From Chryseobacterium turcicum (GTDB lineage: Bacteria > Bacteroidota > Bacteroidia > Flavobacteriales > Weeksellaceae), in assembly GCF_021010565.1 (NCBI RefSeq), contig NZ_JAJNAY010000001.1, positions 1,902,001-1,966,000 on the forward strand: DNA of 64,000 nt, given 5' to 3'. A program made the translations under genes and the position numbers. A model generated the notes under the pieces. It did no database searches and was not told where the DNA came from. It saw nothing but the letters and a program-made list of their open reading frames with translations. This document shows positions 1 through 64,000 of the stretch, one piece after another; positions within the stretch are counted from its first letter, which is position 1; each line of letters opens with the position of its first letter.

Positions 1-11
1 TAATCTTGATT

Positions 12-56
12 TTAAGGAGCAAAGAATAGCGAACAAGTCGCCTAAGCTTTGAAAAC
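12..56. repeat. Copy 1 of a short dispersed repeat
   Basis: The block AAGGAGCAAAGA followed by GACAAGTCGC-like sequence, an AAGCTT core and GAAAAC is found again near 36777-36822. Nothing else clear is seen in the 282 bases before the first gene apart from AT-rich sequence and a fragment resembling the MITE end CTTTTGAGGTTAAAAAG near 197-213. Confidence 0.5.
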
Positions 57-282
57 AAAAGTTTTTAGCTTCATAAAATCAATTTTATTGATTCATTCTT
101 GGCTTCTTAATTTTTGTGATATACGATTTAAATCTTTGCGTTAAAAAATCAGATTTTCATTTTCTAACAAAGTATTGTAAAGAAAAAACAATCACTTTTG
201 AGGTTAAAAAGCACTGGAATTTAAATCATCAACAAACAGCTTCTTACATGATACATATTTAAGAAAAATAAAATAAAATAGC

Positions 283-1179
283 ATGAAAAAAATCTCTTTG
301 GTTCTTTTATTAACAGCAGGATTCTTTAGTTTCGCTCAAAACCGTTTTTTTTACGATTATAAATTTATTCCCGATTCGACAGATAAAGTAAACATGCTTA
401 CCGAAATCATGCTTTTGGATATCGATAAAAACGGATCAAAATATTACGGTCAGGAAAAGTTTATAGCTGATTCTACTTCTCAGGCAGATGTAGAAAGGCA
501 ACTTAAATTAAATCCTAATAACATCAGTATCAGCAGAAGAGATAAGCCGGGAATGATTACTTACAAGGTGACCAAACAATATCCTGATTTTAAAACTTAC
601 CTTTTCACAAAGATTTCTAGCGATAGCTATAAAATTGAAGAAGATAAAAAACCGGAATGGAAAATTCTTCCAGATAAGCAGAAAATTGGTGAGTATAATG
701 CCCAAAAAGCAACTACAAAATATGGTGGCAGAGAATGGACGGCGTGGTTTTCTACAGATTTACCTTTTCAAGACGGACCATACAAATTCTACGGACTTCC
801 CGGTTTGATTGTAAAAATTGAAGATAAAACAGGTTCGCATTCCATGACTTTAGTCGGAAACAAAGCGATGAAGACTAATACTGAGAAAGAGATGGATATT
901 CCTCAGGGAATTCAACTTTACGGAATGGGAGGAAAAGATATTGAAATTAATAAATCTCAATTTAAAAAAGTCTGGAAAGCCTACAAAAGCGATCCTACTA
1001 AAAATATGCGTGAGATGATGGCTAAGAATTCAGAGACCAATAAGGTTATTTTTAAAACAAAAACAGCCGATGGAAGAGAGATTTCAGATCCTAATCAGGT
1101 GTTCAGAGAAATGGAGAAAAAAGCAAAGGAAGGTTTTAAAAAGAATAACAATCCTATCGAACCGGAATTGTATCAATAA
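283..1179 (+). CDS. GLPGLI family secreted protein
   Basis: A 298-residue protein with an N-terminal signal peptide (MKKISLVLLLTAGFFSFAQ) and the family-defining motif GLPGLIVKIED at about residues 171-181, preceded by FQDGPYKFY. GLPGLI proteins are exported Bacteroidota proteins of unknown biochemical role, often found near TonB-dependent receptors or in clusters; here it is a lone gene. It ends just before a hairpin terminator shared with the convergent M61 peptidase gene. Family membership is clear from the motif; the function is unknown. Confidence 0.9.
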   Translation: MKKISLVLLLTAGFFSFAQNRFFYDYKFIPDSTDKVNMLTEIMLLDIDKNGSKYYGQEKFIADSTSQADVERQLKLNPNNISISRRDKPGMITYKVTKQYPDFKTYLFTKISSDSYKIEEDKKPEWKILPDKQKIGEYNAQKATTKYGGREWTAWFSTDLPFQDGPYKFYGLPGLIVKIEDKTGSHSMTLVGNKAMKTNTEKEMDIPQGIQLYGMGGKDIEINKSQFKKVWKAYKSDPTKNMREMMAKNSETNKVIFKTKTADGREISDPNQVFREMEKKAKEGFKKNNNPIEPELYQ

Positions 1180-1197
1180 TATTAAAGAGGTTAAACA

Positions 1198-1229
1198 AAA
1201 ATGCGAGGAAATTTTTCCCCGCATTTTTT
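1198..1229. terminator. Bidirectional rho-independent terminator
   Basis: Stem AAATGCG(A)GG / CC(C)CGCATTT with flanking A and T runs lies between the convergent GLPGLI and M61 genes and can serve both. Confidence 0.8.
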
Positions 1230-1248
1230 ATATTAAAAATAGACCAAT

Positions 1249-3105
1249 TTACTTTTTACCAGTTAACCATTGATCCTGAAGTTTTTGTTCTGCAGAAGTA
1301 GGATTGGCTTTAAATTGTAATGTCTCTAAAGTTATTTTATCTAAAATAGCTTTTCCTTTCAAATCAATTTTGTCCATTTTATCACCGTTTTTACGAAGAA
1401 TAGTTACGGTAACATCCTGTCCGTCTTTGATTGACTGTGCATACCCAATAAATTCTTGCGCATTTTGAATGTTAATTGTTTTTCCGTCTAAGGCAACAAC
1501 TTCATCAGTAATTTTAAAACCAATATTTTTTGAGAAAGCAGAAAGTGCTGAGTTTTCATCAAACACAAATGCATTGTTTTTTTCGTTGTAACCTGTTTGT
1601 TCAGGGTTTTTAATAAACCAGAAAATTGGCGGAGTCTCCTGTTTTTTTATTTCTACACCTACTTGAGCTAAATATTCTGCATACGGAGTAGGCTGGCTTC
1701 CGGCAATATATTTATTATAAAAATCTTTTACTTGCGGATATCCGGTAATGGTTACCAATTCATCAATCAGTTTATCATCTTTGAAAGGTTTGTTCTCTCC
1801 AAATCTTTGAGATAATTTTCTGATCATATCACGATATCCCATTTCTCCGTTTGATAATTTTCTCAACTCAATATCAAGACACATTGTCAAAAGTGTTCCC
1901 TTTTCGTAAACATTTCGGTACTGATCCTTGTATTGATCTTGAAGAATATTTTTGCTCATCACCGTAAACGGCATGGTGTCGTTGTAGTTTTTAGAATTTT
2001 TGATTTTATCGCCAATTCTCTGTAAAAACTGCTCTTTCGTAATTAAACCTTCCTGAATTTGGAATAAATTGGCAAAATATTCGGTTCCGCCTTCGTACAT
2101 CCAAAGATGTTGAGACATTTTCGGATCTGCATAATCAAAGTAATGAATTTCTTCAGAATGTGTTTTCAAAGGATTTACCGTATGGAAAAATTCATGAGAA
2201 ACTACGTCTACAATTGATTCGTCGATTGCTTCTTTCGGCATCATTTCGTGAAGAACAACACTGGTAGATTCGTGATGTTCCAAAGCTCCGAAACCTTTTA
2301 TTTGCGGACCTTCGGTTCCTGCAAGATAAAGCATGATTGCATATTTTTTGTTGGTATTCATATCACCCAAAAATTTCTTTTGAGCAACAACCATTTTCTC
2401 TAAATTTTCTTTAAAATCGACTGCTTTATATTTTCCGGTCGGAGAGTAAACTCCCAAAACAAGATCCATTCCTCCTGCATTGAATGTAATGTAATCAGGT
2501 TTTGAATACATTAAAGGTGAATCGGTCAGTTTAGCATAGTTTGCTAGTGTAAACGTATCGGTTGCTTCAGATTTATCCTGATCTACCAAAGCGGTCGTTC
2601 CGTAAAAATCATTAGGTTTCTGAATCACCAATTGATACGGAACATCCTGCATATTGTCGATATAACCTACAAAACCATGCGTATTGATTAAATACACTTT
2701 TCCCTGCTCGATATCTGTTCCTGAAGGTGAAAAAACAGCTTTATGTTTATCGGTTTCGTTTTCTTCGTCGAAACTGTCATTCACCAAATAGGTAATTTTA
2801 GTTAAAGCCTTTGCGTTTTTTAGTGAATATGTATTGTCATTCACTTTGGTAAAAGCGATTTCTTTACCTTTGTTATCTAAAAACTTTATGCCTTCAATAA
2901 ATCTTCCGTAGTCATCTATAGAATATGTTCCAGGAACCGTTTTTGGAAAGTGAAATTTTACGTCATTCGATTTCATTTTCGGAAACTCCATCGTTACAGC
3001 TATTTTATCATCTTTTACATTCACCAGGTCGATGTTTGTTTTTATAGATTGCGCTTGAACGAAAGCCACTGCAAGAATCCCTAAACTAATTGCAAATTTT
3101 TTCAT
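1249..3105 (-). CDS. M61 family (glycyl aminopeptidase-like) metallopeptidase with PDZ domain
   Basis: A 618-residue exported protein (signal MKKFAISLGILAVAFVQAQ). The zinc-binding HEFFH motif lies near residue 303, followed by WMYEGGTEYFANLF, which supplies the third ligand, as in M61 peptidases. A C-terminal segment (about 500-600; VVALDGKTI, VTILRKNG) reads as a PDZ domain. The N-terminal part is the beta-rich M61 domain. It is probably a periplasmic or surface peptidase. The next upstream gene is an M1 peptidase in the same direction, but a terminator separates them, so they are probably independent units. Confidence 0.9.
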   Translation of the reverse strand: MKKFAISLGILAVAFVQAQSIKTNIDLVNVKDDKIAVTMEFPKMKSNDVKFHFPKTVPGTYSIDDYGRFIEGIKFLDNKGKEIAFTKVNDNTYSLKNAKALTKITYLVNDSFDEENETDKHKAVFSPSGTDIEQGKVYLINTHGFVGYIDNMQDVPYQLVIQKPNDFYGTTALVDQDKSEATDTFTLANYAKLTDSPLMYSKPDYITFNAGGMDLVLGVYSPTGKYKAVDFKENLEKMVVAQKKFLGDMNTNKKYAIMLYLAGTEGPQIKGFGALEHHESTSVVLHEMMPKEAIDESIVDVVSHEFFHTVNPLKTHSEEIHYFDYADPKMSQHLWMYEGGTEYFANLFQIQEGLITKEQFLQRIGDKIKNSKNYNDTMPFTVMSKNILQDQYKDQYRNVYEKGTLLTMCLDIELRKLSNGEMGYRDMIRKLSQRFGENKPFKDDKLIDELVTITGYPQVKDFYNKYIAGSQPTPYAEYLAQVGVEIKKQETPPIFWFIKNPEQTGYNEKNNAFVFDENSALSAFSKNIGFKITDEVVALDGKTINIQNAQEFIGYAQSIKDGQDVTVTILRKNGDKMDKIDLKGKAILDKITLETLQFKANPTSAEQKLQDQWLTGKK

Positions 3106-3189
3106 TAGGTTTTATTTTATAGATAAATAGTTGATTTTAAATTGGAATTGTTACAAATCAACTTATAATTTTTTGCTAAACTTTAGTTA

Positions 3190-3224
3190 AAAAAAGCAAA
3201 ACCACACTTATGATTTTGCCTTTT
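3190..3224 (-). terminator. Rho-independent terminator of the M1 peptidase gene
   Basis: On the minus strand, a stem of AAAGGCAAAAT paired with GTTTTGCTTT precedes a T run, directly after the stop codon at 3234. Confidence 0.7.
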
Positions 3225-3233
3225 AAAATTTCA

Positions 3234-4862
3234 TTAAATTTTTTTATATCTGATATAATAATTTTTGCTAAACTCCACAGGATTTGAATTTTTCAGCTTT
3301 AAAGTCTGCCAAGATTCGCTCGGTGAAATGGTGTATTCTCCAAATCTTATCGGAAGATTAAGGTTTTTTACACCATGTACGAAACGGTATTTCAATTCTG
3401 TGCCTTTTTGGGTATATTCTAAAACAGGGACGTCGGTGGTACGTAAATATTGATTAAAAATCGTTGTAAAGTCAAAACCTGCTTTCTCTGAAATATATTT
3501 TTCAACTTGTTCAGTTGTAACGGTCTGATGATAAAAATCTTTGTTTAAACCTCTTAAAATCTGCCTGAACTTCGCATCGTCATTAATAATCTGCCTCATG
3601 GTATGAATCATACTTGCACCTTTCGCATACATATCGCCACTGCCTTCATTTCGTACGCCATATTTACCGATAATAGGAACGTCGTTTTCAATATTATTCT
3701 GAATTCCTTGTGCGTAGATATCCGCTGATTTTTTATCCATGAAGTTTTCGGTAAAAAGAACTTCAGAATAATTGGTAAAAGCTTCATGAATCCACATGTC
3801 GGCTTGGTCTTTTGCGGTGATATTATTAGCAAACCATTCGTGACCACTTTCGTGAATAATGATAAAGTCCCAGTTTAAACCCACTCCGGAGCCAGAAAGA
3901 TCTCTGCCTAAATAACCGTTTTGATATCCATTTCCATAGGCAATATTACTTTGGTGTTCCATTCCCAAATGTGGTGATTCTACCAATTTGTAAGAATCTT
4001 CATAGAAAGGATAAGGGCCAAACCAGTATTCAAAAGCTTTCAACATTGGTTTTACCTGTTGAAACTGTTTTTTTGCTTTCTCTAAATTATAGTCAATGAC
4101 CCAATAGTCAAGATCTAATTTTCCTTTTTCTCCTGTGTAAGAATCTTTAAAATTCACATATTTTCCAATACTAGGAATAATAGAATAAGCATTGATTGGG
4201 TTTTTAACTTCCCAAGTGAATGTATTTTTATTGTTTTCTGTTTTTTTATTAATTAATTTTCCGTTTCCAACTCCCACTAAATCTTTTGGGGTTGTAATTT
4301 TCATAATGATTCCATTTTCGGGCTCATCACTCCAAATATCTTTTGTAGGAAGCCATACCGAAGCGCCAATTCCTTCATCAGCAACACTCATCCAAGGATT
4401 TCCTTTTTCGTCTGTTGTGAAAATCCAACCTCCGTCCCAAGGTGCTTTTTTGGCAATAACAGGTTTTCCTGAATAGGAGACATCAATCGTATATTTTTCT
4501 CCTTTTTTGAAAAATTTATTCGCTGAAATAAAAATGAAATCTCCGTCTCTTTTAAAATTTCCGATAATAGGGAAGCTGCATTCTACTTTTTCAGCTTTCA
4601 TCGGTTGTTGTAAATCAATTTGAAAAACAGGATTTTTCACATCTTTTATAATCTCAAAACTAATTTTGTTATTACCGGAAATGCTTTTTTGTTCGAAATT
4701 AGGTTCTACCGATAAATCGTATTTTTTTACATCCCAGAAATTTCTGAATTGGGTATTAGAACCTTTTAAGGTGTCTTGTTTTGTAAAGGTTTTACCCTTT
4801 TCAAAAAACTGACCGAAAGCTAAGCTGGAAGCTAATAATAGCGAATATGAAATTTTTTTCAT
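3234..4862 (-). CDS. M1 family metallopeptidase (aminopeptidase N-like)
   Basis: A 542-residue protein with a signal peptide (MKKISYSLLLASSLAFGQ). It shows the gluzincin signature HESGHEWFANN near residue 336 and, about 20 residues later, WIHEAFTNYSE giving the glutamate ligand. The exopeptidase motif appears as HLGMEHQSNIAYGNG, a variant of GAMEN. At 542 residues it is short compared with full-length four-domain M1 enzymes and probably lacks the large C-terminal helical domain, which is common in Bacteroidota. Likely role: periplasmic peptide trimming. Confidence 0.9.
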   Translation of the reverse strand: MKKISYSLLLASSLAFGQFFEKGKTFTKQDTLKGSNTQFRNFWDVKKYDLSVEPNFEQKSISGNNKISFEIIKDVKNPVFQIDLQQPMKAEKVECSFPIIGNFKRDGDFIFISANKFFKKGEKYTIDVSYSGKPVIAKKAPWDGGWIFTTDEKGNPWMSVADEGIGASVWLPTKDIWSDEPENGIIMKITTPKDLVGVGNGKLINKKTENNKNTFTWEVKNPINAYSIIPSIGKYVNFKDSYTGEKGKLDLDYWVIDYNLEKAKKQFQQVKPMLKAFEYWFGPYPFYEDSYKLVESPHLGMEHQSNIAYGNGYQNGYLGRDLSGSGVGLNWDFIIIHESGHEWFANNITAKDQADMWIHEAFTNYSEVLFTENFMDKKSADIYAQGIQNNIENDVPIIGKYGVRNEGSGDMYAKGASMIHTMRQIINDDAKFRQILRGLNKDFYHQTVTTEQVEKYISEKAGFDFTTIFNQYLRTTDVPVLEYTQKGTELKYRFVHGVKNLNLPIRFGEYTISPSESWQTLKLKNSNPVEFSKNYYIRYKKI

Positions 4863-4947
4863 TTTAAATAAGATGGAATTTGAATAAAACCAAAATTAAA
4901 GAATATAATTAAGAATATTAGCGTTTTGATAAGTATTCTAAAAACAA

Positions 4948-4978
4948 GCGGCGCGAAAACCTTAGATTTTCGCGCCGC
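4948..4978 (-). terminator. Terminator downstream of tatC
   Basis: Very strong perfect 12-bp stem GCGGCGCGAAAA / TTTTCGCGCCGC with a 7-nt loop. On the minus strand it is followed by TTGTTTTTAG, placing it after the tatC stop. Confidence 0.8.
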
Positions 4979-5000
4979 CATAATATATATATTAATTTTT

Positions 5001-5834
5001 TTAAGATTTTTGAACTGCCTGTGAGCTGCTGGCATCACGTTTTTGTACCTTTTTATAAGTATAACCGCACATCACAATACTGAATTCATAAAGTAATAAA
5101 AGCGGTAAAGCCGCCATAATCATACTCAAAACATCGGCAGGAGTAATAATTGCAGCAACAACCATGATTAAAACAATAGCATGTCTTCTGTAAGTTTTCA
5201 TAAACTGAGGATTCAAAATCCCAATATTGGTCAGAAAATAAATTAAAACCGGAAACAAAAAGACTACACCCATTCCTATAACAACTTGTAAAAATAAAGT
5301 TGTATAATCACTAAGGTCATAAAGCGGAATAATAATGTCTGATATTTTAAAAATAACCCCAAAATTCACCGCAAAAGGTAAAATAAGGAAATATCCGCAT
5401 AAAACTCCGGTCATAAATAAAATCCAAACCGAATTAATAATGAAAATAGAGTTTTTTCTCTCGTTAGGATGAAGAGCTGGACTTATAAATCGCCACAATT
5501 CCCAAACAATATAGGGAAAAGCTGCAACAATCCCTCCAAAAATAGAAACTGCCATCATCACATTAAATTGCTGATACAATCTCTGAACTCTCACCGGAAA
5601 TTCATCAGGTAAAGTAATACTATCTTCCCCTAAAACCCATTGTGAAAACTCGTTCACCAGTTTAAAAGTTGGGAAATCATTTCGGGTAGGACCAAAAAAG
5701 ATATGATCCATAATCCAGTTGATATTAAAACCGACAACAATTGCCGCTATAACGATGGCTAGAATAGAGCGGATTAAATGCCCTCTCAATTCCCCAATAT
5801 GTCCAAAAAAAGACATGTCTTTATCTTCGCTCAC
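5001..5834 (-). CDS. tatC: Sec-independent protein translocase subunit TatC
   Basis: A 277-residue polytopic membrane protein beginning MSEDKDMSFFGHIGELRGHL, the conserved cytoplasmic N-terminus of TatC (HxxELRxRL-like), with about six hydrophobic segments and the conserved FPYIVWELWRFISPALHPNER loop between TM1 and TM2. TatC is the core receptor of the twin-arginine pathway, which exports folded proteins. No tatA is adjacent in the window. It shares direction with the downstream isomerase gene, but about 150 bases of simple repeat lie between, so co-transcription is uncertain. Confidence 0.95.
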   Translation of the reverse strand: MSEDKDMSFFGHIGELRGHLIRSILAIVIAAIVVGFNINWIMDHIFFGPTRNDFPTFKLVNEFSQWVLGEDSITLPDEFPVRVQRLYQQFNVMMAVSIFGGIVAAFPYIVWELWRFISPALHPNERKNSIFIINSVWILFMTGVLCGYFLILPFAVNFGVIFKISDIIIPLYDLSDYTTLFLQVVIGMGVVFLFPVLIYFLTNIGILNPQFMKTYRRHAIVLIMVVAAIITPADVLSMIMAALPLLLLYEFSIVMCGYTYKKVQKRDASSSQAVQKS

Positions 5835-5883
5835 AGATATTTTTTTTAAGTTCTAAATTTAGAAAAAAGTTTATTATGTATGA

Positions 5884-5984
5884 TTCGTGTTCCGAGTTCC
5901 GAGATTCGAGATTTTGAATTGATAACTATTGAAACTAATCCTCGCATCCCGTACTTCGCATCTCGCATCCCCGTACCTCGCACC
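5884..5984. repeat. Simple-sequence intergenic repeat
   Basis: Clustered short motifs (TTCCGAG, TTCGAG, then CTCGCATCC, CGTACTTCGCAT, CTCGCATCCC, CGTACCTCGCACC) form a degenerate GC-richer tract between tatC and the isomerase gene. It contains no ORF of note. Confidence 0.5.
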
Positions 5985-6944
5985 TCAATTAATCCCCTCA
6001 TCCAGCAAGGTGTGAAGATCAATAATTCCGAAATATTGTCCGTTTTCTGTAACAATTAATTGTCCGATATTATTGTCTTTTAATATTTTCATGGCTTGTT
6101 TTGCCAAAACATCTTTTTCAATCGTTTTTGGGTTTGCAGACATAATATCTTTCGCTAAAACTTTAGAAATGTCATCTCCTTTCAACAGCATTCTTCGTAA
6201 ATCTCCATCAGTAACGACACCGATGATTTTTTCGTTATTGGTTACCACGGTTATTCCGTGACTTGATGCACTGATAGAAATAATGACATCTCTTATAGAT
6301 GCATCTTCAGAAACTTGTGGTTTTTGTGAAGAAAGAAATTGCTCAACTCTTGCCGTTAAGTTTTTACCTAAACTTCCTCCTGGATGAAATTTGGCGAAAT
6401 CATTTTCTTTAAAGTCGTTCATCTCCATAAGACATACCGCCAAAGCGTCTCCTAAAGCCATTTGATTGGTTGTAGAGCTTGTTGGTGCCAATTTATTCGG
6501 GCATGCTTCCAAATCTACATGAGTATCTAAAATAACATCAGAAAATTCTGCAAGTTTACTTTTTCTGTTTCCGGTCATTCCTATTAATGCAGAAGAATAA
6601 TCTTTTAAATAAGAAACAAGATTGGTAATTTCTGGTGAGTTTCCGGAATTGGAAATACATAAAACAACGTCCTGCTTTTGAATAACACCCAAATCACCAT
6701 GAATCGCTTCAGAAGCATGCAAAAATTGAGAAGGTGTTCCTGTAGAATTCAAAGTGGCAACGATTTTATTACCTACATGAGCCGATTTTCCGATACCCAC
6801 TACGATGAGCTTTCCGGTAGCAGAGTGAATCAGCTGTACCGCTTTTACAAATTCGTCATTAATTCTTTCTTTTAATTTTTCCAGCTCGGAAATTTCTATG
6901 CTTAAAGTGCTTTTTGCGATTGATATAATGTTGTCTTTTTCCAT
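5985..6944 (-). CDS. kdsD: KpsF/GutQ family arabinose-5-phosphate isomerase
   Basis: A 319-residue protein with an N-terminal SIS (sugar isomerase) domain (about residues 35-170; GIGKSAHVGNKIVATLNSTG, SNSGNSPEI, the CPNKLAPTSSTTNQMALGDA segment) and two CBS domains at about 205-319. The family interconverts ribulose 5-phosphate and arabinose 5-phosphate for Kdo in lipopolysaccharide. The length is standard. The start is set by MEKDNIISIAKSTL. It is divergent from recQ across 145 bases that should hold both promoters. Confidence 0.92.
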   Translation of the reverse strand: MEKDNIISIAKSTLSIEISELEKLKERINDEFVKAVQLIHSATGKLIVVGIGKSAHVGNKIVATLNSTGTPSQFLHASEAIHGDLGVIQKQDVVLCISNSGNSPEITNLVSYLKDYSSALIGMTGNRKSKLAEFSDVILDTHVDLEACPNKLAPTSSTTNQMALGDALAVCLMEMNDFKENDFAKFHPGGSLGKNLTARVEQFLSSQKPQVSEDASIRDVIISISASSHGITVVTNNEKIIGVVTDGDLRRMLLKGDDISKVLAKDIMSANPKTIEKDVLAKQAMKILKDNNIGQLIVTENGQYFGIIDLHTLLDEGIN

Positions 6945-7049
6945 TTTTATAACGAAATTAGTAGTAGATTATCAATGGTTTCAATTTCTACTTAATATAA
7001 ATTTGATGACTAAAAAATCCTATTACTTTTATTTTAAGTAAAAATTTTA

Positions 7050-7057
7050 TAACTTTG
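7050..7057 (+). promoter_or_regulatory. Bacteroidota -7 element upstream of recQ
   Basis: TAACTTTG matches the TAnnTTTG consensus 33 bases before the recQ start. A good TTTG -33 box is not obvious, so this is a partial promoter match. Confidence 0.45.
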
Positions 7058-7089
7058 GATTGGATGCAAATTTAGCAATACAAAATTAG

Positions 7090-9294
7090 ATGAGCGCAAA
7101 AAAAGCCAATTTATCAGGCGAATTAAAAAAATACTTCGGATTTTCTACCTTTAAAGGACAGCAGGAAGAGATCATTAATAATCTCTTAAACGGTAAAGAT
7201 ATTTTCGTTCTAATGCCTACAGGAGGCGGTAAATCACTGTGTTATCAACTTCCGGCCCTTATTTCTGAGGGTACGGCAATTGTTGTTTCACCACTTATTG
7301 CCCTTATGAAAAATCAGGTGGATGCCGTAAACGGACTTTCCTCAGAAACGGGGATTGCCCACGTTCTTAATTCTTCTCTTAACAAAACTCAGACCAAACA
7401 GGTCTTTGATGATATAAAAAGTGGTAAAACAAAGCTTCTTTATGTCGCTCCAGAGTCATTAATTAAGGAAGATTATCTTGAATTTTTAAAAAATGTTAAA
7501 ATATCATTCTTTGCAATTGATGAAGCGCACTGTATCTCAGAATGGGGTCATGATTTCCGACCAGAATACAGAAATTTAAAGCAAATCATTGATAGAATTG
7601 CCGATGTTCCTGTCATTGCATTAACTGCTACGGCGACTCCAAAGGTGCAAGATGATATTCAGAAAACTTTAGGAATGAGCGATGCTTTGGTATTTAAAGA
7701 GAGCTTTAACAGAGCTAATTTATTTTACGAAGTTACCCCAAAAGTTAATATAGATAAAGAAATTGTAAAATTTATCAATAAAAATAAAGGTAAATCGGGA
7801 ATTGTTTACTGTTTAAGCCGAAGAAAAGTGGAAGAATTTGCCCAGCTTCTTCAGGTAAACGGAATTAATGCACTTCCTTATCATGCGGGTCTTGACCAGA
7901 AAGTGAGAGTTGCCAATCAGGATAAGTTTTTGATGGAAGAGGCAGATGTAATTGTGGCAACGATTGCATTCGGAATGGGAATCGATAAACCAGATGTACG
8001 TTTTGTGATTCATTACGATTTTCCAAAATCTTTGGAGAGTTATTATCAGGAAACGGGTCGTGCAGGTCGTGATGGAGGAGAGGGATATTGCCTAGCTTTC
8101 TACGATCCTAAAGACATAGAAAAATTAGAAAAATTCTTGGCTCAAAAACCTGTTTCTGAAAGAGAAATCGGCTTGCAGCTTTTAAATGAAGTAGTAGGCT
8201 ATGCTGAAACTTCTATGAGCCGAAGACAGTATATTTTATATTATTTTGGGGAAACTTTTGATCCTATAAACGGAGCAGGAGCTAAAATGTGTGATAATGC
8301 ATCAAACCCTCCCAAATTAAAAGATGCTTCTGATGATTTAAGAAAAACATTAGAATTAATCAACGAGACGCAAGAAAAATTTAAGTCAAAAGATTTAATT
8401 TCTGTTATTGTTGGAAAAGAAACAGCAGTTACGAAGGCATATAAAATAGAGCAAAGTTCATTTTTTGGGTTTGGAAAATCTGAAAAAGATAACTACTGGA
8501 AAACAATTTTAAGACAAGCTACAGTACAGAATTTTTTACAAAAAGATATCGAAACCTATGGTGTTTTAAAATTTACTGAAAAAGGTAAGACCGTTTTAAC
8601 TGACGACTTTAAAGAACCTTTTTTAATTGCTGAAGACCGCGAATTTGACCTTTCACTAACCAAAGCAGAAAGTGATCAGGTGCAGATGCAATCAAGTGGA
8701 GGTTTAGATCAAAATTTATTTGGGCTTTTAAAAGAGCTTAGAAAAAAAGTGGCCAAAAAACACGGGATTCCGCCTTACACGGTTTTTATGGATCCTAGTT
8801 TGGAGGATATGACGGTACAATATCCTATTACTGTAGAAGAAATTGCTAAAGTGTATGGTGTTGGAGAAGGGAAATCTAAAAAATATGGTAAGGAATTTGC
8901 AGATTATATTGCTAAATATGTTGAAGATAACAACATAGAACGTACTCAGGATATGGTGTTGAAAAATGTGGCTAATAAATCGAGTCATAAAGTTTTCATC
9001 ATTCAGAGTACCGATAAAAAAATTGATCTTGAAGATATAGCAAGAGCCAAAAACCTTTCGATGAATGATTTGTTGAAAGAAATGGAACGTATTGTTTATC
9101 AAGGCACAAAGCTGAATATTGATTATTATGTCGAAGACAATTTCGATGAAGATATTGTAGACGGCTTTATGGAATTTATGAACGAATCTGATAGCGACAG
9201 TATGAAAGTTTTGCTTGATGAATTCGGAGATGAGCTTTCTGATGAAGAAGTAAGAATGCTGAGGATAAAATTCATCAGCGACGTTGCCAATTAA
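7090..9294 (+). CDS. recQ: RecQ-family ATP-dependent DNA helicase
   Basis: A 734-residue SF2 helicase: Walker A in [13 protein letters not shown] near residue 42, the DEAH box in [18 protein letters not shown] near residue 143, motif VI in [10 protein letters not shown] near 325, and an HRDC-like segment around 535-605 ([21 protein letters not shown]). Role: 3'-5' unwinding in recombination and fork repair. Odd: the usual RecQ zinc site (four Cys, CxxCDxC) is reduced to a single Cys in [11 protein letters not shown]. This is probably a Bacteroidota RecQ subtype lacking zinc, or one with altered ligands. Confidence 0.93.
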
Positions 9295-9312
9295 TGTTCT
9301 GATAAAATTATA

Positions 9313-9564
9313 ATGGAAAATCCGATTTTAGACGCAAAAAGAGAACTCATCCAATGGATTAAAGAAATGGATGAGTTAGAAGATATTGCAGAATTATTGG
9401 AAATCAAAAATAAAATGGTTTCAAGTGGAGTCGTTGCAGAGTCTCAGGCTGAATATGCTGTAAAAGATGATTTTGATGAGAGATTTGCGAAGGGGATTTC
9501 CGGCGAGGAATTAATGAAAAGAGTTTATGCTCACATAGAATCTCTGCCTTGGAAAGAAAAATAA
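9313..9564 (+). CDS. Small acidic protein, antitoxin-like
   Basis: An 83-residue helical, acidic protein (MENPILDAKRELIQWIKEMDELEDIAELLEIKNK) starting 18 bases after recQ and overlapping the next gene by 16 bases. The N-terminal helix plus FAKGISGEELMKRVYAHIESLPWKE tail looks like the antitoxin partner of RelE/ParE-type toxins in Bacteroidota. The gene order and overlap fit a type II toxin-antitoxin module. The assignment is by appearance and layout only. Confidence 0.6.
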   Translation: MENPILDAKRELIQWIKEMDELEDIAELLEIKNKMVSSGVVAESQAEYAVKDDFDERFAKGISGEELMKRVYAHIESLPWKEK

Positions 9565-9872
9565 TTTTTTCAACAAATATAGAAGCTTATCTTAAAGAAC
9601 TTGTAGATATTCTTTATGAAAAAAAATACTTTGGATTTGAAGAAGATACAAGAATTTATGTTCAAGAAATTGTAGAATTTATATTACATTATGATTTTAA
9701 AGTGAACGTTAGAAAAACGGATAAAAATTTCAAAATGTTTGGTTCTAATTTCATAAAATACAAAGCAAATAACAATACTTCGTGGTATATCTTTTTCGAT
9801 CAAAGGGGAAATCAGTTTTTGATCAATCATATTTTAAATAATCATTCTCATGACTTTCCAGACTTATTGTAA
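9549..9872 (+). CDS. Small protein, candidate ParE/RelE-like toxin
   Basis: A 107-residue protein starting at TTG inside the end of the preceding gene, which suggests translational coupling. The C-terminal SWYIFFDQRGNQFLINHILNNH resembles the terminal beta-strands of ParE/RelE folds in Bacteroidota toxins. No in-frame ATG is available near the start. With the upstream acidic gene it makes a plausible toxin-antitoxin pair; a generic hypothetical protein remains possible. Confidence 0.55.
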   Translation: MERKIIFSTNIEAYLKELVDILYEKKYFGFEEDTRIYVQEIVEFILHYDFKVNVRKTDKNFKMFGSNFIKYKANNNTSWYIFFDQRGNQFLINHILNNHSHDFPDLL

Positions 9873-9908
9873 AATAAAATTCCTTTGAAATATTTAAAAA
9901 ATCTTAGG

Positions 9909-10991
9909 ATGAATAAGAAAATTTCTGTTATGTTTATTCTGCCGGATTTGGAAACCGGAGGTGCAGAAAGAATTGTTACCACCATTGCCAATCATCTCTC
10001 AAGAGATCGTTTTGAAATTAAGATTTTGTTGTTGCGCAAACAAGGTGGATATTTGAGTTTGATAAAAAAAGATGTTGAAATAATAGATTTAAATATAGAG
10101 CGAATAAGAAATTCTCTAAAACCCATTCTTTCACAAATTTATCGCAGGAAACCCGATATTGTTTTTTCAGGATTTGGGGAAGTGAATGCCTATCTATCTT
10201 TATTTATTAAGCTTTTTCCAAAAATTAAATTTATTGCCCGAGAAACCAATGTCGTTTCAGAGCATATCACCAGAAAAGAAATAAAATTTTTCTATAATTT
10301 CTACAACAATTATCAAAGAATTATTGCACAAAGCGATGATATGATGAATGATTTGGTAGATAATTTTAATATTAAAAAACAAAAAATCACAAAAATCAAT
10401 AATCCTGTAGATTTTGATTTTATCAATCAAAAACTTCTGATTTCTACAAAACCTGAAAGTTTTAAATACAATTATAAAAACGTGGTTGCTATTGGTAATC
10501 TATCGGCAAGAAAAGGTTTTGATAATCTACTGAAAGTATTTTCAAGACTTAAAAATGAGAATATTATTCTCCATATTTTAGGCGACGGAAAAGACAGGGA
10601 ATTGCTGAGTCAGATGAAGGATTTTTTAGGTTTAAAAAAAGTTATTTTTCACGGCAGACAAGAAAATCCGTATGAGTTTCTGAAATTTGCAGATTTGTTT
10701 GTGCTTTCCTCACGTTATGAAGGTTTTCCTAATGTATTATTGGAAGCCGGAGCCTGCGGAACGTATTCTTTAGCAAATAATTGCCGCGGTGGAATTAACG
10801 AAATCATCCAAGACAAAGTAAACGGTGAGGTTTCTGATATTGAAAACCATGAAGAGTTTTCACAGAAAATTATGAAAATTTTGCAAGGGCATTACGACGC
10901 AGATTCTATTAAGAACTCTATTAAAGCTAGATTTTCAAAAGAAATTATTTTGGATAAGTATGAGAAAATTTTGCTTGAATTGATGAAGTAA
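9909..10991 (+). CDS. Glycosyltransferase family 4 protein
   Basis: A 360-residue GT-B glycosyltransferase. The N-terminal Rossmann domain opens with KISVMFILPDLETGGAERIV, typical of GT4 enzymes that build surface polysaccharides. The C-terminal donor-binding domain has AIGNLSARKGFDNLL, ILGDGKDR and the E-x7-E region SSRYEGFPNVLLEAGACGT. The start is taken at ATG 9909; an upstream TTG at 9885 would add eight residues. It is a lone gene, so the acceptor sugar cannot be predicted. Confidence 0.88.
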   Translation: MNKKISVMFILPDLETGGAERIVTTIANHLSRDRFEIKILLLRKQGGYLSLIKKDVEIIDLNIERIRNSLKPILSQIYRRKPDIVFSGFGEVNAYLSLFIKLFPKIKFIARETNVVSEHITRKEIKFFYNFYNNYQRIIAQSDDMMNDLVDNFNIKKQKITKINNPVDFDFINQKLLISTKPESFKYNYKNVVAIGNLSARKGFDNLLKVFSRLKNENIILHILGDGKDRELLSQMKDFLGLKKVIFHGRQENPYEFLKFADLFVLSSRYEGFPNVLLEAGACGTYSLANNCRGGINEIIQDKVNGEVSDIENHEEFSQKIMKILQGHYDADSIKNSIKARFSKEIILDKYEKILLELMK

Positions 10992-11053
10992 ATAAATAAT
11001 CTTTAATTTCCTTAAATTTGACCTTTTAAAATTTTAAAATAATTATTTCATTC

Positions 11054-11404
11054 ATGAAAAAACTTCCAAAATTAGGTTGCGCGTGCGAAAAAGCAGTTTT
11101 AACTCCTTCAGAATATAGAAGTTCGGAGGTCGGCAAAGATAAAACTAACGGAAGAAATGCTGATGTTGAGATTATTCAATGCAGATTATGCCAGAGAATT
11201 TGGATTAATTATGTTATTGAATCAGCAGAGAACTCTGAATCTAAGAATTGGTACAAAGGTATTGTTGCCAAAAAAGACGTTACCCAAGTTACTCCCGAAA
11301 ATGCTATAGAATATATTGAGAAACAAGAGTGGTATATCTATGGAGGTTCTGATTTTGAAAATCCGGAATCATTTGGTCAGGGAAAATTGAATCTTGGTTT
11401 ATAA
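11054..11404 (+). CDS. Hypothetical protein with Cys pairs
   Basis: A 116-residue cytoplasmic protein, not recognised. It has GCACEK near the N-terminus and CRLCQRIW near residue 57, which could bind a metal. A TAAATTTG promoter element lies at 11013-11020. It may belong with the following zinc-ribbon gene, which runs in the same direction after 32 bases. Confidence 0.6.
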   Translation: MKKLPKLGCACEKAVLTPSEYRSSEVGKDKTNGRNADVEIIQCRLCQRIWINYVIESAENSESKNWYKGIVAKKDVTQVTPENAIEYIEKQEWYIYGGSDFENPESFGQGKLNLGL

Positions 11405-11436
11405 TTTATTCTATTATAAAAATCAGATTATCATTA

Positions 11437-11993
11437 ATGAAAAAAAATCAGAATCAATTTGTCAAATGCAAATGTTGTCATATTTTGAAAGATAAAAATG
11501 ATGTTTCAATTTGTTTGACAGTTTTGAAAAATACTGATTTTATAAAAGTGTATGGGAATGATTTTGACTTATATAATTATTTATTCTCGAGTAATTTTGA
11601 ATGGGCATGTGATAGTTGTTTAAAGAATAAAAAAGCCTTAATTGCAAATCCTTCTCAGCAAAATGATGGTTATAATTCTCATTTAGCCTATTATGACATC
11701 AGTTTAAATTGTAAAAATTGTGGAAACGAATTTACATTTACAAAAGAGAAAAAAAACTGTGGTACGAAGAATTAAAGTTTTTTAGAGAATCTACACCTTT
11801 AAACTGTCTAAAATGCAGAAAAGAGATTAGAATATTTAAAATTCAAAATAAAATTCTGTCTGAGGTACTGAAAAAGGATATTAAAGAAATGTCAATTGAA
11901 GAGCTTTCTCAAGTTGCTGACATTTATAAAAAGTGGAATAAAGAAGATAAATTTAATTTTTACAGCAAAATTATTAAAACCCGTCAAAACTGA
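11437..11993 (+). pseudogene. Zinc-ribbon protein split by a frameshift at an A8 run
   Basis: Two overlapping reading frames encode one protein. Frame 1 (11437-11775) ends in LNCKNCGNEFTFTKEKK; frame 2 (open from 11718 to 11993) continues LWYEELKFFRESTPLNCLKCRKEIR. Joined, they give the C-x2-C ... C-x2-C zinc-ribbon of the probable zinc-ribbon family (CxxCG, F-F-T, WY, P-x-C-x2-CR). The junction is the A8 run at 11749-11756 read as GAG AAA AAA AAC, so a -1 shift (or one more A) restores the protein. Mutation, sequencing error or programmed slippage are all possible. Confidence 0.75.
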
Positions 11994-12056
11994 AATATCA
12001 TAAACTTCCCTCATCCATCAGCAAACATCCCACATAAAAAAACTTGATAAAACTCA

Positions 12057-12088
12057 CTTGGGTGCGTGGTAATTAATCAGTAAATTTG
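12057..12088 (+). promoter_or_regulatory. Promoter of lpdA
   Basis: CTTG (12057-12060), 20 bases, then TAAATTTG (12081-12088) matches the Bacteroidota TTTG-N19/21-TAnnTTTG promoter about 45 bases before the start codon. Confidence 0.6.
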
Positions 12089-12131
12089 TAAGAATTAATC
12101 ATTTCAGATAATAAATAAATTAAAATATAAA

Positions 12132-13535
12132 ATGAGTCAATTTGATGTTACCGTAATCGGTTCCGGTCCTGGAGGTTATGTAGCTGCTATTCGCGCTGCA
12201 CAATTGGGTTTCAAAACAGCAATTATTGAAAAGTATTCAACTTTAGGCGGAACTTGCCTTAACGTTGGATGTATTCCTTCAAAAGCGCTTTTAGACAGTT
12301 CTGAGCATTTCGAAAACGCAAAACACAATTTCGAAAACCACGGAATTATCATTAACGAGCCAAAAGCAGATATCGCAAGAATGATTGCGAGAAAAAATGA
12401 AGTGGTAGAACAAACTACAAAAGGAATCAACTTCTTGATGGACAAAAACAAAATTACTGTTTTTGAAGGTTTGGGAAGCTTCGAATCTGCAACTCAGATT
12501 AAAGTGACTAAAAACGACGGTTCTTCTGAAACGATTGAATCTAAATATACCATTATTGCAACAGGTTCTAAGCCTTCATCTTTGCCTTTCATTACTTTAG
12601 ATAAAGAAAGAGTGATTACTTCTACTGAAGCTTTAAATTTAAAAGAAATTCCTAAGCATTTGGTAGTAATCGGTGGTGGAGTTATCGGTCTTGAATTAGG
12701 TTCAGTTTACTTAAGATTAGGAGCTCAGGTTACTGTAGTTGAATTTATGGATAAAATCATTCCTACAATGGATGGAGCTTTAAGCAAGGAATTGACTAAA
12801 GTTCTTAAAAAACAAGGAATGAAGTTTATGCTTTCTACAGCGGTTTCTGCGGTTGAAAGAAACGGAGATTCTGTAAAAATTACAGCAAAAGATAAAAAAG
12901 GAGCAGAAGTTACTGTTGAAGGTGATTACTGTTTGGTTTCTGTAGGAAGAAGACCTTTCACAGACGGTCTTGCTCTTGAAAAAGCAGGTGTTGAGCTTGA
13001 CGAAAGAGGAAGAATCAAAACGAACGACCATTTACAGACTAACGTTGCAAATATTTATGCAATCGGAGATGTTATAAAAGGAGCGATGTTGGCTCACAAA
13101 GCTGAAGAAGAAGGAGTTTTCGTTGCTGAAACTTTGGCTGGGCAAAAACCTCACATCAATTATAACCTTATTCCTGGTGTAGTATATACTTGGCCGGAAG
13201 TTGCTGGAGTTGGTAAAACTGAAGAGCAATTGAAGGAAGAAGGTGTGGCTTACAAAATCGGAACTTTCCCAATGAGAGCTTTAGGAAGAAGCCGTGCAAG
13301 TGGTGATATCGATGGTTTGGTGAAAATTATTGCTGACGAAAAAACTGATGAGGTTCTTGGTTTCCACATGATTGGAGCGAGAGCTGCAGATTTGGTTGCT
13401 GAAGGTGTTATTGCAATGGAATTCCGTGCTAGTGCAGAAGATATTGCAAGAAGTTCTCACGCTCACCCTACGTATGCAGAAGCTATTAAAGAAGCTGCAT
13501 TGGATGCTACAGGAAAAAGAGCGTTGCATATGTAA
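12132..13535 (+). CDS. lpdA: Dihydrolipoyl dehydrogenase (E3)
   Basis: A 467-residue flavoprotein. The N-terminal FAD motif is VIGSGPGGYVAAIRAAQLG, the redox-active disulfide is GGTCLNVGCIPSKALL, the NAD-binding motif is VVIGGGVIGLELGSVY, the second FAD motif is NIYAIGDV, and the C-terminal HAHPTYAEA carries the catalytic His-Glu. It reoxidises lipoyl groups of pyruvate and 2-oxoglutarate dehydrogenase complexes. Standalone gene with its own promoter and a strong terminator, so it may serve several complexes. Confidence 0.97.
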   Translation: MSQFDVTVIGSGPGGYVAAIRAAQLGFKTAIIEKYSTLGGTCLNVGCIPSKALLDSSEHFENAKHNFENHGIIINEPKADIARMIARKNEVVEQTTKGINFLMDKNKITVFEGLGSFESATQIKVTKNDGSSETIESKYTIIATGSKPSSLPFITLDKERVITSTEALNLKEIPKHLVVIGGGVIGLELGSVYLRLGAQVTVVEFMDKIIPTMDGALSKELTKVLKKQGMKFMLSTAVSAVERNGDSVKITAKDKKGAEVTVEGDYCLVSVGRRPFTDGLALEKAGVELDERGRIKTNDHLQTNVANIYAIGDVIKGAMLAHKAEEEGVFVAETLAGQKPHINYNLIPGVVYTWPEVAGVGKTEEQLKEEGVAYKIGTFPMRALGRSRASGDIDGLVKIIADEKTDEVLGFHMIGARAADLVAEGVIAMEFRASAEDIARSSHAHPTYAEAIKEAALDATGKRALHM

Positions 13536-13569
13536 AATTTGATTAAAAGATTTAATCATTTAAATATTA

Positions 13570-13609
13570 AAAAAAAAGACCGCCTCAATTTGATGGCGGT
13601 CTTTTTTTT
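13570..13609 (+). terminator. Terminator of lpdA
   Basis: Stem AAAAGACCGCC / GGCGGTCTTTT followed by a long T run. Confidence 0.9.
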
Positions 13610-13741
13610 GTGCTTAAATTTCCCTTGGATTCAATATTTTCTATAAGGTTAAAGCGATTATTTTTAAATTTTATTTTAATTAAAAAGATGCATTTCTGGC
13701 ATGAAAATAGAGTGCGATTTGATTATAAAATTGAAGTCATT

Positions 13742-14617
13742 ATGAAAAAAATATTTACAGTTTGTGCTATCTTATCAGGTCTACTATTTTTTGCACAAGA
13801 AGCAGGAAAAGCAGGAGAGCTTTTGAAAAATGAAGTGTCTAAGAAAGAAATGGAATCTTCAGAAAGTAGAAAATTAGATTCCCGAAACAATAATTCTGGT
13901 AATTCTTCAGGATTTAGAAAACCAAATAATCAGAATAGTCAAAACAGAAGACCAGCCAATCCAAATTATCAATGGAATTCTAATAATGGATATGCTGAAG
14001 TTTTTGTGAGAATTCCGGAGCAGGGATATTTCAGTGTTGAACTGGCAGACCAGATGATTTCGAATAATTCCGGAAAGTATCGTTTTTTTGACCTTCCATC
14101 GGGAAGGGTTCCTATTTCTATTTATGATAATGGATTTTTGGTTTACAGAACAACTTTAAATGTTAGAAATAACAGCAGATTAGTCCTTGATTTTTTCACG
14201 AATGAAGGTTTGTATCTTTTAGACTCTTATCCTCTTCAAAATAATTATTACGGATTTAATAACTGGAATGACGTGTGGAATAATCCTTATGGAAATTCAG
14301 GGAATATTGGAAACATAAACTATCCCAATGTAATGGATAATCAAACTTTCCAGCAATTTATGACGACCATGAAAAAAGATGCCTGGTTTGATGATAAGAA
14401 AATTGCTTTCATTAATCAACAAGGTCGTCACGCAATGTTTACTTCAGAGCAAATAAGCGTTTTGGTAAAGGATTTAAGTTTTGATAAAAATAGAGTAGCT
14501 TTAGCTAAATCATTATTTTCAAAATGCGTAGACAAACAAAAGTATTTTATCGTAGGAGATGTTTTAGATTTTGAAAGTAACAGACGAGAACTGATGGATT
14601 TTATATCTAATTCTTAG
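13742..14617 (+). CDS. Secreted DUF4476 domain protein
   Basis: A 291-residue protein. ATG 13742 is chosen because it begins a signal peptide (MKKIFTVCAILSGLLFFAQ); an in-frame ATG-less extension upstream reads as non-signal sequence. After a low-complexity Asn/Ser/Arg stretch (residues 30-75) comes a PEGA-like beta segment (VFVRIPEQGYFSVELADQ), then a C-terminal DUF4476 domain (MDNQTFQQFMTTMKKDAWFD to the end). DUF4476 is common in flavobacterial exported proteins; its role is unknown. Confidence 0.8.
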   Translation: MKKIFTVCAILSGLLFFAQEAGKAGELLKNEVSKKEMESSESRKLDSRNNNSGNSSGFRKPNNQNSQNRRPANPNYQWNSNNGYAEVFVRIPEQGYFSVELADQMISNNSGKYRFFDLPSGRVPISIYDNGFLVYRTTLNVRNNSRLVLDFFTNEGLYLLDSYPLQNNYYGFNNWNDVWNNPYGNSGNIGNINYPNVMDNQTFQQFMTTMKKDAWFDDKKIAFINQQGRHAMFTSEQISVLVKDLSFDKNRVALAKSLFSKCVDKQKYFIVGDVLDFESNRRELMDFISNS

Positions 14618-14682
14618 AAACGGAATTTAAAATAATAAAACTCAAAACTTAGTAACCCTCAAACTCTCCAACTTATTTTCCT

Positions 14683-14690
14683 TACCTTTG
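14683..14690 (+). promoter_or_regulatory. -7 promoter element upstream of the CvfB-like gene
   Basis: TACCTTTG matches TAnnTTTG 20 bases before the start codon, implying a very short leader. Confidence 0.45.
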
Positions 14691-14709
14691 CCAACTAAAT
14701 TTATCATTC

Positions 14710-15534
14710 ATGCAACTCGGAAAAACTCAGACGTTAAAAATTTCAGAAAAAAATAGTTCAGGCTGGATGCTTGAATCAGAGACAGGCGAAACCGCTTTTA
14801 TGTCTAAAGTTTTTATTCGTGACGAAAAAGAAATTGGCGACGAGATTGAAGTTTTCGTTTATCAGGACGATAATAAACTGAAAGCTACTACCGAAGTTCC
14901 TTTGGCTGAAGTAGGTGAGTTTGCGGTGATGAGCTGTGTACAAAGTCTTCCAACGGGCGCTTTTATGGAGTGGGGAATCATCAAAGACCTTTTCATTCCT
15001 TACAAACAACAGAAGACAAAAATTATCGAAGGGAAGAGATATCTTGTTTATCTTTATGTAGATGAAGGTTTGGATTTGATTACTGGAACGACAAAGTTTA
15101 AAAGAAATCCGCAGTACGAAAATCTTCCTTTACAAAAAGGTGATAAAGTAGATTTGTTGATGATGAATGAAAGCGAATTGGGCTGGAATGTTGTCGTTAA
15201 CAAAAAATACATCGGATTAATATATACTTCAGATGTTTATAAAAAATTGTATCCACTTTCTGAAGAAGAAGGTTACATTAAAGATATTCGTGAGGATGGA
15301 AAAATTGATGTTTCGCTTCAGCCTGTAGGTTTTGAAAACATTGATGAATTTAAACAGAAAATCTTAAATAAATTAGAAGAAAACTTTGGTTTACTGCATC
15401 TTTCAGACAAATCTTCTCCGGAGGAAATTAAAGATGAATTACAGATGAGTAAAAAGAACTTCAAAAAAGCTTTAGGCGGTCTGTATAAAGATAAAATGGT
15501 CGATATTTTAGAAGATAAAATAAGATTGGTATAA
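14710..15534 (+). CDS. cvfB: CvfB/YitL-family S1-like RNA-binding protein
   Basis: A 274-residue protein built of successive S1-like OB folds (MQLGKTQTLKISEKNSSGWM; LPTGAFMEWGIIKDLFIPY; NKKYIGLIYTSDVYKKL) and a C-terminal winged-helix segment (SPEEIKDELQMSKKNFKKALGGLYK), which is the CvfB architecture. CvfB proteins bind RNA and affect virulence-factor expression in Firmicutes; in Bacteroidota the role is not established. Confidence 0.85.
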   Translation: MQLGKTQTLKISEKNSSGWMLESETGETAFMSKVFIRDEKEIGDEIEVFVYQDDNKLKATTEVPLAEVGEFAVMSCVQSLPTGAFMEWGIIKDLFIPYKQQKTKIIEGKRYLVYLYVDEGLDLITGTTKFKRNPQYENLPLQKGDKVDLLMMNESELGWNVVVNKKYIGLIYTSDVYKKLYPLSEEEGYIKDIREDGKIDVSLQPVGFENIDEFKQKILNKLEENFGLLHLSDKSSPEEIKDELQMSKKNFKKALGGLYKDKMVDILEDKIRLV

Positions 15535-15562
15535 ACCTAAATTAATTTACCAAAAGCAATAA

Positions 15563-15593
15563 AAAAAACGAGCAGAAATTTCTGCTCGTTTTT
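15563..15593. terminator. Bidirectional terminator
   Basis: Perfect stem AAACGAGCAGA / TCTGCTCGTTT between the convergent CvfB-like and T9SS cargo genes, with A and T runs on both sides. Confidence 0.9.
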
Positions 15594-15597
15594 ATTT

Positions 15598-18500
15598 TTA
15601 TTCTCTGTTCTTTACAAGAAGCCATCCTGTATAATTTCTTCCGTCTGATACTTTTATCGTATACCAATAATTTCCTGTAGGAATTGGCGAACCATTGATT
15701 TTTGCGTCCCATTCCAAAGGTTTTTTATTGATAATTTGTTTGAATACTAAAACTCCTTTTCTGTCGAAAACAATGACTTCTGAACCTGTATAATTTTCTA
15801 AACCGGCAACTTTCCATTTGTCATTTATTCCGTCTCCATTCGGGCTGATTGCATTCGGGATATTAAAAATAGAAAAAGGTTTCTGACCAATGATACAGCC
15901 AGATTTTGTTCTGACGTAAACGATATATTCTCCCATTCCTAAATTACTGAAAACATTAGAATCTTGCCACGAAGAATTGTCTAAAGAATACTCATAGTTA
16001 CCTGTAGAAGATAAAATGACTGTAGCTGAACCGTTATTGACATTTACCGAAACAATTTCTGCCAAAACAGAATAACTTAACTCAATAGTATCTGTATTAC
16101 TACACCCAAAAATATTAGTAACCGTTACTGAATAATTACCAGGACTTGAAACACTAATGGTTTGTGTTGTTGCTCCGGTACTCCATAAATACGTTGTATA
16201 GCCAGCTCCTGCATCTAAAGTAACAGTTTTGCCTTTACAAAAATCAAAATCTTCAGGAAGTTTAATGATAGGTTTAGGATTTAAAACCAATTCTAAGATG
16301 ACGTTTTTAAAACATTCGTCTGCAGTTGATACTTTAACGTTTATTATATTATTTCCTAAATTCAAAGTATAACTCGAAGGAATTGCAATTAGAGTTCCGG
16401 CTTGTGTTGTATAGGTGAAAATATAATTATTAGGGTTTGCAATGATGTTGCTTTGATACGAAGTAAGGTCTACCACCATTGTGTTTGTCGTAAAAATATT
16501 ACATAATGATGTTCTGTAATTATTTGCCGGAACATTATTTTGTGAAAGCGTTACCGCGATAGCTAGTTTTTCAGACTCACAATTATTTAAAGTTTGGGTG
16601 ACGAAATAGGTTTGTCCGTTTACAAGTGGGGTTGTCAAAGGTAAAATATTTCCAGCCGCATTGTAATAAATTAAACCAGTTCCGTTTACCACCAAACTTG
16701 CCAATCTAGGATTTGCTGATTCACAGAAATCCTGGTTGATATTTGCAACAGGTTTTGGTGTATTGTTTACCGTTACCTGAATAGAAGTTTTAACACTTTC
16801 GCAGCCGTTAATTGTTTGTGATGCAAAATAAGTTTGCCCATGTATAAGTGGAATAGTGACAGCTAAAATATTATTGGCAGCATCATACCATTTTACGTTT
16901 TGACCTGTGATTTGAAGATTGGCAATCGTTGGGTTGTTTGTAGCACAGAATATTTGCTGTGCATTTGTAGTTGTTGGAAGTGCTGTAGAATTTACAATTA
17001 CATTTTGATTTTGGGTGGAAATATTTCCGTTTCCGTCGCTATAAACCCAGTGAATAACATAAGTTCCCGGAATTGAATAATTTAACGGGTCTATAGTTGT
17101 TGCCGTGATGGTTCCTGCACAATTATCTGTAGCCGTAGGGAAATTAGAAATAGTTGTATGACAATCTCCTGTAATATCAGAAAGTTGCGCCGTGTTAGGA
17201 ACTGGAGCAATGGTATCACCAACGACAACGTTTACGGTGAAGCTTCCATCACACGCTCCCGAGCCTGAAATTTGACAAGTATAAACACCTGCATTTGCTA
17301 AGGTAGCATTTGGAATTGTAGGATTTTGAAGAGTTGAGGTAAATCCGTTTGGACCTGTCCAGCTGTAGGTTGTACCTCCAGTTGCGGTTAATTGAATATT
17401 TGAATTTATGCAAACAGGGGAGTTTGATACTACAGTTCCGGTTGAAGTACAATCCTGGAATTTAGCAATGAAAACATCATTAGATGGATGTCCTCCAGTT
17501 TGCTGAAATGTTCCTGGTGTTGCAATACCTGTCGTATTATTGCTTGATATTCCTGTTAAATAGATGTAGTCGTCTTTATCTTTCGTTACCAAACCAAGTT
17601 GTGTTCCTCCGTTTCCTCCGTAAAAAGTTCCCCATTCTTTTACATTATTTGAATTGTACTTTACTAAAAAAGTATGAGCATAAGGGGTTACTTGTTGCAT
17701 ATATGCATTTGGCGTAGCAATATCTGGCTGCCAACCGTTTGATAATCCTGTAAAAAATATATTTCCATGTTTATCTACATAGGAGAGTAATTGAAAACTA
17801 GGGAGAGGAGAGTAAAAATTTTTTGTCACAACATTGGTTGCTAAATCTACTCGGAATACCCCGGGATTATTTATTCCTTGCACTGTAGAGAAGTAATGAC
17901 CTGGAATTATTAAAGTATTATTTATAATTCGAGCTTCATAGCTTTCATCTTGATTTTCTAATCCTGCATAGCTTGATCTTAATAAATTTCCGGTTTTAGA
18001 AAATTTTAAATATAAAATATCTGTACTGCCTGAATTAGTAGGTTGAAAGGGATTTATCATCGCTATATTTTGTGATGTAGTTAATCCAATGATTTCAAGA
18101 TCATCTGTCGACGAAAAAATATTATGAAGTGATGTTGAATTGTTGCCTCCCAAATAAGTTGACCAAACAATATTTCCTAAAGAATCTAATGCAGTAAGAA
18201 ACCCTTCACTACTCCCGCTTTGGCTTAATTTAGTAGGTTGAAAAGCGTTTAAAACAGGAAAGTCGAAACCATATGTGTGCCCAGCAAGATAGATGTGATT
18301 ATTATTATAAGATACGGAATAACATACATCAGAGCTATTTCCGCCCATGTTTTTTTGCAATACTAAGGCTCCGTTAGAATTAAATTTAGCCATAACAACA
18401 TCATTATCACCGGAGGGTTTAAATTTTACACCCGCCGCATAGATATTTAAATTTTCATCAAAATCTACTGAGCTAAAGTTATCATCCCTCATAGCTCCAT

Positions 18501-19509
18501 AATATGTTCCCCAAAGTTTTTGCCCGTTTGATGTAATTTTCATTAGATAAGCATCAAAGTACGAATTGGTAATATTCGTCTGGCTGGCTCCGCTAGTAGC
18601 AATATTTGTTGCGCTTGCTGTTGCTCCATATAGATAGACATTATTTTGAATATCTGTTTTTGTCTCCCCATACTCTTCGCCAAATCCACCTGCATAACTT
18701 CCCCAAATTCTGGTTGGTACTGGATCAATTATTATTTTCTTATCAGATATGTTGATAGGAGATGCAAAGCCAAAAATTTGATTTCCTAAATCTTTAAAAG
18801 CTACAGCTATTTCTTTTTTATTTATCCCTTCAATCCAACTGTTAGGAATATTTTCATGTAAATCTCCAAAACGTAAGTTCATGACAAGTTTCTCTTTTTC
18901 TATTAATGTAGAAGCTCCATGAAATTTCATTTTAATATCAGATATTCTTCCTCCGGGATTAATTATGAAATTGTATTCGATGGGTTTTAAAGTATCTTTT
19001 GGTTTGAAGAAGACTAAGTCAATATTTGAATAAATATTTTTATATAAAATCTTTTGATAACGATGAACATTGTTTATTCCTTCTGGTCTATTCTCAAGAT
19101 TATAATAATTTTCGTAATCCTTTGATTTACCTTGAGCTATTATTGTCGATTTTTTATTCGAGTTTAATAATTCTATATCTATTCTATGAATTGATTTTTC
19201 ATAATTAAACTCTCTATTCAGAAAGGCAAGCTTTTGAGGTAATCCATTGTCTTCAATTTTTCTGAACTCTGGATTTTTCTTTTTGGAAGTTTCATATACA
19301 TCATAAGAAAATCCATTAGAACGTAGCTGAACATTCAATCCTGCAGAATGAAAAAGGTACTTCACATCAGAATTTTCCTTCCCATTTTGATCTACAATCT
19401 GCCCCTTATTCTCATAGAAATAATATTCATTGCTTTTTTGGAAATTTTTCTGCCCAAACATAAAAGCACAGCTAATTATCGCAAAAAGGAATAAAATTTT
19501 TTTCATCAT
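15598..19509 (-). CDS. Large secreted T9SS type B cargo protein (SBBP repeats, Ig-like domains)
   Basis: About 1303 residues from the ATG at 19509 (or 19506), which precedes the signal peptide MKKILFLFAIISCAFMFGQ. N-terminal region (ENKGQI, DVKYLFHSAG) is of the DUF7948 type. Residues about 280-700 are SBBP-like beta-propeller repeats (WGTYYGA, WSTYLGG, WGTFYGG). Then come several Ig-like/PKD-like modules, one with HYR character. The C-terminus (AISPNGDGINDKW to the end) is the gliding-motility-type sorting domain of T9SS type B. It is probably exported to the surface as an adhesin or structural protein. Confidence 0.93.
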   Translation of the reverse strand: MMKKILFLFAIISCAFMFGQKNFQKSNEYYFYENKGQIVDQNGKENSDVKYLFHSAGLNVQLRSNGFSYDVYETSKKKNPEFRKIEDNGLPQKLAFLNREFNYEKSIHRIDIELLNSNKKSTIIAQGKSKDYENYYNLENRPEGINNVHRYQKILYKNIYSNIDLVFFKPKDTLKPIEYNFIINPGGRISDIKMKFHGASTLIEKEKLVMNLRFGDLHENIPNSWIEGINKKEIAVAFKDLGNQIFGFASPINISDKKIIIDPVPTRIWGSYAGGFGEEYGETKTDIQNNVYLYGATASATNIATSGASQTNITNSYFDAYLMKITSNGQKLWGTYYGAMRDDNFSSVDFDENLNIYAAGVKFKPSGDNDVVMAKFNSNGALVLQKNMGGNSSDVCYSVSYNNNHIYLAGHTYGFDFPVLNAFQPTKLSQSGSSEGFLTALDSLGNIVWSTYLGGNNSTSLHNIFSSTDDLEIIGLTTSQNIAMINPFQPTNSGSTDILYLKFSKTGNLLRSSYAGLENQDESYEARIINNTLIIPGHYFSTVQGINNPGVFRVDLATNVVTKNFYSPLPSFQLLSYVDKHGNIFFTGLSNGWQPDIATPNAYMQQVTPYAHTFLVKYNSNNVKEWGTFYGGNGGTQLGLVTKDKDDYIYLTGISSNNTTGIATPGTFQQTGGHPSNDVFIAKFQDCTSTGTVVSNSPVCINSNIQLTATGGTTYSWTGPNGFTSTLQNPTIPNATLANAGVYTCQISGSGACDGSFTVNVVVGDTIAPVPNTAQLSDITGDCHTTISNFPTATDNCAGTITATTIDPLNYSIPGTYVIHWVYSDGNGNISTQNQNVIVNSTALPTTTNAQQIFCATNNPTIANLQITGQNVKWYDAANNILAVTIPLIHGQTYFASQTINGCESVKTSIQVTVNNTPKPVANINQDFCESANPRLASLVVNGTGLIYYNAAGNILPLTTPLVNGQTYFVTQTLNNCESEKLAIAVTLSQNNVPANNYRTSLCNIFTTNTMVVDLTSYQSNIIANPNNYIFTYTTQAGTLIAIPSSYTLNLGNNIINVKVSTADECFKNVILELVLNPKPIIKLPEDFDFCKGKTVTLDAGAGYTTYLWSTGATTQTISVSSPGNYSVTVTNIFGCSNTDTIELSYSVLAEIVSVNVNNGSATVILSSTGNYEYSLDNSSWQDSNVFSNLGMGEYIVYVRTKSGCIIGQKPFSIFNIPNAISPNGDGINDKWKVAGLENYTGSEVIVFDRKGVLVFKQIINKKPLEWDAKINGSPIPTGNYWYTIKVSDGRNYTGWLLVKNRE

Positions 19510-19614
19510 TATTAATTTTCCGCAAATATAATCAAACAAAGATTTTTTAAGTATTAATAATTCATAAATACGTGACTCGAAGTTTAAAATATGATGCAAA
19601 TCATATTAATTATT

Positions 19615-19639
19615 TTGTTTAACAATTTTGTCAAAACAA
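19615..19639. promoter_or_regulatory. TetR operator 1 (upstream copy)
   Basis: TTGTTTAACAA, three Ts, TGTCAAAACAA: an imperfect palindrome of 25 bp, 22/25 identical to the copy exactly 50 bp downstream. It contains the TTTTG -33 box of the regulator promoter, so bound repressor would block RNA polymerase. Confidence 0.7.
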
Positions 19640-19657
19640 ATGATTGATATATATTTG
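19626..19657 (+). promoter_or_regulatory. Promoter of the TetR-efflux operon
   Basis: TTTTG (19626-19630), 19 bases, then TATATTTG (19650-19657): a consensus Bacteroidota promoter. The expected start is near 19664, only about 14 bases before the regulator ATG. Confidence 0.75.
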
Positions 19658-19664
19658 CACAAAA

Positions 19665-19689
19665 TTGTTTAACAAAAATGTCAAAACAA
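19665..19689. promoter_or_regulatory. TetR operator 2, overlapping the start codon
   Basis: TTGTTTAACAA, three As, TGTCAAAACAA; the last 12 bases are the first codons of the regulator (ATG TCA AAA CAA). Same flanking half-sites as operator 1. Confidence 0.65.
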
Positions 19690-20271
19690 GAAAAAAAAGA
19701 TCAAACCCAAGAGTTAATCAAGCAAACCGCAAAGAATTTATTCTTTGTACAGGGTAAGTTTGATGCTACCACACAGGAAATAGCAGATGCTGCAGGTGTC
19801 AATAGAACACTTATTAATTATTATTTCAGATCAAGAGATAATCTGATTCAGATTATTTTTGATGACGCACAGAAAGTAGAAAAAGAAAAGTCTGAAATCA
19901 TTATGAGTTCTGACCTTCCTTTTAAAGAAAAAATATCTCAATTTATCGAAGGAAGCCTTTCTACGAGCCTTCAGTATCCTTATCTGGAAACCTATATCGT
20001 TTCACAGATTAATAAAGGGAACTGTCGTAAGAAAGATATTGAAACTGAGGATTTAGAAAAACTTTACAAAGATATCGAGACAGAGATGGAATTAGGAAAT
20101 ATCGATACGATGAAACCGGTACATTTTATCTTAAATATGATTGCTTTACTCATTTTCCCGAGTGCAATCAGACCATTATTTATGGAAAACATGAATGTGA
20201 CAGATAAAGAGTTTGACGAGCTGATATCAGAGAGAAAAGAAATTATTCTTAACATGCTTTTTAAAAAATAA
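19678..20271 (+). CDS. TetR/AcrR family transcriptional regulator
   Basis: A 197-residue protein with an N-terminal TetR DNA-binding domain (about residues 10-57; TAKNLFFVQGKFDATTQEIADA then AGVNRTLINYYFRSRDNLI) and a ligand-binding helical C-terminus. It lies directly upstream of the TolC-MFP-RND genes in the same direction, with paired operators over its own promoter. It probably represses itself and the pump until an inducer binds. No second clear operator is seen in the 86 bases before the TolC gene. Confidence 0.9.
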   Translation: MSKQEKKDQTQELIKQTAKNLFFVQGKFDATTQEIADAAGVNRTLINYYFRSRDNLIQIIFDDAQKVEKEKSEIIMSSDLPFKEKISQFIEGSLSTSLQYPYLETYIVSQINKGNCRKKDIETEDLEKLYKDIETEMELGNIDTMKPVHFILNMIALLIFPSAIRPLFMENMNVTDKEFDELISERKEIILNMLFKK

Positions 20272-20357
20272 TTAAAAATTGTTAAAGTATTTTAAGAATT
20301 GAAGCGTCTTTTAGGGATAAAGACAAATACAACAAAAAATAAACGAAGTATAAAATT

Positions 20358-21710
20358 ATGAACAGAAAACGTATAACTGCTAAAAAGCTCAACATTGGTG
20401 TAGCTGCAGCATTTATGATGTTGGCCTCTTCATCAGCTTTTGCGCAACAGCAGATTTCTCTGCAGGAAGCCATTAAACAGGCGTTGCAAAATAAGGCTGA
20501 AGCCAAAAAAGCGGCTTTGCAGATTAAAAAAGCAGAGTACAAAATCAATGAGGCTAGATCTGGAGCTTTACCTCAGATTGGAGCTACTGCAGGAATAACT
20601 TACAACCCGGTGATTCAAGAGTCATTGCTTGAATTTGGTGGCGAAAGAATTCGTGCTCAATTGGGCCAGGCTTGGCAATCGCAGGCGGTAGTAACTCTTA
20701 ATCAGACGATATTTGATCAAAGAGTTTTTACGGGTCTTAAGGCAGCAAAGTCAACCAGAGAATTTTATGTTTTAAATGCTCAATTGACCAACGAACAGAT
20801 TATTGAAAATGTTGCAACAGCCTATTATCAGGTTTTTGTGCAGGAAGAAAATCTTAAAACTCTTAAGGTAAGTTATACCAATACCGAAAAAGTAAGAAAT
20901 GTTATTAAGAGTTTAGTAGATAATGGTTTGGCAAAAGGAATTGATCTAGATCGTACCAATGTACAATTGACCAACATCAGTTCGAGCAGGCAGCAGTTGA
21001 TTAATGCAGTAGAGCTTACTAAAAATTCTTTGAAGTTTTATATGGGAGTTCCTATTGAAACCGAAATTGAATTAGAAGAAAAAACAATCGAGCCTCAACC
21101 TCAGCTTTTAGCTGAAATGGTAAATCTTGATGGTCGTTCTGAGCTAAAAGTTTTGCAGAAAAACAGAGAGCTTTTAGTTTACAATAAAAAAGCTACCGAA
21201 GCCTATCTTTATCCTACTGTAGGATTACAAGCAAACTACGGTTGGGCTGGAATGGGTAAAAAATTCCCTTTAACAAACGGATTAAATAACGGCGTTCTTT
21301 GGAGTGACTATTCTGCAATTGGTTTAAATGTAAACATCCCCATTTTTACAGGAGGTTCTACGAAATCGAAAATTCAACAGGCTGAAATTGATATTTTAGA
21401 TCTTGATCAGGATATTCAGAATACTCAATTGAGTTTAAGTTTAGAATATAAAAATGCGGTAACCAATATTGAAAATTCATTAATCAATATTGAAAGCATG
21501 AAAAGCAATGTAGCACTTGCCGAAAAAGTACAGAAAGACACACAGTCAAATTATCAGTACGGTTTAGCAACGCTTACGGAAGTTTTAGATTCTGAAAATG
21601 CTCTTACAGATGCAAAACAGAATTATACAACTGCATTATTAGACTACAAACAGGCTGAAATTAAATTAATAAAAGCTAAAGGCGAGCTTAATACTTTACA
21701 AAACCCATAA
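20358..21710 (+). CDS. TolC-family outer membrane efflux protein
   Basis: A 450-residue protein with a signal peptide (about residues 1-29, ending SSAFAQ) and the duplicated coiled-coil pattern of TolC/OEP proteins (ISLQEAIKQALQNKAEAKKA; QKDTQSNYQYGLATLTEVLD). It forms the outer membrane exit duct of the tripartite pump encoded with the next two genes. Confidence 0.92.
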   Translation: MNRKRITAKKLNIGVAAAFMMLASSSAFAQQQISLQEAIKQALQNKAEAKKAALQIKKAEYKINEARSGALPQIGATAGITYNPVIQESLLEFGGERIRAQLGQAWQSQAVVTLNQTIFDQRVFTGLKAAKSTREFYVLNAQLTNEQIIENVATAYYQVFVQEENLKTLKVSYTNTEKVRNVIKSLVDNGLAKGIDLDRTNVQLTNISSSRQQLINAVELTKNSLKFYMGVPIETEIELEEKTIEPQPQLLAEMVNLDGRSELKVLQKNRELLVYNKKATEAYLYPTVGLQANYGWAGMGKKFPLTNGLNNGVLWSDYSAIGLNVNIPIFTGGSTKSKIQQAEIDILDLDQDIQNTQLSLSLEYKNAVTNIENSLINIESMKSNVALAEKVQKDTQSNYQYGLATLTEVLDSENALTDAKQNYTTALLDYKQAEIKLIKAKGELNTLQNP

Positions 21711-21715
21711 TTGAA

Positions 21716-22777
21716 ATGAAAAAAACTTTAATATATATCATCGTAGCAGCTGTACTTGTTGGTTTAGCAGCTTGGAAAATTGCAGACAATAAAAAGAAGC
21801 AGGAAATCGAAGTAAAAGAAGTGGCAAAACAGGTTGATAAAATCAACGTGAATGTAATCACTGTTTCAAGAGAAAATATCAACACCGACTATGCTGCAAA
21901 CGGAACTTTTATTCCTAAGCAGGAACTACAACAGTCATCTGAGATTTCAGGACGTATTGTAAGCGTTTTAGTAAAAGAAGGTTCTAAAGTTGGAGCAGGT
22001 CAGGTTTTGGCAACCATCAAAAGAGATGCAATCGAAGTTGATGTTACTCAGGCTCAAAATAATTTGCAAAATGCGATTATTGACAATCAACGTTACGAAA
22101 ATGCATATAAAACTGGTGGTGTTACTAAACAGCAATTAGACAACTCAAGATTACAGTTGAAAAACATGCAGGCTGCAGTAAGAGCTCAGGGTGTAAAAAT
22201 CAACGATACAAGCATCAGAGCAGGAATCAGCGGTACCATCAATAAGAAAATGGTGGAGCCGGGAACTGTGGTTTCTCCGGGAACTGCTTTATTTGAAATT
22301 GTAAATATCAATTCATTGAAACTTTCAGTTTTGGTTGACGAAAGCCAAATCGGAAGAATTCAGCTTGGTCAGGAAGTTCCAATTAACGTAAACGTTTTAC
22401 CTGAAGATTCTTTCAGCGGAAGAATTACGTTTATCGCTCCTAAAAGTGATGTTTCTTTAAATTTCCCTGTTGAAATTGAAGTTCAAAACAGAGGAAACTT
22501 AAAAGCAGGGATGTATGCTACAGCAACTTTCAAAACCAACAATGGTGCTGAAACTCAAAATATGTTGACTGTACCTGCGGAAGCTTTTGTAAATGGAGTA
22601 AGCTCTGGGCAATTATTTATCGTAAGCAATGGAACTGCTAAACTGATTAAAGTTCAAACAGGAAAAGTGTATGGTGACAAAGTTCAAATCATCAGCGGAT
22701 TGAATGGTGGAGAACAGGTAATTACCAGTGGACAAATCAACCTTGATAACGGGTCGAAAATCAATATCGTAAAGTAA
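21716..22777 (+). CDS. RND efflux periplasmic adaptor (membrane fusion protein)
   Basis: A 353-residue protein with an N-terminal membrane anchor (TLIYIIVAAVLVGLAAWKI), a split lipoyl domain (GRIVSVLVKEGSKVGAGQVL and the later SGTINKKMVEPGTVVSPG), an alpha hairpin, and beta-barrel and membrane-proximal domains. It links the inner membrane pump to TolC. It starts 5 bases after the TolC stop and ends 6 bases before the RND gene, so it is clearly co-transcribed. Confidence 0.93.
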   Translation: MKKTLIYIIVAAVLVGLAAWKIADNKKKQEIEVKEVAKQVDKINVNVITVSRENINTDYAANGTFIPKQELQQSSEISGRIVSVLVKEGSKVGAGQVLATIKRDAIEVDVTQAQNNLQNAIIDNQRYENAYKTGGVTKQQLDNSRLQLKNMQAAVRAQGVKINDTSIRAGISGTINKKMVEPGTVVSPGTALFEIVNINSLKLSVLVDESQIGRIQLGQEVPINVNVLPEDSFSGRITFIAPKSDVSLNFPVEIEVQNRGNLKAGMYATATFKTNNGAETQNMLTVPAEAFVNGVSSGQLFIVSNGTAKLIKVQTGKVYGDKVQIISGLNGGEQVITSGQINLDNGSKINIVK

Positions 22778-22783
22778 GAGAAG

Positions 22784-25700
22784 ATGAAGTTAGCAGAAAT
22801 ATCCATTAAAAGGCCGTCCCTTGTCATCGTATTATTTACGATTTTGACGTTGGGAGGTTTATTAAGCTACTCCATGATGGGGTACGAGTTGATTCCGAAG
22901 TTTGAAACCAATATGGTAACGATTTCTACGGTTTATCCGGGAGCTTCACCTTCAGAGGTAGAAACTTCGGTAACCCGAAAGATTGAGGATGCAGTAGGTT
23001 CTTTGGAAAACGTAAAAAAGGTAGAGTCTTCTTCATACGAAAGTTTATCAGTTATCATGGTTCAGTTGAACACGGGTGCTGATGTAAATTATGCTTTGAA
23101 TGATGCTCAGAGAAAGGTAAATGCTATTTTGGCAGACCTTCCTGAAGATGCAGATCCACCTTCTTTACAAAAATTCTCATTAGATGATTTACCAATCATG
23201 ACGATGAGTATTACCAGTGATAAGCTGAATAATAAAGAATTATACGATCTTTTAGATAAAAAAATTGAGCCTATTTTTTCTCGTGTAAACGGTGTGGCTC
23301 AGGTTGATCTTGTAGGTGGACAGGAAAGAGAAATTCAGGTAAATTTAGATGAAAAGAAACTGCAGGGTTACGGTCTTTCTGTTGGAGATGTGCAGCAGGC
23401 AATTCTTTCATCCAACTTAGATTTCCCTACAGGAGCTTTGAAAACGAGAACTTCAAGATCTACAATCAGACTTTCTGGGAAATATAGAGACATTAATGAG
23501 ATGAATAATCTTGTGGTATCTAATAAAGATGGGGCGCAGGTTCGTCTTTCAGATATTGCAACGGTTTTTGATACTCAGAAAGATGTAGAGAAAGTAGCAA
23601 GATTTAATCAAAATTCTACGATTTTACTTCAGGTTAAAAAACAATCTGATGCTAATGCAGTAGCGGTTTCAGAATTAGTTCAGAAAACCATTGCTCAGGT
23701 TCAGGATAATTACAAAACTCAGGCTGTAAAAGTAACGATTGTAGATGATACAACAGACTTTACGCTTGCAGCTGCTGACCACGTAATTTTCGATTTATTC
23801 TTAGCGATTATTTTGGTTGCTATTGTAATGTTATTGTTCCTTCACAATATCAGAAATGCATTCATTGTAATGGTTTCTATTCCTTTGTCTTTGATTGCTA
23901 CGGTAATCGGGATGTATTTGATGGGGTATACCTTAAACTTAATGAGTTTATTAGGACTTTCATTGGTAGTAGGTATTCTTGTGGATGATGCGATTGTAGT
24001 TTTAGAAAACGTTTACCGTCACATGGAGATGGGTAAAAGCAGAATTCGTGCAGCGTACGATGGTGCTTCAGAGATTGGGTTTACCGTAACGGCAATTACC
24101 TTGGTAATCGTGGTGGTATTCTTGCCGATTGCGATGAGTTCTGGTCTGGTATCTGATATCTTGACGCAGTTTTGTATAACGGTAGTTATCGCAACATTAT
24201 TTTCACTATTAGCGTCATTTACTATTATTCCTTGGTTATCTTCAAGATATGGTAAATTGGTGCATTTAACAGGGAAAAATCCTTTCGAGAAATTTATCCT
24301 TTGGTTTGAAAAGCAATTAGAAAAATTTACACACTGGATTACAGGAATTTTGGAGTGGGCTTTAAAGTCAACTTTCAGAAGAATAATGACTGTTTTTGTG
24401 ACCTTTCTTATTTTGATTTCATCATTTATGTTGGTGGCATTCGGATTTATTGGTGGAGAATTCTTCCCTAAAATGGATAGAGGTCAGTTCCTTGTTCAGA
24501 TGGAATTACCAAAAGATGCTTCTGTAGAAAAAACCAATCAGTTGACTTTAGAGGTTGAGAAATACCTTAGAAATGATAAAGATGTGGTAGACATGATTAC
24601 AACAGTAGGTCAGCAATCAACAGGTTTTGGGGGTGCACAGGCTACTTTGTATCAGTCTGAGATTCAGGTAATTTTGGTAGATAAAGCTGAGCGTGATGAA
24701 AGTACTGATATTAAATCAGCTAAAATTAAAAGAGCTTTAGAAGAAAAATTCACCGGAGTTGAGTTTAAAACAGCACCAATCGGATTAATGGGAGCAGACA
24801 ATGCACCAATTGAAATGGTGGTAACGGCTCAGGATAATGAAACGGCAAATAAAGAAGCCAACAGAATTTTAGAATTGCTTAAAAAAGTACCTGGTTCTGT
24901 AGATGCTGAATTATCAACTGACTCAGGGAATCCTGAAGTTCAGGTGAATATCGACAGAGATAAAATGGCTGCTTTAGGTTTAAATCTTTCAGGTATTGGG
25001 CAAACGATGCAGACTGCATTTAGTGGAAATACAGATGGGAAATTTAGAGCTGGAGAATATGAATATGATATCAATATTCGTTTTGCTGATGCTAATAGAC
25101 AATCTATTGACGACGTAAGAAACTTAATGTTTACAAATCCTCAGGGAGAGCAGATAAGACTGAGCCAGTTTGCGGAAGTGAAAATGGGTTCTGGGCCAAG
25201 TTTGCTAGAGCGTAGAGATAAAGCACCTTCTGTAAAGGTAAAATCTAAAGTAGTAGGTCGTCCTGTAGGAGATGTTGCCAACGAATGGGCAGCTCAGTTT
25301 ATGGATAATGAAAAAACAAAACCTGCAGGTGTTTCTTATATCTGGAGTGGTGATATGGAAAACCAGACTGAAGGTTTCGGTACTTTAGGAATTGCTTTAT
25401 TAGCAGCTATTGTATTGGTTTATTTGGTAATGGTTTCATTGTATGACTCGTTTGTATATCCGTTTGTGGTATTGTTCTCAATTCCTTTGGCATTGATTGG
25501 GGTAATGGTTATTTTGGCCATCACCGGAAATTCTATTAACATCTTTACGATGTTGGGGATGATTATGTTGATTGGTTTGGTAGCGAAAAACGCGATTATG
25601 ATTGTCGATTTCGCCAATATGAGAAAAGCAGCAGGTGCAACAACGCATGATGCATTGATTCAGGCAAACCACGCACGTCTTCGTCCGATTTTGATGACGA

Positions 25701-25972
25701 CCATTGCGATGATTTTCGGTATGATTCCTATTGCGATTGCAAAAGGAGCAGGAGCGGAGATGAACAACGGATTGGCATGGGTAATCATCGGTGGTTTAAC
25801 ATCATCATTATTCCTTACTTTGATTATTGTACCGGTAGTATATTCACTATTCGATTCAATGTTAAGAAGAATGGGTAAACATGAAAAGCCAGACTATGAA
25901 GCTGAAATGAAAGCCGATTACGAGCACAGAGAACTAAGTGAAGACGGGTTTACCGCAAAACACGTAGATTAA
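22784..25972 (+). CDS. RND efflux transporter permease (AcrB/HAE1-like)
   Basis: A 1062-residue inner membrane pump with twelve transmembrane segments and two large periplasmic loops. Opening KLAEISIKRPSLVIVLFTIL is typical; TM4 carries GILVDDAIVVLENVYRHME with the paired acidic proton-relay residues, and the second half has GLVAKNAIMIVDFAN. It uses proton motive force to export drugs or other amphiphiles through the adaptor and TolC. Substrate cannot be inferred from sequence alone. Confidence 0.95.
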   Translation: MKLAEISIKRPSLVIVLFTILTLGGLLSYSMMGYELIPKFETNMVTISTVYPGASPSEVETSVTRKIEDAVGSLENVKKVESSSYESLSVIMVQLNTGADVNYALNDAQRKVNAILADLPEDADPPSLQKFSLDDLPIMTMSITSDKLNNKELYDLLDKKIEPIFSRVNGVAQVDLVGGQEREIQVNLDEKKLQGYGLSVGDVQQAILSSNLDFPTGALKTRTSRSTIRLSGKYRDINEMNNLVVSNKDGAQVRLSDIATVFDTQKDVEKVARFNQNSTILLQVKKQSDANAVAVSELVQKTIAQVQDNYKTQAVKVTIVDDTTDFTLAAADHVIFDLFLAIILVAIVMLLFLHNIRNAFIVMVSIPLSLIATVIGMYLMGYTLNLMSLLGLSLVVGILVDDAIVVLENVYRHMEMGKSRIRAAYDGASEIGFTVTAITLVIVVVFLPIAMSSGLVSDILTQFCITVVIATLFSLLASFTIIPWLSSRYGKLVHLTGKNPFEKFILWFEKQLEKFTHWITGILEWALKSTFRRIMTVFVTFLILISSFMLVAFGFIGGEFFPKMDRGQFLVQMELPKDASVEKTNQLTLEVEKYLRNDKDVVDMITTVGQQSTGFGGAQATLYQSEIQVILVDKAERDESTDIKSAKIKRALEEKFTGVEFKTAPIGLMGADNAPIEMVVTAQDNETANKEANRILELLKKVPGSVDAELSTDSGNPEVQVNIDRDKMAALGLNLSGIGQTMQTAFSGNTDGKFRAGEYEYDINIRFADANRQSIDDVRNLMFTNPQGEQIRLSQFAEVKMGSGPSLLERRDKAPSVKVKSKVVGRPVGDVANEWAAQFMDNEKTKPAGVSYIWSGDMENQTEGFGTLGIALLAAIVLVYLVMVSLYDSFVYPFVVLFSIPLALIGVMVILAITGNSINIFTMLGMIMLIGLVAKNAIMIVDFANMRKAAGATTHDALIQANHARLRPILMTTIAMIFGMIPIAIAKGAGAEMNNGLAWVIIGGLTSSLFLTLIIVPVVYSLFDSMLRRMGKHEKPDYEAEMKADYEHRELSEDGFTAKHVD

Positions 25973-25995
25973 TATAACAACCTTTAATTAACCTA

Positions 25996-26027
25996 AAAGC
26001 GCATCAATTGATTGATGCGCTTTTTTT
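25996..26027 (+). terminator. Terminator of the efflux operon
   Basis: Stem AAAGCGCATCAAT / ATTGATGCGCTTT with a T7 tail. Confidence 0.9.
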
Positions 26028-26116
26028 GTTTTGAATATGACTTCAAAATAAGAAATACTTTAATACTGATAGGAGGGAGCTTTAGCTTATTTGTTTCGAA
26101 CAAGAAACGTTTTATC

Positions 26117-26180
26117 ATTCAATAGAAATGGGCTTCAGTCCATTTAAATATTGCGAAACCAATTCGGCTTTAGCTAAAAC
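26117..26180. repeat. REP-like intergenic repeat, left copy
   Basis: ATTCAATAGAAATGGGCTTCAG followed by TCCATTT, then a second hairpin half ATTCGGCTTTAGCTAAAAC. It recurs at 27587-27650 in the same direction, the two copies flanking IS-A. Confidence 0.7.
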
Positions 26181-26282
26181 CTATCTTTGAAACGTAAACT
26201 TAGAGTCTGTGATAAGTTTGCATATTAATAATTATAGAATACTAAAAGTTAAAAATATTCATTTAAGAAGTACACTGGAAAA

Positions 26283-26426
26283 AGCTAGCAGGAAAAAGAC
26301 AGAGAGCCTGTAGATATTTGGATATCGATTTAAACAATTAGTCCCTGCCAGCTTGTTTTCTAAAGACCGAATAGATTGCTGTTTGCAAAGAGAAAACTCT
26401 TATCACAATGGTTAAAAAGGAAACAA
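26283..26426 (+). ncRNA. Candidate bridge RNA of IS-A
   Basis: Two stem-loops. Loop 1 (target): stem AGCTAGCAGG/CCTGCCAGCT (26283-26292, 26344-26353), apical hairpin GATAT/ATATC (26313-26326), left guide AGAGCCTG (26303-26310), right guide TTTAAACA (26329-26336). Loop 2 (donor): stem 26354-26360 with 26419-26425, left guide ATAGATTG (26371-26378), right guide CTTATCACA (26399-26407). Right guides are complementary to core plus right flank (8/8) and core plus left end (9/9); left guides match 7/8 each. The arrangement equals that known for IS621. Confidence 0.72.
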
Positions 26427-26455
26427 ATTTCCAATGAATTTTAAACACTTTTAGT

Positions 26456-27424
26456 ATGACAAATTTAGAAAAAAAAGTAATCGGGGTGGATGTGAGTTCA
26501 AAAATTCTGGTGATGAGTTTTTTGAATGAACAAAACAAACAAATGATTCTGAGTGTTTTGAACACCAAAACTGAGATTGAAAAAAATTTGAAAAAATTAG
26601 GCAAAGAAAATTACAAAATCGTAGTAGAGGCCACAGGAAACTACAGCAGTAAAATTTTGTATTATGCTTATACGCTTGGTTTTGAAGTGTTTCAGGTAAG
26701 TGGGTTTTCTATTAAGAAATTCTCAGAAGCCCGGAATCTTATCAGTAAAACAGACGAAGAAGATGCGAGAATGATTAGGAATTTTGGAGAAATAATGGAA
26801 ATGATTCCTTTCGAACCAAGAAAAGAAAACCTAGAATTTTTAGATCAAGAACTTAATCTTTTGCAAGATTTGGATCAGGAAAAAGCGAGATTTTCATTAA
26901 AACTAAAATCACTTCGTGAGAGGGCAAATCCGAGTAAAGAAGTGATAAAACATTATGAATCGGTTATAAAATCATTATCAAAAGAGATAGAAAAAGTAAA
27001 AAAAAGACTTCCAAAATTAGAAGATGAAGAATTAAAAGAAAGCAAGGAATTACTCATCAGCATTAGTGGAATTGGAGAAAAAACAGTATTGCTTTTATTG
27101 GTGGCGACGAATAATTTTAAGAATTTCAAAAGCGCAAAATCGGTGGCAAAATATTTTGGCGTTGCTCCAAGAATGTATCATTCTGGAAACAAAAAGATTA
27201 CGATTGGAAAATGCAGAACAAGTAAAGGCTTTGTGAGGAGTGTTTTATATGTTTGTTCTTGGAGTGCGATACGATTTAATACGCAGTGCAAGTCACTTTA
27301 TGAAAGGATTTTAGAAAAAGGAAAGTGCAAAAAAGTGGCTTTAATTGCCGTTTGTAACAAACTTTTGAGACAAACTTTCGGGATCATTACTAAGAAACAA
27401 AAATATCAACCAAATTATATTTAA
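26456..27424 (+). CDS. IS110-family transposase (IS-A)
   Basis: A 322-residue DEDD transposase/recombinase. The RuvC-like N-terminal domain has IGVDVSSKILV (first Asp), VVEATGNYS (Glu) and KTDEEDARMIRNFG (two Asp). A coiled coil spans about 130-190. The C-terminal Tnp domain has ISGIGEKTVLLLLV, YFGVAPRMYHSGNKK (candidate catalytic Ser) and AVCNKLLRQTFGI. It acts with a bridge RNA made from its own left end. Intact length. Confidence 0.92.
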   Translation: MTNLEKKVIGVDVSSKILVMSFLNEQNKQMILSVLNTKTEIEKNLKKLGKENYKIVVEATGNYSSKILYYAYTLGFEVFQVSGFSIKKFSEARNLISKTDEEDARMIRNFGEIMEMIPFEPRKENLEFLDQELNLLQDLDQEKARFSLKLKSLRERANPSKEVIKHYESVIKSLSKEIEKVKKRLPKLEDEELKESKELLISISGIGEKTVLLLLVATNNFKNFKSAKSVAKYFGVAPRMYHSGNKKITIGKCRTSKGFVRSVLYVCSWSAIRFNTQCKSLYERILEKGKCKKVALIAVCNKLLRQTFGIITKKQKYQPNYI

Positions 27425-27586
27425 TAACAAATAAAATTAACTTTTAGAATTTGGATTTTAACATAGAATGTTTAAAAAATGATTAATAAACAAATTTTCA
27501 AAGCTTTTTTCTTTGCCCCAACCCTAAAGGAAGTAACTTTGATGAAATTTAAACAAACTTTTACAATGATAATTTTCATTATTAAT

Positions 27587-27650
27587 ATTCAATAGAAATG
27601 GGCTTCAGCCCATTTTAAAATTATCAACCCAACTCGGCTTTAGCCAAAAC
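27587..27650. repeat. REP-like intergenic repeat, right copy
   Basis: ATTCAATAGAAATGGGCTTCAG, then CCCATT, then CTCGGCTTTAGCCAAAAC; palindromes AATGGGCTTCAGCCCATT and GGCTTTAGCC are better preserved here than in the left copy. Confidence 0.7.
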
Positions 27651-27744
27651 TTAGCTCATTCCGTACTCTTGTAATATTTTGTCATGAATATTGTTGAATT
27701 GACGACTAAGTCTCTTGAAATCATCGATTTATATATCCGATGCG

Positions 27745-27980
27745 GTCTTTAACTGATATCGAAGGGTTCCGAAGTAATCGGATGGAGTCTTTAGCTATTT
27801 CGATGAGGTTCTCTAACCATAGATTGATGGTTTCCAACTATAAATCCTTAGTTTTTAATCCTAATTTTAGGGTTCTTTAACCCCAACAGAGAGGTCTGTA
27901 ACCTCTTCAGACCTATAAATAACCTCAATGGATATGTAAATGACTAGTCGAGATGAGTATATGAGCTCTGAAGATGAGTG
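27745..27980. repeat. Degenerate array with about 21-nt periodicity
   Basis: Repeated GTCTTTAAC-, GTCTTTAGC-, GTTCTCTAACC-, GTCTGTAACC-type units recur every 21-22 bases for about eleven units. No open reading frame of note. It fills the gap between IS-A and the XRE regulator gene. Confidence 0.45.
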
Positions 27981-27989
27981 AGTGTGTAA

Positions 27990-28562
27990 TTATTTAATCA
28001 TAAAATTAGAATTCTTTATAATAATTGAATCTCCATAAAACAAAGTAAGCAAGCAAATAGAAAGACATGGCAGCAAACCACTAACAAAAGCTGTTGGGAA
28101 TCCTACTGTGATAATGGCTAAAATTAGGTAAACAAAAAAGCCACTTCCAAATTTCAAAAGTCTTTGCGTTCTGCTCATTTTTAAAGTGAAAAATACAATA
28201 CCCATAGGTATTAAAAAACTCAGCAATATACCGGCAAATCGGGAGTTTAAATTGGCTTCAGAATCCAATGTCATCCATCCGATAAGGGTCATCAATGCAA
28301 GGTTGATTATTACTAAAGAGAAATATTTAAAACCTGTTTCTATAAAATTGGATGATTTTACAAATGATTGCGTTTCTGTTTTTGGAACGGCAATCTCCAA
28401 AGTATCACAAATCAACTTCAATGTGTTTTCTCTGGGCACGTTTTCATTATTTTCAATCCTTTGAATGGTTTTTAAATTAACTTTCGAAAGGTCAGCAAGC
28501 TGTTCCTGAGTTAGGTTTTTATTCTTTCTTGAAGTGATGATGAGTTCGCTAATGGAGTCCAT
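27990..28562 (-). CDS. XRE-family regulator fused to a membrane domain
   Basis: About 190 residues from ATG 28562 (MDSISELIITSRKNKNLTQE), preferred because it begins the helix-turn-helix. Residues 5-60 form a classic XRE HTH (LTQEQLADLSKVNLKTIQRI). Four hydrophobic segments follow (ALMTLIGWMTL, FAGILLSFLIPMGIVFF, FFVYLILAIITVGFPTAF, LPCLSICLLTLFYG). Such HTH-membrane proteins may sense envelope state; the target is unknown. Confidence 0.8.
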   Translation of the reverse strand: MDSISELIITSRKNKNLTQEQLADLSKVNLKTIQRIENNENVPRENTLKLICDTLEIAVPKTETQSFVKSSNFIETGFKYFSLVIINLALMTLIGWMTLDSEANLNSRFAGILLSFLIPMGIVFFTLKMSRTQRLLKFGSGFFVYLILAIITVGFPTAFVSGLLPCLSICLLTLFYGDSIIIKNSNFMIK

Positions 28563-28680
28563 GTATTTTTTTTTCAAAATTAGTTTTTTATTAAATGGTA
28601 ATCGCGGAAATAAGTACGACAAATCTACGACATTTGCTTTGTCAGCCTATTTTTAACAAATGTCTTATCATTTTTTCAAC

Positions 28681-28713
28681 AAAAAAGACTTCCGGAATCA
28701 ACCAAAAGTCTTC
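28681..28713 (-). terminator. Terminator of the DnaJ/KTSC gene
   Basis: On the minus strand, GAAGACTTTTGG ... CCGGAAGTCTTTTTT forms a hairpin with a T run after the stop at 28736. Confidence 0.65.
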
Positions 28714-28735
28714 ATTTATTTTAAATCTTAAAAGA

Positions 28736-29182
28736 TTAATCTACCATTACTTCACCAGATTTTCTAAAGGTAAAATTCCCATAGATATGTCTTCTTGCAA
28801 AACGGCTCGGCGAATCTGCATTCACCATTTTGATATACGTATTTCTTGGAACACCGATGTATTCAAACATTTTTCCATTCAAGTGCTGAACTTTCAAAAT
28901 TGATTTCTCAAGATAGAAATCAGTAATAATTGAAGTGGTAATTGTTTCTGTGTATTCTTCCTTATATTTTTCCTGCGTTTCAGGGTTGATGCTTACCAAA
29001 AAATGATAGGCTTCAATCACAGATTTGCTTTTTTCTTCTGCAGCCAGTTTCCCTTCTTCATCATTCACAAATTTATCAGGATGCGTATCTTTCATCACAT
29101 TTCTGTAAATTGTTTTCAAGTCTTTCAAAGTAGCAGTATTGTCTACCTCAAGAAGTTTTCTGTAATCACCTATTTTTTTCAT
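28736..29182 (-). CDS. DnaJ-like protein with C-terminal KTSC domain
   Basis: 149 residues from ATG 29182. The N-terminal J domain (about 5-60) contains the HPD tripeptide in MKDTHPDKFVND, needed to stimulate Hsp70 ATPase. The C-terminal part (VQHLNGKMFEYIGVPRNTYIKMVNADSPSRFARRHIYG) is a KTSC domain. J-KTSC proteins are common in Bacteroidota; the client is unknown. Confidence 0.85.
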   Translation of the reverse strand: MKKIGDYRKLLEVDNTATLKDLKTIYRNVMKDTHPDKFVNDEEGKLAAEEKSKSVIEAYHFLVSINPETQEKYKEEYTETITTSIITDFYLEKSILKVQHLNGKMFEYIGVPRNTYIKMVNADSPSRFARRHIYGNFTFRKSGEVMVD

Positions 29183-29310
29183 AACACTTATCCTTATTTT
29201 CGCGGTGCAAAAGTACAAATTTTAATTTAAAAAAACGTAAGTTTTTGATTATTAATTTGTTTTAAAAAAGTAAAAGAATTTTAAAAAGTGGCGGTTTTGT
29301 TTTTTATCAA

Positions 29311-30351
29311 TTAAGGATAGACTGCATTATTGATGTTATTTAAAGCTATCTTAATGAAATTCGGTTTTGTGGCAAATAAAGTATTTTTTCTATTATTCCA
29401 TTGTTCCATTTTATGAATAATTGCATCTACATTATTTACTTTTTCTTTTTCCTTAATATAATCAACAGTAGACAATAATTCAAGTGCAAAATTGGAGTAA
29501 AATCCCGATAAAAATATCTTTGTTGTATCTGCTATTTTTTTATATGCTAGATTTTCATCTTTGTCCAAATATTCCAGAACTTCTTTTTCTGCATCTAATA
29601 ACAATCCTAGTTCTTCAAATGGTTTTTTATCTTTAGAACTGTATCCTGTAATATAGCTTCCATTTAGATGATAAAGCACGTGTTTTACTTTACCAGAATA
29701 AGGACCATAGAAATTTTGCTTATATTCCAATTTAAAAATATCTTTGGCCCCAAATTTTTGTAAAAAATATGCAATTTTTTCAGCAGAAAACTCAGATAAA
29801 AATTCACCATTTTTTACTAAGTCAAACAAAACATATAAAAGCATTGCACGAGCTGGAGTAAGAGAAGTTCGTTCTTTTTTTAATACCTCTATAATTTTAG
29901 TGTTGGGTTCAAAAATTTGAATTTCACAATCTATGTTTTGTAGGTATTTTTTTAAAATTTCCTTTACATTAATCCAGTTAAGACCACCATTTCCAGCTCC
30001 TAAAGGAGGAATGGCAACAGATTTTATTTTATTTTCCTTAATAATGTTTACTAAATCGACTAATCCTTTTTCAATATAAGAATATTCGGAAGGTTTTCTC
30101 CAGCTTGTTTTTGTGGGGAAATTAATTATAATTTTTTTACCCTTTAGAAGTGTTTGTTCTTCAAAGACAAAAAGTTTACCGATACTTATTTCATTGTTTT
30201 TACAAGCTTTTACATATTCTTTATAATTGCCCGGAAATTGATTTTTGAATTGCAAAGCAATACCTTTTCCCATAATACCATCAGTATTAACAGTATTGAC
30301 CAATGCATCTGCATTACTGTCTAATAAATTACCAATCTTATATTGTATCAT
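29311..30351 (-). CDS. darG: DarG-type macrodomain antitoxin
   Basis: A 346-residue protein. The N-terminal macrodomain (about 1-150) shows MIQYKIGNLLDSNADALVNTVNTDGIMGKGIALQFK and IPPLGAGNGGLNW, the ADP-ribose-binding loops of the DarG/ALC1-like group. The C-terminal half (155-346) is the DarT-binding region found in DarG. It removes ADP-ribose from thymidine in DNA and neutralises DarT. Its start lies 2 bases after the darT stop, so both form one operon. Confidence 0.9.
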   Translation of the reverse strand: MIQYKIGNLLDSNADALVNTVNTDGIMGKGIALQFKNQFPGNYKEYVKACKNNEISIGKLFVFEEQTLLKGKKIIINFPTKTSWRKPSEYSYIEKGLVDLVNIIKENKIKSVAIPPLGAGNGGLNWINVKEILKKYLQNIDCEIQIFEPNTKIIEVLKKERTSLTPARAMLLYVLFDLVKNGEFLSEFSAEKIAYFLQKFGAKDIFKLEYKQNFYGPYSGKVKHVLYHLNGSYITGYSSKDKKPFEELGLLLDAEKEVLEYLDKDENLAYKKIADTTKIFLSGFYSNFALELLSTVDYIKEKEKVNNVDAIIHKMEQWNNRKNTLFATKPNFIKIALNNINNAVYP

Positions 30352-30353
30352 GT

Positions 30354-30977
30354 TTAAAAGTAATGTTGAGGTTTAATAACAATTTTGTTTAATTTAATAC
30401 CAAAGGATATTAATTTATCCTGAGCTGCTTTATTGAAACAAATATAACCCAAAATATTATTTAGAGGCAAATCTGCTTCTAATAAAAATTCTGCTTCTTT
30501 TCTTCTTTTTTTGTCTAAGTCATTTTCGTCTCTCCAATCTCTACAATTTATAGTCTCATAATCTAAGATATTATTAATGTTATTTATTTGGTTTTTAGAA
30601 TATTCCGATGTGAAATGATTATTAGCATGTCCGTCAGTAAAAATAAAATTCAAATTTATATCTAAAATTTGTTTTACTGAAGTTACACAATAAATTATAT
30701 CTTCTGGTTTTGTTGGTTTAACCCCATTAAAGCCTTTCTGTATTACATATAGCATTGGAGTTCTTGTTGCAAAATAAAAAGGAATATAATCCCCAATTGT
30801 TTTACCTGAGTTTAGTTGATAATGGTTTCTTGTTGATATAATTGAATTATCCCCGATCGGAATATAATTTTTATTACAATTATTTGAATTTTTATGTGTT
30901 ATTCCATATTTAAGAATATGTGGAATATTCTCAATATGTGTCATACGAAATAGATATATTTTATTTAATTCTGTCAT
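30354..30977 (-). CDS. darT: DarT-type DNA ADP-ribosyltransferase toxin
   Basis: About 207 residues from ATG 30977 (MTELNKIYLFRMTHIENIP); a TTG four codons upstream is less likely. DarT hallmarks: YLFRMTHIENIPHILKYGI at the NAD site, DYIPFYFATRTPMLY, the catalytic Arg/Glu context RRKEAEFLLEADLPL. DarT modifies thymidine bases on single-stranded DNA using NAD and blocks replication; DarTG acts in phage defence. Toxin first, antitoxin second is the standard order. Confidence 0.92.
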   Translation of the reverse strand: MTELNKIYLFRMTHIENIPHILKYGITHKNSNNCNKNYIPIGDNSIISTRNHYQLNSGKTIGDYIPFYFATRTPMLYVIQKGFNGVKPTKPEDIIYCVTSVKQILDINLNFIFTDGHANNHFTSEYSKNQINNINNILDYETINCRDWRDENDLDKKRRKEAEFLLEADLPLNNILGYICFNKAAQDKLISFGIKLNKIVIKPQHYF

Positions 30978-31025
30978 TAAAGATTTCAATTAACGCTAAT
31001 TTACAAAAATTTTAGACAAAAAACA

Positions 31026-31146
31026 GGAGCCCCAAAAGCCTCCCGAAAAAATAAATATCAATAAATTAAAGCGTCTCCAAAGCAAACGCCTCACTCATCT
31101 CCCTCGAAGCTTCCACCATCGCTTTTTCTGTTTCATTCCAAACAAA
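31026..31146 (-). pseudogene. 3' remnant of a lost gene with its terminator
   Basis: From about 31146 down to the TAA at 31066-31068 the minus strand reads WNETEKAMVEASREMSEAF then ALETL-stop. It is followed by a hairpin (GGGAGGC/GGGGCTCC, about 31026-31047) and T run, like a real gene end. The upstream part is replaced by a palindrome. GC and codon use are higher than in the surroundings. Parent gene not recognised. Confidence 0.5.
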
Positions 31147-31175
31147 CCTAATGGGTTTTAAAACCCGTTAGGTTT
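31144..31175. repeat. 32-bp near-perfect palindrome
   Basis: AAACCTAATGGGTTTT joined to AAAACCCGTTAGGTTT; one mismatch in 16 pairs. It abuts the gene remnant at its broken end, so it may mark an insertion or deletion point. Confidence 0.75.
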
Positions 31176-31242
31176 ACTTAGAAATCTATGGTTTTATCAA
31201 TATCGGCGACAGTTAAAACAAGATGGTCAATATTGTTTATTT

Positions 31243-31921
31243 TCATTTTCTTAGTTTTAAAACTCCCTTTTCATAAATATATTCAGTATCATTATTTTTA
31301 ATCTTAATATCTTCGTTTCCGGGTTTTAGCAAAAGAGAATCTAAAATGAATGGCATTTTTCTTTTCGTAAATTTTAAGAACATCAGTCATTGAGGTTTCC
31401 ATATCAAAAGGTTCTAAATCAATATTTCCAACGTATTTTACAGAATTGTTTTCATGTAAAAAAACTTCGCCACCGAAAAAATACTCAAATGCCAATTGAC
31501 AAACGATTAAAACTTTATCGTCTATTTTATTTTTGTAAAAATGAGGTTGGTACAGATATGTATCTCCGCTACCTTGCCCTTTAAAAATAATTTCATTTTT
31601 ATTATTTAACACCAAAAGTCTTTGTCCGTTATCTTTTTCTGTATCGGGAACAACGGTTTTGCCGTCTACAGGATTATAATATCCCGTCACAAATTTGTTC
31701 TGATTGTAAGAATAAGAGCTTATCACCTCAAATCCTTTTATCTTTACATTAGAAATACTGTCTGGTTTAAATTCTAAGTAATCAATTTCTGAATCTGAAT
31801 TTTTTACATCAATATTTACATTTTCTGGTTTAGAAGTTTGAACTGATGATGCTTTCTCTGATTCTTTAGTGCAATGAACTAAAGCTAATGAGCATAATGA
31901 GATTAAGAAGTATGTTTTCAT
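31243..31921 (-). pseudogene. Lipoprotein gene with a single-base frameshift
   Basis: Starts MKTYFLISLCSLALVHCTKES, a lipoprotein signal with lipobox Cys. The frame holds to KIYEKK near 31361, then ends early at 31304. Dropping one T from the T5 run at 31356-31360 gives a smooth continuation MPFILDSLLLKPGNEDIKIK to a TGA at 31243-31245. So the full protein would be about 225 residues. Function not recognised. Confidence 0.65.
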
Positions 31922-32036
31922 TTTTATTTAATCAATTTTTGTGTTTTTTCAATTTTAAAAGCCGAAAAAATATTTAAAACTTAAAAATAAAATAATTAAA
32001 GTAAAATTTTGTTTCATTTTTTGCAATTAGTTTGAA

Positions 32037-32609
32037 TTATTCTGTATCAATATAGGTCAATTTTGCCCCTTTTATAAACTCTTCCAGCGAAATGTCTTTC
32101 GTTGATTTATCATTCATTAATTCAAAAAGATACATGGTGGTGGTATTTAATCTGATGTCTTTTATCAATATTTTAAATCTCTTTGTTTTAAGAGTTGAAC
32201 TTAAAAAAGGCAACTCAGAAGTGTTGCTCAACTTGATATTATTCACATCAAAAGAAGCTCTTGGGTCTTTCTGAAGTTTCAAAAATCTTTTTTGTGTTTT
32301 ATCGGTTGATTCATCGAGAAACTTTTGCATCTGATAATCGGTTAAAAGTTGAGGATAAATGAGACCTTCTTTCAGAATTGTAGCAGTAATTTTATCTGCT
32401 TTGTCATAATAAACCGTTTTATTGTCAAACTGTATTACATTATCTTTTACAAGAATTTTCCCTGCAAATTTTTTATAGCTTTTCTTTTTATAATCGTTTT
32501 TAAAGTGCTCAACTAAGGCTTGGTCTTTTGCGTTAAGCTTCTCATTTTTCTGAGCAAGAAAGTTGGAAGAGAGCAATATTGAAAGACCAATGGTGAATAT
32601 AAATTTCAT
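32037..32609 (-). CDS. Exported hypothetical protein
   Basis: A 190-residue protein with a signal peptide (MKFIFTIGLSILLSSNFLAQ) and a mixed, lysine-rich remainder. No recognised motif or family. It and the preceding lipoprotein gene run in the same direction but 115 bases apart. Confidence 0.65.
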   Translation of the reverse strand: MKFIFTIGLSILLSSNFLAQKNEKLNAKDQALVEHFKNDYKKKSYKKFAGKILVKDNVIQFDNKTVYYDKADKITATILKEGLIYPQLLTDYQMQKFLDESTDKTQKRFLKLQKDPRASFDVNNIKLSNTSELPFLSSTLKTKRFKILIKDIRLNTTTMYLFELMNDKSTKDISLEEFIKGAKLTYIDTE

Positions 32610-32670
32610 AATAAGTAGGTTTTAGTTGGTGGTTGATAATTTGAGATTCAATGTTTTAGACATGATGTTT

Positions 32671-32820
32671 TTTTTAACCGCAAAAGTGACAAAAGATTTT
32701 ATAATGGATAAGTCATCCAAAAGCTAACAAAACAAGTGATTAAGTAAAAAAAAGCATTTTGTAAACTTTTGAACTTCTCTTTTTTCAATCATTTCTTTTG
32801 ATTCTTTTGAGGTTAAAAAG
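32671..32820 (+). repeat. MITE-like element, copy 1
   Basis: Begins TTTTAACCGCAAAAG and ends CTTTTGAGGTTAAAA, about 150 bp; internal sequence (CAAAAGATTTTATAA ... TTCAATCATTTCTTTTGATT) is shared with copies at 34509 and 38339. No coding content. Confidence 0.8.
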
Positions 32821-32886
32821 TGATTTTAAGTTTTTGTAATATGTTAAAATTCAATGTCTTAAATTCTAATAAAATATAATTTAACT

Positions 32887-33468
32887 TTACAGAATATTCT
32901 TCAGACGAAGATGTTGCAAAAGCATAATGGTTTTGGCATCTTTTATTTCGCCATTATCAATCATAGAAAGAGTTTTATTAAATTCAAGTTCTAAAACTTC
33001 TATATTTTCTCCTTCTTCTTCTAATCCGCCACCATCATTTATTTTCATATCATCAGAGTATTCAGCGATAAAAAAATGCAAAATTTCGGTGACTGAACCG
33101 GGAGACATATATGCTTCAAAAATCTTTTCAACTTTAGATATTTTATAGCCCGTTTCTTCTACAGTTTCTCTTTTAATGCAATCTTCGGGATTATCGTTGT
33201 CTAATAAACCGGCACAAGCTTCAATCAGCATTCCCGTAGAATTTCCATTGATGTAAGTGGGAAGGCGAAATTGTCTCGTTAAAATCACATTTTTGGAGGT
33301 TGTATTATATAGCAAAATAACAGCTCCGTTTCCTCTGTCATACGCTTCTCTGCTTTGGGTTTCGGTCTCTCCGTTTTCTTTTTTAATATTGAAAGTCACT
33401 TTCTTTAAAGTGTACCAGTTCTCAGATAAAATCTCTGTTTTTTCAATATTTACCTTTGTCTCTCGCAT
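32887..33468 (-). CDS. nudK: GDP-mannose pyrophosphatase-like NUDIX hydrolase
   Basis: A 193-residue NUDIX protein. The Nudix box is AGLLDNDNPEDCIKRETVEE followed by TGY, giving the REx2EE metal site. The pattern MRETKVNIEKTEILSENWYTL at the N-terminus and YMSPGSVTEILHFFIAEY are typical of NudK. It hydrolyses GDP-mannose and related nucleotide sugars to NMP and sugar phosphate. The exact substrate is inferred from family resemblance. Confidence 0.85.
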   Translation of the reverse strand: MRETKVNIEKTEILSENWYTLKKVTFNIKKENGETETQSREAYDRGNGAVILLYNTTSKNVILTRQFRLPTYINGNSTGMLIEACAGLLDNDNPEDCIKRETVEETGYKISKVEKIFEAYMSPGSVTEILHFFIAEYSDDMKINDGGGLEEEGENIEVLELEFNKTLSMIDNGEIKDAKTIMLLQHLRLKNIL

Positions 33469-33486
33469 TCTATATTTTTATTATAT

Positions 33487-33548
33487 TCTCGCTAATTATG
33501 CAGATTTAGAAGATTAAAAAATCAGCTTAATCCGTAAAATCAGCGAGA
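33487..33548. repeat. Palindromic TCTCGC element, copy 1
   Basis: TCTCGCTAATTATGCAGATT ... AAAATCAGCGAGA, a degenerate long inverted repeat. A better-preserved copy lies at 37051-37124. Confidence 0.65.
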
Positions 33549-33557
33549 TAAACTGTT

Positions 33558-34472
33558 TTAAATTTCATTATTTTTCAGCAAATCCTCCAAAGTCATTTTC
33601 AAATCAGGAAATTGAAACTCAAAACCTGCTTTCTCTATTTTCTCTGATGAAGCTCTAGAACCTTCCAGCAAAGCGTCTGCCAATTCTCCAAATATCAATT
33701 TTAAAATAAATGATGGGACATTCGGCATCAACAAAGACTTCTTTAAAACCTTCGCAATTAACTTCGTTAAATTTTCATTGGTTGTATGTTGTGGAGACGA
33801 AGCATTATAAGCACCATCAATTTCATGATTTTTTAAAACGAACTCATAAATCCCACAAATATCATCCACATGAATCCATGGCATATATTGTTTTCCGCTT
33901 CCGATGGGTGAGCCAATCCCGAATTGTATTGGGGGCATCATTTTTGCCAATGCGCCGTCATTTTTATCAAGAACAACGGCAGTTCTTATTTTTACCACTC
34001 TTTCTGCGATATTTTGTTCTTTAAATTCATCAGCCGCTTTCTCCCAAACCACGACAACTTCACTCAGAAAATCATTTCCGGAAGCATCATTTTCAGTGAA
34101 AATTTTATCGGTTGTTTTGGTTCCGTAAAAATTAATTCCGGAAGCTGAAATAAAAGATTTGAGCTTTATGTTTTTCTTTTTTAAAGTATTTAAAATCAAT
34201 TTTGCCGAATTTACCCTACTTGAAATCAGTTCTTTTTTTCGGTCTTGTGTCCAACGTTTTTCAGAAATATTGGCTCCTGCAAGATGAATAATATGGCTTA
34301 CGTTTTCGAATGCTTGCTCATCTATCGTATTATTTTCAAGATTCCATTCAAACTCATTTTCGGCTTTCTTTTTTCTGGTTAAGAAGCGTACTGTATAGTC
34401 TTTTTCAATTTTTTTTGAAAGCTCCCTTGCAATTGCTCCGCTTGCACCGGTAATTAATACAATTTCTTTCAT
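33558..34472 (-). CDS. TIGR01777-type NAD(P)-binding SDR epimerase-like protein
   Basis: A 304-residue extended SDR. The Rossmann motif is VLITGASGAIARELS, then HLAGANISEKRW, which is the signature of the TIGR01777 family (YfcH-like), and a C-terminal DUF1731-like end (VPSFILKLIFGELADALLEG). The reaction of this family is not established. Confidence 0.88.
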   Translation of the reverse strand: MKEIVLITGASGAIARELSKKIEKDYTVRFLTRKKKAENEFEWNLENNTIDEQAFENVSHIIHLAGANISEKRWTQDRKKELISSRVNSAKLILNTLKKKNIKLKSFISASGINFYGTKTTDKIFTENDASGNDFLSEVVVVWEKAADEFKEQNIAERVVKIRTAVVLDKNDGALAKMMPPIQFGIGSPIGSGKQYMPWIHVDDICGIYEFVLKNHEIDGAYNASSPQHTTNENLTKLIAKVLKKSLLMPNVPSFILKLIFGELADALLEGSRASSEKIEKAGFEFQFPDLKMTLEDLLKNNEI

Positions 34473-34508
34473 CTATTTTTTAGATTATTTTTTTTAATAC
34501 CTGCTATT

Positions 34509-34650
34509 TTTTAACCGCAAAAGCAACAAAAGATTTTATGACGGAATAAGTTATTCAAAAGCTAACAAAAAATAACGTAAACTTTTATATTTTGGAAACT
34601 TTTGAATTTCTATTTTTCAATCATTTCTTTTGATTCTTTTGCGGTTAAAA
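34509..34650 (+). repeat. MITE-like element, copy 2
   Basis: TTTTAACCGCAAAAG at the left and CTTTTGCGGTTAAAA at the right: perfect 15-bp terminal inverted repeats. Same direction as copy 1. Confidence 0.85.
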
Positions 34651-34683
34651 TTATATTTTTAATTTTTTTATCACGTATCAAAA

Positions 34684-35022
34684 CTAATTTTTTACGATTA
34701 AAACGTAATCTTCTTCCAGTATTTTATAACCTTGGTCGTACACAAACATGTATTCCGAACCGTTTTTATATACTTTTATGTTGGTGAAATAATTAAAATC
34801 AAAACCTAAGCCATCCAATTTTGACTTTGTAATTTTGGTTTTTCCTTCGATATTGATTTCACTCAGAATGCGATAATTTTTACGGAGTTTATTATTTACA
34901 TTCCGCATCAGATTGCTCGAATCTTTATTCTGATTATTGTTGTAAGCATTTCTGCAAGAGTCGTTACAGAATTTTTTGTCGGACCTTCCGATAATTTTTT
35001 CTCCGCATTCAATACATTCCAT
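34684..35022 (-). CDS. Small zinc-ribbon protein
   Basis: A 112-residue protein opening MECIECGEKIIGRSDKKFC then NDSCRNAYNN, a four-Cys treble-clef zinc site (CxxC ... C-x3-C) of the kind found in DUF2116-like proteins. The remaining 75 residues are not recognised. It lies 5 bases from the HPP gene and is probably co-transcribed with it. Confidence 0.75.
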   Translation of the reverse strand: MECIECGEKIIGRSDKKFCNDSCRNAYNNNQNKDSSNLMRNVNNKLRKNYRILSEINIEGKTKITKSKLDGLGFDFNYFTNIKVYKNGSEYMFVYDQGYKILEEDYVLIVKN

Positions 35023-35027
35023 GATAA

Positions 35028-35657
35028 TTAATTTTTCAAATGATGTTTGTGTTTTTTCTTTAGCAATTTTATAAATCTGCTGTGAGTAGGGTAGCTTCTG
35101 TTTTTAGTCATATTGTTAAAAACCAAAGCGACTAAAAGTAAGATAAGACAACCCGACAGAACAGGTGAAAGTACGTACCAATATCCTAATTCAGGAATTT
35201 TTCCTGTGGAACTGACTGCAATTAAAGCTGTTGCGCCTCCCGGTGGATGAAGAGTTTTTGTGTATTGCATGGCAACAATAGAAAAAGCAACGGCAAGAGG
35301 TGCAGAGATCCAGATAATATCGGGAACAATTTTAAAAACAGTAACTCCGATTAATGCAGAAATAACATGACCTCCAACAAAATTTCTCGGCTGAGCGAGC
35401 GGACTTTGAATGGCTCCATAAATCAAAACACAAGAGGCTCCGAATGAACCGATTAAGAAAATATTTTCCTGTTTAAATAAATATTGGGACTGCAGGAAAG
35501 CAATCACTCCAATTCCAACAAATGCTCCTAAAAAAGACCAAAAATGTTCTTTATAATCAATAAGAGTTTCTTTATAAATAACATATTTTGAAACTCTGAG
35601 CGTTCTTTTGAAAGTTTTTTTCACGATAAATTTATTTGAAGGTGAAAGATACAACAT
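35028..35657 (-). CDS. HPP family membrane protein
   Basis: About 209 residues with four to five transmembrane segments. Contains the family motif around LHPPGGATALIAVSS and SPLAQPRNFVGGHVISALIG. HPP proteins are integral membrane proteins, linked in cyanobacteria and plants to nitrite transport; here the role is unknown. The start is uncertain: ATG 35657 or GTG 35624, which gives VKKTFKRTLRVSKYV and looks equally natural. Confidence 0.8.
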   Translation of the reverse strand: MLYLSPSNKFIVKKTFKRTLRVSKYVIYKETLIDYKEHFWSFLGAFVGIGVIAFLQSQYLFKQENIFLIGSFGASCVLIYGAIQSPLAQPRNFVGGHVISALIGVTVFKIVPDIIWISAPLAVAFSIVAMQYTKTLHPPGGATALIAVSSTGKIPELGYWYVLSPVLSGCLILLLVALVFNNMTKNRSYPTHSRFIKLLKKKHKHHLKN

Positions 35658-35776
35658 ATCCGTTTGTAAGCGGTTGTGATTTAACTGCAAAAGAAACTAT
35701 AGAATTATTTGGCTTTAAAGAATGCGTGAATTTTAAACGCAATGTTCGCAAGATTAATTTATATAAAATGAAAACA

Positions 35777-35856
35777 TTTTCCGTTCGCAAGGACACTTCG
35801 TTCAGCAAAGGTAAATTGCGTTTTTCGCTGAGTGGAACGCCTTTGCGGACGGAAAA
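35777..35856. repeat. Long imperfect inverted repeat
   Basis: TTTTCCGTTCGCAAGG (35777-35792) pairs with CCTTTGCGGACGGAAAA (35840-35856) around a 47-nt interior that can itself fold partly. The surrounding 35700-35920 stretch also holds short GCGTTAAA-type motifs and no convincing gene. Confidence 0.6.
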
Positions 35857-35999
35857 ATATCCTCAAACAATTTAAAAAAAATCTTTGCGCTCATTGCGTT
35901 AAATAAATAATTATGTTTAAATCAATATATAAAATCTCTTTTACAGTTTGAAAACAAAAGATTTTTATTTTCCAAAAAAAAGTCTCACATTTGCGGCAT

Positions 36000-36085
36000 T
36001 AATGGGGTGCTGCATATTGCGGCTGAGATGATACCCGGGAAGTTTTTCCACACCTGATTCGGATAATGCCGACGTAGGGATTTTT
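36000..36085 (+). promoter_or_regulatory. TPP riboswitch (THI box)
   Basis: The conserved blocks appear in order: TGGGGTGC, GGCTGAGATGATACCCGG, ACCTGATTCGGATAATGCC, then GACGTAGGGA. This is the thiamine pyrophosphate aptamer. It sits about 40 bases before the transporter gene, so TPP should lower transporter expression. Confidence 0.93.
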
Positions 36086-36127
36086 ATAATTTATCATCTC
36101 ATCATTTAATTTATATAAGTTAATTTG

Positions 36128-36721
36128 ATGCAGGACTTTTTACAACATACCACCTGGCAAGAATGGTTGGGTGTCTTCTTCTCAGTATTTCAGGTTTTAT
36201 TAGCCCGAAAAAACAATTCAAACAATTATCTTTTTGGGATTGCCGGAATTTCACTTTCGCTTTATGTAATGTTTTATGCAAAGCTTTATGCAGAATTTAC
36301 TTTAAATCTTTACTATTTGGTAATGAGTATCTACGGATTACTTTATTGGAAGTTTGGAAAAAGAAAATCTGAAACCGTTATTTCCGAAACGACGAATCAG
36401 GAAAAATTAATCACTGCAGGAATTGTGGTTGGAACTTTCAGTCTTTTCTGGGTTTTTCTTACCCATTTTACCGATTCTGATGTTCCGATTTTGGATTCCT
36501 TAGTGAGTGCTTTTGCTTGGGCAGGAATGTGGTTGATGGCTCGAAGAAAAATTGAAAACTGGATTTTACTGAATATGAGCAACATTATTGCAATTCCGTT
36601 GTTGATTCATAAAGGTCTTTATTTGTACGCAGCTTTGACGGTTTTCTTATTTATCGTTGCTATTTCAGGGTATTTGGAATGGCGGAAAAATATTAAATCT
36701 AAATTGGTTTCTGTAACTTAA
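36128..36721 (+). CDS. pnuT: PnuT-type thiamine transporter (PnuC family)
   Basis: A 197-residue membrane protein with about seven hydrophobic segments and PnuC-family features (LYYLVMSIYGLLYWKFGK; MWLMARRKIENWILLNMSNI). PnuC proteins move vitamin precursors by facilitated diffusion; control by a TPP riboswitch marks this one as the thiamine member. ATG 36128 is preferred over the adjacent TTG. No thiamine kinase is next to it. Confidence 0.88.
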   Translation: MQDFLQHTTWQEWLGVFFSVFQVLLARKNNSNNYLFGIAGISLSLYVMFYAKLYAEFTLNLYYLVMSIYGLLYWKFGKRKSETVISETTNQEKLITAGIVVGTFSLFWVFLTHFTDSDVPILDSLVSAFAWAGMWLMARRKIENWILLNMSNIIAIPLLIHKGLYLYAALTVFLFIVAISGYLEWRKNIKSKLVSVT

Positions 36722-36776
36722 TCAGGTTGATGTTTAATTTTTTAACGCAAAGTTTTAATTTTATTAGCGTGGTTTT

Positions 36777-36822
36777 TTAAGGAGCAAAGATGGTGACAAG
36801 TCGCTTGATGAAGCTTGAAAAC
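36777..36822. repeat. Copy 2 of the short dispersed repeat
   Basis: AAGGAGCAAAGATGGTGACA with AGTCGCTTGATGAAGCTT and GAAAAC, matching 12-56. Confidence 0.5.
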
Positions 36823-36843
36823 GGGGAGCTTAAAATTAATTTT

Positions 36844-36995
36844 ATGAATGTCCGTAATTAATAACAACTTAATTTTTAAAAGTTTGTTTATCATTTCGCA
36901 GAATCTAAACTGATTTGTTTTCAGTGTGTTGAGATTCCTCTGGAATGACAAAACGACTGCTGATTTTAGCGTTATGCTTAAAGGCTGACATTCAC
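36844..36995 (+). repeat. 152-bp direct repeat, copy a
   Basis: Starts ATGAATGTCCGTAATTAATA and ends TAGCGTTATGCTTAAAG plus ATTCAC. About 90 percent identical by eye to 38977-39129. No ORF. Confidence 0.85.
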
Positions 36996-37050
36996 TTAAT
37001 TTAAATTCTGTATGATTGGCTTCTGATTTTTTTCAATCAGTTTTTTTAAT

Positions 37051-37124
37051 TCTCGCAGATTGTACAGATTTAGCAGATTAAAAACAGCAGAAATTAATCT
37101 GCTAAATCAGCAAAATCTGCGAGA
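37051..37124. repeat. Palindromic TCTCGC element, copy 2
   Basis: TCTCGCAGATT and TTTAGCAGATTAA pair with TTAATCTGCTAAA and AATCTGCGAGA: a 74-bp hairpin-forming element directly upstream of the acyl-CoA dehydrogenase-like gene. It resembles 33487-33548. Confidence 0.75.
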
Positions 37125-37171
37125 TGAATTATTTTCATTTAAATTTAAACAAACTCTAAGAGTTTTAAAAT

Positions 37172-38215
37172 ATGTTTACACCTCAAGAATTAAGAGAAAA
37201 AATGCATGGAGCCTCTGAAGTTCCACATGAGATTATTAATCAAATTCATCAGAAAAGATTGCTTCAGATTTGGGTTCCTAAACTATATGGCGGATTGGGG
37301 TTGCGTTTAAATCAAGGGTTGAAAATTCTTTTTGATTGGTCAAAAATAGATGGGAGTTTAGGCTGGATGTTCACTTTATGTGCGGGAGCCAATTTTTTCT
37401 CCAGAAACTTAAAACCTAAACTCGCAAAAGAGCTTTTTGCGGATGCTAAAACCTGTTTCGGAGGAAGCGGAATGATTGGTGGAACTGCAGAAAAACAAAC
37501 CGACGGAACTTTTTTGATTAACGGACTTTGGCATTTTGCAACTGGTGCCCCGCATTTAAGTCATTTTACGCTGAATGCAAAACTGACGGAAAACGGAAAT
37601 TCTTTATTGGATGAATCGGGTTCTGAATTGATTAGGTCATTTGTTATTTCTAAAAATCAAGCTGAAATAATTCCGAACTGGAAATCGATGGGAATGAGAG
37701 CAACCGGAACGTATTCTTTCAAGGTTGAAAATGTGAAGGTTTCTAAAGACTACAGTTTTATTTATGATGAGTTTTTTACGGATGATGTTTTAGATAAAAT
37801 TCCATTTAGAATTTTTGCAGATTTAACGCTGTTGGTTAATTATCTTGGGATGGCTTCTCATTTTGCCGAAGAAGCGATTGTCATTCGTCCCCATCTTGAT
37901 TTGAATTTATTTAATAGTAGAATAGCGAAAGCGATGGAAAAAGTAATTGAGTTTGCTGATGAAATCGAATTTTTATTAACTCATTCTCAACTTATTATTT
38001 CTGAAAAACAATTTGAAATTCATGAGTATTCTTCAGATGTAGTTGAAAGTTTATCGCATCAGATTCTGGAGATGTATTTTCATTTGGGACTTAAAGCAAC
38101 TCATACAGATTCTGCGATTTACCAAGTTTTTTGTGATTATTTTACTGCGACCCAGCATTCTAATTTTAGAAAAGAATTGAAGGAAGACTATCATCATACC
38201 ATCAAAAGAATATAA
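37172..38215 (+). CDS. Acyl-CoA dehydrogenase-like flavoprotein
   Basis: A 347-residue protein with the acyl-CoA dehydrogenase fold: N-terminal helical domain (LLQIWVPKLYGGLGL), middle beta domain (GGTAEKQTDGTFLINGLWHF, ATGAPHLSHFTLNAKL, MGMRATGTYSF) and a C-terminal helical domain. No catalytic Glu position can be assigned with confidence. It is shorter than true dehydrogenases (about 380) and may be a monooxygenase-like relative. It lies between two copies of a 152-bp direct repeat. Confidence 0.8.
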   Translation: MFTPQELREKMHGASEVPHEIINQIHQKRLLQIWVPKLYGGLGLRLNQGLKILFDWSKIDGSLGWMFTLCAGANFFSRNLKPKLAKELFADAKTCFGGSGMIGGTAEKQTDGTFLINGLWHFATGAPHLSHFTLNAKLTENGNSLLDESGSELIRSFVISKNQAEIIPNWKSMGMRATGTYSFKVENVKVSKDYSFIYDEFFTDDVLDKIPFRIFADLTLLVNYLGMASHFAEEAIVIRPHLDLNLFNSRIAKAMEKVIEFADEIEFLLTHSQLIISEKQFEIHEYSSDVVESLSHQILEMYFHLGLKATHTDSAIYQVFCDYFTATQHSNFRKELKEDYHHTIKRI

Positions 38216-38338
38216 ATTTACATCGCTAAAATTATAGCTTCCGGATACGAGAATATTATTTGCAGGTGTACCAATGTAGAATTCAGACCGAAAAATGTAA
38301 CTCTACATCTTTAGTACATCGCAAAAACTTAAAATCTC

Positions 38339-38487
38339 TTTTTAACCGCAAAAGCATCAAAAGAAATGATTGAAAAAAGAGAAGTTCAAAAGTTTACAAA
38401 ATGTTTTTTAAGCTTTATCACTTGTTTTGTTAGCTTTTGGATGACTTATCCATTATAAAATCTTTTGTCACTTTTGCGGTTAAAAAA
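38339..38487 (-). repeat. MITE-like element, copy 3 (inverted)
   Basis: The reverse complement of copy 1, including GAAATGATTGAAAAAAGAG and the CTTTTGCGGTTAAAA end. Confidence 0.85.
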
Positions 38488-38712
38488 AATGTCATGTACT
38501 AAAATTGTTGTAATATAATTGATTTCGCCCCTTCAGTGCTTCTATATACGATATCGTGTTTTTTATCATTGGGTTTCACGCAATGCTTTAGTAAAACGTC
38601 CTTTCAGGACTTTGAATTTTTGAAGTACTATTGTTCTTACTCAGAGTCTAAAAAAAACAAAATTTCTTTTAAATATCAATGATTTCAATGATTGAATATT
38701 ATTTTACATCAG

Positions 38713-38960
38713 AAGAATATAAAGTTGCAACGCTCGAATGTAAAGTTACAACGCAAGAATGTAAAGTTGCAACGCTCGAATGTAAAGTTGCAACGCTCGA
38801 ATGTAAAGTTGCAACGCAAGAATGTAAAGTTGCAACGCTCGAATGTAAAGTTACAACGCAAGAATGTAAAGTTGCAATGCTCGAATATAGAGTTACAACG
38901 CTTCATTATAAAGTTACATCGCAAGAATATAAAATTACATCGTTCCAATGTAGAATCTCG
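38713..38960. repeat. 21-bp tandem repeat array
   Basis: About eleven to twelve units of GAATGTAAAGTTGCAACGCTC, alternating with variants GTTACAACGCAAG. Inner units are near identical; outer units decay. Most units hold the perfect palindrome GTTGCAAC. Because 21 is a multiple of three, several frames on both strands stay open; none is accepted as a gene. Confidence 0.85.
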
Positions 38961-38976
38961 GAGGTAAAATATTAAT

Positions 38977-39129
38977 ATGAATGTCCGTAATTAATAATAA
39001 CTTAATTTTTAACAGCTTGTTTGTCATTCTGTAGAAATCTAAACTAGTTCATTTTCAATGTGTTGAGATTCCTGCGGAATGACAAAACGACTGCTGATTT
39101 TAGCGTTATGCTTAAAGACGGATATTCAC
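38977..39129 (+). repeat. 152-bp direct repeat, copy b
   Basis: Same sequence as 36844-36995, with a few substitutions (for example CTGCGGAATGAC for CTCTGGAATGAC). Confidence 0.85.
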
Positions 39130-39258
39130 AATATTAATAAACTTTTTTAAATGTTCGATTGAGATTTGAGAATATTGAAAAATGATTTTATACTTTGAAT
39201 TTTTCTTGTATTTAAAATGAACATTTAAAGAAAAATTCTGTGAAATGTAGGGCAAACT

Positions 39259-40005
39259 TTAATAGTCAACATAAATTTGCTCTAAATTTGACATCATAAA
39301 AAGAAAGCCGTCGATTTGTTCTTTTGTTGGTTTTTTAGAGTATTGCTTTTTTATTTCGGCAATTTTGCTTTTAGTTTTTGCGAATGATAATTCTATTTTT
39401 TCGCTCTCTGTATTGCTTTTAATATAGTCTTCATAGGCTATTTTATAGTCTTTAGTTTTTTGAAATTCTTCGAATTGCTTTATTTTAAACTTCATGTAAT
39501 CTTTGTTTTGCAGCTCTTTCTTTTTTTCTAAATGGTCATTTTTAACCGTGAGGAGGAGGTAGCTTTTGTAGTAACTTGAAAACCCGAAATTATCAGAATC
39601 GATAAAATCTCCGGTTGGAACTGTGAGAATTCCGGAGTAATTTAGCTTTACCGTTTTATTATCTGTAAAAATTTTGTTGTATACGGAAATCAATAAACCC
39701 GAATTAGAATCGTCGATTTTAAGGTCAGTGAGAAAAAGTTCATTATTTATGATTTCAAAATAGGCAACATATCCGCGCCAGTTTGCTGTAGAAGTTGTAA
39801 AATAGGTTTCTCCTTTTTCATCTTTTTTAATGAATTTTTCTCCGAAAATGGGATGATTTTCAGGATGTTCTTGAAAATATTTTTCTAAAGGGTCATTTAA
39901 TAAATCATACTCTTTTCCATCAATTTTAATGAAATTGGGTTCTTGTCCGGTAGCAAAAAATTTTAGAGAAATAAATAGGAGTATGAATAATAATTTGAAT
40001 TTCAT
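39259..40005 (-). CDS. Exported hypothetical protein
   Basis: A 248-residue protein with a signal peptide (about MKFKLLFILLFISLKFFATG). The C-terminal third is Lys/Glu-rich and helical (KKKELQNKDYMKFKIKQFEE). No family recognised. The region between it and the next gene carries a MITE-like fragment. Confidence 0.65.
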   Translation of the reverse strand: MKFKLLFILLFISLKFFATGQEPNFIKIDGKEYDLLNDPLEKYFQEHPENHPIFGEKFIKKDEKGETYFTTSTANWRGYVAYFEIINNELFLTDLKIDDSNSGLLISVYNKIFTDNKTVKLNYSGILTVPTGDFIDSDNFGFSSYYKSYLLLTVKNDHLEKKKELQNKDYMKFKIKQFEEFQKTKDYKIAYEDYIKSNTESEKIELSFAKTKSKIAEIKKQYSKKPTKEQIDGFLFMMSNLEQIYVDY

Positions 40006-40125
40006 TTATTTAGGTTTTGGGTAATTATTCTTTTGTTTTCTAAATAGGGATAGCTCAAAATATGGCTGGTTTCAAAATATCGGTACCATTTCCAAAACTT
40101 CCAAACATTGATATTAAACTTTCTA

Positions 40126-40220
40126 TTAAACCACAAAAGATTTAGATATTTCTATTAAAGCTTATTTTTAAAACAAAAAAGAACACATAAGCTTTCAAAA
40201 ATCTTTGATCTTTATTCTTT
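40126..40220. repeat. Second MITE-like family, partial copy
   Basis: TAAACCACAAAAGATTTAGA then TATTTCTATTAAAGCTTATT and TTTTCAAAAATCTTTGATC are shared with 59133-59301. The right end is missing or lies within the neighbouring gene. Confidence 0.6.
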
Positions 40221-41063
40221 CCTCGTTTTCTGCATATACTTTGTAGAGTTTTCGGCTTCGGTTGTGTTAATTTGAAATTTGAGCGCTTTTCCTAATTTAT
40301 TTTGTTCGTTGGTAAATATGTTTACCATAATTAGCAATGCCTTCCAATTGTTTTCAATATTTGAATCTGAATATGTTTTTAAAATATTTTCATAAAGTGG
40401 TTTGGGTATTAATTTCTTGGCAAACTTTCCTGATTTTCCAAGTGAAATCTGGAAATCGTGTTCGTTGCCAATATTCCATTCGATAAGTTGCCAAAACATA
40501 GGTCTTACCACATTTTCCAACATATCTTTTGCGTAGATTATCTCTTCTCTTTTTAGTCCTTTTGCAACATTGGTAATCGTCCACCAAAACTCATTGCAAA
40601 CTTCGGTAAATTCCTTTTGAGTAGGTTTTTTGATATGATAATCTTTATCAGATGGCTTTGATGGCTTCTCAAACCGATGGTCTTTGTCTAGCCAAACAAC
40701 CGTTAAACTGTCGGTTTTAAAATGAGATTCAAATTTATCTGCAGGAAATAATGTAAGGTCAATTCTATAATCTTCCTCAAAAATCATTAAAAACCCAAAA
40801 GCAAAATTGTCTTGATTGACATCTTTTCCTAATTCCATTTCATCCGGAAGTTGTTGCAAAATAGGTTTTCCTAACTTTTTAATCCAACTTCTGTCATTTA
40901 AAAATGAATTGAAATCATTAACGATAAAAACAATATCAAAATCTTGATATTGGTCAGGGCAAACGTTGGGATTTGCTCTTGAACCGTTTAAGATGACCGC
41001 TCTAATTCTTTCATCATTTTCGGCAAGTTGTAGAATTTTCTTTTTTTGTTTTTCTGTTTGCAT
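40212..41063 (-). CDS. Aminoglycoside 6-adenylyltransferase (ANT(6)-like)
   Basis: A 283-residue nucleotidyltransferase with AVILNGSRANPN (the GS motif) and QDFDIVFIV (the DxD metal site), then FEEDYRIDLTLFP. The C-terminal helical part (CNEFWWTITNVAKGLKREEI, MFWQLIEWNIG) is typical of ANT(6) enzymes that adenylylate streptomycin. The whole family hallmark set is present, so it is likely active. It lies at the weak end of the cassette region; the 144 bases upstream hold a possible degenerate attC-like remnant (AGGTTTTGCGCGTTAATA). Confidence 0.88.
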   Translation of the reverse strand: MQTEKQKKKILQLAENDERIRAVILNGSRANPNVCPDQYQDFDIVFIVNDFNSFLNDRSWIKKLGKPILQQLPDEMELGKDVNQDNFAFGFLMIFEEDYRIDLTLFPADKFESHFKTDSLTVVWLDKDHRFEKPSKPSDKDYHIKKPTQKEFTEVCNEFWWTITNVAKGLKREEIIYAKDMLENVVRPMFWQLIEWNIGNEHDFQISLGKSGKFAKKLIPKPLYENILKTYSDSNIENNWKALLIMVNIFTNEQNKLGKALKFQINTTEAENSTKYMQKTRKE

Positions 41064-41207
41064 CGTTGGTTTGGGAATTAGGGCGAAGGTTTTGCGCGTT
41101 AATAAAAGTACTATACTTTCAATAATAACTCAATTTTATAAAAAGGACTAATCTTCGAATTAGCAGTAACATTATCTTGCCAAATTGATGTTGTACATTG
41201 GCTTTTA

Positions 41208-41912
41208 TTAAAAGGTGTATTTTATTGGATTTTGACTACCTTTTTTAATATAGTTTTCGAGAGATTGATTAAGGTATTTATTTCTAATACTTTCTTCGGC
41301 TATTTTTCCTGTAAAATACCATCTTTTTCCATCTTTTGTTTTAAGCCAATTTTCTATTTCATATACTTCTCTCACAATTCCACGATAAGATGCAATACCA
41401 TATTTTATGGTTTTTATTCTTTTATCTGCAATTCGCCAAGAAATACGAGTAATATTATAAAGTTCTTCTGGTGACATGAATCTTTTATAATGCTTATTTA
41501 TTGTTATTATAATAGCGGGTTCAGTAATGGTTACAATTTTTGCATCATAATATTGAATAACTTCATTAACTGTTTTTAGTCCGCGCTCCCAAGAATTATG
41601 TCCTTTTACTGAATTTGTCAAGTTTTGTAAACCTAAAAGGTCTATACAAGCACTTTCTATTTCTAATGCTTGTTCACTTGTTAAATCATGTCTCAAAATA
41701 TAATGTTGAATTTCTAAATTATCATTAATAATTTCACGAATTAAATTTAGTTTATCTGTTTCATTTGAATTTTCTAATATACCAAATACGTGATGAAAAA
41801 CTCTATTTCCAATGCCTTTACCAATGTAAAATATTTTAGAATTTCTTGGGTCTTTTAAGACATAAACGTAATGTCCTATTTTTTCGCAAACTGATTGTGA
41901 GAACTCTTTCAT
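41208..41912 (-). CDS. GIY-YIG nuclease-like protein
   Basis: A 234-residue protein with an N-terminal LEM-3-like GIY-YIG domain: GHYVYVLKDPRNSKIFYIGK with GIGNRVFHH, and later EIESACIDLLG giving the Glu ligand. The C-terminal half (100-234) is not recognised; it contains YRGIVREVYEIENWLKTKDG, which recalls a small nucleotide-binding or SeqA-like module but is not assigned. Probable DNA nicking or cleaving activity. Confidence 0.8.
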   Translation of the reverse strand: MKEFSQSVCEKIGHYVYVLKDPRNSKIFYIGKGIGNRVFHHVFGILENSNETDKLNLIREIINDNLEIQHYILRHDLTSEQALEIESACIDLLGLQNLTNSVKGHNSWERGLKTVNEVIQYYDAKIVTITEPAIIITINKHYKRFMSPEELYNITRISWRIADKRIKTIKYGIASYRGIVREVYEIENWLKTKDGKRWYFTGKIAEESIRNKYLNQSLENYIKKGSQNPIKYTF

Positions 41913-41942
41913 TGTTTTTAAGTTTTGAGTTGATAGTAAATT

Positions 41943-42903
41943 TTATTCCCAAAATTTCCACCATTTTTTACTGTCTAATTTTTCAATTTTATTTACTTCC
42001 TCTTTCGTTTCTTTTTTTGTTTCATTGTTTAGGCCTTTCTGAATAATATTTTTCTCATTTTCCAATGTTTTAAAATGTAAAAGTATTTTGTAATGTTCAA
42101 TTTCGTTTATTGGATGAATAATATATTGTAGTTCATCAACTCTTTTGGCTTGCTTTGAAATGTATTTAATAAAATCATCATAAGGAACTTGTGCAATAGT
42201 GTCATTTTTTTTCATTAAAAAAACATAATCAACTTTTGGTAGTAAAACTGTATAGTTTGCTGGAAAAATTGCTATTTTCTTTTCTCCTTCTGGAAAGTCC
42301 ATTATTCTTACACTTGGAAACTCTATTTCTTTTTCATAGTCTTCAATAAACTGTAATTTTCTTATATCTTCGATAAGCCTATCATAAAACATTTCTTCGG
42401 AAATAGTACCTTTAGAAAGTGTGTCAATAATATAATTTCCTGCATAAAAATCTCTAATGCAGCCCATAAATGTCATAACACCACCATCAGTTTTTCCCTC
42501 TTTAAACATTTGAATAAAAGTATCCATTGATAAATATTTAATACTTTCAATCCATTCTTCATTATAATCTCTCTCAAATTCTTCAAAGGTTTTTTCATTA
42601 CCAAGTTCTGGTTTTATTACAGAATTATTTAATTCACTTAATGCTAAAGAAATTTTTACTGCCAATCTCCAATCGTCTTTAGTAGCTCCAGTATTAATTT
42701 CTACATCAAACTCATCTTGATTTGTTGTAATTGCAACACCTCTTGAAGAAAGTTGAGGAATATATAATTTTGAATATCCATGTAGTAATTCATTTGCATT
42801 AGCTCCAAATGATATATTCGTATTTTTAGGTAAATATTTGCTTTCTAATAACTGATTAAATGAAATATCTTGTTTTTTTTTCTATGTAGATATGGAAACT
42901 CAT
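41943..42903 (-). pseudogene. Hypothetical gene with a frameshift near its 5' end
   Basis: The main frame (ISLALSELNNSVIKPELG onwards) has no good start: the only in-frame start codon, TTG 42665, lies in the middle of a continuous frame that reaches back to TAG 42882-42884. Removing one base from the T9 run at 42873-42881 joins it to ATG 42903 (MSFHIYIEKK, then QDISFNQLLESKYLPKNTNI). That would give about 320 residues. The N-terminus slightly recalls DUF4299 proteins; not firm. Confidence 0.6.
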
Positions 42904-42998
42904 ATTTTCTGGTTTTTTGTTTTTTACTACTGACGGTTTGGGGTTGTGATGATGACTTTTAATTTTAGTATCGGAAAATGATTATTGGTTGTAGTTTT

Positions 42999-43520
42999 TT
43001 ATTTCAAGCTGATTTTTAATTCCATTTCATTCTTCATGTAAAGTAAGACTTCTGCATTTCCTTTTGCGTCATCAACAGGATTGTGGGTATGTTCTGTTTT
43101 TCTTAAATGCTTCCATTGCGCAAAGGTGTCTTTTACAAGCCCACAATATAAATCTGAAATTCTTCTTGATGAATACCCAAAAGGATTGCGCCCAATAAAA
43201 TGATGGAAATACCAACAAATAAACATCCAGTCAAATCCATTATTATCACTAATAAATACTGGTCTACCTTTAGAATTATCTTTAATCCAATCTTCAAATT
43301 TTAACATTACTTCAGTAGGGTCATCAAATTCCAACGTTTCTTCGCGATTAAATCCTGAAATAGCAAGTGCATCGGGAAGCCATTTTTCGGAAATTGGTTT
43401 TAGTTTACCATAAAAGGTTTTATTCAGGTTTTCTTCCACGATTACAGCTCCAAAACATATCATTGAATAATCTCCCGGAATTGGGCCATCAGATTCTATA
43501 TCTACTACTATATAACTCAT
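42999..43520 (-). CDS. DEDDh 3'-5' exonuclease
   Basis: A 173-residue protein with exonuclease motifs: DIESDG (Exo I), SDNNGFDWMF (Exo II) and HTHNPVDDAKGNAEVL (Exo III, with His and Asp). RNase T/DnaQ fold. It probably trims RNA or single-stranded DNA. Upstream sequence (42904-42998) holds a decayed attC-like fragment (GACGGTTTGGGGTTGTGATG). Confidence 0.85.
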   Translation of the reverse strand: MSYIVVDIESDGPIPGDYSMICFGAVIVEENLNKTFYGKLKPISEKWLPDALAISGFNREETLEFDDPTEVMLKFEDWIKDNSKGRPVFISDNNGFDWMFICWYFHHFIGRNPFGYSSRRISDLYCGLVKDTFAQWKHLRKTEHTHNPVDDAKGNAEVLLYMKNEMELKISLK

Positions 43521-43544
43521 AATATTGATGTAATTGTTATCTTA

Positions 43545-43655
43545 TTTTATTGTTGAATTGAGTGGGGTTTGCGCATTGATTATAGTTTGTAACTTTGTGA
43601 GAGTGGTCTTTATAAAGTACCAAAGTTTAATTTAGTTTTGCCGAACTTATGCTTT
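43545..43655 (-). repeat. Degenerate attC-like site
   Basis: GAGTGGGGTTTGCGC on one side and TTTTGCCGAACTTATG on the other recall the type C attC stems, but the terminal boxes are lost. Weak. Confidence 0.35.
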
Positions 43656-43661
43656 CTGCAG

Positions 43662-44669
43662 CTATAATTTTTCTATATATTTTTCATATTCACTTTTCTC
43701 CAAGACTTCTTTTGCTGTCAATTTGTAAATATCTTTCCAAGAATTTTGTCCATTCTTTTCTACATACTTCGAAACGATTCTAAACCCTAACCAATAATTT
43801 AAAGATTTTGGAGCTTCGGGGAAAAGTTTATGTTTCTCATTTCTTAACAAAGGATTATTTCCAGATGAATCGGAAAAGTAAGATTTTGTTTTTGTAAAGA
43901 TTTCTTTTTCGTTTTTAATAAACCAATTCCAATTTTCTTTTGTCATATTTTCAACAGCTTCATATTCTGGATTTTTTTTATCAAAGAAAATATAAGTAAA
44001 ATAACAGGCAAATCCTTCATCGATGGTTTGGCTCAAAGCAGAACTTTTGTCTGAATCTTTGTTTCTGAAATTTTCGTAAACTAAGTGGTTCAACTCGTGT
44101 GGCAATCCTTTTTCTAAGGTGTAACTAATGTCGATAGATTTATTATTTAACTCTAACGCAAATTGTTGAGCATCGCATCCTCCAAAACCAATTCCTGTAA
44201 TTGAAGTAAAAAGTATGCTTATTTTCGCATTAGGTTGATAAGGAACTAATCTATTAAATTTTTTAAGATTTGTCGTGATTAATTTATTAAGATTAATGCT
44301 TGTAATCGTTTTTGTTTTTTCTATAAATTCATTTTTGCTTTTCTCAAAAAGTGTTTTATTCCACTTTATCATTCCTTCTTTCGTGTTAAACCGGTTTGCA
44401 TTTTCATCTCCAAAAATTTGAGCATAACAACTATCCCATAATTTTTGATGAGGTAAATAAACATTTTTCACAATCATTATAGAATCAAACTCATTGTTTC
44501 TATGTGCCAAAATTTGAGATTTAAACAAATTATGAATCGTAATATTTTGAATTTTGATACTGTCAGAAATTTTTTCAATTTTTTTATAATCAAAATCTGT
44601 ATTTTGAGCTTTTGTAATTGTATAAGAAAGGAAAGTTAAAATTCCTAAAATTAAAGTAATTAATCTCAT
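43662..44669 (-). CDS. Exported protein with HExxH metallopeptidase-like motif
   Basis: 335 residues from ATG 44669, chosen because it starts a signal peptide (MRLITLILGILTFLSYTITK); the upstream frame is attC sequence. GLPHELNHLVYENF carries HELNH, and QTIDEGFACYFTYIFF supplies a likely third ligand, as in DUF2268-type zinc proteases. Probably a secreted or periplasmic protease. Confidence 0.7.
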   Translation of the reverse strand: MRLITLILGILTFLSYTITKAQNTDFDYKKIEKISDSIKIQNITIHNLFKSQILAHRNNEFDSIMIVKNVYLPHQKLWDSCYAQIFGDENANRFNTKEGMIKWNKTLFEKSKNEFIEKTKTITSINLNKLITTNLKKFNRLVPYQPNAKISILFTSITGIGFGGCDAQQFALELNNKSIDISYTLEKGLPHELNHLVYENFRNKDSDKSSALSQTIDEGFACYFTYIFFDKKNPEYEAVENMTKENWNWFIKNEKEIFTKTKSYFSDSSGNNPLLRNEKHKLFPEAPKSLNYWLGFRIVSKYVEKNGQNSWKDIYKLTAKEVLEKSEYEKYIEKL

Positions 44670-44710
44670 TTGATTATGGACGTTTTTTTTAAACTTAAGT
44701 TGCAGATAAA

Positions 44711-44817
44711 GTTTAGGGCCTGGCGAAGGCTGAGTTTTTAGCATTAAAGTTATACCGAATTACAACTGTTGAACTTTCCAGTTTCTCCCCACTATTGCAA
44801 AACACTTGCTAGTTGAT
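44711..44817 (-). repeat. attC-like site, degenerate (type C)
   Basis: GGGCCTGGCGAAGGCTGAG ... TGTTGAACTTTCCAGTTTCT, then CCCCACTATTGCAAAACAC and TTGCTAG. The inner block is the one found in the type C sites at 46070 and 57273, but the end boxes are worn. Confidence 0.5.
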
Positions 44818-45363
44818 GTTTTTTCTTTCTTCTTCGTCAAGTTTTATAATTAAATCGTAAAAGTCTTGGTATTGGTCTTGAAATTCTTCTGCTGTTTCGT
44901 GGTCCCATAGCACTATTGGGTAATTCTTGTCATCTTGATTTCTATTTGTGTCGAAGCAAAGAAGTCCCCAATCACTCCAATTAATAAAAGGAATATAGCC
45001 TTTGTCGATTAAGAATTCTCTAGGATAACCATTAAAAATCATTTCTGAAAGACTTGCTCTCCATATGTTTACAGGATGTTCGCAAAAAGAAGCTTCGGAA
45101 ATTTGAAGTTCATAAAAGTGCTTATGTCTCAAAAAGTTTTTGTAATCACTTGGAAATTTATTTCCAATTCTATTTTCTATTTCCTCAATTTCAAAATCTG
45201 TTACTTTACTATCAATAGGAAGCCAAGTTCGCCATTCCTCATCTTTGTCTTGATTTGGGTCAGCCATTTCAAGTTCAACATCACTTGGCGTACTGTTAAG
45301 TTCGTTATCAACCCATTTTTTTAAATAGGAGTCAATTATATTTTTTATTGTCTGTTCTTTCAT
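44809..45363 (-). CDS. SMI1/KNR4 (SUKH) family protein
   Basis: A 184-residue protein with the SUKH core: VTDFEIEEIENRIGNKFPSD, YKNFLRHKH, then FINWSDWGLLCFDTNRN and NYPIVLWDHE. SUKH proteins often act as immunity proteins against secreted toxins. No toxin partner is adjacent, so it may be an orphan immunity gene carried as a cassette. Confidence 0.85.
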   Translation of the reverse strand: MKEQTIKNIIDSYLKKWVDNELNSTPSDVELEMADPNQDKDEEWRTWLPIDSKVTDFEIEEIENRIGNKFPSDYKNFLRHKHFYELQISEASFCEHPVNIWRASLSEMIFNGYPREFLIDKGYIPFINWSDWGLLCFDTNRNQDDKNYPIVLWDHETAEEFQDQYQDFYDLIIKLDEEERKNIN

Positions 45364-45385
45364 TGTTGTGTCCTTCTAAAATATC

Positions 45386-45482
45386 AGCTAACGTTTTCGG
45401 GTTTTGCGATAGTGAAGTAATTGAAGTATAAAAGTTGAGCTTTGTAGTTTTGCCTCATTACTGAAAAATCCTTCTTGCACGC
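45386..45482 (-). repeat. attC-like site, partly degenerate
   Basis: GCTAACGTTTTCGGGTTTTG at 45387 is the usual R' side. The other side (CTCATTACTGAAAAATCC) pairs only partly and the R'' box is not clear. Confidence 0.55.
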
Positions 45483-45486
45483 ATTT

Positions 45487-46029
45487 CTATTTTAGATATA
45501 CTTTTTCGAGTAGCTCAATGGATTCAGATTCCGTTAGTGAATTTTTTTTGTCAGTATTATTTGTTAGATTAATTGAAATTAAATTATTATTTCTAACTGC
45601 ATAAAGTAAATAAGAAATTAAGTCTTTGTCATTATTTTCTGGCACCTTTTTAACGATTAATTTCCAAATTATGTATTTTTTATCTTCATTTCTTTTTGTC
45701 TCAGAAACTTCCGTTGAAATTCCGTTTGATGAATTCCAATAATCATATTCCCATTTGTAAAATTTATTTAAAAGTTCGGCATCATTTAATCCTTCTTGGT
45801 AAAATTCAAATTTTTCTGGCTTTCTTACAGAAATCAATAAATTGAGTTTTTCTTTCTTGTTTGATAAATGAAATTGGCCAGATTCTTTAAGCTGTGTTTT
45901 AAATTCCCATTTCCCAGGAATTTCAAACAACTCTCCATTGATTTGAAAAGGTGAAACTTTTTGAGCAAATGAAAAAGAAGATATAAAAACTATAACAAGA
46001 GTTGAAAATATTTTAAATTTTGAGTTCAT
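45487..46029 (-). CDS. Exported hypothetical protein (cassette gene)
   Basis: A 180-residue protein with a signal peptide (MNSKFKIFSTLVIVFISSFS). Not recognised. It is a single gene between two attC-like sites, the typical cassette layout, with no visible promoter of its own. Confidence 0.65.
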   Translation of the reverse strand: MNSKFKIFSTLVIVFISSFSFAQKVSPFQINGELFEIPGKWEFKTQLKESGQFHLSNKKEKLNLLISVRKPEKFEFYQEGLNDAELLNKFYKWEYDYWNSSNGISTEVSETKRNEDKKYIIWKLIVKKVPENNDKDLISYLLYAVRNNNLISINLTNNTDKKNSLTESESIELLEKVYLK

Positions 46030-46069
46030 TGATTTTTATTTTTTGAAGAATGTTTCTTTAAAATGAGGG

Positions 46070-46201
46070 ACAATATTTTGAGGTTTTGTGATGGTTGGGC
46101 AATCGAAGCGCAAAACCTCAATTTTGCACAAAAGTTGAACCGAAGAACAACTGTTGAACTTTGCAGTTTCGCCCCACTAGCGCAAAACCCATGTTGTACC
46201 C
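46070..46201 (-). repeat. attC-like site, type C
   Basis: GAGGTTTTGTGATGGTTGGG ... then GCCCCACTAGCGCAAAACCC and ATGTTGTACCC. The R'' end (GTTGTACCCA on the plus strand) matches the box at the other end of its cassette (TGGGTACGAC) except for one base. The interior is shared with 57273-57404. Confidence 0.75.
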
Positions 46202-46203
46202 AG

Positions 46204-47427
46204 TTATTTTGTATGCATATTCAATTTATATAAAATCGGTTCTTTTACAATATTTTCATCGCTCAATAAATCCGAACTTTTAATTCTCCATATTTTTGGT
46301 CGTGTACTTCCAACTTCGTAAACAATGTAGAAATAATAGTTTTTCTCATTTTCTGCAACTTGTAACTCGTTTGCTGAAAGGAAAATATTGCTTTTGCCTA
46401 TTTTTCTCAAAGTTGATTTGACTTCAATTAGTTTTTCGGTTCCGTCCAAATCATAGGATTTTATATCATATCCAACACTATCATCTCTTTCAGAAATTTG
46501 GTCAACTAATTTTGCTAAATCCATTTTGCCATTTTTCTTTAGAAATTGTCTTTCTGCTCTTAAAACAATTTGCTCACCTCTGTCTCCAATTCGTTTAAAC
46601 TTTTTTGAACGGTTAGAATAATCAATTTTTGTTTCTTTTTCTGTTCTTTTTTCTTTCGGCTCAGTAAGTTCATTTGTTTGTAAATCAACATAGTCAAATT
46701 TTAAACTTTCAATTGGCGGAAAATCTCTTAATCTAAAATATTTAAGTTCTTTGGAAATATTATGTTCTTTTACTTCGTCATTTGGATTTCCAAATGATTT
46801 GTATAGGAATTTGCTAAACTCGTAAACATCCCATTCTTTCATCACTTTGTCGCTATTTTTATAGTGAAGCAAAAGTGCTTGTTTATCTAATTCAGATTTC
46901 GAATCATTATCTAAACCAAGAATATTAATAAAATAATTTAGGTGCTTTGCAGAGAAAATATTTAAAAAATCATTTGGGTAATAAACTGACAATATTTTCC
47001 CTTTGTACATTGGTGAAATCGGATTTTTCTTTAAAATATCAAAATCATCTTTGTTCTCTAAAAGTTCGACGATTGAAGAAAGTATTTTTTTAAGTGCGAT
47101 ATTTTCATCTGTTCCATATTCGTTTCGTCCAATTCTATATTTTCGAGTTTTATCTTCTCCGTATTTTCCGAAATATAGACCAAATTTTATTGCTGGACTA
47201 CCATGAATATTTCCCCAATCGTTAAGGTCATTTTCTATTCTGTTACAAAATGTTGAATCGCCTTTTCCAATTACATATTCATCTTTTGTCAAATTTGCAA
47301 TTTCGTGAATAGGATAGTCTAATGTGAATTTTTTCCGTAAACCATTTATTACTATAAAACCTGAATTATAATCTGCTCTGATTTTTTCAAATTCAATTTG
47401 GTAATCTCTTAATTCAGTTATTTTCAT
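46204..47427 (-). CDS. DUF3883 protein, nuclease-like
   Basis: A 407-residue protein. The C-terminal 130 residues are a DUF3883 domain with GDRGEQIVLRAERQFL, VGYDIKSYDLDGTEKLIEVK: a D-x(n)-ExK pattern as in PD-(D/E)XK nucleases. The N-terminal 200 residues resemble DNA-end or restriction-associated modules but are not named. DUF3883 is often met in defence and restriction loci. Single-gene cassette. Confidence 0.75.
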   Translation of the reverse strand: MKITELRDYQIEFEKIRADYNSGFIVINGLRKKFTLDYPIHEIANLTKDEYVIGKGDSTFCNRIENDLNDWGNIHGSPAIKFGLYFGKYGEDKTRKYRIGRNEYGTDENIALKKILSSIVELLENKDDFDILKKNPISPMYKGKILSVYYPNDFLNIFSAKHLNYFINILGLDNDSKSELDKQALLLHYKNSDKVMKEWDVYEFSKFLYKSFGNPNDEVKEHNISKELKYFRLRDFPPIESLKFDYVDLQTNELTEPKEKRTEKETKIDYSNRSKKFKRIGDRGEQIVLRAERQFLKKNGKMDLAKLVDQISERDDSVGYDIKSYDLDGTEKLIEVKSTLRKIGKSNIFLSANELQVAENEKNYYFYIVYEVGSTRPKIWRIKSSDLLSDENIVKEPILYKLNMHTK

Positions 47428-47463
47428 TTAAGTTCTGGTTAGGATTCGGGTTCTGTTATAATT

Positions 47464-47598
47464 GGGTACGACGTTCCGGGTATTGCCGAAGGCGGGGATT
47501 TTTAGCACAAAAGTTCAATATAACTACAAATGTTGAACCTTGCACAAATGTCCAATCGAAGCCGCTCAGCCCCGCTTTTGGCAATACCTTGTTAGCGG
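47464..47598 (-). repeat. attC-like site, type B
   Basis: GTACGACGTTCCGGGTATTG with CCGAAGGCGGGG on one side; CCCCGCTTTTGGCAATACC and TTGTTAGCG on the other. Perfect 9-bp L box GGTATTGCC/GGCAATACC and inner stem GCGGGG/CCCCGC. Confidence 0.85.
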
Positions 47599-47603
47599 TA
47601 GTT

Positions 47604-48500
47604 TTATTCTGTTTCGTTAATTCGTTTGTCAATTTCTTTATCAATCTCGTTTTCGTAATACTCTTCGTCTCCATACCATTCGGACGTGTCTACATCAAAT
47701 TCGTCAACTTCATATCTTTGAGAAGGAAAATCATCTTCTATTTCGTATCTAATGTTAGTCTCAAAAGGAAAACACTCTTCTAAATCAAGTCCATCGTCAT
47801 CACGCCTTTCTTGCTTTGAGCCATATTCTAAAGTAACGTGCAAATCACCAAAAACAGAGACAATTATTTCTTGGTCTGTTATTTCGGAAATGTGATAGTC
47901 TTTCAGTTCACTATAATTCAAAGAATAATACGGGGCTAAATGGTCAAGGTTTTCAAAATAATTTGATACTACTGATGAAATCATATGGTCTTCTATATGT
48001 CCGTCCAAAAACGTTTTTAGTTGCTCTCGGTAACTTTCAATAGTTTGAACAAAGTTTTTAAAAGCTGACAGAACATCATTTTTATATTTCTCTATTTCGT
48101 CTTCTTTTAAGTCAAAAACATCTGGATTAATATGTGTGTATTTGCTTAAAGTGTCAATAACAGCCTTAATTTCTTTTATTGTTTCATTTAACTCTTCTAT
48201 GTCAAAGCCCCATTTTCCAAGTGTCTTATTGGTTATACCGCCCTGAATTGCATACCTAATTCTTTGCGACCGTGTTGGTTTTCCATCTTCAGTTTCCTTT
48301 TTGTACCAACTACAATTTTTTACATTTTGTTCAGGGGCAAGTCTATGCAAAAAATGTCTTGACAACTCTCTTATAGAATAAGCAAAATTGTTATACCTCA
48401 GTTTGTTGCCTGTCTCGTTTAAGCTTGCTAGCGAAGCTTCAAACAAGTCTGTTTCAAACTGTGATGTTAATAGTCCTTTAATGTCATTTACGCTGTCCAT
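47604..48500 (-). CDS. Hypothetical protein, possible pPIWI-associated nuclease relative
   Basis: A 298-residue protein with NNFAYSIRELSRHFLHRLAP, SWYKKETEDGKPTRSQRIRY and the strongly acidic C-terminus. The N-terminal pattern recalls proteins annotated as predicted pPIWI-associating nucleases; this is from memory of the family and is not firm. Single-gene cassette with matching GTTAGCGGTA boxes at both ends. Confidence 0.6.
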   Translation of the reverse strand: MDSVNDIKGLLTSQFETDLFEASLASLNETGNKLRYNNFAYSIRELSRHFLHRLAPEQNVKNCSWYKKETEDGKPTRSQRIRYAIQGGITNKTLGKWGFDIEELNETIKEIKAVIDTLSKYTHINPDVFDLKEDEIEKYKNDVLSAFKNFVQTIESYREQLKTFLDGHIEDHMISSVVSNYFENLDHLAPYYSLNYSELKDYHISEITDQEIIVSVFGDLHVTLEYGSKQERRDDDGLDLEECFPFETNIRYEIEDDFPSQRYEVDEFDVDTSEWYGDEEYYENEIDKEIDKRINETE

Positions 48501-48508
48501 AAAAATTA

Positions 48509-48702
48509 CCGCTAACGTTCCGAGGCTTGGCGGAGTGGCGGAAATTGGAAACTAAATTTTCAATTTTGACGACACAGAGCAAAAGCCAATTATTATAGAG
48601 TAAATATAACAAAAACCTTTATAAAATTTGTTTTTTCGAAATAGTAAACCACTTTTTCAATTCACTTCGACAACAGCCATTGCGTCAAACCTATTAGCAG
48701 CC
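48509..48702 (-). repeat. attC-like site, type A
   Basis: CGCTAACGTTCCGAGGCTTG with GCGGAGTGGCGG on one side, CCATTGCGTCAAACCTATTA and GCAGC on the other; about 190 bp. L box GGCTTGGCG pairs with TGCGTCAAACC with a few changes. Interior shared with 50091 and 55852 sites. Confidence 0.82.
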
Positions 48703-48707
48703 GTTTT

Positions 48708-49445
48708 TTATCCGTTTAGTTTTGTTAGTCTTGATAATTCGTCAAATTCAGCAGTTATTGTTTGTCCATTTTTTGTCATAATTAATTTTGTCCCATTTTC
48801 TGAAATTGTATAACCTTTTGCAATTAGATAATTTGTCAGAGCAAAATTATGGTTCATTTCAAACTGCGAAATTAATTGAGGAAAAACGGTTAAAATTCTA
48901 TGATGATTATCTTCTTTATGAATTCTGTCCACTTTTTCGCTTTTTATTGTTACAACCATTGCACCTTGTCCGTAATCACAAATATAATATCCACTAAAAT
49001 TATTAATTCCGGACGCAATAATTCCGATTAGATGTAAGTCTTCTTTTGTAAAATCGAAAGTATCATTTCTTAAAAGGTCAATCCCATTTTCTTCGCCATA
49101 TTTTTTGAGTTCCAGTGCTTGCTTTATTACATTTTCGGAAAGACCAGATTTTGTGTTTGCCCAAGCCCAAAGCCAAGTCTGCGAAGAATGAGAAATTGTA
49201 CCAAGAACTTGCATAGGAAGAACAATGTCATCTCCAAAGCTTATTTCTCCGTTTGCAATATTTATATTCCAATTATTATTACCAATAAAATCGCCAAAAC
49301 TTAATTGCTTATCCATTGCAATTCCTCCATATCTTTCTATAAGTTCTTGTTCGGTTTTGCAAGGTGTCAAATTTTGTTGTGGTCGCGTTTCGTTAGTTTG
49401 TTCTGTTTTGTCGTTTTGTCCAAAAATTTTATTAAAAAACCCCAT
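48708..49445 (-). CDS. DUF6882 domain protein
   Basis: A 245-residue protein. The segment VLGTISHSSQTWLWAWAN is typical of DUF6882. A cytoplasmic protein of unknown role; the C-terminus is an EF-like YAGY/ITAEFDELSRL repeat often fused to such domains. Single-gene cassette; its two boundary boxes share TTAGCAGCC. Confidence 0.75.
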   Translation of the reverse strand: MGFFNKIFGQNDKTEQTNETRPQQNLTPCKTEQELIERYGGIAMDKQLSFGDFIGNNNWNINIANGEISFGDDIVLPMQVLGTISHSSQTWLWAWANTKSGLSENVIKQALELKKYGEENGIDLLRNDTFDFTKEDLHLIGIIASGINNFSGYYICDYGQGAMVVTIKSEKVDRIHKEDNHHRILTVFPQLISQFEMNHNFALTNYLIAKGYTISENGTKLIMTKNGQTITAEFDELSRLTKLNG

Positions 49446-49502
49446 ATATTCTGTGTTTTATTTTAGGTCGTCTTAATGTTAAAGGTCGCTCGTTTTAAAA
49501 TG

Positions 49503-49636
49503 GCTGCTAACGTTCCGGGTATTGTCGAAGGCGGGGATTTTTAGCACCCAAACTCAATAGAAATACCTCATCAAATATAAACAAAAAGCTCAATAGAAGT
49601 GCTTCAGCCCCGCTTTTGGTAATGCCTTGTTAGCGG
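49503..49636 (-). repeat. attC-like site, type B
   Basis: GCTGCTAACGTTCCGGGTAT with TGTCGAAGGCGGGG, then CCCCGCTTTTGGTAATGCC and TTGTTAGCG. Close to the 47464 site but with a different central part. The preceding gene runs into it and uses a stop codon inside it. Confidence 0.85.
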
Positions 49637-50074
49637 TTCGTTGTTTTTTTTATAATCCGTCAAATATCCCCCCCCGATAAATTCTCCAATTCCTTCAAAA
49701 ACATCACCAAAATCTAACCAGGATGCGTCAATGTCAATATTTGGAATATCAAATAAATCAGTGTTTGAAGAAACTGACAAACCACTTAACATTTCAGATT
49801 TCATTTCAGTATAATCACAAACTTCGCCTGTTTCTTCATGATATTTATCAAAATCGGTATGAGAAGAAAATGTACTCATACCCCAGCAAGAAAAATCAAC
49901 ACCGTCATACCATTTACTTTTTTTATGTGATTTTGTAACTTCTTCTGGTTTATAGTATTTCTTTTTCCCATAATCATTAACCAAAATTTTTCCAATATCA
50001 GAAATATATTCTTTTTTATTTATTGGAGATGGAGTACAAGATATTCCCATGAACAATTTTTCGTTTTTAAGCAT
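49604..50074 (-). CDS. Hypothetical cassette protein
   Basis: About 156 residues from ATG 50074 (MLKNEKLFMGIS); the ATG at 50050 is also possible. An upstream extension would read attC sequence and is rejected. Features: CTPSPINKKEYISDIGKILV and a Gly-rich end (FEGIGEFIGGGYLTDY). Not recognised. The last residues are encoded by the attC-like repeat. Confidence 0.65.
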   Translation of the reverse strand: MLKNEKLFMGISCTPSPINKKEYISDIGKILVNDYGKKKYYKPEEVTKSHKKSKWYDGVDFSCWGMSTFSSHTDFDKYHEETGEVCDYTEMKSEMLSGLSVSSNTDLFDIPNIDIDASWLDFGDVFEGIGEFIGGGYLTDYKKNNEPLTRHYQKRG

Positions 50075-50090
50075 CCGTTTTTTACAATGA

Positions 50091-50237
50091 CCGCTAACGT
50101 TCCGAGGCTTGACGACACAGAGCAAAAGCTAATTATTATGGAGTAAATATAACAAAAACCTCTATAAAATTGGTTTTTGCGAAATCGGAAACCAATTTTT
50201 CAATTCACTTCGACACCAGCCATTGCGCCAAACCTAT
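50091..50237 (-). repeat. attC-like site, type A, interrupted by IS-B
   Basis: The site reads CGCTAACGTTCCGAGGCTTG ... GCGCCAAACCTAT and stops at 50237. Its missing end GTTGGGC lies at 51472-51478, on the other side of IS-B. Joining them gives AAACCTAT-GTTGGGC, which matches the intact type A site AAGCCTAT-GTTAGCG at 56030-56043. Confidence 0.85.
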
Positions 50238-50294
50238 CATATGTTTGCAATTCTATAAATTTATTAATTATAAAACGATAAAAAAGAAAGAATC

Positions 50295-50434
50295 AATGAG
50301 CAGAATAAGATAGGCAAACCCTTTAAGCATTAAGCTTGGCTAACATGATTATCCCTGCTCATTTTCTTACCACAAACCGTACAGTTTATTTGAACATCAA
50401 GTTCGTGCTAGGATCGTTGGTTAAAAGGTAAGAA
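50295..50434 (+). ncRNA. Candidate bridge RNA of IS-B
   Basis: Target loop: stem AATGAGCAG/CTGCTCATT (50295-50303, 50355-50363), apical stem AAGC/GCTT, right guide GGCTAACAT (50338-50346) complementary to ATGTTAGCC, that is core AT plus the attC end; left side holds CAAACC (50315-50320), identical to the left flank. Donor loop: stem TTCTTACC/GGTAAGAA (50364-50371, 50427-50434); left guide ACAGTTTAT (50381-50389) pairs with the right end ACAATTCAT if two G-U pairs are allowed. No right donor guide was found. Confidence 0.65.
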
Positions 50435-50467
50435 TCATTCTCTCAATAAAAATTAAAAGTATAAAAA

Positions 50468-51445
50468 ATGGAAGAGAAAAACAATTATTGCGGTATTGAT
50501 GTTTCCAGTGAGACATTAGATATTTATTTTAAAAACAAGGAAGGAATTCTTCAGCATTTACAAGTCACAAATACAGTTTCGGGTTTTCGTAAAATAATAA
50601 AATTATCGGGCAAGTCAACTCATTTTGTAATGGAAGCGACGGGAGTTTATCACTTGCATTTTATTTTTTTTTTGAAGGAACAAAATATGGCTTTTAGTGT
50701 GGTAAATGCGTTGCAGATCAAGCGTTACATCCAGATGCATTTGGAACGTAACAAATCGGATAAAAAAGATGCAAAACGAATCTACGAATATGGTGTTGAC
50801 CGACAACCGGAAATCTACGCCATGCCCGATACAGCGTACTTTGAGTACCGTTCTTTAAACAACGCTATTCACGATTTAACGAAAGAAATCACCAAATTCA
50901 GCAACCAGATCCATAGCATCAAAAAATGTCCTTTTGAGACGAAAACCATTGAGAAAAGCTTTGAAAAAATAATAAAAAAACTTAAGGAAGAGAAGCAGAA
51001 TTTAGAGATGATTTTGCAGCAAAAACTGATGGCCTGGGAGTCAGAAATGTTGAAATTGGTTACCAGCGTAAAAGGAATCGGCAGCAGAGCAGGAGCAGAA
51101 CTTATCATCTATACCCAAGGTTTTAAAGATATGGATTCTTACAAGCAATTGATCTCTTATGCAGGTCTAAGTCCCACCGAATATCGGAGCGGAAGCAGCA
51201 TCCGTGGACGGGTTAGAATCTGTAAACAGGGCGGAAAACAACTGCGGCATATTCTGTACATGTGTGCCTTAAATGCGAAGAAAACCAATGCACAATGCAA
51301 AGCACTTTTTGACCGTTTAGTTGAGAAGGGAAAGAACAAAAAAGCAGCCATCATTGCGGTGTGCAACAAGCTGCTCAAGATTGTATTTGGGGTGGTAAAA
51401 AACAAAACAATGTATCAAGATAATTTTATTGCAAAAAGTGCCTGA
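50468..51445 (+). CDS. IS110-family transposase (IS-B)
   Basis: A 325-residue DEDD transposase: CGIDVSSETLDIYF (Asp), VMEATGVYH (Glu), NKSDKKDAKRIYEYG (Asp). The C-terminal Tnp domain has SVKGIGSRAGAELIIYTQG, YAGLSPTEYRSGSSIRGR (candidate catalytic Ser) and AVCNKLLKIVFGV. Intact and in the opposite direction to the cassettes. Related to, but clearly different from, the IS-A transposase. Confidence 0.93.
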   Translation: MEEKNNYCGIDVSSETLDIYFKNKEGILQHLQVTNTVSGFRKIIKLSGKSTHFVMEATGVYHLHFIFFLKEQNMAFSVVNALQIKRYIQMHLERNKSDKKDAKRIYEYGVDRQPEIYAMPDTAYFEYRSLNNAIHDLTKEITKFSNQIHSIKKCPFETKTIEKSFEKIIKKLKEEKQNLEMILQQKLMAWESEMLKLVTSVKGIGSRAGAELIIYTQGFKDMDSYKQLISYAGLSPTEYRSGSSIRGRVRICKQGGKQLRHILYMCALNAKKTNAQCKALFDRLVEKGKNKKAAIIAVCNKLLKIVFGVVKNKTMYQDNFIAKSA

Positions 51446-51482
51446 AATGTTTGGTTTTTTACACAATTCATGTTGGGCGAAG

Positions 51483-52253
51483 CTATTTTATACCTCTTGA
51501 AATTCTATGATACATATAACCCCATATTGTTGGGTGATAATATAATTTACTTTTTCCCTTTTCTTTTGAGATAACAATACGTTCATTAAAATAATTATCT
51601 ACTGCTTCTACAAGTAATTTAACGCCTATTGATAGCTGTAACATTGGATAAGTAGAAAAATTGTCATGAGAATTGGGTACAATTTGTTTTTGTGCAATTA
51701 TGTTGCCTGTATCTATTCCTTCATCAACAAAATGTACTGTTACGCCACTATTGTCTACGTCGTTGTTTACAAGCGCCCAATATGTTCCATGTACGCCTCT
51801 ATACATAGGTGTAATACCTGCATGTGTATTGATAAATTTACAATTAACACTTTGTAGAACTTTTTTTGAAATAATTCTTGTCCCATTTACAATAATCAAA
51901 TCTGGGTTTAATGACTTAATTAATTCTATTGAACTTTTAGAGTTTATTGAAGTTGTTTTTTTTATTTTGTGTGAAGGTATTTCATCTGTTATTAAGTTGT
52001 TACTTTTCAATATTTCTTCATTTCTATTTTTCGATAAGAAGTGAAGTGTTTTTGGTATAATGAGTTGAAAACAGATTTGTCCAAATACAGTAGTAAATCC
52101 AAGTCGCTTTATTCTTCTTTTTAAGAAAATTTTTAAAGGTTCTTTATCTTCAATAATTGCAGTAACAACATTAAATTTTTCATTTAATGCGTTAAATACA
52201 ATGCTGGTTGATTGTCCATAACCACCAAGCAAAATTATCTTTTTATCCTTCAT
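51483..52253 (-). CDS. Formyltransferase family protein
   Basis: A 256-residue protein with the formyltransferase core: INTHAGITPMYRGVHGTYWA (catalytic Asn and His) and FVDEGIDTGNIIAQ (Asp). Family members transfer formyl groups from 10-formyl-THF to amino sugars or methionyl-tRNA; the size and partner suggest an amino-sugar substrate. It overlaps the upstream deacetylase gene by 11 bases; together they form a two-gene cassette. Confidence 0.85.
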   Translation of the reverse strand: MKDKKIILLGGYGQSTSIVFNALNEKFNVVTAIIEDKEPLKIFLKRRIKRLGFTTVFGQICFQLIIPKTLHFLSKNRNEEILKSNNLITDEIPSHKIKKTTSINSKSSIELIKSLNPDLIIVNGTRIISKKVLQSVNCKFINTHAGITPMYRGVHGTYWALVNNDVDNSGVTVHFVDEGIDTGNIIAQKQIVPNSHDNFSTYPMLQLSIGVKLLVEAVDNYFNERIVISKEKGKSKLYYHPTIWGYMYHRISRGIK

Positions 52254-53226
52254 TTTGTATTTTTTTTGCTAAATTACTCATTGTAATACTTTGAAAATTG
52301 TATTTTAGATTTAAAAGTTTGTAATGCTCTAATATTTTTTCTAAAAAATTGAAATTTTCATTTTGATTTATTCCGAAATTATGTGGATGCCACCACAAAT
52401 GATAGGTTAAATTATTTTTTGCAGCATATGTCATTCCTGATTTTATACGATTTAATCTTAGTTGGTCAAATATCTTTAAGCTATTACTAAACGGTCTCAA
52501 AAACCTACTTGATGGTATGTCAATAGGGAATTTACTCTTTAAACATTCTGTACTATAACAATTATGTCCTGAAATATTAATGTAGGCATCTATTAAACGT
52601 AAAGCTCTTCGGAAACTACTTTCTTGTTTTCCATTTTTTGCTTCATAAAGCCAAGAATGCTCGTTGCCTCTATAACAAATTATACCTAAATCATTACAGA
52701 CGTTTAAATATTCTTCATTAAACTGATTTCTAGGGAAAATTAATGATGTGATTACTACATTATTTTTTGTTGCAACTTTCATTGCATACGTAATGTCATC
52801 ACGAAATTGCTCAACTGTCTGACCACTTTCTAAACAATAATAATGCGAAAATGTATGTGAGCCAATTTCTTGTTTAGGATATTTCTTTATTTCTGCTATT
52901 AATTGTGGTGCAAAGTGGTATAAATCTTCTTTATAATTATCTCCAACTAAATTAAAATGTCCTAAGTAAGGGGAAAAATCATTATTATCATAACTCGGTA
53001 AATTTGATGGAATATTGCCAAGCAATTGTGCCTTATTTTCAAAAAACAAAAAACCTACTGTTGAAAATGTAGCATTAATGTCAAAAGTATTGAATGTATT
53101 TAAGAGTCTTGGAATAACAGTATGAACGCCTCTGATATTTTCGCCATATTCTTGAAATGTTTTTTTGTCTCGAACTCCCCAATGAAGTTCAAAGTCGAGT
53201 GATATTACAAATTTTCCGTTATTCAT
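52243..53226 (-). CDS. Polysaccharide deacetylase (NodB-fold) protein
   Basis: A 327-residue protein. SLDFELHWGV supplies the catalytic Asp region, GSHTFSHYYC the HxxxH zinc site, and SLIFPRNQFNEEYL the following conserved arginine motif. It removes N- or O-acetyl groups from a carbohydrate. Paired with a formyltransferase it may exchange acetyl for formyl on an amino sugar of a surface glycan; this is inference from the pairing. Confidence 0.85.
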   Translation of the reverse strand: MNNGKFVISLDFELHWGVRDKKTFQEYGENIRGVHTVIPRLLNTFNTFDINATFSTVGFLFFENKAQLLGNIPSNLPSYDNNDFSPYLGHFNLVGDNYKEDLYHFAPQLIAEIKKYPKQEIGSHTFSHYYCLESGQTVEQFRDDITYAMKVATKNNVVITSLIFPRNQFNEEYLNVCNDLGIICYRGNEHSWLYEAKNGKQESSFRRALRLIDAYINISGHNCYSTECLKSKFPIDIPSSRFLRPFSNSLKIFDQLRLNRIKSGMTYAAKNNLTYHLWWHPHNFGINQNENFNFLEKILEHYKLLNLKYNFQSITMSNLAKKIQNEG

Positions 53227-53259
53227 ATTTTCGTTTTAGGATGTTGCTGTTATAGTTTT

Positions 53260-53393
53260 GCCCAACGTTCTGCCGCTTGGTGCAGTAGCGACTGCGTGGA
53301 ACGATTATTTCTTGCTAAGATAAGATTTTCCAGCGGAAAATCGAACGTGATGCTAATTGTAAATTTAGCTATTGTGCCAAACCGTTGTTAGCC
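53260..53393 (-). repeat. attC-like site (own type)
   Basis: GCCCAACGTTCTGCCGCTTG with GTGCAGTAGC at one end, GCTATTGTGCCAAACCGTT and GTTAGCC at the other. Its GCCCAAC box equals the complement of GTTGGGC at 51472, the other end of the same cassette. Confidence 0.8.
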
Positions 53394-53402
53394 GTAATTT
53401 TT

Positions 53403-54027
53403 TTATAAAATCGGGTCGTATTCAATATTTTTTATTTCTTGATTAATAATTTCGAGTCTGAAACCGAAATCATTTTGTAAATAATCATAAATAAATATTT
53501 CAGTTTCTATAGTTAAATCTTCTTTTATTTCTATTATAAAATCATTTGGTTCATGATTTGCAAAAATACAACAATCACCTGTTATTGGCATATTCTTATT
53601 TAAAACAACTATACTTTTAATTTTTTTTGAAGTTTTTATTAGATAAGAATTTTCTTCATATTTTTCAATTATAAAACTATCCTTTGAAAGAATAGAGGCT
53701 TTTTTGACTATTTTAGAATCACGTAAATCTCTATATATTTTAACATTCCAATTATTACGTTGATTATTGATTCTAGTTTGAATAGACTTTAATCTTTCAA
53801 TTTTTTTACCTTTAGCGTTAACCATTGAATTATCAATTGTTTTTAAAGCAAATGCATTTTTACCAACTAAATTATAAATTTCGGCTAGAATATAATTTCT
53901 TCAAAATTTTTTTCCTTAATGTCTTTTAATAAATTATATCATATAAATTTTCGACGCTATTTTCAGTCTTATTTGAGTTTAGAAACTCTTTTTTAGCATT
54001 TATAAATCTGTTTGTTAATTCTTTCAC
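53403..54027 (-). pseudogene. Broken cassette gene
   Basis: A continuous protein can be pieced together from GTG 54027 (VKELTNRFINAKKEFLNSNK, NLYDI), then another frame (LLKDIKEKNFEEII), then a third (AEIYNLVGKNAFALKTIDNS) joining the intact 140-residue frame MVNAKGKKIERLKSIQTRIN. At least two single-base losses, near 53940 and 53893, are needed. Product not recognised. It may be decay or assembly error. Confidence 0.6.
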
Positions 54028-54047
54028 AATGTTGATTTTAAAATTAC

Positions 54048-54182
54048 TGCTAACGGTTTGGGACTTTGCGTTCGGGCGGGAAATAGAAGTACAAAAGCCG
54101 AGTTTATTACTAATGTTCAATTGAAAAACTACTATTGAGTTTTGTACTTCAGCCCGCCTGACGCAAAACCCATCCTAGCAGA
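54048..54182 (-). repeat. attC-like site, type C variant
   Basis: TGCTAACGGTTTGGGACTTT with GCGTTCGGGCGGG; the other side CCCGCCTGACGCAAAACCC, then ATCCTAGCAG, where the R'' box is mutated. Confidence 0.7.
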
Positions 54183-54188
54183 AGTTTT

Positions 54189-55832
<1,644 letters not shown>

Positions 55833-55851
55833 ATGGTCGGTTTAAAATTGC

Positions 55852-56043
55852 TACTAACGTTCTGAGGCTTGGCGGAGTGGCGGAAATTGGAAACGAAATT
55901 TTCAATTTCGACGACACAGAGCAAAAGCCAATTATTATGGAGTAAATATAACAAAAAACTCTATAAAATTGGCTTTCGCGAAATCGTAAACTACTTTTTC
56001 AATTCAATTCGACACCAGCCATTGCGCCAAGCCTATGTTAGCG
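55852..56043 (-). repeat. attC-like site, type A (best example)
   Basis: ACTAACGTTCTGAGGCTTGG with CGGAGTGGCGG, and ATTGCGCCAAGCCTATGTTA with GCG. L box GGCTTGGCG (55866-55874) pairs perfectly with CGCCAAGCC (56025-56033). The R'' box GTTAGCG lies at 56037-56043. Confidence 0.9.
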
Positions 56044-56051
56044 GTAGTGTT

Positions 56052-57224
56052 TTATTTTAAAGCATTTTTTATTATGGATTCAATTTCGTTTTCGTCTGAT
56101 TTTTCATTTTGGAGATAAATTATTTTTCCATTTTTATCAATTATTAATATTGTTGGAAAAGAATAAACACCATAATTTTTCGCTACCAAATTTCCATTTG
56201 TAAGAACTTGATATTTTAACTTGTATTTTGTGTGAAATTCTTTTATTTTTTCATTAGAATCATAAGAATTTAATGCTAATAAAACAAAATCTTTATTTTT
56301 GAATTTTTCTTGAAGTTCATTCAAAAATGGAATATTTTCAATACAAGGCGAACAATTTTTTATCCAAAAATCTAACAGAACAACTTTTCCTTTCAAATCA
56401 TCTAAACTTAATACTTTTTTTTCATTCAGCAAGTTAAGTTTCCAGTTTGGTGCTTTAGAACCTAAAGATAAATTTGATTTTTGTAATTGTTTTTCTGTGC
56501 TGTGATATTCGTTTTTATATGTTGAGTAAAACCAAGAATTTTCGTTAGGAATATTTGGATGTTCGTTAATATTATCAAAATTAGTTTTAATAAAATCGGA
56601 ATTAGAATTGTTCGATTGTAGAATTTCTATTGGAAAATTATTTTCGGAATCAACTAAAATTGTAAAGATAAAATCATATTCAGTTTTCATTTTGTCAAAA
56701 TTTCCTCCTAAGTTCTGAATTCTTCTTTTTCCAATATTTATTTTTACTTTTTGATACAATTTATTATTTATCAAAGTGTCTGTAACAGATTTTTTTGAAT
56801 CTTTATCCGCAATAAGTGTTGGTAATATATTTCGAAGCGTTATAATTGAGTTGTAAAAATAACTATTACTTGCAAAATCTTCTTTTTGAGGTTTGCTTAA
56901 AAGTTCATAAGTCTTATCTTCTTTGTTTAACTCAAAATATTCTGTTCCATTAAAAATGTATGATGAAGTTGAATTGTCAATTTGAAATTTAAAACCAATT
57001 GGATTTTCGTTTAAATCAAAAAAATAATTAGAATTCCATTTGGAAACAGCATTGTAATTATTGGAAGGATAATTTAATTCTCTGGATAAATCGTAGCTCA
57101 AAGAATTTAAGCCTTTCAATTTAAGATACATTTTTTCCAAGGTTTGATTTACTGATTTTTCTTCTTGAGAATAGACAAAATTTGCGTTTAAGAATATTGT
57201 CAAAAGTACTATAAAACATTTCAT
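56052..57224 (-). CDS. Exported thioredoxin-like (TlpA/redoxin) protein
   Basis: 390 residues from ATG 57224 (signal MKCFIVLLTIFLNANFVYSQ). The N-terminal 240 residues are a beta-rich, DUF-like domain of unknown role. The C-terminal TlpA-type thioredoxin domain has LLDFWIKNCSPCIENIPFL with the CSPC redox pair and YGVYSFPTILIIDKNG with the cis-Pro. Likely periplasmic disulfide reductase. Frame extension upstream reads attC sequence and is rejected. Confidence 0.88.
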   Translation of the reverse strand: MKCFIVLLTIFLNANFVYSQEEKSVNQTLEKMYLKLKGLNSLSYDLSRELNYPSNNYNAVSKWNSNYFFDLNENPIGFKFQIDNSTSSYIFNGTEYFELNKEDKTYELLSKPQKEDFASNSYFYNSIITLRNILPTLIADKDSKKSVTDTLINNKLYQKVKINIGKRRIQNLGGNFDKMKTEYDFIFTILVDSENNFPIEILQSNNSNSDFIKTNFDNINEHPNIPNENSWFYSTYKNEYHSTEKQLQKSNLSLGSKAPNWKLNLLNEKKVLSLDDLKGKVVLLDFWIKNCSPCIENIPFLNELQEKFKNKDFVLLALNSYDSNEKIKEFHTKYKLKYQVLTNGNLVAKNYGVYSFPTILIIDKNGKIIYLQNEKSDENEIESIIKNALK

Positions 57225-57272
57225 TTTTTTTCGGTGATTTCTTTTTAAACACGATATTTTCTGGAACATTAC

Positions 57273-57404
57273 CGCTAACGTTTCGGGGCTTTGCGATGGT
57301 GGGGCAATCGAAGCACGAAACCTCAATTTTGCACAAAAGTTGAACCGAAGAACAATTGTTGAACTTTGCAGTTTCGCCCCACTAGCGCAAAACCCGTGTT
57401 AGCC
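57273..57404 (-). repeat. attC-like site, type C (best example)
   Basis: CGCTAACGTTTCGGGGCTTT with GCGATGGTGGGGC, and GCCCCACTAGCGCAAAACCC with GTGTTAGCC. L boxes GGGTTTTGCG/CGCAAAGCCC pair with one G-U; inner stem GTGGGGC/GCCCCAC is perfect. Confidence 0.9.
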
Positions 57405-57412
57405 GTTCGGTT

Positions 57413-57862
57413 TTATTTTTTTCCTGCTTCTACTTTTGTTTTCGATAGTTTTTTCAATTCACTTTCTTTGTTAAAACTCCAAATTATTAAAATATTATTT
57501 TTAAAGTAGATTTCTTCAGGATTCTTATTTGTTGGTTTATTGCTTGTACCCCAAAGTAAACTTTTTACAAAACTTTCAGATTCAAATTTATTTGCAAATT
57601 CTAAATAAAGTATACTTCCGCTGTCTTTTGAGCTTTCAAAATTTTGGATTTCTTGAGATTTAATTTTCCCAAAAATCATTTCGTACATTTTCGGATTATT
57701 AAATAAAATGCTCGCTTGAATAGATTTACACTGATTTTCTTCGGTAAGTTTATACTCTTTTGGTATTTCGCTTTCTGTTAATTTCATTTCCTCAATTTTT
57801 TGAGAAAACATTTTCAGCGAACAGATTAATAAGCAACAAATTAACAATATATTTCTTTTCAT
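57413..57862 (-). CDS. Exported hypothetical protein (first cassette)
   Basis: 149 residues from ATG 57862 (signal MKRNILLICCLLICSLKMFS). Not recognised; a C-terminal DUF-like alpha/beta region (SGSILYLEFANKFESESFVK). Its boundary boxes, GGCTAAC at 57919 and GTTAGCC at 57398, match 7/7. Confidence 0.65.
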   Translation of the reverse strand: MKRNILLICCLLICSLKMFSQKIEEMKLTESEIPKEYKLTEENQCKSIQASILFNNPKMYEMIFGKIKSQEIQNFESSKDSGSILYLEFANKFESESFVKSLLWGTSNKPTNKNPEEIYFKNNILIIWSFNKESELKKLSKTKVEAGKK

Positions 57863-57918
57863 ACATTTATTCAATTTCCAATTTAAAGTTTTTATTTTAT
57901 GCAGTTTGCCAAACTGAC

Positions 57919-57968
57919 GGCTAACATCCAAATATACGCATTGCGCAAATACAAACTATATGTTATTG
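57919..57968 (-). repeat. Short attC/attI-like boundary
   Basis: GGCTAACATCC, then TACGCATTGCGCAAATA and TATGTTATTGC: a compact palindromic site of about 50 bp that closes the array on its 5' side. It could be a short attC or the remains of the attI side. The 58.0-58.2 kb stretch beyond it shows no gene. Confidence 0.5.
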
Positions 57969-58219
57969 CATTAATGCTGTTGTTTTTTTTTTTGTTATCT
58001 TACTGTTTATAAGGGTGTTGTGTTTTGGTTTATTTAGATAAACTCAATTTTATAGGTGAATAAAATTAAATTTTCTTATCCGTTTTCAAACGACTACAAA
58101 CGAATTTAAATAGTTTACAACCGACTAAATTTCCTAATGTGATGAATCTTTGCAATAGAGATTTGAGAAAACAAGTGAACGTCTCTTATCTAAATTGTTA
58201 ATCTAAAAAATATAAAGTT

Positions 58220-58552
58220 ATGTCACTAAGAAACAAAGTAACCTTAATTGGTTTTACAGGAAAAGAAGTTGAAATGATAAACTTCGAAAATGGAGGAATG
58301 AAAGCTTCGGTATCACTCGCAACAAATGATCATTACACCAATGCGAAAGGCGAGAAGGTGGAAGAAACACAATGGCACAGTTTGGTAGCTTTCGGAAAGA
58401 CAGCAGAGATTTTTCAGAAGTATGTTTCGAAAGGGAAAGAGATTGCCATTGAAGGGAAATTAACGTACAGATCGTACGACGATAAAGACGGTGTGAAAAG
58501 ATATATTACCGAAATTAGAGTAGATGAACTTCTGCTTTTAGGTGGTAAATAA
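58220..58552 (+). CDS. ssb: Single-stranded DNA-binding protein
   Basis: A 110-residue OB-fold SSB: MSLRNKVTLIGFTGKEVEMI, TQWHSLVAFGKTAEIFQKYV, KGKEIAIEGKLTYRSYDDKD and YITEIRVDELLLLG. It lacks the long flexible acidic tail of the main SSB, so it is likely a second, short SSB. It is next to the array but on the opposite strand. Confidence 0.93.
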   Translation: MSLRNKVTLIGFTGKEVEMINFENGGMKASVSLATNDHYTNAKGEKVEETQWHSLVAFGKTAEIFQKYVSKGKEIAIEGKLTYRSYDDKDGVKRYITEIRVDELLLLGGK

Positions 58553-58574
58553 TTACTCAATTTTAAAATCAGAA

Positions 58575-59036
58575 ATGATGAAAATAAAAGTTTTTAAAAT
58601 CAGAATTGCAAACGAGTTTCTGCACAATGACCAAAGAATGATTGATGATTTTCTGGAACATCATGATATTATTAAAACAGAAACAGCTTTTATTCATGAC
58701 GAACAATTTTGGAGTGTTATACTTTATTTTAATGAAGAGAAATCAATTCCGATTAATATGGTAGTAAAAGATTCTAAAGCAGTAAAATACTCTGCAGACG
58801 AGGAAGTGCTAAATGAGGATGAAATTAAAATTCTCGACGCTTTAAAACTTTGGCGCTCTGAAAAAGCAAGAGAACAAAACCTCCCAACATATTTTATTGC
58901 AACCAACAAAGAACTAGTTTCTGTTGCGAAATACAAACCTGCAAAAAAAGAAGAGCTTCTGGATATTAAAGGCTTCGGAAAGCATAAGATAGAAAATTAT
59001 GGCGAAGAAATTCTTGAAATTTTAGAAAGTGTATAA
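58575..59036 (+). CDS. HRDC-domain protein
   Basis: About 154 residues from ATG 58575. N-terminal half unrecognised; the C-terminal half (ILDALKLWRSEKAREQNLPT, LLDIKGFGKHKIENYGEEIL) is an HRDC domain as in RecQ and RNase D, which binds nucleic acid. It may be co-transcribed with ssb (22-base gap), pointing to DNA metabolism. Confidence 0.85.
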   Translation: MMKIKVFKIRIANEFLHNDQRMIDDFLEHHDIIKTETAFIHDEQFWSVILYFNEEKSIPINMVVKDSKAVKYSADEEVLNEDEIKILDALKLWRSEKAREQNLPTYFIATNKELVSVAKYKPAKKEELLDIKGFGKHKIENYGEEILEILESV

Positions 59037-59132
59037 AATGTGATTAAATACCAAAACTCAAATGTTGAAAATTACAAAGCTTGAGAAATCTAATCTCTGG
59101 CTTTGTTTAATATGAATTGTTTAAGCTTTTTA

Positions 59133-59301
59133 TTTAACCACAAAAGGCACAAAAAGGTTTAAATATTTCTATTAAAGCTTATTTTTAAAATGAAAAAAGA
59201 ACACATCAATTTTCAAAAATCTTTAATTTTTATTCTTTTGAGAGCTTTTAATATCTAATCAGATACATTTCGAATTTCTTTTGCCTATTTTGCGGTTAAA
59301 C
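59133..59301. repeat. Second MITE-like family, full copy
   Basis: Starts TTAACCACAAAAGGCAC and ends TATTTTGCGGTTAAAC. Related to 40126-40220 inside, and to the first MITE family at its ends. Confidence 0.65.
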
Positions 59302-59347
59302 AAAAATTAGTTTAAACAGCTTTACGCTGAAAGTGTTTTCAATTGCT

Positions 59348-59355
59348 TATTTTTG
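59348..59355 (+). promoter_or_regulatory. -7 promoter element upstream of hisS
   Basis: TATTTTTG, a TAnnTTTG match 43 bases before the hisS start; the -33 box is poor. Confidence 0.4.
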
Positions 59356-59397
59356 CAGTCAATTACTCATTACAGATTTATTCATTACCCATAAATT

Positions 59398-60768
59398 ATG
59401 AAGCCAAGCTTAGCAAAAGGAACGAGAGATTTTACCTCACTGGAAGTTTCAAGAAGAAAATACATCATCAATATATTACAAAAGAATTTCGAATTGTTTG
59501 GGTTTCAACCTTTGGAAACTCCAAGCTTTGAAAACCTATCTACCTTGACCGGAAAATACGGGGAAGAAGGAGACCGTTTGATTTTTAAGATTTTAAATTC
59601 GAGCATCAACGAAGCTAAAGAGGATAAAAAAACTCAAATGTTGACCGATTTTCAGAAAGCTTTAGATAAACCATTCAGCGCAGAAAGTCTTACAGATAAA
59701 GCACTCCGTTATGATTTAACGGTACCTTTCGCAAGATTTGTAGCGATGAATCATGGGAAATTGACTTTTCCTTATAAACGTTATCAAATTCAGCCGGTTT
59801 GGAGAGCAGATCGCCCACAAAAAGGGAGATTCAGAGAGTTTTATCAGTGCGATGCCGATGTTGTAGGTAGCGAAAGCCTTTATCAGGAAGTAGATTTAGT
59901 GCAATTGTATTTAAAATCTTTTGCTGAATTAAAAGTTTCTGTGACCATTCATATCAACAACCGAAAAATTCTTTCAGGGTTGGCTGAATATGCGGGAATT
60001 ACTGATAAATTGATTGATTTTACTGTTGCTCTGGATAAATTGGATAAAATAGGGAAGGATGGAGTAGTGAAGGAACTTTTGGAAAGAGAAATTTCTCAGG
60101 AATCGATTGATAAATTAGATTTCCTTTTCAATCAGTCTAACGATGCTTTAGAAAATCTTCTTCAGCTTAAAGAAAAGTTTGCCGGAAACGAGATCGGATT
60201 AAAAGGAGTTGAAGAATTGGAGTTTGTGATTACACAATCTTTAAATTTGGGTGTTGATATTCAGAATCTTGTTTTTGATATTACTCTAGCGCGTGGTTTA
60301 GATTATTACACCGGAGCAATTTTTGAAGTAAAAGCAGATGAGGCACAAATGGGTTCCATCGGTGGTGGTGGTAGATATGATAATCTTACCGAAGTTTTTG
60401 GAGTGAAAAATGTTCCGGGAATCGGAATTTCTTTCGGCCTTGACCGTATTTATCTGGTAATGGAAGAGCTCAATCTTTTCCCAGAAGATGCAACCTCAAA
60501 CGTAGAATATCTTTTTGCTAATTTCGGAGGTGAAGAAACTCTGGACGCTTTGAAATTAATTATTAAATTAAGAGAAAAAGGAATTTCTGCAGAGCTGTAT
60601 CCTGAAAGTGCAAAAATCAATAAGCAGTTTACTTACGCAGAGAAAAAAGGAATTAAAAATCTTGTTTTCTTAGGAGAAGAAGAGCTTAAAAATAATACCG
60701 TTACCTATAAAAATCTTGAAGTCGGAGAGCAAAAAACAGTTTCTTTGGAAGAATTTCTTAATTCTTAA
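59398..60768 (+). CDS. hisS: Histidyl-tRNA synthetase
   Basis: A 456-residue class II synthetase: [20 protein letters not shown], motif 2 in [20 protein letters not shown], the histidine-binding [14 protein letters not shown], motif 3 in [17 protein letters not shown] and the C-terminal anticodon domain. Charges tRNA-His. Standard length. Confidence 0.97.
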
Positions 60769-60779
60769 GCTCTTGATAG

Positions 60780-61247
60780 ATGAGAGCTTTTCACATTCTG
60801 AATGGTGATTGTTTAGCCGAAAAATTTCCAAAAAAATTGGACGGTGAAAGTATTATCTGGCGTGAAGCTTTAATTGATGGATCTGTTTCAGATAATAATT
60901 TCTTTGAAAATCGCAAAAAATTTATCAAAAAAAATTACGATTCAGAAAGCAACTATGACGAATTGGTCGTAAAAGAATTTCAAAGAATACAAAATATCCC
61001 AGAGGATTCTGATGTATTTTTCTGGTTTGAAGACGATTTGTTTTGTCAGACAAATTTTTGGTTTTTAATTTCGAAATTGAATTTAAATAATACAAAAGTT
61101 TTTAGAGTATTCCCAAAAAATAAAGAAAAGGGATTTGCAGAAACTAATGAAAATGACCTGCTGGAAATGTTTCATTTTGCAAAAGAAATTACTGATACAG
61201 AAAGAAAATTAATATCTAACCATTTGGAATGGTTTCCAATAAAATAA
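60780..61247 (+). CDS. DUF1835 domain protein
   Basis: A 155-residue protein, 11 bases after hisS. MRAFHILNGDCLAEKFPKKL and ESIIWREALIDGSVSDNNF are typical of DUF1835, and FFWFEDDLFCQTNFWFLISK is its second block. Many DUF1835 proteins are longer and carry a C-terminal DUF3658-like part; here the next small frame (61276) may be a detached remainder. Confidence 0.75.
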   Translation: MRAFHILNGDCLAEKFPKKLDGESIIWREALIDGSVSDNNFFENRKKFIKKNYDSESNYDELVVKEFQRIQNIPEDSDVFFWFEDDLFCQTNFWFLISKLNLNNTKVFRVFPKNKEKGFAETNENDLLEMFHFAKEITDTERKLISNHLEWFPIK

Positions 61248-61275
61248 TTTATCTAAAGAGACCTCATCAGAAATT

Positions 61276-61467
61276 GTGAGAAACCTTGAAGAACTGATTA
61301 CCGCAAACGAAAATAGGTTTAACGGAACTTTGGAAAATCAAATAAAAGATATTCAAAAGAATGCAGAAACTTTTGAAGCAGTTTTCAAAATCTTCAATCA
61401 AAAATATCCTGTTTATGGATTCGGAGATTTACAATTGAAGAGATTGATGAATCAGTTTTTTGGATGA
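61276..61467 (+). CDS. Small hypothetical protein, possibly the rest of the DUF1835 gene
   Basis: 63 residues from GTG (RNLEELITANENRFNGTLEN; YGFGDLQLKRLMNQFFG). It ends at a terminator hairpin. Not recognised. It could be a small gene or the C-terminal end of a longer DUF1835 protein broken between 61247 and 61276. Confidence 0.4.
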   Translation: MRNLEELITANENRFNGTLENQIKDIQKNAETFEAVFKIFNQKYPVYGFGDLQLKRLMNQFFG

Positions 61468-61483
61468 TTTTAGATGAAATATT

Positions 61484-61516
61484 AAAATTCCGGCTACGAA
61501 ATAGCCGGAATTTTTT
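61484..61516. terminator. Bidirectional terminator
   Basis: Stem AAAATTCCGGCTA / TAGCCGGAATTTT with T6, between convergent genes. Confidence 0.85.
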
Positions 61517-61519
61517 GTG

Positions 61520-62026
61520 TTATTTGCTTTTAGCAATTGTAGATAAAGTTGGTTTCGAAGATTTTTTTCGGGATTTTCTCCATTCCCAAGGTGCTGTAGG
61601 AGTTTTGTCATTCCATAATCCTACTTTCAGTTTTCTTGCATACTTTTCTAAATCATCATAACTATTGTCTTTCGAATATTTTTTGTAATGCCAAGCTAAA
61701 CCATTTTTTACGAGTTCTTTATTAAGGTTTTTCCCGTTTGATAATATAATCTCCGCAAGCAATCTTTTATTACGATCTTTTTTCCAACCTGTAGAAAGTT
61801 TAACTTTTTTTCCAAAGCACAAATCTGATGCAAACTGTTTTGCGTTGTTTCCGAACGGCTGTTTTTTTTCAGGACAATCAATATGCGAAAGTCTCACGAC
61901 TTGCGGTTTTCCATCCATTGATATTTCTACAGTATCACCGTCTTTTACCCCGATTACTTTGTAAGATTTATTTTGCGAAAAGATAATAATTGGAAATAGT
62001 AAGAGAAGAAAAATTTTATAAATCAT
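61520..62026 (-). CDS. Exported thermonuclease (SNase-like)
   Basis: A 168-residue protein with a signal peptide (MIYKIFLLLLFPIIIFSQ) and a staphylococcal nuclease fold: VIGVKDGDTVEISMDGK (Asp), LSHIDCPEKKQPFGNNAK (Arg replaced region and Glu), DRNKRLLAEIILSNGK, LVKNGLAWHYKKY. Likely extracytoplasmic DNA/RNA degradation. Confidence 0.9.
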   Translation of the reverse strand: MIYKIFLLLLFPIIIFSQNKSYKVIGVKDGDTVEISMDGKPQVVRLSHIDCPEKKQPFGNNAKQFASDLCFGKKVKLSTGWKKDRNKRLLAEIILSNGKNLNKELVKNGLAWHYKKYSKDNSYDDLEKYARKLKVGLWNDKTPTAPWEWRKSRKKSSKPTLSTIAKSK

Positions 62027-62293
62027 TTAAATATAATTACATTATCATTGTTATTCGCTTTCAATCATACCAAAATCTACAGATAAGATTTCTTAAAAAG
62101 TATTATTAATTACGATTGCCTCTACATTATTTAAATTAATATTTTTACCTTTTTCAGGTATTAAATCAATTTTCTTAGTACACGACAGAAAAGCTTAAGT
62201 ATCTTTTTTGCTGCAAAAGTATCAAAAGAAATGATAAATTCAAAAGATTACGAAATCTTAAAAACTCTTCTCTGCAAATGCTTTTAACAAATA

Positions 62294-62331
62294 AAATCCT
62301 GTGATAACTTTGTAAAGTTACCACAGGATTT
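62294..62331 (-). terminator. Terminator of the TerD-like gene
   Basis: AAATCCTGTG ... CACAGGATTT with inner TAACTTTG/AAAGTTA; on the minus strand followed by TATTTG. Confidence 0.7.
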
Positions 62332-62380
62332 GAGATAATCGTTTTAGGAAATATAAGAATAATTTATCTACAATAGAATA

Positions 62381-63025
62381 TTAAAATCCACGAGTAAGTT
62401 TAATAAATTTTTGCTCATCAATTCCTTTCCCTATGGCTTTAAATTTCCACTCATTATTTTCACGGAAAAGTTTTCCTAAGACTAAAATTCCTTTATTTCT
62501 TTTATTATAATTGGGTATAACGTTGAACTCGACTAATGGATGATCAACTTTTACATCTTCATTAATCTTTAAATTCACAGATTCTACCATTGAAAAATCG
62601 GTTTCCTTTATTTTTTTTCGATCAATACTTAAATAAAAAAATACCGTTTCTATTTCATTCCCTATTTTTTTAGGATTTATTTTTATCGTTTTTTTATACT
62701 CAGAATCATCGTTTAATGTTTTGTAAAAATGATTAAAGGCGTTGTCTTTTGAATGGTATTTACCTAAAGGGAAATTATGATGAATAAGCCAGCTGTTGTA
62801 TTTCGGAGAGTATATCCAGTCGATTGCTTTTTTTTGAGCATCAAACATAATGCAAGTTAAGTCAAGGTCAATATCTAAAGTAATTTTTTTTGTTTTTATT
62901 CCTAAAAAATTACGTTTCTGTATTTCTATTTTCCCCCAATTTACACCCAAAGTATAAATTGCATCATTGCTTTTAGAATCTCTAAATATATTGGTGACCT
63001 GACTTTTCTCTAAAATTGCTGTCAT
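62381..63025 (-). CDS. TerD-family protein
   Basis: A 214-residue protein of the TerD (tellurite/stress) type: LGVNWGKIEIQ, then ITLDIDLDLTCIMFDAQKKA with the Asp-rich calcium-binding segment, DNAFNHFY, VFFYLSID. TerD domains bind calcium and occur in stress and defence clusters; alone here. Confidence 0.8.
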   Translation of the reverse strand: MTAILEKSQVTNIFRDSKSNDAIYTLGVNWGKIEIQKRNFLGIKTKKITLDIDLDLTCIMFDAQKKAIDWIYSPKYNSWLIHHNFPLGKYHSKDNAFNHFYKTLNDDSEYKKTIKINPKKIGNEIETVFFYLSIDRKKIKETDFSMVESVNLKINEDVKVDHPLVEFNVIPNYNKRNKGILVLGKLFRENNEWKFKAIGKGIDEQKFIKLTRGF

Positions 63026-63630
63026 AATTTTTTGTGAAATTTTTACTTAAAAAAACTAATCTCAAGCTGTTCGCATGTTGTAAACAAAAGTAATTTTTGT
63101 TGAAAAAAATAAATGTAATTCCAGTTTTGATTTAAATAGATTAATCAAAACTTAAAAAAAGATGAAAATATAAAATTGAAGATTTTTATTTGATTCGATA
63201 TTTGGAAATACAGTTGTTTAATTAGTTTTTAGCTCTTAGTTTGGGACAAATTTAACATAGTTTTTTGAAATAACTCTACTTTTTTTTTCTTTATTTAAGT
63301 AATATTTAATGTTTTTTGTAATATGTTACGTTAACATTAAATATAATTAGTAAATCATTAATTAATTGAATGTTTTTTGTAGATATATTATCTCTCTTTC
63401 AAAATTTTTGTTTCCAGTTGATTTACCTTCCAGTTTTGTGGCATAAAGCATTCAGCATAGAAATAAAAGAAGCCATGAAAGAATATAACATTGTTTTTTT
63501 TACTTAAAACCAGAAATTCAGTATTCTAATTTTCTTCAAAACTACAGTGGGATTCTTATATTTTTTTACGGGAAACCATAAAGGATAAATGTTTCTGAAA
63601 AAAATTATATTTACATTAAAGAAAAACTCA
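63026..63630. other. Long AT-rich intergenic region
   Basis: About 600 bases with no convincing gene. It presumably holds the promoter of the methyltransferase gene and the TerD-like gene start. T-rich tracts and a GTTACGTTAACAT motif are seen; no hairpin of note. Confidence 0.4.
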
Positions 63631-64000
63631 ATGGAAAACTATTTAGAAATCAACAAAAAATCGTGGAACGCCAAAGTAGAACCGCATCTGAAATCTGACT
63701 TTTATTTTGTAGATGAATTTTTGAAAGGAAGAACATCATTAAATTCTATAGAACTAGGACTTTTAGGAGATGTTAAAGACAAGAAAATTTTGCATTTGCA
63801 GTGTCATTTCGGGCAAGATTCTATTTCACTCTCAAGAATGGGAGCAAAAGTTACAGGAATGGATCTTTCGGATAAAGCGATTGAAGCTGGGAAAGATTTA
63901 GCAGAACAATGCAATACTGATACAGAGTTTATCTGCTCTGATGTATATGATTTACCAAATATTTTAAACGAAAAATTTGATATTGTTTTTACAAGTTACG
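63631..64000 (+). CDS. Class I SAM-dependent methyltransferase (partial, cut by window end)
   Basis: The first 123 residues: MENYLEINKKSWNAKVEPHL, then motif I KILHLQCHFGQDSISLSRMG, the acidic GMDLSDKAIEAG, and CSDVYDLPN. The Rossmann methyltransferase pattern is clear; substrate unknown. The gene runs beyond 64000. Confidence 0.88.
   Translation, partial: MENYLEINKKSWNAKVEPHLKSDFYFVDEFLKGRTSLNSIELGLLGDVKDKKILHLQCHFGQDSISLSRMGAKVTGMDLSDKAIEAGKDLAEQCNTDTEFICSDVYDLPNILNEKFDIVFTSY

Follow-up and report, generated by a model that had tools for sequence, protein, structure and literature searches.

The insertion sequence described here is an IS110-type element located in a 64,000-nucleotide stretch of the Chryseobacterium turcicum genome (referred to below as the window, whose numbering is used throughout), and the guides of its predicted bridge RNA fit the two boxes, L'' and R'', of attC-like sites, where they very probably serve for insertion. 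The anatomy of the element, its insertion site, the agreement between guides and flanks in its relatives and the retention of the catalytic positions are read directly from the DNA. The element and the site occupied by it comprise the following features.

50087-50237, strand not assigned: left part of the interrupted attC-like site with R' CCGCTAAC, L' GAGGCTTGACG, a variable middle and L'' GCGCCAAACCTAT (from the sequence; layout as in the empty sites of the array)
50236-50237, plus: core AT, left junction (from the sequence)
50238-51469, plus: IS110-type element, 1232 bp between two AT cores (ends aligned with sister copies)
50238-50248, plus: left end CATATGTTTGC, CCTATGTTTGC in sister copies, containing TAnnTTTG (alignment)
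50295-50363, plus: predicted target-binding stem-loop, stem 50295-50303/50355-50363 (folding, stem finder, RNAalifold)
50315-50323, plus: left target guide CAAACCCTT (sequence and flank comparison)
50338-50346, plus: right target guide GGCTAACAT, complement ATGTTAGCC (sequence and flank comparison)
50364-50434, plus: predicted donor-binding stem-loop, stem 50364-50371/50427-50434 (folding)
50381-50389, plus: predicted left donor guide ACAGTTTAT; the right end reads ACAGTTCAT in sister copies and ACAATTCAT in the window (end comparison)
50409-50414, plus: predicted right donor guide TAGGAT, complement ATCCTA; left ends read CCTATG in sister copies and CATATG in the window
50468-51445, plus: IS110 recombinase, 325 amino acids, DEDD_Tnp_IS110 and Transposase_20 (Pfam domains)
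51459-51469, plus: right end TTACACAATTC (sequence and alignment with sister copies)
51470-51471, plus: core AT, right junction (from the sequence)
51472-51478, strand not assigned: R'' box GTTGGGC of the interrupted attC-like site (from the sequence)
53378-53393, plus: empty attC-like site with one mismatch to the guides, CAAACCGTTGTTAGCC (pattern search of the window)

The recombinase aligns with that of IS621 over residues 1-314 (E 1.1e-29), and its residues D11, E56, D98, D101 and S241 coincide with D11, E60, D102, D105 and S241 of IS621, which we take to be the catalytic positions; both the domains and the catalytic DEDD-Ser set of an IS110-type enzyme are present. Non-coding DNA amounts to 230 bases upstream of the gene (50238-50467) and 24 bases downstream of it (51446-51469), so that the element has the long upstream non-coding region of the IS110 type, and the IS1111 arrangement, a downstream non-coding region in which the top-strand match comes first, is not seen in it. 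An Rfam scan of the window assigned no family to the element. The sole match of that scan is a TPP riboswitch elsewhere in the window (35993-36097; RF00059, 54.9 bits).

The preliminary description had extended the element from 50238 to 51478; its start holds, whereas the element stops at 51469 and is followed by the AT core and then by R'' of the target. Insertion between CCTAT, which ends at 50237, and GTT (51472-51474), as also proposed there, is borne out by the sequence. With GCGCCAAACCTAT as its left and GTTGGGC as its right flank, the element separates L'' from R'' in a site that has its R' box near 50090. From about 43.6 to 57.9 kb all frames of at least 130 amino acids, the element alone excepted, are on the minus strand, and most of them are separated by imperfect repeats that read on the plus strand R' (ACCGCTAACG), L' (GGGGCTTTGCG-like), a variable middle, L'' (GCGCAAAACC-like) and R'' (GTTAGC-like). 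Host genes resume at 58.2 kb, for example with an ssb-like gene (named by eye). Judged by its sequence this arrangement is that of an integron cassette array, with inverted R''-L''...L'-R' boxes between cassettes of one orientation (the partner boxes at sites of other element types being recognized by eye). At up to three mismatches CAAACCCWTGTTAGCC has four matches in the window, all of them in empty sites of the same array, where 0.64 were expected and four were reached in 0 of 100 shuffles; genome-wide, the 16-base target at the same tolerance is not enriched (43 matches versus 85 for the reversed control). Adjacent to the element, at 51483-53226, two neighbouring minus-strand frames, formyltransferase-like and polysaccharide-deacetylase-like by eye, overlap by 11 bases and may form a two-gene cassette. 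A second region with several attC-like matches is found in the same genome (contig C2, around 369-374 kb, locus L004).

The integron nature of these sites bears closer inspection. A canonical integron integrase, as judged by the TIGR02249 cut-off, was not found in the window's genome; the cut-off was reached in 0 of 16 related genomes, 10 of which contain weaker matches, and a separate integron-integrase search, run without a working positive control, returned 0 of 173 genomes. Together with R boxes that often deviate from strict GTTRRRY, this leaves room for the reading that the target sites constitute another repeat family with similar boxes, in which case the RNA guidance would be real and the integron label wrong. 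We consider this rather unlikely in view of the R'-L'...L''-R'' layout, of the strand uniformity of the array frames described above, and of a tyrosine recombinase that in genome G060 stands divergently next to a cassette-like frame and an attC-like site. Tyrosine recombinases (L082 1222-2046 on the minus strand plus 2904-3015, L080 1216-2283, L077 1198-2346) adjoin cassette sites or stand within about 15 kb of them; they exceed the NF040815 cut-off and give sub-threshold matches to TIGR02249 in two pieces, with the middle part apparently absent. A recombinase without the IntI insert may thus run an integron-like system.

Within the upstream region, the basal stem named in the preliminary description, AATGAGCAG (50295-50303) and CTGCTCATT (50355-50363), and its right guide are both present at the positions given. 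Folding, suggested there as a check, is in keeping with this hairpin: for region 50293-50366 z is -2.26 and 5 of 200 shuffles are equally stable, while the longer region 50280-50429 folds less distinctively (z -1.42). From 28 rows RNAalifold recovered the basal stem alone, the compensatory changes of which are partly built in because the regions had been picked for having such a stem. The left guide had been read as CAAACC, which is in place and too short, the full guide spanning nine bases; it fits GCCAAACCCTT, found in the flanks of three sister copies (L045, L048, L050), better than the window flank CAAACCTAT, from which it differs at two bases. Contrary to the earlier reading of the right flank as ATGTTAGCC, the perfect complement of the guide, the actual flank is ATGTTGGGC, which pairs with the guide save for one G:U pair and one mismatch. 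As the left guide reads like the top strand on the left of the target, it would pair with the bottom strand, whereas the right guide complements the top strand on the right. The bottom-strand guide therefore lies 5' of the top-strand guide, as in IS110-type elements, and the claimed correspondence with the target loop of IS621 agrees with the order given in the available text of PMC11208160 and, for ISEc21, in that of PMC11187229. The recombinase loaded with the predicted RNA would be expected to target GCCAAACCCTTGTTAGC.

Copies of the same element were sought in overlapping samples of 197, 173, 395 and 395 genomes, with the best candidates taken per genome, so that all counts are lower bounds; an additional scan of a genome contigs collection contributed four loci. 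They occur in G060, in G064 (C. gilvum), in G099, in G105 and C. caseinilyticum, these two being probably the same genome, and in shortened form in G216, with recombinases 87-91% or upstream regions 81-94% identical. At least four copies are full-length (the window, two in G060, one in G064), and all of these sit in attC-like cassette sites. Among the matches listed, the right end abuts AT-GTT(A/G) in 10 of 10 readable cases (window, L018, a remnant in L018, L019, L026, L028, L038, L039, L040, L045), and the left end follows AAACCCTT or AAACCTAT, of the AAACCC/AAACCT type, in eight of nine (window, L018, L019, L028, L044, L045, L048, L050). The ninth, L049, which misfits, is a remnant whose recombinase gene has been replaced by other sequence (by eye). 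An upstream partner R'/L' box was seen by eye in seven of the eight fitting copies, the exception being L044. Left out were a 46-base match in G025 (L046) and the short matches L005-L009, and one right end, cut off after ATGT where L074 stops, was not counted. Some 950 bases upstream of its element, L018 has a right end of this element without the rest of it; GTTGTGC comes next, and by its sequence this is a remnant of an earlier insertion. A plasmid collection yielded nine records with distant relatives.

Copies with the same loop in unrelated sites, which the preliminary description had named as the result that speaks against it, are thus absent from these right and left ends. As the full-length copies all occupy cassette sites that their guides match, it is likely the predicted RNA that directs the element to them. 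An accidental insertion into attC with a fortuitous match in the loop could draw on the lack of genome-wide enrichment of the target; it is nevertheless vanishingly improbable given this consistency of the ends, among the matches listed, and the permutation results for guide-flank agreement reported next.

For the comparison across relatives, 30 Bacteroidota element types were defined by a stem finder blind to the guides together with end motifs; the loops of L051, L070 and L020, missed by the finder, were set by pattern. The left guide scores 6.27 against its own left flank compared with a permuted mean of 4.04 (29 types), and the right guide 5.95 against its own right flank compared with 3.77 (27 types), each with 0 of 20,000 permutations as high; shared ancestry is not removed in these permutations. 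Because shared ancestry inflates such a result, own and swapped scores were compared within eight sister pairs of the recombinase tree, which was calculated without L002, G032, L090 and G841 and with L004 entered lacking its start. For the right guide, own minus swapped is positive in four of six scorable pairs (L023/L051 +5.0, L093/L101 +3.5, G061/L056 +5.0, L003/G283 +5.75), the others being L091/L092 (0) and L052/L063 (-1.0); for the left guide it is positive in six of eight (+1.0 to +6.6) and negative in G506/L054 (-0.5) and L052/L063 (-2.0). In L063 an inserted hairpin shifts the slice used as right guide. The right guides of L023 and L051 differ by a single base (CGCAAT, CGAAAT) and their flanks by the base paired with it (ATTGCG, ATTTCG); L062, a second copy of the L051 element that was not entered, has ATTCCG where the guide asks for ATTTCG. 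The covariation of loop and flank anticipated for related copies is hence seen in most, not all, comparisons: the target loop tracks the flanks, and the sister pairs mostly agree. Misfits concern the left flanks of L091 and L020, weakly that of L056, the right guide of L063, and L086, whose right flank is TTCTTAAT. The left neighbour of L020 resembles the right end of another copy, and the misfitting flanks may reflect rearranged or off-target insertions.

Several loci required individual treatment. Dropped as truncated or without a usable loop were L055, L060, L061, L089, L098, L025 and L021, four of which (L055, L060, L025, L021) have GTT just past the core in the right flank and look attC-like, uncounted here; L062, L095 and L085, the last without recognisable ends, were not entered. 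Eleven right flanks were typed by hand because the end pattern missed them; among these eleven, the flanks of L053, L064 and L066 replaced wrong hits. For G564 the second hit was used, and for L064, L069 and L092 the left-end hit nearest to the loop.

Recognition of attC-like DNA, or of its folded single strand, by the recombinase protein itself would reduce the resemblance in the RNA to a by-product. Sites of the attC kind fold, and IS1111-attC elements were reportedly site-specific before their guides were known (Tetu and Holmes in 2008 and Post and Hall in 2009 are said to have described them). We nevertheless give protein recognition little credence, since the guides vary among related recombinases with the flanks mostly varying along, the right guide occupies a near-constant position in the loop in most types, and the same RNA layout occurs with REP-like and attC-like targets.

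With RNA guidance as the preferred reading, the element types can be sorted by target. In type A (the window) and type B (G161) the guides match AAACC-type attC-like sites. Beyond the window's own type, 13 types have guides suited to attC-like sites, which fall into two classes; several of these types fit on one side only. The second-class set (L052, L063, G506, L054, G322c, L057, L086, L087, L088, L091, L092, L020; L054, L057, L087 and L088 scored on one side only) has GTCAACA-like right guides, shifted in L063 and ACAACA-like in G506 and L054, and mostly TATAC-type left guides; by eye its sites read TAACGTGTTTGTATA...TATACACGG|GTTAGC. L004, in the window's own genome, addresses the opposite arm of an attC-like site, TTTGGGGCTC and CTTTGCGA, with guides matching 10 and 8 bases. 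Ten related types match short repeats that were judged REP-like by eye (GTCAT followed, for instance, by TCCG): L002, G032, L023, L051, L090, L093, L101, G564, L096 and G841. Five have other targets (L003, G061, L058, G283, L056). One of these, L003, is a second IS110-type recombinase in the window (26456-27424), an open frame of 322 amino acids for which the genome-search match nonetheless lists an internal stop; its guides match its own flanks, AGAGTCTGT with one mismatch and GTTTAAA.

In G161, five type B copies occupy sites of a single cassette array within a 30-kb span; they are oriented against most of the cassette genes, and an R' box lies 123-157 bases upstream of every one of them. 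A sixth copy, L022, has no R' box upstream. A regular expression for the R' box did not separate attC types from others (10/31 versus 6/29), and a partner-box test by alignment gave a weak result; partner boxes of types other than B were read by eye. The recombinase tree places A apart from B and the other attC types, but its branches are long and the attC-targeting types may share one origin. We lean towards a Bacteroidota guild of IS110-type elements whose bridge RNAs have been turned onto integron-like sites more than once and which parasitise cassette arrays, its targets being the R'' arm (AAACC guides), the R'' arm of the second class (TATAC guides) and, in the same genome as the window, the opposite arm.

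The second stem-loop of the predicted RNA relates to the element's own ends. Region 50364-50438 folds with z -2.93, 1 of 200 shuffles being equally stable. Across types, a ACAGNNCA-like stretch of this loop equals the right end (own 7.92, swapped 5.47; 26 types) and a stretch further along complements the left end (own 5.72, swapped 4.61; 29 types), each with 0 of 20,000 permutations as high, again with shared ancestry not removed. The donor loop thus tracks the element ends for the set as a whole and not for the window copy, whose donor guides score 5.0 and 3.5 against its own ends versus 5.42 and 4.84 against those of other types. The window copy fails here because its ends have drifted (CATATG and ACAATTC versus CCTATG and ACAGTTC in sister copies), and it may therefore have a reduced ability to leave its site. 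Beyond this, these drifted ends with their poor donor-guide match, and an upstream region matched only once in its genome, are what a dead relic would show, activity then being confined to relatives; this is a real possibility, though we lean against it, as the reading frame is intact, the five catalytic positions are kept and the target guides are intact.

Upon joining the right and left ends in silico, TTTG-N20-TAnn(T/C)TTG is obtained in 15 of 26 types, compared with 2.2% for shuffled right ends, and the second promoter motif occurs in the left end alone in 21 of 26 types, compared with 2.1% of shuffled left ends. The available text of PMC6847099 and PMC2483708 gives TTTG/TAnnTTTG as the -33/-7 promoter consensus of Bacteroidota, and that of PMC6847099 describes G at -10 and -9 as almost absent from Flavobacterium promoters. 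As TATGTTTG and TAAGTTTG have the disfavoured G at -9, the strength of the promoter is in doubt. In the mechanism we propose, the element would circularise, its joined ends would form a promoter, and this would drive transcription of the upstream region; the recombinase would find the cassette site through the first loop of the RNA, and the second loop would hold the ends of the element. Insertion parts R'' from the rest of the site and would therefore stop the site from folding and recombining.

If the guild exists, it would be the counterpart, from the other branch of the family, of the IS1111-attC parasites of cassette arrays. The natural guide-target pairs, unusually easy to read and including sister elements that change both together, offer a source for the pairing rules of IS110 bridge RNAs. 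The data further suggest that RNA-guided elements in Bacteroidota have repeatedly taken refuge in cassette sites and that each such insertion would shut the site it occupies.

IS621 targets REP sequences, the present element an attC-like site. According to the available text on IS621 (IS110 group; 8wt6; PMC11208160), its RNA has, like the one predicted here, a target loop with left and right guides plus a donor loop; unlike IS621, with its CT core, the present elements have AT or TT, and their end junction resembles a Bacteroidota promoter. ISEc21, also of the IS110 type, shares the upstream RNA and the promoter from abutting ends that are predicted here, the guide order and natural redirection in a relative, as far as described in the available part of PMC11187229; its target there lies within an IS3-family transposase gene and not in a cassette site. 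According to the same partial text, matches to attC are present in the RNAs of two IS1111 elements, ISKpn4 and ISPst6, and are predicted for ISPa25. The expectation of a readable guide encoding attC is supported by the relatives, and the joining of bridge RNAs with attC insertion, proposed as new, had already been achieved there for ISKpn4 and ISPst6. Among the matches listed, no IS110-type or Bacteroidota attC-guided counterpart was found in titles and abstract openings. Like the IS1111-attC elements ISKpn4, ISPst6 and ISPa25 with their seekRNA, as they appear in that text, the window element is a site-specific DEDD element with a predicted non-coding RNA matching both attC strands. In IS1111-attC the RNA lies downstream of the transposase gene with the top-strand match first, whereas the RNA predicted here lies upstream with the bottom-strand match first (PMC11187229, available part), and the window element belongs to Bacteroidota and occupies differently built sites. 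It is an IS110-type, Bacteroidota counterpart of IS1111-attC.
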